Source of the DNA: a virus
Virus record (IMG/VR): IMGVR_UViG_3300022934_003703
Location: 1-21,538 of that record
DNA: 21,538 nt
Strand: one strand, 5' to 3'
The position numbers and the translations under genes were made by a program. A model generated the notes under the pieces. The model was not told where the DNA came from and searched no databases. It worked only from the letters and a program-made list of their open reading frames with translations. Below, piece after piece: positions 1 through 21,538 of the stretch (within the stretch, counting starts at the first letter, position 1; the number at the start of each line of letters is the position of its first letter).

Positions 1-756
1 CAAGGTTGGGTACATCAAAATAGTGGGCGTACCCCTCATTTAATGTTTAGACGTAAAGTAATTAACGAACAGCGTGTACACGGAGGACATACTCTTGCAA
101 TTGACAGTAATTTATTTTTATATAAAAATACTAACAATCCTTTAAAGTATCTTCGTTTTAGTTTAAATGATATATTTCCTACTACTGGCAACTACTTTAC
201 AGACAACGTAGATCCTAATAGATGGAGACAAATTAAACAAGATTATAATATGGATCTTCAACCTTGGAGAGAAAATGGTAATCATATATTAATTTGCTTA
301 CAAAGAAACGGCGGCTGGAGCATGGGCGAAGTTGATGTAATGCAATGGTGTAACTATACGATTAAACGGTTGCGTAAATTTACAGATAGGCCCATTGTAG
401 TTAGGGCGCACCCCGGAGATAGAAGAGCCAAAGACTATTTAAAAATACATTGGCCTAATGTGATTGTAAGTAAAAATCCTAATATAACAGATGATTTTAT
501 TAATTGCTGGGCTGTTATAACGTATAATAGTTCACCTGGTGTTGCAGCAGCAATAGAAGGAATACCTGTATTTGTTACAGATCCCGAACCAAAAGTAAGT
601 CAAGCATACGAAATAGCAAACATAGATTTGAAAAGAATTGAGCAACCAGCAACACCTGATAGAACAGACTGGATTAACAAAATAGCAATGTGTCATTTTA
701 ATTATAAAGACCTAAGTCAGGGTACAGCCTGGAATATTATAAAGGAGTACCTATGA
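1..756 (+). CDS. GT-B-like sugar-transfer protein, 5' end outside window
   Basis: The frame is open from base 1, so the first in-window ATG (43) is probably internal and the gene is partial at its 5' end. The visible 251 residues end in a conserved block: PWRENGNHILIC, then RPIVVRAHPGDRR, then ITYNSSPGVAAAIEGIPVFV. This resembles the nucleotide-sugar-binding half of GT-B glycosyltransferases and capsule-synthesis proteins, where a His-Pro and a Ser-Ser-x-Gly turn line the site. The gene at 2460 has the same blocks in the same order, so the two are paralogs. A role in modifying host surface sugars or virion glycans is inference. The stop overlaps the next start as ATGA, and the AAGGAG before that start lies inside this gene. 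Donor and acceptor cannot be read from the sequence. Confidence 0.6.
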   Translation, partial: QGWVHQNSGRTPHLMFRRKVINEQRVHGGHTLAIDSNLFLYKNTNNPLKYLRFSLNDIFPTTGNYFTDNVDPNRWRQIKQDYNMDLQPWRENGNHILICLQRNGGWSMGEVDVMQWCNYTIKRLRKFTDRPIVVRAHPGDRRAKDYLKIHWPNVIVSKNPNITDDFINCWAVITYNSSPGVAAAIEGIPVFVTDPEPKVSQAYEIANIDLKRIEQPATPDRTDWINKIAMCHFNYKDLSQGTAWNIIKEYL

Positions 757-1565
757 ACACAATTAGTGTAATTACAACTTTTAACAAACGAGGACTAGAA
801 AAATACGGTCAACGTATGATAAACAGTTTTTCTAAAAATTGGCCAAAGAATGTAAAACTATATGTCTATGCAGAAGATTGTGAGCCAACAATTCCTAGCG
901 AGAATGTAATTGTTTTAGATCAAAATTCTACATGTAAAGACTTAGTTAGATTTAAAGAAAAATGGAAAGATGTTCCAAAAGCTAACGGAGATGTTACAAA
1001 GGATCCTATTCGTAGCAGACGTAAAGATGCAGGTAAAGGATTCAAATGGGACGCTGTAAGATTTAGTCACAAAGTTTATTCTATATTCCATTGTGCAGAA
1101 ATATGTAATACTGATTGGTTAATGTGGATGGATGCTGATATGTATTGCCACAGTCCAATTGATTACGAAACTCTACTGTCGTTACATCAAGACGATGCAG
1201 ACTTGTGTTATATTGGGAGAGAACGCAAATGGCCCGAATGCGGACTGTATAGTGTTAATCTAACAACTAAAATGGGCAATATGTTTTTAAAGAAATTTAA
1301 ATGGGTCTACGAAAATGCAGATGACGGTATCTTTCAAATGTCAGAGTGGCACGATAGTTTTGTGTTTGAAGAAGTAAGAAAACAATTAAAAATGAAGTCG
1401 CAAAACTGGGGAGCAGGTATTGTTAGAGGCGAAGGCCATCCTTTGATTAACAGCGTTTGGGGAGCATATTTAGATCATTTAAAGGGCGGCAGAAAAGATG
1501 AAGGTAAAAGTCGTAAAACAGATTTGCTTCGACCTCGGAGCGAAGAATACTGGAGAACAATATGA
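753..1565 (+). CDS. GT-A-fold glycosyltransferase-like protein
   Basis: This 270-residue protein has the layout of a nucleotide-diphospho-sugar transferase. It opens with a beta strand and loop (ISVITTFNKRG). WMDADM sits at about residues 125-130, where D127 and D129 form the DxD motif that binds metal and the sugar nucleotide in GT-A enzymes. A later HLKGG matches a typical C-terminal metal-side histidine. It is clearly related to its downstream neighbour, which has WMDAD in the same place. AAGGAG at 742-747 precedes the ATG, and the start overlaps the upstream stop by four bases. There is no signal peptide or membrane segment, so it should act in the cytoplasm. The sugar and acceptor are unknown. 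Confidence 0.65.
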   Translation: MNTISVITTFNKRGLEKYGQRMINSFSKNWPKNVKLYVYAEDCEPTIPSENVIVLDQNSTCKDLVRFKEKWKDVPKANGDVTKDPIRSRRKDAGKGFKWDAVRFSHKVYSIFHCAEICNTDWLMWMDADMYCHSPIDYETLLSLHQDDADLCYIGRERKWPECGLYSVNLTTKMGNMFLKKFKWVYENADDGIFQMSEWHDSFVFEEVRKQLKMKSQNWGAGIVRGEGHPLINSVWGAYLDHLKGGRKDEGKSRKTDLLRPRSEEYWRTI

Positions 1566-2470
1566 ACGATCAAGTTTGGAGACCAAAGACAAGATATATT
1601 GAAGGACAATTTGTTCAATACGACGATGCATTTTGGAGATGCACGAATTCGCATATTAGTAGCGATTCATTTAATAAAGTTAACTGGGGCAAAGTAAAAA
1701 TCGGGCAAAAGCCTAAGGAAAGAGAAATTATGACAAAAGCAAAATATGAAGTAATAACTAGTATGAATAATACATATTACAATAAAACTGGTCGGCCGTT
1801 CCTAAGAAGTTTTAGCAAATACTTTGGATTTATATGTGACATTCATGTGTACAACGAAGGACTATTTGAACCAAAGGCAAAGAACCTAGTAACCGAAGGT
1901 TGGGATTTAGGTCCTGAATTTGTTAAATTTCAAAAAAGACACAAAAATGAAAAAGTAAAAACATTTGCTAAAAAAGGCTTCAGCATTATACATGCAATGA
2001 ATAATATTGACTGTGATAGATTGATTTGGATGGATGCTGACACATTACTTGTTGAAGACTTTAATACACAGTTGCTCGATATGATTGCTCCTAATGATGT
2101 TCTTAGTACCCATTTTAGTGTGTGGCACGAACATAACGGAAAAGAATATCATAGTTGCGAAACTGGGTTCTTTATTTTAAATAAACGTCATCCAGGATTT
2201 AACGAATTTAAAGATGTATATACACGCATCTATACAAAGGACGAAACTAGTGAACTTAGACGTTTTTATGACGGGGAAGTATATGGCAGAACTGTTGATA
2301 TACTAGCAGCTCGGGGTCATAAAATGCTAAATCTAAATCCAGGAAAACACAAAACACCGTTTAGTAGAAGTGTTATTGGCCCATATATACAACACTTTAA
2401 AGCAGGACTAAAAGAGCGTGTCAACTTTGATGGCATAGAAGCTGAAATGGCTGCGGAAGATGAAGTTTAG
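1562..2470 (+). CDS. GT-A glycosyltransferase with N-terminal CBM5/12-like module
   Basis: 302 residues in two parts. Residues 1-45 resemble a chitin-binding type 3 (CBM5/12) module: W6, Y12 followed by EG, a VQY strand, W25-R-C27, H31, F37 and W42 follow the usual W..Y..G..V.Y..W.C..H....F....W spacing. From about residue 57 a GT-A domain begins, with WMDAD at 156-160 (DxD at D158 and D160) and a C-terminal HFKAG. The upstream neighbour has the GT domain without this module. An in-frame ATG at residue 57 has its own purine-rich leader, so a shorter product is possible. The main start has GGAG six bases upstream and overlaps the previous stop as ATGA. The module probably binds a polysaccharide or glycan acceptor; that is inference. 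Confidence 0.6.
   Translation: MNDQVWRPKTRYIEGQFVQYDDAFWRCTNSHISSDSFNKVNWGKVKIGQKPKEREIMTKAKYEVITSMNNTYYNKTGRPFLRSFSKYFGFICDIHVYNEGLFEPKAKNLVTEGWDLGPEFVKFQKRHKNEKVKTFAKKGFSIIHAMNNIDCDRLIWMDADTLLVEDFNTQLLDMIAPNDVLSTHFSVWHEHNGKEYHSCETGFFILNKRHPGFNEFKDVYTRIYTKDETSELRRFYDGEVYGRTVDILAARGHKMLNLNPGKHKTPFSRSVIGPYIQHFKAGLKERVNFDGIEAEMAAEDEV
1715..1732 (+). promoter_or_regulatory. possible internal ribosome binding site and start
   Basis: AAGGA at 1715-1719 lies 10 bases before an in-frame ATG at 1730. Starting here would give a glycosyltransferase domain of about 246 residues without the carbohydrate-binding module, close to the architecture of the upstream paralog. This is only a sequence-based possibility. 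Confidence 0.3.
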
Positions 2471-3314
2471 TCTATGGACGCAAAATGGCGCACTCAATAG
2501 TAAACCAGTTTTTGATGCCTTTGCTAATGGGCTTATGGCTACTGGTCATGATGTTGTTTGGAATGACAATGTATCTGATGTTGATGTTATTTGGAGTGTT
2601 CTTTGGAATGGTAGAATGGGTCCGAATAAAAATATCTGGCAACGGAACGTGGCACAATCCAAACCGACCGTGGTCTTAGAAGTAGGCGGAATCAAAAGAG
2701 GAACAACATGGAAGGTAGGTTTAAATGGAATCAATAGAGATGCTTTTTTTGGCGATGGCGGTAATGATAGCAGTAGGGCTGAACGACTCGGACTCAGATT
2801 AAAGCCTTGGAATAACAAAGGCGAATACATTTTAATATGTGGCCAACACGATAAAAGTTTACAGTGGCAAGGCATGCCACGTATGAGTACATGGGTAATG
2901 GATACTATTGAAACTATTCAATTACACAGCAAACGACCTATTATATTTCGCCCACATCCTAGATGTAGACTAGATGCAATAGAACACCAATATAAAAATG
3001 TTAGACGACAAGATCCTGTACAGATAGCCGGAACATATGATGATTTTGATATGCGGTTCTCTAATGTATGGGCAACAATAAGTTATTCTAGCAATCCTGG
3101 CATACATAGCATAATTAATGGTATTCCTGCATTTGTAAGCACACATAGTTTAGCATACGAAGCTGCTAATGATATCGACTTTTTACACGATATAGAAAAT
3201 CCTATACGACCTGATAGACAACAATGGTTAAACGACTATGCTTGGACAGAGTTTACCCTAGAAGAAATTTCTACAGGTTTACCTATTAAACGCTTGACTT
3301 CTAAGCTCATTTAA
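2460..3314 (+). CDS. GT-B-like sugar-transfer protein, paralog of the first gene
   Basis: 284 residues, complete. The N-terminal half (LWTQNGALNSKPVFDAFANG, then strands ending in VDVIWSVLW) looks like a Rossmann-type acceptor domain. The C-terminal half holds KPWNNKGEYILIC, RPIIFRPHPRCR, ATISYSSNPGIHSIINGIP and YEAAN, matching the gene at the left edge block for block. This supports a GT-B or capsule-synthesis-like fold. The start at 2460 overlaps the previous gene by 11 bases and has only a weak GGAAG close by, so translation may depend on coupling. The last codons contain the -35 element of the next promoter. A function in sugar transfer is likely; the substrate is not visible. Confidence 0.55.
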   Translation: MKFSLWTQNGALNSKPVFDAFANGLMATGHDVVWNDNVSDVDVIWSVLWNGRMGPNKNIWQRNVAQSKPTVVLEVGGIKRGTTWKVGLNGINRDAFFGDGGNDSSRAERLGLRLKPWNNKGEYILICGQHDKSLQWQGMPRMSTWVMDTIETIQLHSKRPIIFRPHPRCRLDAIEHQYKNVRRQDPVQIAGTYDDFDMRFSNVWATISYSSNPGIHSIINGIPAFVSTHSLAYEAANDIDFLHDIENPIRPDRQQWLNDYAWTEFTLEEISTGLPIKRLTSKLI

Positions 3315-3322
3315 GTTATACT
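3294..3322 (+). promoter_or_regulatory. sigma70-type promoter, near-leaderless
   Basis: TTGACT (3294-3299) and TATACT (3317-3322) are separated by exactly 17 bases. The ATG of the next gene starts at 3329, seven bases after the end of the -10 box, so the predicted transcript would begin at or within a base or two of the start codon. No Shine-Dalgarno sequence is available to that start. The -35 box lies in the last codons of the upstream gene. Confidence 0.7.
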
Positions 3323-3328
3323 ATACGT

Positions 3329-4588
3329 ATGACTAATAAAGCAAACACCATAGAAGATCTTCTTGAAATCTTAGCAGGCCTTGTAAGTGGCCCAAAAATT
3401 GAGATTGATAAATCTGATGCAACTATCATGTATAGTATTGCAAGACAGGTTTTTAAAGGTACTGCATTAACTGATCGACAGTTTGACCTTGTAAAAGAAA
3501 AATTACAATCATATAAAGAACAATATGTTTCATCAGGATATGAATTTGACTTTGCAATTCAAAATTTACGTATGCCCTTACGTGAAATTGATCGCAGCAA
3601 ATATATTAAGATTGTTTCGCATAGTGAAATGGTTGACGATAATATATACGAATCTTACAAGCAAGATTGGAAATGGATTAAAGTAAGATTTCCTTTTAGT
3701 AAAAAACTTATAATAGAAATTGAAAACATTTCAAAAAATCCATCTGAATATTATCATGCTAAAGGATCACACGAACATTACTTTGTATTAAACGAAACTA
3801 CTACCGTATCTATTATTGATGCATTTAAAAATAAAAGTTTTGAAATAGATACAGAATTATTAGATTGGTATGAAAAGATTCAAGAAATGAAAACAAATAA
3901 AAATAATTATGTACCTGGAATATACAATTATAAATTAGAAAATCTCAATGAACGTGCAATCAATTATATGGTATCGAGCCTAGGCAAACCTACAGTTGAT
4001 AATTTGTCTATGTATAAAGATCGTAGTACCAAGTTAGGTCTAGAGTACTTTGACGAAGACGAGTTAGATACTAGTATCAATATGCTTACAACACTGTCAC
4101 AAAAAGTTGTTAGACGAGATAAATCACATGTACTTGTTAACAGTAAACAATTTAATACAAACAATCTTTGTGAAACTCTGCTTGAGCTAGATAGATTTCC
4201 ATTGTTAGTTGTTCTACCAGAAGCAACACCTTTAGAACCATTATATCAAATACATTCTGGATTATCTGGATTCATTGAGTCGTCAGAGTCTAGTGTATTG
4301 TTTAGATTAGATACACATGCAAATTATGAATTTAATTCATATGTTAAACAACATAATCTAAATTCTTCACTTGACAAATCATTGAAAGTAGTGTATATTA
4401 ATAACAATAAAGTACCAAAGCCATTAATTAAATCAGGATGGCAGGCACTTACAGTGTTAATGATGGGGAGTATAAGACCTTCGTCTAATGTTCAAACATA
4501 CATTAACGAAGCAGATTTGGTTATTCATTATGATGAAACTGCAAGTCAAATAATGAGACACCAACACCAAGGAATACAAGAATTATAA
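3329..4588 (+). CDS. unrecognised phage protein upstream of uvsW
   Basis: 419 residues, not assigned to a family. It begins with a helical segment (TIEDLLEILAGLV), followed by KGTALTDRQFDLVKEKL, the kind of short helix-turn motif seen in many phage replication accessory proteins. There is no Walker A motif, zinc cluster, signal peptide or membrane segment. The C-terminal third reads as alternating strands and helices (FPLLVVLPEA, KSLKVVYINN, ADLVIHYDE), suggesting an alpha/beta domain. It has its own promoter, and its stop shares one base with the uvsW start (TAATG), so the two are probably co-expressed. A role in recombination or replication beside UvsW is inference from position only. Confidence 0.6.
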   Translation: MTNKANTIEDLLEILAGLVSGPKIEIDKSDATIMYSIARQVFKGTALTDRQFDLVKEKLQSYKEQYVSSGYEFDFAIQNLRMPLREIDRSKYIKIVSHSEMVDDNIYESYKQDWKWIKVRFPFSKKLIIEIENISKNPSEYYHAKGSHEHYFVLNETTTVSIIDAFKNKSFEIDTELLDWYEKIQEMKTNKNNYVPGIYNYKLENLNERAINYMVSSLGKPTVDNLSMYKDRSTKLGLEYFDEDELDTSINMLTTLSQKVVRRDKSHVLVNSKQFNTNNLCETLLELDRFPLLVVLPEATPLEPLYQIHSGLSGFIESSESSVLFRLDTHANYEFNSYVKQHNLNSSLDKSLKVVYINNNKVPKPLIKSGWQALTVLMMGSIRPSSNVQTYINEADLVIHYDETASQIMRHQHQGIQEL

Positions 4589-6051
4589 TGGCAAGTTGCA
4601 GATTAATAATTGAAGATGAAGTAAACATCAAACTGGAAGGATTAGAAGTTGACGTCAGACGTAAACTTAGTAATGCACTCAAGTTCGAAGTGCCTTATGC
4701 ACGATACATGCCTCAGTATAAGCTCGGGCGTTGGGATGGCAAAGTTGCTTTCTTTGGCATTGGCGGCACCGGCTACGTTAATCATCTTGATACTATTGTT
4801 GAAGTACTTACAAAAAATAATGTCCAAATAGTCGATATTGAAGACAATAGACATCCAGTACAGTTTAACTTTCCTACCATTACAGAATCATACTGGGCAG
4901 ACCAAGATGTAAGATGGCCTAAAGGACATCCGGCAGAAGGCGAGCTTATTATGTTGCGTGACTATCAAGTTACAGCAATCAACAACTTTCTACAAAACCC
5001 ACAGAGCTTGCAAGAGATTGCAACAGGCGCAGGTAAAACAATTACAACTGCAACACTGTCACATTTAAGTGAGCCGTACGGACGTAGTCTTGTTATTGTG
5101 CCTAACAAATCACTTGTTACACAAACAGAAGAAGACTATATCAATTGTGGGTTAGACGTAGGGGTGTACTTCGGAGACAGAAAAGAGTTAGGTAAGACTC
5201 ACACTATCTGTACTTGGCAGAGCTTGAACATCTTAGACAAGAAGTTTAAAGACGGCAGTGCAGTACTAAGTCTAGCAGAGTTCTTAGACGGTGTTAGCAC
5301 TATTATTGTTGACGAAGTACACCAAGCTAAAGCAGAAGTATTAAAGAATCTACTTACACGCAACCTACGCAATGCACCAATTCGCTGGGGCCTCACTGGA
5401 ACTGTTCCAAAAGAAAAGTTTGAGTTTGAATCAATCCACGCTTCATTAGGTCCAGTAATAGGAAGTATTACTGCAAAGGAATTGCAAGACAAAGGAGTTC
5501 TATCTAACTGTCACGTAAACATTTGTCAGTTATTAGACACACAGGCATTTACAGATTACCAGTCAGAATTAAAATATCTTGTTACTAATACAGATAGAAT
5601 TGACTACATAGGCAAACTATTAAACAATGTAAGGCAAGAAGGCAACACACTAATACTTGTAGATAGAATATCTGCAGGTGAAATGTTACAAGAACGCATA
5701 CCGGGATCAGTATTCGTTAAAGGTGATGTCAAACTAAAAGACAGAAAGGAAGCATATGACGAAATCAATGAAGCAGATAATCACGTGGTCATCGCTACGT
5801 ATGGTGTTGCTGCCGTTGGTATCAACATTCCTCGCATTTTTAATTTGGTACTTATTGAACCTGGTAAGTCTTTTGTTCGTGTAATACAATCTATCGGACG
5901 AGGAGTTCGAAAAGCAAAAGACAAAGACTTTGTGCAAATTTGGGATATTACATCAAGTTGCAAATTTGCTAAACGTCATTTAACACAACGTAAAAAATTC
6001 TATAAGGATGCACAGTATCCCTTTACTATAGAAAAAATTGACTGGAATTAA
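4588..6051 (+). CDS. uvsW: UvsW-type SF2 helicase
   Basis: 487 residues with the full superfamily 2 set. LRDYQ (about 123-127) acts as a Q-like motif, ATGAGKT (145-151) is Walker A, DEVH (242-245) is motif II, GLTGT (268-272) is motif III, TYGVAAVGIN (404-413) is motif V, and QSIGRGVR (434-441) is the arginine-finger motif VI. The N-terminal domain of about 100 residues fits the DNA-recognition part of T4 UvsW. In T4, UvsW unwinds branched DNA and R-loops and drives the switch from origin-dependent to recombination-dependent replication. The start is a TAATG overlap with the upstream gene, with AAGGA 14 bases away, so translational coupling is likely. The order of motifs and the length make this one of the safest calls in the window. 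Confidence 0.92.
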   Translation: MASCRLIIEDEVNIKLEGLEVDVRRKLSNALKFEVPYARYMPQYKLGRWDGKVAFFGIGGTGYVNHLDTIVEVLTKNNVQIVDIEDNRHPVQFNFPTITESYWADQDVRWPKGHPAEGELIMLRDYQVTAINNFLQNPQSLQEIATGAGKTITTATLSHLSEPYGRSLVIVPNKSLVTQTEEDYINCGLDVGVYFGDRKELGKTHTICTWQSLNILDKKFKDGSAVLSLAEFLDGVSTIIVDEVHQAKAEVLKNLLTRNLRNAPIRWGLTGTVPKEKFEFESIHASLGPVIGSITAKELQDKGVLSNCHVNICQLLDTQAFTDYQSELKYLVTNTDRIDYIGKLLNNVRQEGNTLILVDRISAGEMLQERIPGSVFVKGDVKLKDRKEAYDEINEADNHVVIATYGVAAVGINIPRIFNLVLIEPGKSFVRVIQSIGRGVRKAKDKDFVQIWDITSSCKFAKRHLTQRKKFYKDAQYPFTIEKIDWN

Positions 6052-6053
6052 AA

Positions 6054-6560
6054 ATGCAAATATTAACATTAGATAACACATGCTACAAATTAAAAAATTT
6101 ACCTGATGAATTAGAAGAAGAAATACATTTTAGTGTACTAGATAATTCAGATCCAAAAAATCCTGACTTCTTTTTTATTCCAATGATTTTTGTTGAATCA
6201 TTTAGTGCTCCTGCAATAGTAATGGAAATTAATGGAAAAGAAATTATGGTGCCAGTTGATTGGTGTATGGCTGTTGGTGATAGTTATAGCGGAAACGATT
6301 TAGAGATACTACCATTAACAAGTATTAATGACAGAGGCTTTGAAGCGTTTCTATTTAATCCAATATCTAGTTTTAAATTTGACTTTGGCGAAATTAAAGT
6401 TACTAATTTCTATAATGATGTTAAATGGTATTTTCCTAAAATGAAAAACGGTCAGCTCTTAGGAATACCTATTGACGATGGTCCAAAGCCATTGTGTGCA
6501 TATTTTGTAAAAGATATTAGTAGACAGAGTGAAGTTATAGATTATTCAGGATTATTGTAG
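6054..6560 (+). CDS. unrecognised acidic phage protein
   Basis: 168 residues with no family that I recognise. The composition is acidic and aromatic (DELEEEIHF, DFFFIPMIFVE, KWYFPKMKNG), with predicted beta strands and no catalytic signature, cysteine cluster or membrane segment. It starts two bases after the UvsW stop, with GGA nine bases upstream, and ends just before a strong AGGAG for the cupin gene. It could be a small regulatory or host-takeover protein of the uvsW transcript; nothing in the sequence decides this. The ORF is convincing because it fills the gap exactly between two clear genes in the same transcription direction. Confidence 0.6.
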   Translation: MQILTLDNTCYKLKNLPDELEEEIHFSVLDNSDPKNPDFFFIPMIFVESFSAPAIVMEINGKEIMVPVDWCMAVGDSYSGNDLEILPLTSINDRGFEAFLFNPISSFKFDFGEIKVTNFYNDVKWYFPKMKNGQLLGIPIDDGPKPLCAYFVKDISRQSEVIDYSGLL

Positions 6561-6570
6561 GAGAAAGGTT

Positions 6571-6939
6571 ATGACAATGAAAGCAGGAAAGATTTGGGGT
6601 CAGACAGAACTAATTCATGCTAACGGTGTACTTGAGTTTCACCGCATTGAATACAAAGCAGGATATAAGTGTTCAGAACATGAACACAAATACAAATGGA
6701 ACGGATTCTTTGTTGAATCGGGCAAAATGCTTGTCCGTGTTTGGCAAGATGCAGACCAAGAAGGATTAGTTGATGAAACTATTCTTGGCCCAGGAGAGTT
6801 CACGCAAGTGAAGCCTGGAAAAGTCCACCAGTTTGAAGGTTTGGAAGATGGAGTCGCTTTTGAACTTTACTGGGCGGAATTTAATCATGATGATATCGTG
6901 AGAAGAACAGTAGGCTCCGCAACAAAAGGAAAGAAGTAA
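6571..6939 (+). CDS. cupin-domain protein
   Basis: 122 residues forming a single cupin barrel. Motif 1 is around GYKCSEHEHKYKWNGFF then ESGK, giving the H-x-H pair and a following glutamate. Motif 2 is GEFTQVKPGKVHQFEG, with the P-G-x-x-H signature. The histidines and glutamate fit a metal site, as in small cupins that bind sugars or act as dioxygenases or isomerases. AGGAG at 6559-6563 is seven bases before the ATG at 6571, one of the best ribosome sites in the window; a second ATG at 6577 is possible. It lies directly before the YhhQ-type transporter. Whether the two work together is unknown, and the substrate cannot be told from the motifs. Confidence 0.75.
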   Translation: MTMKAGKIWGQTELIHANGVLEFHRIEYKAGYKCSEHEHKYKWNGFFVESGKMLVRVWQDADQEGLVDETILGPGEFTQVKPGKVHQFEGLEDGVAFELYWAEFNHDDIVRRTVGSATKGKK

Positions 6940-6942
6940 AAT

Positions 6943-7599
6943 ATGTTTACAAAACTACTAGAAGGTGTAGACAGAGCACTAGTTACTAAACTAGTAATCT
7001 TACACACATTAGTAATTGCAGTAAGTAATTACTTGGTTACAATTAGATTTGATTTATTCCCAGGAGCAGACTTGCCCTTGTTTGGATCATTTCCATTAGC
7101 GGCGGCAGCGTTTACGTTTCCGATCGTGGTTGTAGCAACTGACCTTACAGTACGTATGGTTGGTAAGGAAGCAGGTCGTGCTGTTGTAGCAATGGCTATT
7201 ATTCCTGCTATTATTGCATCAGTTCTTGTGCTATTAGCATTAGATGATCCACACGCATACAGAGTTGGTTTTGCAAGTGGTACTGCTTATGCTATTGGTA
7301 CAATGCTTGATGTATATGTATTCCAAGCAATCAGAGAACGTTCAAATGCATGGTGGGCAGCTCCGGCGATTTCAACTATCGCGGCTAACATTATTGACAC
7401 ATATTCATTCTTTTATGTGGCGTTTGCAGGTTCGCTTGATGCAGAAGGCAACCTATCATGGATTGGTGCTAACTGGCATGTTGTTGCACAAAACAATACA
7501 CTTACAAAAATTGTAGTTGGATTGATTGTGTTTTTACCAGCATACGGTGTATTACTACGTTACCTAAAAAGTAAAATGAGCGATACACAGGCAGGTTAA
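6943..7599 (+). CDS. yhhQ: YhhQ/VUT-family queuosine-precursor transporter
   Basis: 218 residues, near the usual length of E. coli YhhQ (about 220). It is strongly hydrophobic with about six membrane segments. Family hallmarks in order: FTFPIVVVATDLTVR, YRVGFASGTAYAIGTMLDVY, VFQAIRER, WWAAPAISTIAANIIDTYSF, and a C-terminal KIVVGLIVFLPAYGVLL. YhhQ imports preQ0 and preQ1, precursors of queuosine in tRNA and of 7-deazaguanine bases in DNA. Some phages carry 7-deazaguanine genes that protect their DNA from host restriction, and YhhQ homologs have been reported in phages. No QueC, QueD, QueE, QueF, FolE, DpdA or Tgt gene is visible in this window. The start follows the cupin stop by three bases, with AAGGA 12 bases upstream. 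Confidence 0.85.
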   Translation: MFTKLLEGVDRALVTKLVILHTLVIAVSNYLVTIRFDLFPGADLPLFGSFPLAAAAFTFPIVVVATDLTVRMVGKEAGRAVVAMAIIPAIIASVLVLLALDDPHAYRVGFASGTAYAIGTMLDVYVFQAIRERSNAWWAAPAISTIAANIIDTYSFFYVAFAGSLDAEGNLSWIGANWHVVAQNNTLTKIVVGLIVFLPAYGVLLRYLKSKMSDTQAG

Positions 7600-8141
7600 T
7601 GTACAGTAAATCGTATATTAAACAACTCCGAAGTCTTCACACTGACTCTAGTCGGCCACAAGGCTTCGGAGGTAAACCTAAGAAGCTAGGCAAATTCCAT
7701 ACATGGATGGATGCATGGAAGCCTAGCTCTCTGCTTGATTACGGATGCGGCAAAGGCCATGTACTTGCTGATATTCGAGATCAATATAAAAATACATTGT
7801 GTGAAGGCTATGATCCTGCTGTAAAGTTGTTTGAAGGATTGCCTAATAAAACATACGATTGCGTATTTTCAAATGATGTATTAGAACATATAGAACCTAA
7901 CTATGTTGAAGAAGTTCTAGAACATATTAACAGTTTAGCAAACAAATATATTTGGCTACGAATAGATACATTACCTGCTCGTAAAACTTTACCAGACGGT
8001 AGAAATGCACATATAACTTTAGAGTCGTCAGATTGGTGGCTAGAAAAAATTAATAAATGCATAGCCGGCGAAGTTGTCTATGACGAGCTAACTAGCAAAG
8101 GCAAGTATGATGTCGCAATCGAAAAAATTAATCCCCGGTGA
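7599..8141 (+). CDS. class I SAM-dependent methyltransferase
   Basis: 180 residues. LLDYGCGKGHVLADI (about 45-59) is motif I of class I methyltransferases. CEGYDPAV carries the acidic end of strand 2, and YDCVFSNDVLEHIEP is the typical D-V-L-E-H motif IV region of small-molecule and sugar or lipid methyltransferases. This argues against a DNA methylase, which would show DPPY or NPPF. It overlaps the transporter stop by one base (TAATG), and its C-terminus overlaps the next gene by 35 bases. The position between the transporter and KDO genes leaves two reasonable targets: a surface sugar, or a modified nucleoside. Neither can be chosen from sequence. Confidence 0.75.
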   Translation: MYSKSYIKQLRSLHTDSSRPQGFGGKPKKLGKFHTWMDAWKPSSLLDYGCGKGHVLADIRDQYKNTLCEGYDPAVKLFEGLPNKTYDCVFSNDVLEHIEPNYVEEVLEHINSLANKYIWLRIDTLPARKTLPDGRNAHITLESSDWWLEKINKCIAGEVVYDELTSKGKYDVAIEKINPR

Positions 8142-8376
8142 GGCATTGATATACGAACGTGCAAACGGAGTAGTATATGCTCATTATCGAGACAAGCCTG
8201 AAATTCCTCGTTGGATTGTTGGAGGTGATCCGGGTGCTGTAGCAAGAGCACAAGGTAGATTATTAGACTATGGTGAATGGCTAAACTTATGTGATTTAGC
8301 AGAAACACACCCAACAATAAAAAAACAAATGGATAAGTTAGTAACAACGTATTATCTAGTAAAGGACAGTAAATGA
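8107..8376 (+). CDS. small unrecognised phage protein
   Basis: 89 residues. The core reads KLIPGEALIYERANGVVYA followed by a KPEIPRWIVGGD and an alanine-rich helix (PGAVARAQGRL), then YGEWLNL. The pattern is a beta hairpin and helices in a small folded protein, with no catalytic motif I can name. Two adjacent ATG codons (8107 and 8110) are both possible starts; the choice changes one residue. It overlaps the methyltransferase by 35 bases in a different frame, and its stop overlaps the kdsA start as ATGA. AAGGA at 8362-8366, inside this gene, serves kdsA. The overlaps on both sides and the protein-like composition make it a real gene rather than a shadow. Confidence 0.65.
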   Translation: MMSQSKKLIPGEALIYERANGVVYAHYRDKPEIPRWIVGGDPGAVARAQGRLLDYGEWLNLCDLAETHPTIKKQMDKLVTTYYLVKDSK

Positions 8377-9146
8377 GAATAATTGCAGGACCATGTCAAC
8401 ATGAATCAATAGAACAAAGTTTAGAAATTGCAAAAGAATGTAAACGAGTGTGTGATAAACTAGGCATTGAATATTATTTTAAAGCAAGTTTTGATAAAGC
8501 AAATCGTACAAGTCTAAACAGTAAACGTGGCATAGGGTTGCCGCAGTTTATTAGAGATATGGATAAGATTAAAGAGCAGATTCCTAATTTAAAAATATTA
8601 ACAGACGTGCATGAAAAACAACATGTTTATACTATTACTAGTGTTGATGCAAGCATTGATGTATTACAGATTCCTGCATTCTTATGTCGTCAAACAGATC
8701 TAATTAGAGCTGCTTGTGATAGTGGACGCATTGTAAATATTAAAAAAGGACAGTTCTTAGCACCTTGGGACGTAGAAGGTATCCTTTCAAAAACAGAAGG
8801 TGCTGAAGAAGTATGGATAACAGAGAGAGGTACAAGTTTTGGTTATAATACCCTTGTTGTTGATTTTACTGGTCTCAATTATATGCTTGACAACTATAGC
8901 GTTCCTATTTTTCTGGATGCTACCCATTCCGTACAAAAGCCAGGAGGAAATGGAACGAGCTCTGGCGGCAATCGTGATTACGTGCCTGGTCTTACTCGTG
9001 CCGCTTCTGCTTTGGGAATTAATAACTTTTTTCTAGAGGTACATGGTGATCCAGATAATGCACCAAGTGATGGACCTAACATGATCAAACTAATACATTT
9101 TGAAAGGATAGTACGTGACATCGTCAGCCATTCTTATTCCCGCTAG
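8373..9146 (+). CDS. kdsA: 3-deoxy-8-phosphooctulonate (KDO-8-P) synthase
   Basis: 257 residues, slightly short for KdsA (about 280). It condenses phosphoenolpyruvate with arabinose-5-phosphate to make KDO-8-phosphate. Signatures in order: IIAGPCQHES, YYFKASFDKANRTS, LKILTDVHE, LQIPAFLCRQTDL, NIKKGQFLAPWD, ERGTSFGYN, FLDATHSVQKPGG and EVHGDPDNAPSDGPNM. Cys8 replaces the asparagine found in the E. coli enzyme at this place; the family's metal-dependent class has cysteine here, so this copy is probably metal-dependent (inference). AAGGA sits six bases before the ATG. The kdsB gene overlaps its end by 32 bases. KdsC phosphatase and KdsD isomerase are absent from the window, so the host presumably supplies those steps. 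Confidence 0.93.
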   Translation: MRIIAGPCQHESIEQSLEIAKECKRVCDKLGIEYYFKASFDKANRTSLNSKRGIGLPQFIRDMDKIKEQIPNLKILTDVHEKQHVYTITSVDASIDVLQIPAFLCRQTDLIRAACDSGRIVNIKKGQFLAPWDVEGILSKTEGAEEVWITERGTSFGYNTLVVDFTGLNYMLDNYSVPIFLDATHSVQKPGGNGTSSGGNRDYVPGLTRAASALGINNFFLEVHGDPDNAPSDGPNMIKLIHFERIVRDIVSHSYSR

Positions 9147-9804
9147 ATACGGGTCAACACGCTACCCTGCAAAGCCTCTAGCTATGTTAGATGGCGTTCC
9201 TATGATTAGACGTGTGTATGACGCTTGTATTGCGTCTAAGATACCAACATACGTGCTTACTGATAATAAGACTATTGCACAATGTATTCAAAGTGCAGGC
9301 GGTAAAGTTTACATAGACTCAAAAGATTATGCTAATGGTACAGAACGTTGTGCTGGTGCAATAAAAAGTAGTTTGTTCGACGAGTATGATAATTTTATAA
9401 ATGTGCAAGGTGACATGCCAGATGTAACTATTGATATAATTGAAAAAGTAAAATGGCATTTGCAACACTACCCTGTAACAACTGTATGGACTGAAATGCC
9501 CGAAGAAAAACAAAATGATCCTAACTCGGTTAAAATGGTACGTGCAGGAGATCAGTGTTTATGGTTTGGTAGAGGTATGACAGGATACGGCAATTGGCAT
9601 CTAGGCGTATACGGTTATCGGCGTAATGCTCTTGAAATGTATCCTACACTTGAAATTGAAAAAGAAGAAACTATTGAGCAACTAGAACAACTTCGCTGGC
9701 TCAAAAATGGTTGGCAAATAGGTTGTTTGAGTGTACAATATAATGGAGTAGAAATAAACACTCCCGAGGATGTAAACGAATGGCTAAACAAACACTCCCA
9801 GTAA
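9115..9804 (+). CDS. kdsB: CMP-KDO synthetase, GTG start
   Basis: 229 residues, a little shorter than the usual 245-250. KdsB activates KDO with CTP to CMP-KDO, the donor used by KDO transferases. IPARYGSTRYPAKPL (8-22) is the nucleotide-binding loop. NGTERCAGA, FINVQGDMPDV, YGYRRNALEMYP, EQLEQLRWLKNGW and GVEINTPEDVNEW follow in the family order. The usual GDEP reads GDMP here: the aspartate is kept and the glutamate is lost. The start is GTG at 9115, inside kdsA, chosen because IPAR must lie near the N-terminus and AAGGA lies upstream at proper distance. With kdsA it forms a two-gene KDO unit. Chance annotation as a generic nucleotidyltransferase is unlikely given the number of matches. Confidence 0.92.
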   Translation: MTSSAILIPARYGSTRYPAKPLAMLDGVPMIRRVYDACIASKIPTYVLTDNKTIAQCIQSAGGKVYIDSKDYANGTERCAGAIKSSLFDEYDNFINVQGDMPDVTIDIIEKVKWHLQHYPVTTVWTEMPEEKQNDPNSVKMVRAGDQCLWFGRGMTGYGNWHLGVYGYRRNALEMYPTLEIEKEETIEQLEQLRWLKNGWQIGCLSVQYNGVEINTPEDVNEWLNKHSQ

Positions 9805-10232
9805 AAGACGTACTAGCAGCTATTGATATGGGTGCAAAAAATGTATGGGACGAGCTCTCTGATGAAGAAAAGAAACAAGTTAACTTTTGGTTGCTAAACA
9901 GATACGTTAGTTCAGTCAAAGGCGATCGAGACGCACAAGAACTTGCTGTATTTAAAACTAACGAGTACTACAACAAGAATTGGAATGAATTAGGTACTAG
10001 GCATCCTAAACTACAATGGCAGTTGCTATGTCAATCAGGCAATACAGGCAAAATAGAATTTCATCAATGGATAGGCTTTAAAAAGAAGCAAGGCAACAAT
10101 AATGCAATGAAGTTGCTAGAAAAAATTTATCCAAACATGAAACAAGACGAGGTGGACTTACTTGCTAGATTATCTACAAAAAAAGAACTCAAGCAATTGG
10201 CTGAAGAACATGAAATTGATGTCAAACTCTGA
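9780..10232 (+). CDS. probable clamp-loader small subunit (gp62-like)
   Basis: 150 residues. The central block, FWLLNRYVSS, then KTNEYYNK, then PKLQWQLL, then FHQWIGFKKK, follows the spacing I recall for gp62-type clamp-loader subunits of T4-like marine phages (N-R-x-x-S, N-E, K-L-Q, K-W-x-K-K). The C-terminal STKKELKQLAEEHE also fits the short lysine-rich helix at the end of that family. In T4, gp62 joins gp44 to load the gp45 sliding clamp. No gp44 or gp45 gene is adjacent here, which weakens the call, since gp44 normally precedes gp62. GAGGA at 9766-9770 is nine bases before the ATG; the gene overlaps kdsB by 25 bases. If not gp62, it is an unknown conserved phage protein. Confidence 0.5.
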   Translation: MAKQTLPVKDVLAAIDMGAKNVWDELSDEEKKQVNFWLLNRYVSSVKGDRDAQELAVFKTNEYYNKNWNELGTRHPKLQWQLLCQSGNTGKIEFHQWIGFKKKQGNNNAMKLLEKIYPNMKQDEVDLLARLSTKKELKQLAEEHEIDVKL

Positions 10233-10911
10233 TAAACCATACAAGTGCGAATATTGTGGCAACGGCTACATGAAAGAGAAAACTCTTGCAGCGCATATGT
10301 GTGAGAAAAAGAGACGGGCATTACAAAAAGACGAGAAAAGGGTACGGTATGGCTTTTATGCGTTTCAAAGGTTTTATAAACTTTCTGCAGGAGCAAAGAG
10401 AGAAAAGACTTATGATGAGTTTTGCGGATCTCCTTACTATAATGCTTTTGTTAAGTTTGGAAGTTTCATTAATAATGTTCGTCCTCTTTACCCTGAAAAA
10501 TATATTGACTATGTAGTCACTAGTGGTATTAAATTAGATCACTGGTGTAGGGATAGCATGTACGAAACTTATGTGCTAGAGTTTATTTTAAAAGAAGATG
10601 TTACTACTGCACTTGAACGTAGTATAAAAACTATGATGGAGTGGGCAGAAGAAAATGAACCAGCAGCCTGGAATCATTATTTTAATTACATTAGTTTGAA
10701 TAGAGCAGTGTGGCATATTAAGGACGGAAAGATTAGTCCGTGGCTCTTATTAAACTGTGACAGTGGCAAAGAGATGCTAAGTAAATTTAACGATGAACAA
10801 CTAGGAATGGTATATCATGTTATTAATCCAGAACATTGGGCAATGCGTTTTAGAAAATTACCCAATGATGTACAACTAGCAAAAGACGTTGCAAAGGAAA
10901 GTAATCTATGA
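10210..10911 (+). CDS. zinc-finger protein of unknown role
   Basis: About 233 residues from the ATG at 10210; a second ATG at 10219 is equally possible. A longer frame reaches back to 10162 but would overlap the previous gene more than needed. Near the N-terminus, YKCEYCGNGYMKEKTLAAHM followed by C gives C-x2-C-x12-H-x-C, a C2H2-like zinc finger with cysteine as the last ligand, and a basic KKRR follows it. The rest is helical and aromatic (RYGFYAFQRFYKL, PYYNAFVKFGSFI, NHYFNYISLNRAVWHI) with no enzyme signature. It could bind DNA or RNA, or the virus-modified host polymerase. The stop overlaps the next start as ATGA, and AAGGA for that gene lies inside this one. Confidence 0.65.
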   Translation: MKLMSNSDKPYKCEYCGNGYMKEKTLAAHMCEKKRRALQKDEKRVRYGFYAFQRFYKLSAGAKREKTYDEFCGSPYYNAFVKFGSFINNVRPLYPEKYIDYVVTSGIKLDHWCRDSMYETYVLEFILKEDVTTALERSIKTMMEWAEENEPAAWNHYFNYISLNRAVWHIKDGKISPWLLLNCDSGKEMLSKFNDEQLGMVYHVINPEHWAMRFRKLPNDVQLAKDVAKESNL

Positions 10912-11345
10912 AAATTTTAATATGTGGCTTACCAGGAAGTGGTAAGACTACACTAGCCCAACCGTTTGCAAAGTTAATCGGTGCGGTGCATCTCAATGCT
11001 GATGAAATAAGAAAAGAATACGATGATTGGGACTTTACACCAGAAGGACGTATTCGTCAAGCACAGCGCATGCGCTATCTAGCAGACGGTGTAGTTAAAG
11101 CAGGCGGTATTGCAGTAGCAGACTTTGTTGCTCCTACTCCGCAAGCACGTGATGAATTTGGAGCAAACTTCGTAGTGTGGATGGACACAATCAAAGAAGG
11201 TCGCTTTGAAGATACTAATAAAATGTATGTACCTTTAGAAAAAGGTCAATACGATTATCACGTAGCAGAGTGGTTTAATGATACACACGAACAACTTGTT
11301 AAAGTTGTATCTAAATATATGGTGGACTATGGTAACAAAGAGTAG
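10908..11345 (+). CDS. APS-kinase-like P-loop protein
   Basis: 145 residues. CGLPGSGKTTLA (6-17) is a Walker A loop. HLNADEIRKEY resembles the LDGDNIR motif of adenylylsulfate kinase (CysC), and GGIAVADFVAPTPQARDEF resembles the VAFISPYR segment that follows in that family. The final lid-like part (YVPLEKGQYDYHV) is shorter than in host CysC, which is about 200 residues. CysC makes PAPS, the sulfate donor. Other small P-loop kinases of nucleotides or sugars share parts of this pattern, so substrate assignment is moderate. AAGGA at 10894-10898 gives a good ribosome site. It is followed by a DUF2061 membrane protein and a nucleotidyltransferase in overlapping frames. Confidence 0.65.
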   Translation: MKILICGLPGSGKTTLAQPFAKLIGAVHLNADEIRKEYDDWDFTPEGRIRQAQRMRYLADGVVKAGGIAVADFVAPTPQARDEFGANFVVWMDTIKEGRFEDTNKMYVPLEKGQYDYHVAEWFNDTHEQLVKVVSKYMVDYGNKE

Positions 11346-11538
11346 ACACCTAGCCAAGGCAGTAACTTGGCGAATTATTGCAAGTATAGTAACTGCAATA
11401 ATTGCATATGCATTTGGATTACCTCCGAAAGCAGTTGGGGCTGTTTTCGTGGCTGATCTAATTATTAAATTTGTTCTATATTATATACACGAACGAGTTT
11501 GGTATAAACATATAAGATACGGAGTTAAAGATGTTTGA
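11329..11538 (+). CDS. DUF2061 small membrane protein
   Basis: 69 residues from the ATG at 11329, overlapping the previous gene by 17 bases. An earlier in-frame ATG at 11278 is less likely because the family motif starts at once after this one. Signatures: SRHLAKAVTWRIIASIVTA at the N-terminus, two hydrophobic segments, then DLIIKFVLYYIHERVWY, which is the family's K-x-x-L-Y-Y-x-H-E-R-x-W motif. DUF2061 proteins are small inner-membrane proteins of unknown function; I recall some in bacteria near or fused to sulfate-activation kinases, which would match the neighbour here, but I cannot check that. The stop overlaps the next start by eight bases. Confidence 0.8.
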   Translation: MVTKSRHLAKAVTWRIIASIVTAIIAYAFGLPPKAVGAVFVADLIIKFVLYYIHERVWYKHIRYGVKDV

Positions 11539-11941
11539 TTGGAAAAAGCCGACAACACAGATGTTAGGACGTTGGCAACCTTGGCACGATGGACATACAG
11601 AATTGTTCAAACGTGCTCTAGCAGAAACTGGACAAGTTTGTATTATGATCCGCGATGTAGGCGGCATTGTTGGAGAAGATGCCGGCGCTGGACGTACAAT
11701 AACACAAGATGACAATCCTTTTGATTTTGAGCAAGTATATATGAATATTGAGCAAGGATTGGCAGAACACGACTTTATTTATGGCCGAGAATATGTTATA
11801 ATGAAAGTTCCTAATATTGTAGATATTAGTTATGGACGTGGCGTAGGTTATACATTTACACAGCACGATCTAGGTAAGGATATACATGATATTAGTGCTA
11901 CAAAGATTAGAGAAAATTTAAGGAAAGAAGGTAAGTTATGA
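11531..11941 (+). CDS. cytidylyltransferase-fold nucleotidyltransferase
   Basis: 136 residues. GRWQPWHDGHTELF (13-26) is the HxGH nucleotide-binding motif of the cytidylyl/adenylyltransferase superfamily, here as W-H-D-G-H. ISATKIRENLR (121-131) is the second signature, the ISSTxIR element. Between them lies an extended loop rich in Gly and Asp (GGIVGEDAGAGRTITQDDN). Members transfer a nucleotide to a phosphate or sulfate acceptor; examples are NMN adenylyltransferase, phosphopantetheine adenylyltransferase and ATP sulfurylase. With an APS-kinase-like gene two positions upstream, sulfate activation is one option, but the length fits the small cytidylyltransferase-like proteins better than ATP sulfurylase, which is far larger. 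GGAG is six bases before the ATG. Confidence 0.75.
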   Translation: MFDWKKPTTQMLGRWQPWHDGHTELFKRALAETGQVCIMIRDVGGIVGEDAGAGRTITQDDNPFDFEQVYMNIEQGLAEHDFIYGREYVIMKVPNIVDISYGRGVGYTFTQHDLGKDIHDISATKIRENLRKEGKL

Positions 11942-12435
11942 ATTTAGTATATTACCCAAATACAATCTTAGATAAAAAACTAACAGATGTTAATTTAGAA
12001 AATCCTGGGTTTGATATTAAAGAATTAAAAGAACAAATGGTCGATGTTATGTTAAATAACAACGGTATTGGATTAACAGCATCACAAGTAGGACTAGATC
12101 ATAACTTGTTTGTAATGGGTGATTCAAAAGAAAATGCTACTATACATATTAATCCGACTGTGCTAGAATATACAGAAGAAACTGTAACTGAACTAGAAGG
12201 ATGCTTGAGCTTCCCTAATGTGTTTGTAAAAGTAAAACGCCCTAAAGAAATACTTGCAGAGTTTTACGATATCGATTTGAAAAAGCAGGTTGTAAAGATC
12301 ACAGGTTACTCAGCACGTTGTTATTTGCACGAGTTAGATCACTGTTTAGGTATTACATTTAAAGATCGTGTGTCAAGATTAAAATGGGATATGGCTAAAA
12401 AGAAAGCACGTAAATTGGAGAAAGTATTTGCGTAA
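11938..12435 (+). CDS. def: peptide deformylase
   Basis: 165 residues with all three deformylase motifs: GIGLTASQVG (43-52), EGCLSF (87-92) and HELDH (131-135). C89, H131 and H135 bind the metal and E132 is catalytic, so the enzyme should be active. It removes the formyl group from the first methionine of new proteins. Marine phages, especially cyanophages, commonly carry a deformylase, probably to keep up with intense virus protein synthesis. The start overlaps the upstream stop as ATGA. GGAG near the end of this gene (12417-12420) serves as ribosome site for the next small gene. The C-terminal tail is basic (KKKARKLEKV). Confidence 0.93.
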   Translation: MNLVYYPNTILDKKLTDVNLENPGFDIKELKEQMVDVMLNNNGIGLTASQVGLDHNLFVMGDSKENATIHINPTVLEYTEETVTELEGCLSFPNVFVKVKRPKEILAEFYDIDLKKQVVKITGYSARCYLHELDHCLGITFKDRVSRLKWDMAKKKARKLEKVFA

Positions 12436-12604
12436 ACTAAAGGACGGCACTGAAGTACAAGAGTTGTCAGAAGCAGTAGAACTCAAAGTTGTTACAAAGT
12501 GTCCTAACAAATGGAAGTTAGTTGATATGGAAACTGGCGAAGAGTATGTCGGTAACCGTCCTGATGAACATAATATGTTTTGGAAAAAAATAAACGATGC
12601 CTGA
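12428..12604 (+). CDS. 58-residue phage protein, TTG start
   Basis: Small gene between the deformylase and the DnaE-like gene, easily missed because its start is TTG. It begins at 12428 with GGAG at 12417-12420, seven bases upstream, and ends with TGA at 12602-12604. The product contains VTKCPNKWKLVDMETGEEYV and ends in FWKKINDA; it reads as two or three beta strands, acidic in the middle, with no catalytic motif. It overlaps the deformylase by eight bases and the next gene by eight bases (the ATG of that gene lies in its last codons), so all three are probably translated together. The function is unknown. Confidence 0.6.
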   Translation: MRKLKDGTEVQELSEAVELKVVTKCPNKWKLVDMETGEEYVGNRPDEHNMFWKKINDA

Positions 12605-13157
12605 TATTGATATAGACTTTGCAGATAGAGACATTGTATTAGACAAAATACAACATCGTGTTGCTGTAATAAATAACGAGAAGAAACACAATACAGGTAT
12701 CTATGTTACTGAGATTCCTCATAATCCTGTAGACAATCATTCTACCATTGATTATAAAACTGCTGAAGATAGAGGATACTTTAAATTAGATTTTCTAAAT
12801 GTAAGCATTTATAAAGATGTAAAAGATGATAAACACTTACAACAACTTATGGAGACAGAGCCCTTATGGGAACTTTTACAACACGAAGAGTTCGTGGATC
12901 AATTATTTCATTTAAATGGCCATACATCAATTCTGAAGCAGACTTGCCCTACTTCCGTGGAACAATTAGCTGCCGTCCTTGCTATGATACGACCAGCGAA
13001 GAGACATCTGATTGGGAAGACATGGACGGAGATAATGAACGAAGTTTGGAAGAAGCCTGAGGGCGACGAATACTACTTTAAGAAAGCCCATGCTGTAAGT
13101 TACGCAATGGCTGTTGTAGTGCATATGAATTTATTGTGTGAACAGGTTAGTTCTTAG
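12597..13157 (+). CDS. condensed DnaE-like (C-family polymerase palm/fingers) protein
   Basis: 186 residues that read as a sharply shortened DNA polymerase III alpha subunit. PDIDIDF (2-8) matches E. coli PDFDVDF, so D3 and D5 would equal catalytic D401 and D403. KHNTGIYVTE (30-39) matches the KHAGGVVIA region. YFKLDFLNV (61-69) matches VKFDFLGL, so D65 would equal catalytic D555. CPTSVEQLAAVLAMIRP (117-133) matches the PDCFEDMIALVALFRPGP block of the fingers. YFKKAHAVSYAMA (160-172) matches FNKSHSAAYAL. The PHP domain, thumb, most of the fingers, beta-binding and OB parts are missing. These correspondences are from memory, not an alignment program. Its 5' end overlaps the small gene before it, and its 3' end overlaps a reverse-strand gene by 11 bases. 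Polymerase activity is not implied. Confidence 0.7.
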   Translation: MPDIDIDFADRDIVLDKIQHRVAVINNEKKHNTGIYVTEIPHNPVDNHSTIDYKTAEDRGYFKLDFLNVSIYKDVKDDKHLQQLMETEPLWELLQHEEFVDQLFHLNGHTSILKQTCPTSVEQLAAVLAMIRPAKRHLIGKTWTEIMNEVWKKPEGDEYYFKKAHAVSYAMAVVVHMNLLCEQVSS

Positions 13158-13518
13158 GTCTTTTTAGTAACTGAACGTTTTTACGTTTAACTCTTTTAAT
13201 AGTTAAATTATTTAAATTAACACACGGTCCTATTGTTACTTTAACATCTTTAGAATTCATTACTATTAACGTGTGTTTAAATTTTTCCATTTCTTCTCGC
13301 ATAAAGATATTGATCGGAATCATTCGATTTGATTCCCACCACCAAGTTTCGCCTATTTCTAAAAACTGACGTTTGTCATCTTCATTGATTAGTTGTGTAA
13401 AAACATACATTGTTGTGATGTGTTGATCTTGATTGGCAATGATGCCGACATACTCGTTACCACCATACGTAACGACACTGATATATGGATAATTTTCTTT
13501 GATATTCCGTGTTAACAT
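13147..13518 (-). CDS. unrecognised phage protein on the reverse strand
   Basis: 123 residues on the minus strand from ATG at 13518-13516, with stop TAA at 13149-13147. An upstream TTG at 13545 is in frame but would overlap the divergent gene. The protein begins MLTRNIKENYPYISVVTY, then GGNEYVGIIAN, a WWWE segment (TWWWESNRMIPINIF) and a basic C-terminal tail (IKRVKRKNVQLLKRPK). It looks like a small beta-rich protein with nucleic-acid-friendly charge; I do not recognise the family. It is the only reverse gene between the left edge and 21194, converging on the DnaE-like gene and diverging from the virion-type gene with a gap of 21 bases. Confidence 0.6.
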   Translation of the reverse strand: MLTRNIKENYPYISVVTYGGNEYVGIIANQDQHITTMYVFTQLINEDDKRQFLEIGETWWWESNRMIPINIFMREEMEKFKHTLIVMNSKDVKVTIGPCVNLNNLTIKRVKRKNVQLLKRPKN

Positions 13519-13527
13519 TATAATCCG

Positions 13528-13535
13528 AATAAATA
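13528..13535 (+). promoter_or_regulatory. T4-like late promoter motif
   Basis: AATAAATA at 13528-13535 matches the NATAAATA form of the T4-like late promoter box. It lies four bases before the ATG at 13540, so a transcript from it would have practically no leader. It is in the 21-base gap between two divergent genes. A chance match is possible in AT-rich DNA. Confidence 0.4.
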
Positions 13536-13539
13536 TAGT

Positions 13540-14325
13540 ATGCAATTAATACCTAGATATTTAGTCTCAAATAGATCGTTGTTAACAGCGAATGAATCAG
13601 GGTTCGTTACGGAGTATAGACCAGTGTATAATAGACAATTAGAAATATATAAAGGCATTGACAATGTCTTAGAATTTAAATTACTAAATGCAGATCAAAA
13701 GCCAATTAGTTTAACAGGCTATACTGTAAAGTTTCAAGCGTTTGACGAAAACAATAGTTTAATAATTGAACACGATGGAGTTCAAGTTGTTAAAAATAGT
13801 GCAAACGTAAAAGGTGTCTGCAAAGTTACTATAACCGAAAACGACTTATTAAATGTAAAAGAACAATTTTTAAAATACAATGTGCATTTAGTAAACGCCA
13901 GTGGCGACTCTGTAATTACATATACTAATTCACATTTTGAAAACAATGGCACTATCAAGGTAAATGCTTCGGCTAACCCTGCACCTAGAGATACATATAA
14001 TGTAACTACGTTTACAGAAGTTACAGAAAGCACACCATACTGGACATCAGAAACAATCACTGCTGAGCCTGCTATAAACGGTAACGAAGCATTGCATACT
14101 GCGGTAATATATACAGATAGTTATGTAGGCGATCTTGTTGTACAAGCAACATTAGACAATCAAGTTACAGGAACTACTGACTGGGCTGATATCACAACAC
14201 TTACCTTTACAGGATCCGAAACAGAACCTACACCTACAAACTTTAACGGTGTGTACAGTTACTTGCGTTTTAAATCAACAGCAAACCCAGCAAACAAAAT
14301 ATCTAAAATACTTGTTCGAAACTGA
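13540..14325 (+). CDS. virion-type structural protein with BppU-like N-terminus
   Basis: 261 residues. The first 110 residues have the layout of BppU-like baseplate or fibre-anchoring domains: GFVTEYRPVYNRQLEIYKG, then NVLEFKLLNADQKPISLTGY, then VKFQAFDENNSLIIEHDG, alternating strands around a polar loop, and a VTITENDL segment. The C-terminal half is Thr-, Asn- and Ser-rich (DWADITTLTFTGSETEPT) and ends in a beta-rich KISKILVRN, as in virion proteins. This is similar to structural proteins of marine T4-like phages from memory. It stands alone among replication and metabolic genes, with a late-type motif in front. Its stop is followed at once by the -35 box of the primase promoter. Confidence 0.6.
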   Translation: MQLIPRYLVSNRSLLTANESGFVTEYRPVYNRQLEIYKGIDNVLEFKLLNADQKPISLTGYTVKFQAFDENNSLIIEHDGVQVVKNSANVKGVCKVTITENDLLNVKEQFLKYNVHLVNASGDSVITYTNSHFENNGTIKVNASANPAPRDTYNVTTFTEVTESTPYWTSETITAEPAINGNEALHTAVIYTDSYVGDLVVQATLDNQVTGTTDWADITTLTFTGSETEPTPTNFNGVYSYLRFKSTANPANKISKILVRN

Positions 14326-14354
14326 TTGACTTTACCCTACACTGACGCTATAAT
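14326..14354 (+). promoter_or_regulatory. sigma70-type promoter of primase gene, near-leaderless
   Basis: TTGACT (14326-14331) and TATAAT (14349-14354) are 17 bases apart. The primase ATG is at 14361, seven bases after the -10 box, the same distance as in the promoter at 3294-3322. The transcript should start at or next to the ATG, and no Shine-Dalgarno sequence is present. The box begins on the base after the stop codon of the virion-type gene, so this intergenic space is nearly all promoter. Confidence 0.75.
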
Positions 14355-14360
14355 ACTAGT

Positions 14361-15353
14361 ATGAGTGTAGTAAATGAGACAGTTCTGACATACTTGCCGT
14401 CTAAGCGTAAACAAACGCCTAGCGGCTGGCTCTCCTTTAATGCTCCGTGTTGCCATCATAATGGACACAGTGCAGACACTCGAGGCCGTGGTGGCCTTAT
14501 AAGTAACCCAGATGGAGGCGTTAGTTATCATTGCTTTAACTGCGGCTTCAAGGCATCCTGGCAACCTGGACGTAACTTCTCGCACAAGATGCGCAAGCTC
14601 CTGCAATGGACGGGGGCACCTGACGATATAATCAACAAGGTCGCACTTGAGGTTATGAGAGAGAACGAAGGCGTCGAAGCACAAACACGCATAGCGGAAT
14701 TGCCTACGTTCAACACTGTTCCGTTGCCAGACGATGCTGTTCCTATTTCAAAAGTTGTTGATAGTAATGAAATAAGCGAACACTTATACAAAGTATTAGA
14801 ATACATGGCAAGTCGTAATTTAAATTTAGACGACACAGATTATTATTGGTCACCTAGTTTAGGTTATCGCGATCGTCTTATTATTCCATTCTACTATGAA
14901 GGAAGAGTTGTAGGCTGGACTGGACGTAGTATACTAGCAGATAAAAAGCCCAAGTATCTCACAGAAGTACAACCTGGCTTTGTATACGGATTAGACGAGC
15001 AAGGTTATAATAAAGTATTTGCTATTGTATGTGAAGGACAACTAGATGCTATCCATGTAGAAGGCTGTGCATTAGGTGGCTCAGAAATTTCTGACCAACA
15101 AGCAATGTTGTTAAATAGATTACAAAAAGATATTATCATTATTCCTGATAGAGATAAGGCAGGTAGTAAACTTGTTGAACGTGCTATTGAATTAGGATAC
15201 AGTGTAAGTATGCCAGACTGGGCAGAAGATATAAATGATATAGGTGACGCTGTACAAAGATATGGTAGGCTGTATACTTTGCATAGTATTGCTATGCATG
15301 CAGACGAATCACCATTAAAGATTAGACTGAGAGCAAAAAAATGGTTTGGTTAA
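14361..15353 (+). CDS. DNA primase, gp61-type
   Basis: 330 residues. An N-terminal zinc-binding domain holds CCHHNGHSADT and YHCFNCGFKASW (C30, H32 or H33, C58 and C61 are probable ligands). The TOPRIM core follows: YRDRLIIPFYYEGRVVGWTG, KVFAIVCEGQLDAI with E225, and IIIIPDRDKAG with D263 and D265, which bind the metals for primer synthesis. Size and order fit T4 gp61, which works with the gp41 helicase. The helicase gene lies three genes downstream, and the promoter just upstream has a sigma70 consensus. The end overlaps a 33-residue gene by 13 bases. I leave the symbol empty because the T4 name is a number. Confidence 0.9.
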   Translation: MSVVNETVLTYLPSKRKQTPSGWLSFNAPCCHHNGHSADTRGRGGLISNPDGGVSYHCFNCGFKASWQPGRNFSHKMRKLLQWTGAPDDIINKVALEVMRENEGVEAQTRIAELPTFNTVPLPDDAVPISKVVDSNEISEHLYKVLEYMASRNLNLDDTDYYWSPSLGYRDRLIIPFYYEGRVVGWTGRSILADKKPKYLTEVQPGFVYGLDEQGYNKVFAIVCEGQLDAIHVEGCALGGSEISDQQAMLLNRLQKDIIIIPDRDKAGSKLVERAIELGYSVSMPDWAEDINDIGDAVQRYGRLYTLHSIAMHADESPLKIRLRAKKWFG

Positions 15354-15442
15354 AAGATTTTATAACATGGCCGTGGCGCAAATATAAAGCCTGGAAGAAA
15401 AGAAAAGAAATACAAGAACGGGATCCTTTTATCTACAAATGA
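15341..15442 (+). CDS. 33-residue basic microprotein
   Basis: ATG at 15341, TGA at 15440-15442, overlapping the primase end and, as ATGA, the carbamoyltransferase start. The product starts MVWLKDFITWPWRKYKAW, has a lysine-rich middle and ends RDPFIYK. An amphipathic, tryptophan-rich N-terminus suggests membrane-surface or protein binding. I recall short proteins with a similar C-terminal DP-aromatic-YK ending in marine T4-like phages; this memory is unverified. The tight fit between two clear genes in the same direction supports reality. Confidence 0.55.
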   Translation: MVWLKDFITWPWRKYKAWKKRKEIQERDPFIYK

Positions 15443-16920
15443 TTACTTGGGGAATAAGTGCAAACAGTCATGATGCTTCTCTAGCCGTGTTTACAAACAC
15501 AGGAGTAGAGTTTGCGAGTCATAGTGAGCGATTTAGTGGTGTTAAAAATGACCCGCATCTAAATCAAGGATTAATTAATCATGCATTAAAATGGGGAGAG
15601 CCTGATGAAATTATTTGGTACGAACGGCCTTTTAGAAAGAGCCTTAGACAACTTAGAGCAGGACAAGGTTGGAATTTTAGAGAAAATAATATACGCAGTT
15701 ATCTTAGGTCCTACGGCATTACTGCTCCTATTAGTTACACTAGCCATCACCATAGTCATGCTGCCGCTGGTTATTACACTAGTCCTTTCCGTGATGCTAC
15801 TATTGTATGTCTTGATAGCATTGGAGAATTTGAAACTTTTACAGTTTGGGAAGGCAAGGATGATGTTCTAAAGAAACGTTACAGTCAAGGGTACCCTAAC
15901 AGTTTAGGTTTATGGTACAGTGCAATGACACAACGTATAGGACTCAAGCCTAATGAGGATGAATATATTCTTATGGGTATGGCTGCATACGGCGACTATA
16001 TGAAATACTATGGGGACATTATAAACGACTTCTTTACTAAATTGCCTGACAGTAAAGGATTAAAGATTAAATTCAAACACAATTTACACCGAGGGTGTAA
16101 GTGGTGGCGTCCTGATCTTACTACAGAACAAGACATGTTTGACATAGCTGCTGCTACCCAAAAGGTATATGAGGTACTGTTCGAACGAATAATACGCATA
16201 GTTTCATCTAAATACAAAAGTCGTAATCTTGTTCTTATGGGTGGGTGTGCATTAAATTGTTCAGCAAACAGTATAGCACAGAAGTATTTCCAGCACGTAT
16301 GGATTATGCCCAATCCGGGTGATGCAGGGTCAAGCATAGGCGGACCGCTTGCCCATATGAAAAAACACATAGCATGGAAGCACCCTTACCTAGGGTATAA
16401 CATAGAAGGAGAATACCCTGTTGAAGAAATCATCCAAGAACTCAAAACCACCGGAATATGTGGAGTCGCTAACGGCGGTGCTGAATACGGTCCTCGTGCT
16501 TTTGGTAATCGTAGCCTTCTTGCTGATCCCCGCGGCAAAGATATTAAAGACAGAGTCAACGACATCAAACAACGACAAAAGTTTAGACCCTTTGCACCAG
16601 CCGTACTTGCCGAGTCCGCCGGAGATTACTTCGACGGTTTTGCCTCCCCTTACATGCAATACACCTCTGTGTGTAAACGCCCAGATGAGTTTCCCGCCAT
16701 AGTACACGCCGACGGAACTAGTAGGGTACAACTAGTAATGCCTAATACCCAAGGTACAGGCTTTAGAAAACTATTAAAAGCATGGGAAGAAGAAACAGGA
16801 TGTCCTATGCTACTAAACACTAGCCTAAATATTAAAGGCAAACCTATGGTAAATGACTTGACAGATGCTCAAGAATTTGCTACAATGTATAAAACAAAAG
16901 TATTTACAGGATCGAAATGA
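15439..16920 (+). CDS. NodU/CmcH-family carbamoyltransferase
   Basis: 493 residues. The N-terminal Kae1-like domain has GISANSHDASLAV, SERFSGVKND, SHHHSHAAAGYYTSPF and CLDSIGEFETFTVW, with histidines that bind metal. NEDEYILMGMAAYG and MGGCALNCSAN complete it. The C-terminal YrdC-like domain has GGAEYGPRAFGNRSLLADPR and FAPAVLAE. Members transfer a carbamoyl group from carbamoyl phosphate through carbamoyl-adenylate to a hydroxyl group, as in nodulation factors, cephamycins and tobramycin. The target in phages is unclear: a glycan or a hydroxymethylated DNA base are both possible. It lies between primase and replicative helicase. Its last codons contain the helicase promoter. Confidence 0.88.
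   Translation: MITWGISANSHDASLAVFTNTGVEFASHSERFSGVKNDPHLNQGLINHALKWGEPDEIIWYERPFRKSLRQLRAGQGWNFRENNIRSYLRSYGITAPISYTSHHHSHAAAGYYTSPFRDATIVCLDSIGEFETFTVWEGKDDVLKKRYSQGYPNSLGLWYSAMTQRIGLKPNEDEYILMGMAAYGDYMKYYGDIINDFFTKLPDSKGLKIKFKHNLHRGCKWWRPDLTTEQDMFDIAAATQKVYEVLFERIIRIVSSKYKSRNLVLMGGCALNCSANSIAQKYFQHVWIMPNPGDAGSSIGGPLAHMKKHIAWKHPYLGYNIEGEYPVEEIIQELKTTGICGVANGGAEYGPRAFGNRSLLADPRGKDIKDRVNDIKQRQKFRPFAPAVLAESAGDYFDGFASPYMQYTSVCKRPDEFPAIVHADGTSRVQLVMPNTQGTGFRKLLKAWEEETGCPMLLNTSLNIKGKPMVNDLTDAQEFATMYKTKVFTGSK
16858..16886 (+). promoter_or_regulatory. sigma70-type promoter of the helicase gene
   Basis: TTGACA (16858-16863), a perfect -35 consensus, and TACAAT (16881-16886) are 17 bases apart, inside the last codons of the carbamoyltransferase gene. 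A start near 16893 would leave a leader of about 24 bases, with AGGA before the ATG at 16917. Unlike the other two promoters, this one gives a leader and a ribosome site. Confidence 0.6.
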
Positions 16921-18353
16921 GTAGACAGAATACAGACTACGGATACGATATACAGAAGGTATATCTAGAAATGTTTATGACAGACGCAGAGTCGTTTGTC
17001 AGATGTCAAGGTGTGTTTGATCCAAACACATTTGATCGTAAACTACAGGCACCAGCAAAGTTTTTAAAAGATTATGTAGAAGAGCATAATGCACTTCCTA
17101 CATTTGATATGATCAATGCAGCCACAGATGGTAATTTAAAAGATCCAGGTACACTACAGGAGAACCACTATGATTGGCTTTTACAAGAATTCGAAACGTT
17201 TTCAAGGCACAAGGCGCTTGAAAAAGCAATCTTGGACAGTGCGGACTTACTTGAGAAAGGTGAATATGGACCGGTCGAGGACCTTGTTAAGAAAGCAGTT
17301 CAGATTGGCTTGCAGAAGGACTTGGGGACAGACTACTTTGCAGATCCGAGAGCAAGACTAGAAGCAATCAAAGACAAGAACGGACAGGTATCTACAGGTT
17401 GGCCAAGTCTAGACAAGAAACTGTTTGGTGGATTCAACAGAGGCGAACTAAACATCTTTGCAGGTGGTTCAGGTTCAGGTAAGAGTTTGTTTATGGCAAA
17501 CTTAGGCGTGAACTGGTGTTTGCAAGGCATGAACGTAATGTACTTGACATTTGAGCTTTCAGAGAATCTAGTTAGTATGCGTCTTGATAGTATGACATCA
17601 GAGATTCCAAGTCGTGATGTGTTTAAGAGCATTGACGATGTTGAAATGAAAGTTAAGATGATTGGTAAGAAGGCAGGTGCATTCCAGGTCAAGTATATGC
17701 CAACTGGTAAAAACGCAAACGATGTTAGAGCATACTTGAAAGAGTATGAGATCAAGACTGGCAAGAAAGTAGATGTGTTGCTTATTGACTATTTGGATCT
17801 TATGCATCCAATTGGACAAAAGATTAGTGCAGAGAACTTGTTTGTTAAAGATAAGTATGTTTCGGAAGAACTGCGTAACTTGGCTATGGAACTAAACTGT
17901 ATCTTTGTAACAGCATCGCAGTTGAATAGATCTAGTGTTGAGGAGATTGAATTTGACCACAGCCACATTAGTGGCGGTATTAGTAAAATTAATACTGCTG
18001 ACAATCTCATAGGTATCTTTACAAGTCGTGCAATGCGTGAACGTGGACGATATCAAATACAGTTAATGAAGACACGTAGTTCAAGTGGTGTTGGACAAAA
18101 GATTGATCTAGGCTTTGATGTTGATACACTACGCATTGTTGACATTGGTGAAGAAGATGAACAAGCAACAGCAAGTGCAGGTGGTTCAAGTGCAAGCAGT
18201 ATTGTTAATGCACTCAAGCGTACAAATGCTACACCAGGCAGCACAGGCACTGTAAGCGAAGATCCTGCAGAAGGTGATTCAGTAAGAAAGATTAGTGCTA
18301 AAACAGACAGCACTAAGTTGCGTGACTTTATTAATAATTTAGGAGATGAGTAA
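16917..18353 (+). CDS. replicative DNA helicase, gp41-type (DnaB-like)
   Basis: 478 residues. The N-terminal helical domain (to about 135) is followed by a RecA-like core: STGWPSLDKKLFGGFNRGEL (159-178), Walker A GGSGSGKS (183-190), the TFELSE motif, Walker B VLLIDYLDL with D291, FVTASQLNR (the DnaB sensor-like motif) and an SGGISKINTADNL segment. These are the landmarks of T4 gp41 and other DnaB-type hexameric helicases that open the fork and recruit primase. The tail after about residue 415 is low-complexity, Ser-, Ala- and Gly-rich, then DSTKLRDFINNLGDE, likely a flexible contact site. The start overlaps the previous stop as ATGA. It has its own promoter. Confidence 0.92.
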   Translation: MSRQNTDYGYDIQKVYLEMFMTDAESFVRCQGVFDPNTFDRKLQAPAKFLKDYVEEHNALPTFDMINAATDGNLKDPGTLQENHYDWLLQEFETFSRHKALEKAILDSADLLEKGEYGPVEDLVKKAVQIGLQKDLGTDYFADPRARLEAIKDKNGQVSTGWPSLDKKLFGGFNRGELNIFAGGSGSGKSLFMANLGVNWCLQGMNVMYLTFELSENLVSMRLDSMTSEIPSRDVFKSIDDVEMKVKMIGKKAGAFQVKYMPTGKNANDVRAYLKEYEIKTGKKVDVLLIDYLDLMHPIGQKISAENLFVKDKYVSEELRNLAMELNCIFVTASQLNRSSVEEIEFDHSHISGGISKINTADNLIGIFTSRAMRERGRYQIQLMKTRSSSGVGQKIDLGFDVDTLRIVDIGEEDEQATASAGGSSASSIVNALKRTNATPGSTGTVSEDPAEGDSVRKISAKTDSTKLRDFINNLGDE

Positions 18354-18989
18354 TTGCAGATAGGACCTTTGTTTACAAGTTTTCTTGCTAGTGACGAAAC
18401 TGAACACCTACTAGATCCAAATACTATTGCAAGCAATATCAAACGACTTCGTTTAGATAAAGCAGGATTTGGACAGATAGGAGGATGGCAAAGTGGATTC
18501 ATGGATCCATGGGGCAAAGAACTTGCACCACTAACAGAAATAATTTGGGATAGAGCAAAGTACCTAGCATACAATCTTATCAAGATTAGACCTGAATACA
18601 AAATACGCATAGACAGTGCTTGGGCAAACATTAACGATCCTGATACTGTAGAGCAGATGCACAACAATCCTCCGCACCTACATGCAAATCAATTTATTAG
18701 TTTTGTATACTATGCAGAAGCATATGAGGACTGCGGCAGACTAACACTAAGTACACCTACAAGTGTACAAGAATACACAATGCCTAGACAAATGCTCAGT
18801 GAAGAACAAAACGAATTTAACTGTACACGGATGATGGTTTGGCCTAAGCCCGGATTGCTAGTGGCCTTTCCTAGTTATATTATGCATCACGTTGAAGCAA
18901 ATAGAAGCGGCAAGACTAGAATTAGCATAGCATATAACATAGCACTGCCGCACCAAAACAACGAGTATGCAGGAGGAAGAATGGAATGA
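18354..18989 (+). CDS. 2OG-Fe(II) oxygenase-like protein (TIGR02466-like), TTG start
   Basis: 211 residues from a TTG at 18354, directly after the helicase stop, with AGGAG at 18341-18345 eight bases upstream. The layout resembles the phage and bacterial putative 2OG-Fe(II) oxygenases of the TIGR02466 type: WANINDPDT, then NPPHLHANQFISFVYYAEA with H108 and H110, then GLLVAFPSYIMHHVEANR with H178 or H179 as the distal iron ligand, and R189 for 2-oxoglutarate. The canonical HxD reads HxH here, a possible iron-site variant, so activity is uncertain. The substrate is unknown; protein side chains, DNA bases and small molecules are all possible. It overlaps the next gene by four bases. Confidence 0.75.
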   Translation: MQIGPLFTSFLASDETEHLLDPNTIASNIKRLRLDKAGFGQIGGWQSGFMDPWGKELAPLTEIIWDRAKYLAYNLIKIRPEYKIRIDSAWANINDPDTVEQMHNNPPHLHANQFISFVYYAEAYEDCGRLTLSTPTSVQEYTMPRQMLSEEQNEFNCTRMMVWPKPGLLVAFPSYIMHHVEANRSGKTRISIAYNIALPHQNNEYAGGRME

Positions 18990-19567
18990 TACAAATAGAA
19001 GATCACATAGCACAAGCTGATGGCGTATTAAATGCACAAGAATGCCAAGACATTATCGATCATTGGGAATTGCTGCACAGCAAAAATCTTAGTTGGACTA
19101 GAGCGCAACTACGTGATGCAAAACCTAGTCTAAAGAAAGATACCACAGTGTTTGCATTAGAACAACAGAGCATGAGACTTGCTCCAGACCAGCCTTGGTT
19201 AGACACATTCCTAGAACGCTTTTGGGATCAGTACGGCGTATATCTAGATCACTATGATACACTGCGCGACACAGCACAGCAATGGATTCGAGGCATGCGC
19301 ATACAAAAGACCGAACCGGGTGAAGGATATCATGCTTGGCACTATGAGTCAGACGGCCACGAAAGGGCCAACAGAGTAACTGCATGGATGATCTATTTGA
19401 ATGACAACTACACAGGTGGCGAAACTGAATTCTTGTATCAGCACAAGCGAGTAGAACCAGAACAAGGCAAACTGTTGATATGGCCTGCGGCGTACACACA
19501 TGTACACAGAGGCAACCCTCCGCTTGAAGGCACCAAGTACATATTAACTGGATGGTGTGAATGGTAG
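18986..19567 (+). CDS. 2OG-Fe(II) oxygenase, prolyl-hydroxylase-like
   Basis: 193 residues in the P4Hc pattern. EPGEGYHAWHYESDG gives H119-x-E121 as the first iron ligands. AWMIYLNDNYTGGETEF is the typical double-strand segment. WPAAYTHVHRGNPPLEGTKY gives the distal histidine (H172 or H174) and K184 as a 2-oxoglutarate contact, and ILTGW closes the barrel. Such enzymes hydroxylate proline or other residues and are common in T4-like marine phages. This gene is not a close copy of the one before it, so the pair is not a simple duplication. It overlaps the previous gene by four bases and the next by seven. The substrate is not known. Confidence 0.88.
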   Translation: MIQIEDHIAQADGVLNAQECQDIIDHWELLHSKNLSWTRAQLRDAKPSLKKDTTVFALEQQSMRLAPDQPWLDTFLERFWDQYGVYLDHYDTLRDTAQQWIRGMRIQKTEPGEGYHAWHYESDGHERANRVTAWMIYLNDNYTGGETEFLYQHKRVEPEQGKLLIWPAAYTHVHRGNPPLEGTKYILTGWCEW

Positions 19568-20259
19568 AAGTAGAACGCCCTGAAGCAGTATACTTTCTGC
19601 CCAAAGGTCTTCCCCAAGACAAGATAGAACGCTTTCGAGATCACGGCACTGAACCTGATCTCATACCTTTGCTAGAGCAAATACTAGAACGCAAAACAGG
19701 AGATGTAATCACAGCAGGTGTATTTGTGGGAGGACTATTGCCCACATACACACGTCTTGCTCCGCATGTATGGGCGTGGGACTGTGTTAAAGAACACGTA
19801 CACTGTACCAGCAAGATGTTAACACGCAACGGCATACGCAACTGCACACTGCGATTGGCTGCACTGGGAGACGAACCAGGTGAAGTTGAAGTTACCACAG
19901 GCTGCGAAGATGCACCGTGGTTGGGCGGAGAGTGCAGCATAGTAGAACAAGGCAAGCCTGTGAGTGATCTACTGAACTTTGATGGTTATGCCATGCGAAC
20001 ACAGACCGTGGCTCAGACCACAATTGACACGCACATTGATGAATACGGTACAGTTGCACTCATACAGTTGGACCTAGAAGGCTATGAACTAGCAGCAATC
20101 GTAGGAGCCCGAGCTGTTATAGAACGGGATCGACCTGTGCTCATACTAGAAGATCGTCAAGCACTCACACACGAACTGCTACAAACTTGGGGATATCGCT
20201 ATCAAGGAACTCGCAGTGGAGATAGAATTTACATCCATCGATTGGATCTAGATAAATAA
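19561..20259 (+). CDS. FkbM-type methyltransferase
   Basis: 232 residues. VITAGVFVGGLLPTYT carries a motif I-like loop in which the usual D-x-G-A is altered to AGVFVG. VWAWDCVKEH is strand 2 with its acidic end, and LRLAALGDEPGEVEV is the A-x-G-D element. TVAQTTIDTHIDEYGTVALI then QLDLEGYELAAIVGA is the highly typical D-x-E-G-x-E of the FkbM family, and PVLILEDR follows. FkbM enzymes usually methylate hydroxyls of sugars or polyketides. Here a surface glycan or a hydroxyl made by the neighbouring oxygenases is possible, as inference. The sequence is visibly less AT-rich than the left half of the window. Its last codons contain a late promoter-like motif. Confidence 0.75.
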   Translation: MVEVERPEAVYFLPKGLPQDKIERFRDHGTEPDLIPLLEQILERKTGDVITAGVFVGGLLPTYTRLAPHVWAWDCVKEHVHCTSKMLTRNGIRNCTLRLAALGDEPGEVEVTTGCEDAPWLGGECSIVEQGKPVSDLLNFDGYAMRTQTVAQTTIDTHIDEYGTVALIQLDLEGYELAAIVGARAVIERDRPVLILEDRQALTHELLQTWGYRYQGTRSGDRIYIHRLDLDK

Positions 20260-20269
20260 TACACAGGAG
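20251..20269 (+). promoter_or_regulatory. T4-like late promoter motif with ribosome site
   Basis: GATAAATA at 20251-20258 matches the NATAAATA late box and lies in the last codons of the methyltransferase gene. Transcription would start near 20264. AGGAG at 20265-20269 sits six bases before the ATG at 20276, so promoter and ribosome site are set up for the virion gene alone. Confidence 0.55.
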
Positions 20270-20275
20270 AACACT

Positions 20276-20932
20276 ATGGCAGAAAACACAATCTTCAAGA
20301 TACTGAGCGCAGTCGACGTTAGCACCGGCGGATCAGACACACTGATCTATACAGTGCCAGAAGACAGTTTCCTAATGGGAACACTCAATCTAGTAAACAG
20401 AAACAACAGCTCACTTGAATTTCGTGTGGCAAGCAGCCAAGATGCTGTCACTCCAAGCGCACAAGACTTCGTGGAATACGATGCTGACCTACTAGCATAC
20501 GGAACAGTTGAACGCCAAGGATTGGTAATGCAGGGCGGAGAAAGCCTGTTGGTAAGATCAAGCCAAGGTGGATTGAGTGCAGTGCTTTGGGGCAGTGTAA
20601 CATACGCTCCTAACTATGTAACAGATCGCGGCACAGGCGGCGCAGTTGTTACAACATTCTCTGTTGCCAATGGCGACTTCTCAATGGCAGCAAACGCACC
20701 ACAGAGCGACACACTGTTGTTCAATGCTATTGGTGCTGCTATGGATGCATACCTAGAAAACCTTGTGGGCAACGAAACAATGAGAATCTTCTACGAAGAA
20801 CCAGGTTTTGGTACATTCAATCAAACCAACAACTTCTACAGCTACAATGGTACAAACCAAATAGTGGTTACAGGTCCTGCGATCAACAACATCAACAGCA
20901 AAATTACTGCTATACAGATCACAGAAAACTAA
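20276..20932 (+). CDS. virion structural protein, fibre or tail type
   Basis: 218 residues, beta-rich and poor in charge, with no cysteine. It starts AENTIFKILSAVDVSTGGSD then LIYTVPEDSFLMGTLNLVNR, resembling a repeated strand domain with surface loops. The next section is Ser-, Gly- and Asn-rich (RSSQGGLSAVLWGSVTYA, DRGTGGAVVTTFSVANG) and the end is FNQTNNFYSYNGTNQIV then ITAIQITEN. Composition and layout are those of T4-like virion or tail-fibre proteins; I cannot name the family. A late promoter-like motif and strong AGGAG stand just upstream. Downstream is a 261-base gap with hairpins and a terminator-like stem. Confidence 0.6.
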   Translation: MAENTIFKILSAVDVSTGGSDTLIYTVPEDSFLMGTLNLVNRNNSSLEFRVASSQDAVTPSAQDFVEYDADLLAYGTVERQGLVMQGGESLLVRSSQGGLSAVLWGSVTYAPNYVTDRGTGGAVVTTFSVANGDFSMAANAPQSDTLLFNAIGAAMDAYLENLVGNETMRIFYEEPGFGTFNQTNNFYSYNGTNQIVVTGPAINNINSKITAIQITEN

Positions 20933-20984
20933 TAGACAGTATCACACTAGCGTAGACACGTATATTACAAGAAATCACACAACC

Positions 20985-21005
20985 ACTGTTTAACACCGAA
21001 ACAGT
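20985..21005 (+). repeat. 7-bp stem hairpin after the virion gene
   Basis: ACTGTTT (20985-20991) and AAACAGT (20999-21005) form a perfect 7-bp stem with a 7-base loop. No T-tract follows, so it is not a standard terminator. It lies 53 bases after the virion gene stop, in the gene-free stretch 20933-21193. Confidence 0.35.
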
Positions 21006-21087
21006 CGCACTGCAATAGCTCTGTCGTTATGGTTACACAAAAGATGGCGTTTTAACAGCGATCCTAGCCCTACACTAGCCATACAAC

Positions 21088-21166
21088 AGCGCGAAGCGCC
21101 TGCGGTTGCGCTAGACCCTAGAAGCGCGAAGCGTTTGCGCAAAAAAGCCCAAGGCTGCGAAGCAGC
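21088..21166. repeat. three GCGAAGC mini-hairpins, two in an 11-base direct repeat
   Basis: GCGAAGC occurs at 21091-21097, 21126-21132 and 21157-21163. The first two lie in AGCGCGAAGCG repeats (21088-21098, 21123-21133), each followed after a short spacer by TTGCGC. The first forms GCGC-GAA-GCGC, and the third forms a 5-bp GCTGC-GAA-GCAGC stem. GCGAAGC is a known unusually stable DNA hairpin with a GAA loop. The stretch is GC-rich in an AT-rich genome and has no credible gene. Confidence 0.65.
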
Positions 21167-21173
21167 AAGCAAC

Positions 21174-21195
21174 GCTTGTATGCAAGCAAATTTTT
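21174..21195 (+). terminator. terminator-like hairpin
   Basis: GCTTG (21174-21178) and CAAGC (21183-21187) form a 5-bp stem with a TATG loop, followed by AAATTTTT (T-tract 21191-21195). The stem is short for an intrinsic terminator, but placement after a late gene and before a convergent gene fits. The T-tract overlaps the stop codon of the reverse gene. Confidence 0.5.
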
Positions 21196-21412
21196 AATCA
21201 ACAACTACAGGAGTAAACGATCCCGCCGCACTAAGATATAGTAGTCCCAGCATGCGATCTCGATCTGAATCAAACAACAGTTCTGTCGCACTACACTGAC
21301 AAGCGTCTATACCGTGCTGTAGATACAAGTCATTGGCTGCACAAAAGGTAACTGTTTCTTTGAGCGTTTGTGTACGCGGCTCTGGATCGTATATAAGTTT
21401 TAGTTTGAACAT
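21194..21412 (-). CDS. small unrecognised protein on the reverse strand
   Basis: 72 residues from ATG at 21412-21410 with stop TAA at 21196-21194. The sequence starts MFKLKLIYDPEPRTQTLKET, has CAANDLYLQHGIDACQCSA and ends with a beta-type AAGSFTPVVVD. It contains three cysteines, two of them in a CQC pair, and acidic DSDRDR. No family is recognised and no good Shine-Dalgarno sequence stands before the start. It converges on the virion gene, with the hairpin cluster in between. The composition is protein-like, so I keep it, but a chance ORF is possible. Confidence 0.45.
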   Translation of the reverse strand: MFKLKLIYDPEPRTQTLKETVTFCAANDLYLQHGIDACQCSATELLFDSDRDRMLGLLYLSAAGSFTPVVVD

Positions 21413-21427
21413 ACACTACTCACAAAC

Positions 21428-21538
21428 GTGTACACACTGTACGATCAGCTTGACTGCAAAACCTATATAGCATTTGGTATGCTCAACCTGACACCTGTTC
21501 AATCAGTGAATACATACAGTGTGTACAGTGTATTTAGT
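21428..21538 (+). CDS. possible start of a further gene, cut by window end
   Basis: An open frame runs from GTG at 21428 to the end of the window, with an in-frame ATG at 21479. The reading is LYDQLDCKTYIAFGMLNL, ending in a Tyr-Ser-Val repeat. There is no clear ribosome site, and the frame overlaps the inverted repeat listed here. Only 37 codons are visible, so the call is weak. Confidence 0.25.
   Translation, partial: MYTLYDQLDCKTYIAFGMLNLTPVQSVNTYSVYSVFS
21429..21531. repeat. TACAGTGT boxes forming a 13-base inverted repeat
   Basis: TGTACACACTGTA (21429-21441) and its exact reverse complement TACAGTGTGTACA (21515-21527) are 73 bases apart. Within them TACAGTGT occurs at 21515-21522 and 21524-21531 and inverted at 21434-21441. 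The stretch is upstream of the reverse gene at 21194-21412, so the boxes could be binding sites for a regulator. No protein is known to match them. Confidence 0.4.

Follow-up and report, generated by a model that had tools for sequence, protein, structure and literature searches.

In a 21,538-base virus record (the window, meaning the whole stretch of DNA analyzed here), which contains the phage replication genes for helicases, a primase and a polymerase piece, the gene GTA2 encodes a predicted GT-A glycosyltransferase that carries a CBM5/12-type module at its N terminus. The module-glycosyltransferase fusion is a new domain arrangement made of known parts, and a search of open-licence PMC papers found no paper on it. 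We hypothesize that GTA2 works within a glycan cassette conserved in aquatic phages; that its module was gained in two small lineages and is of a type carried by very large open reading frames (ORFs) of related phages; that the module, held on a flexible linker, would dock the enzyme to its acceptor, either the growing glycan or a virion protein under glycosylation; and, with less assurance, that a surviving ancestral ribosome site may still yield some module-free enzyme, as a relic and not as a regulated switch. We give this explanation as a whole a probability of about 0.6. Our analysis established the predicted fold, showed that independent contigs share the fusion and placed the ancestral start at Met57. 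The features of the region are as follows.

Positions 43 to 756, + strand: GTB1, a conserved cassette neighbor whose actual start precedes the window (compare contig L003).
Positions 753 to 1565, + strand: GTA1, the paralog upstream of GTA2, without the module (ORF, Pfam, hhalign).
Positions 1552 to 1555, + strand: GGAG, a Shine-Dalgarno-like site for the first start, with a 6-nt gap to ATG 1562 (-6.4 kcal/mol).
Positions 1562 to 1565, + strand: ATGA overlap, seen in the sequence, between the GTA2 start and the GTA1 stop.
Positions 1562 to 2470, + strand: GTA2, module plus glycosyltransferase, an ORF of 302 amino acids with an ATG start (AlphaFold2 pLDDT 91.4).
Positions 1562 to 1699, + strand: CBM5/12-fold module, residues 1 to 46 (approximate; Pfam CBM_5_12, profile match 1ed7, fold match).
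Positions 1700 to 1741, + strand: flexible linker, residues 47 to 60, little conserved in the alignments (residues 48 to 53 with pLDDT < 50).
Positions 1715 to 1719, + strand: AAGGA, a Shine-Dalgarno-like site 5' of the internal ATG, with a 10-nt gap to ATG 1730 (-6.0 kcal/mol).
Positions 1730 to 1732, + strand: internal in-frame ATG (Met57), at the ancestral glycosyltransferase start position (aligned with GTA1 Met1 and with module-free starts).
Positions 1730 to 2467, + strand: GT-A domain with an invariant DxD at residues 158 to 160 (alignment, AlphaFold2 model, fold match).
Positions 2460 to 3314, + strand: GTB2, a conserved cassette neighbor (of the 21 relatives that were scanned, 1 resembles Capsule_synth).

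GTA2 thus sits between GTA1 and GTB2. Residues 6 to 35 of its product match Pfam CBM_5_12, and residues 1 to 56 alone match this family (PF02839) with an E-value of 1.3e-5 and 25.5 bits, 0.7 bit under the curated cut-off of 26.2 bits. CBM_5_12 was the top family for the modules of all seven relatives examined (best E-value, 8.8e-8), six of which (L010, L011, L012, L031, L034 and L042) passed the cut-off with 29.1 to 32.5 bits, while the module of L004 scored 21.6 bits and stayed under it. The residues W6, Y12, H31, S33, F37 and K39 are invariant in an alignment of eight modules (A3), which as a profile retrieved Vibrio chitin deacetylases (3.9e-8) and the chitin-binding domain of ChiA1, 1ed7 (2.8e-7); a single-sequence search of solved structures with the whole protein gave weak matches (1ed7 at an E-value of 1.3).

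Modelled alone with AlphaFold2, the module (pLDDT 81) is predicted to adopt the small all-beta fold of chitin-binding domains. Foldseek matched this model to a contractile-injection baseplate, the fibres of phage 7-7-1, ChiA1 and deacetylases with E-values of about 0.01 and a probability of 1.00, with no match at an E-value of ≤0.001 (best, 0.009). For 1ed7 the TM values were 0.62/0.75 (E-value, 0.014), and VIA-align gave a Z of 5.0 (rmsd 1.6, 40 aligned). Higher VIA-align scores were obtained with the baseplate of phage Milano, 8fqc (Z 7.5, rmsd 1.6, 47 aligned), and the fibre of phage 7-7-1, 9rkv (Z 7.2, rmsd 1.5, 47 aligned), and these domains are, together with that of the Anabaena injection system (7b5h), among the best fold matches. 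Because unrelated T4 head chains also score (Z 5.7 to 6.5, rmsd 2.2 to 2.5), the fold match by itself is not specific, and we base the assignment on sequence and fold jointly. Together they support the prediction that the module is of the CBM5/12 type and kin to phage fibre modules.

In phages, modules of this sort are usually part of tail proteins. The likeness of the GTA2 module to 1ed7 and the Vibrio chitin deacetylases consists of profile and fold over its first two thirds, but the known modules belong to hydrolases and deacetylases, whereas that of GTA2 is found on a glycosyltransferase. Unlike the domains of phage fibres and baseplates, it is a single copy that fronts an enzyme.

The remainder of GTA2 is, in the full-length AlphaFold2 model, a GT-A fold with a DxD motif; only residues 48 to 53 are poorly predicted. 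D158 and D160 are invariant among the 54 relatives that make up the rows of the AlphaFold alignment (A4). The glycosyltransferase part matches GlyE (Z 15.1, rmsd 3.2, 196 aligned); LARGE1, glycogenin, LgtC and, at a Z of 13.5, the PBCV-1 capsid glycosyltransferase 2p73 also match, and the first Foldseek match of the GTA2 model is an alpha-1,3-galactosyltransferase (E-value, 3.3e-7). GTA2 has the fold (Z 13 to 15, rmsd 3 to 4) and the DxD in common with these six structures, but the identity is only 10 to 16%. LgtC, glycogenin, GlyE, LARGE1 and the galactosyltransferase are enzymes of the GT8 and GT6 types. Because Pfam GT8 (PF01501; 11 of the 54 members at an E-value of ≤0.1, best 5.8e-4) and GT2 (12 of 54) both match subsets of the alignment, we leave the family assignment open. 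GTA2 itself (P0001) had no glycosyltransferase match in Pfam at an E-value of ≤10, and a PDB profile search with the glycosyltransferase alignment (E-value ≤1) returned nothing useful. The first-pass annotation, made from the DNA letters, had described a CBM5/12 module fused to a GT-A domain, absent from the upstream paralog and similar to modules of phage fibres. All of this held up, including the last two points: GTA1 is a paralog by hhalign and has no CBM match in Pfam, and the resemblance to fibre modules appears both in the fold matches and in the module copies within large ORFs described below.

The first three models in BFVD are an uncultured Caudovirales protein (E-value, 5.9e-15), followed by proteins of Tetraselmis virus 1 and Synechococcus phage S-SCSM1. 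Many aquatic phage contigs contain the cassette. When 50,697 phage records were searched, relatives of its two GT-A genes (E-value ≤1e-5) occurred in just two, those of Pelagibacter phage Mosig and podovirus ct7QV12. The glycosyltransferases of these two phages are nearer to GTA1 (34% and 29%) than to GTA2 (23% and 27%), and the module lies outside the matches. Megablast found no match of the window to phages, GTA2 matched no PHROGs family at an E-value of ≤10, and a profile search of genome contigs with A4 (137 stretches) found no relative.

How did the enzyme acquire its module? A scan of viral contigs yielded 90 relatives, and among the best 80 of these 90 loci the module fronts the glycosyltransferase in 10 and is absent from 70; the module is thus dispensable for the basic reaction. 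The 10 module-bearing contigs hold 8 distinct sequences (with the near-identical L032, L034 and L042 counted as three) among the 61 distinct sequences of the main tree, where they occupy two places, one with L003 (the window's gene), L005, L010, L011 and L012 (support 92/90) and the other with L032, L034 and L042 (100/100). One origin was not rejected by an AU test with 59 sequences in which the module bearers form a single clade (p 0.065). A second scan, with the full module-bearing proteins and centred on a different one of them, gave 104 relatives; judged by the matched residues, no further module-bearing contig was present among the best 80 of these 104. Among the new contigs, the module-profile scan covered L163, while the judgement on L134 and L136 is by matched residues. 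Residues 1 to 56 alone matched a single, near-identical contig. A free-standing module ORF was absent from 82 records (646,810 bases; one weak match, in L046, with an E-value of 0.03), so that no split intermediate is seen.

The start positions of the relatives show where the module joined the enzyme. The GTA1 and GTA2 families align by hhalign with 99.7% probability (E-value, 1.5e-25), and the alignment begins with Met57 opposite Met1 of GTA1. Module-free enzymes start at the Met57 position or no more than about ten residues away from it, with their starts taken by script as the nearest upstream Met, and in the module-free L006, L007 and L008 the glycosyltransferase start and the upstream gene overlap in ATGA. 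Because the module-free relatives and the paralog start at or near ATG 1730, this codon is the ancestral start. As the simplest history, we hypothesize that module DNA was inserted in frame where the former stop of the upstream gene met the former glycosyltransferase start, and that it then took over the junction with GTA1. The junction is shared by the near-identical contig L003. The same contig differs from the window by two close residue changes near the start of GTB2 (GLMATGH in the window, GAMANGH in L003).

A possible source of the module is found in the same group of phages. The A3 profile detected two further module copies in a 4,811-amino-acid ORF of each of the records G008 and G009, and it matched in 5 of 25 records whose glycosyltransferase is module-free. 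Module arrays are present in ORFs of 1,812 and 2,698 amino acids in G023, of 1,831 and 3,100 in G026 and of 2,900 and 382 in G030; G033 has a single copy in an ORF of 5,195 amino acids, and G028 one short, doubtful match. Many records are fragments, and hence the absence of the module elsewhere says little. By their size and their arrays, the very large ORFs probably encode tail or adhesion (virion) proteins, and most simply the module on the glycosyltransferase would be a shuffled copy. In the likeliest history, shuffling joined a virion-type module to a glycosyltransferase belonging to the conserved glycan cassette of these phages. In the contigs L164 and L168 to L177 (G009, G023, G026, G030 and G033), up to seven CBM5/12-like matches occur per ORF segment.

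Once acquired, the module appears to have been kept under constraint. By the Nei-Gojobori method, the module has a dN of 0.042 and a dS of 0.149 between L032 and L042 (ratio, 0.28), 0.038 and 0.280 between L032 and L034 (0.14), and 0.038 and 0.173 between L034 and L042 (0.22); these low ratios come from one close trio with few changes. Distant pairs (L004/L034, dN 0.900 and dS 2.404; L010/L011, 0.616 and 0.988; window/L011, 0.806 and 0.909) have ratios of 0.37 to 0.89 with dS near saturation, and dS is saturated for window/L004, L011/L012 and L010/L012. Between L011 and L012, 87% of the module residues are identical while 84% of the synonymous sites differ. The module evolves faster than the glycosyltransferase part in every pair in which both could be measured. 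The conserved residues and these rates indicate a constraint that is real but moderate. A binding module that is probably of virion type moved onto a phage glycosyltransferase and was retained in two small lineages, while most of the relatives examined are without it, and the module-bearing and module-free enzymes provide a natural comparison of what the module contributes.

What does the module bind? The chitin-binding surface of CBM5 requires a conserved Y-W or W-W aromatic pair (PMC8449059). No such pair is present in any of the eight aligned modules, and the putative binding-site tryptophan of ChiA1 (CBM12 type), at index 33 of 1ed7 (687 by residue numbers), is replaced by phenylalanine in 8 of 8. 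Judging by its title, a ChiA1 study reportedly names Trp687 together with Gln679. Because the pair is missing and Phe stands at the Trp687 position, chitin binding should not be assumed, although an aromatic residue is kept; chitin is a doubtful ligand of the GTA2 module. Inspection of the GTA2 sequence shows no hydrophobic stretch at the N terminus, and the enzyme is probably cytoplasmic. The earlier suggestion of a polysaccharide-tethered enzyme, in the sense known from chitinases, is not supported by these data. By analogy with the auxiliary modules of other carbohydrate enzymes, it is more likely that the module docks the enzyme to its acceptor.

The same observations are also consistent with a different role, in which a CBM5/12 fold that has lost sugar binding serves as a protein-protein docking or folding aid and touches GTA1 or a virion protein. 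We consider this possible, if tentative: the altered aromatic positions point to it, the fold also occurs in chains of phage baseplates and injection systems, and GTA1 lies directly 5' of GTA2 in all 10 module-bearing loci but in only 27 of the 70 module-free loci (best 80 of 90), a contrast that depends on two clades and includes some incomplete loci. However, the aromatic Phe that is invariant in the eight modules would suit a glycan-stacking surface. It is improbable that the module on the glycosyltransferase and those on the giant tail proteins reflect a common glycan or joint assembly, combined with a tethered and a free enzyme made via the internal start. Still far less probable is an artefact, be it the chance CBM-like look of an unrelated N terminus or an assembly chimera; the scores of the window and L004 slightly under the Pfam cut-off would fit this explanation, but six other relatives exceed the cut-off, the same fusion is present in other contigs, and the fold is confidently predicted and matched. 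Docking to the acceptor is the reading that we prefer.

The first-pass annotation had also proposed that an in-frame ATG at 1730 with AAGGA before it could give a second product without the module. The ATG and the AAGGA are where it placed them, so that a start codon with a ribosome site does lie in frame inside GTA2, and the site is well formed in the window gene and in L004/L005. The genes of the window contain 123 ATGs that are internal and in frame, and only three of these, counting 1730 itself, pair with the 16S tail as strongly as 1730 does, which goes beyond chance. The other two are at 15973 and 6577, and ATG 6577 lies 6 nt past a real start and uses the ribosome site of that start. 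Pairing as strong is found at 9 of 23 gene starts, a set that leaves out position 43, whose gene begins outside the window, as well as 10200 and 11317, neither of which is a start codon. In terms of accessibility, 6 of 114 internal ATGs (1730 included) and 3 of the 23 gene starts are as open as 1730, which is as open as or more open than 20 of the 23. The predicted short form matches the module-free relatives in extent. Among the 8 distinct module-bearing genes, 4 have ATG or TTG at the internal site, including L004 (ATG, -7.4 kcal/mol), L011 (ATG, -5.5 kcal/mol) and L012 (TTG, -5.1 kcal/mol), and the other four do not: L010 has Ile at this place, with an ATG six codons earlier that pairs weakly (-0.9), and the linkers of L031/L032, L034 and L042 hold no ATG, GTG or TTG. 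Since the internal start is missing in half of these genes, the fusion does not invariably carry it.

One explanation of this pattern is a selected dual-product gene. The long form would be held at the acceptor via the module, initiation at ATG 1730 would give a free short form, and translation coupling together with the internal ribosome site would set the ratio of the two; this explanation is compatible with the others. Site strength, openness, the matching extent of the short form and the start kept in L004, L011 and L012 argue for it, as does the rarity of equally strong sites when the eight codons 5' of the start are recoded synonymously in L011 (2%) and L012 (4%). The corresponding values are 20% in the window and 22% in L004, however, the site is lacking in the other four genes, and a relic of an ancestral site accounts for the same pattern. 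We regard a selected switch as rather unlikely. Of the second product proposed earlier, the well-formed site and its ancestral position stand, and its absence from half of the module-bearing genes speaks against it. In our reading, the internal site is competent, inherited and perhaps still used, and as a selected feature it is unproven. From what the DNA suggests, two products of the GTA2 gene are plausible but unproven, and there is about one chance in three that the short product is made at a useful level. GTA2 is a clean case in which to ask whether ancestral start codons continue to be used after gene fusion.

The cassette itself, in the order GTB1', GTB1, (GTA1), GTA2, GTB2 and a 419-amino-acid ORF, recurs in aquatic phage contigs (positions 43 to 4588 in the window). 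Among the best 80 of 90 loci, some of them incomplete, GTB1 or its paralog GTB1' is present in 74, GTB2 in 68 and the 419-amino-acid ORF in 47. GTB1, judged by its look alone, is a probable GT-B enzyme and has no Pfam match at an E-value of ≤10. The Capsule_synth similarity of the GTB2 family has an E-value of 9.7e-4; GTB2 is matched in part by 16 phage records, most of them from Caulobacter phages, and its PDB profile search gave nothing useful (best E-value, 0.8). The likely setting is a phage-made glycan for the virion or the host surface.

Other genes of the window touch on the same theme. Positions 8373 to 9804 hold kdsA (E-value 1.7e-99, above the NCBIfam cut-offs) and an overlapping kdsB-like gene, whose best score is 180 against a cut-off of 193. 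KdsA and KdsB are enzymes of CMP-Kdo synthesis, and the window may contain a phage-borne CMP-Kdo route. Genes for CMP-Kdo synthesis are annotated in Synechococcus phage S-SCSM2R, and a study of surface sea water reports them among the auxiliary genes of viruses (PMC10653327). The NodU-like gene at positions 15439 to 16920 is matched over residues 251 to 481 (129 bits, far under the equivalog cut-off) and probably encodes a carbamoyltransferase relative. At positions 6943 to 7599 the phage carries a gene of the queuosine-precursor transporter family (TIGR00697, above the cut-off). The DNA polymerase piece of 186 amino acids at positions 12597 to 13157 matches phrog_11778 over nearly its full length, and the polymerase may thus be split across separate genes.
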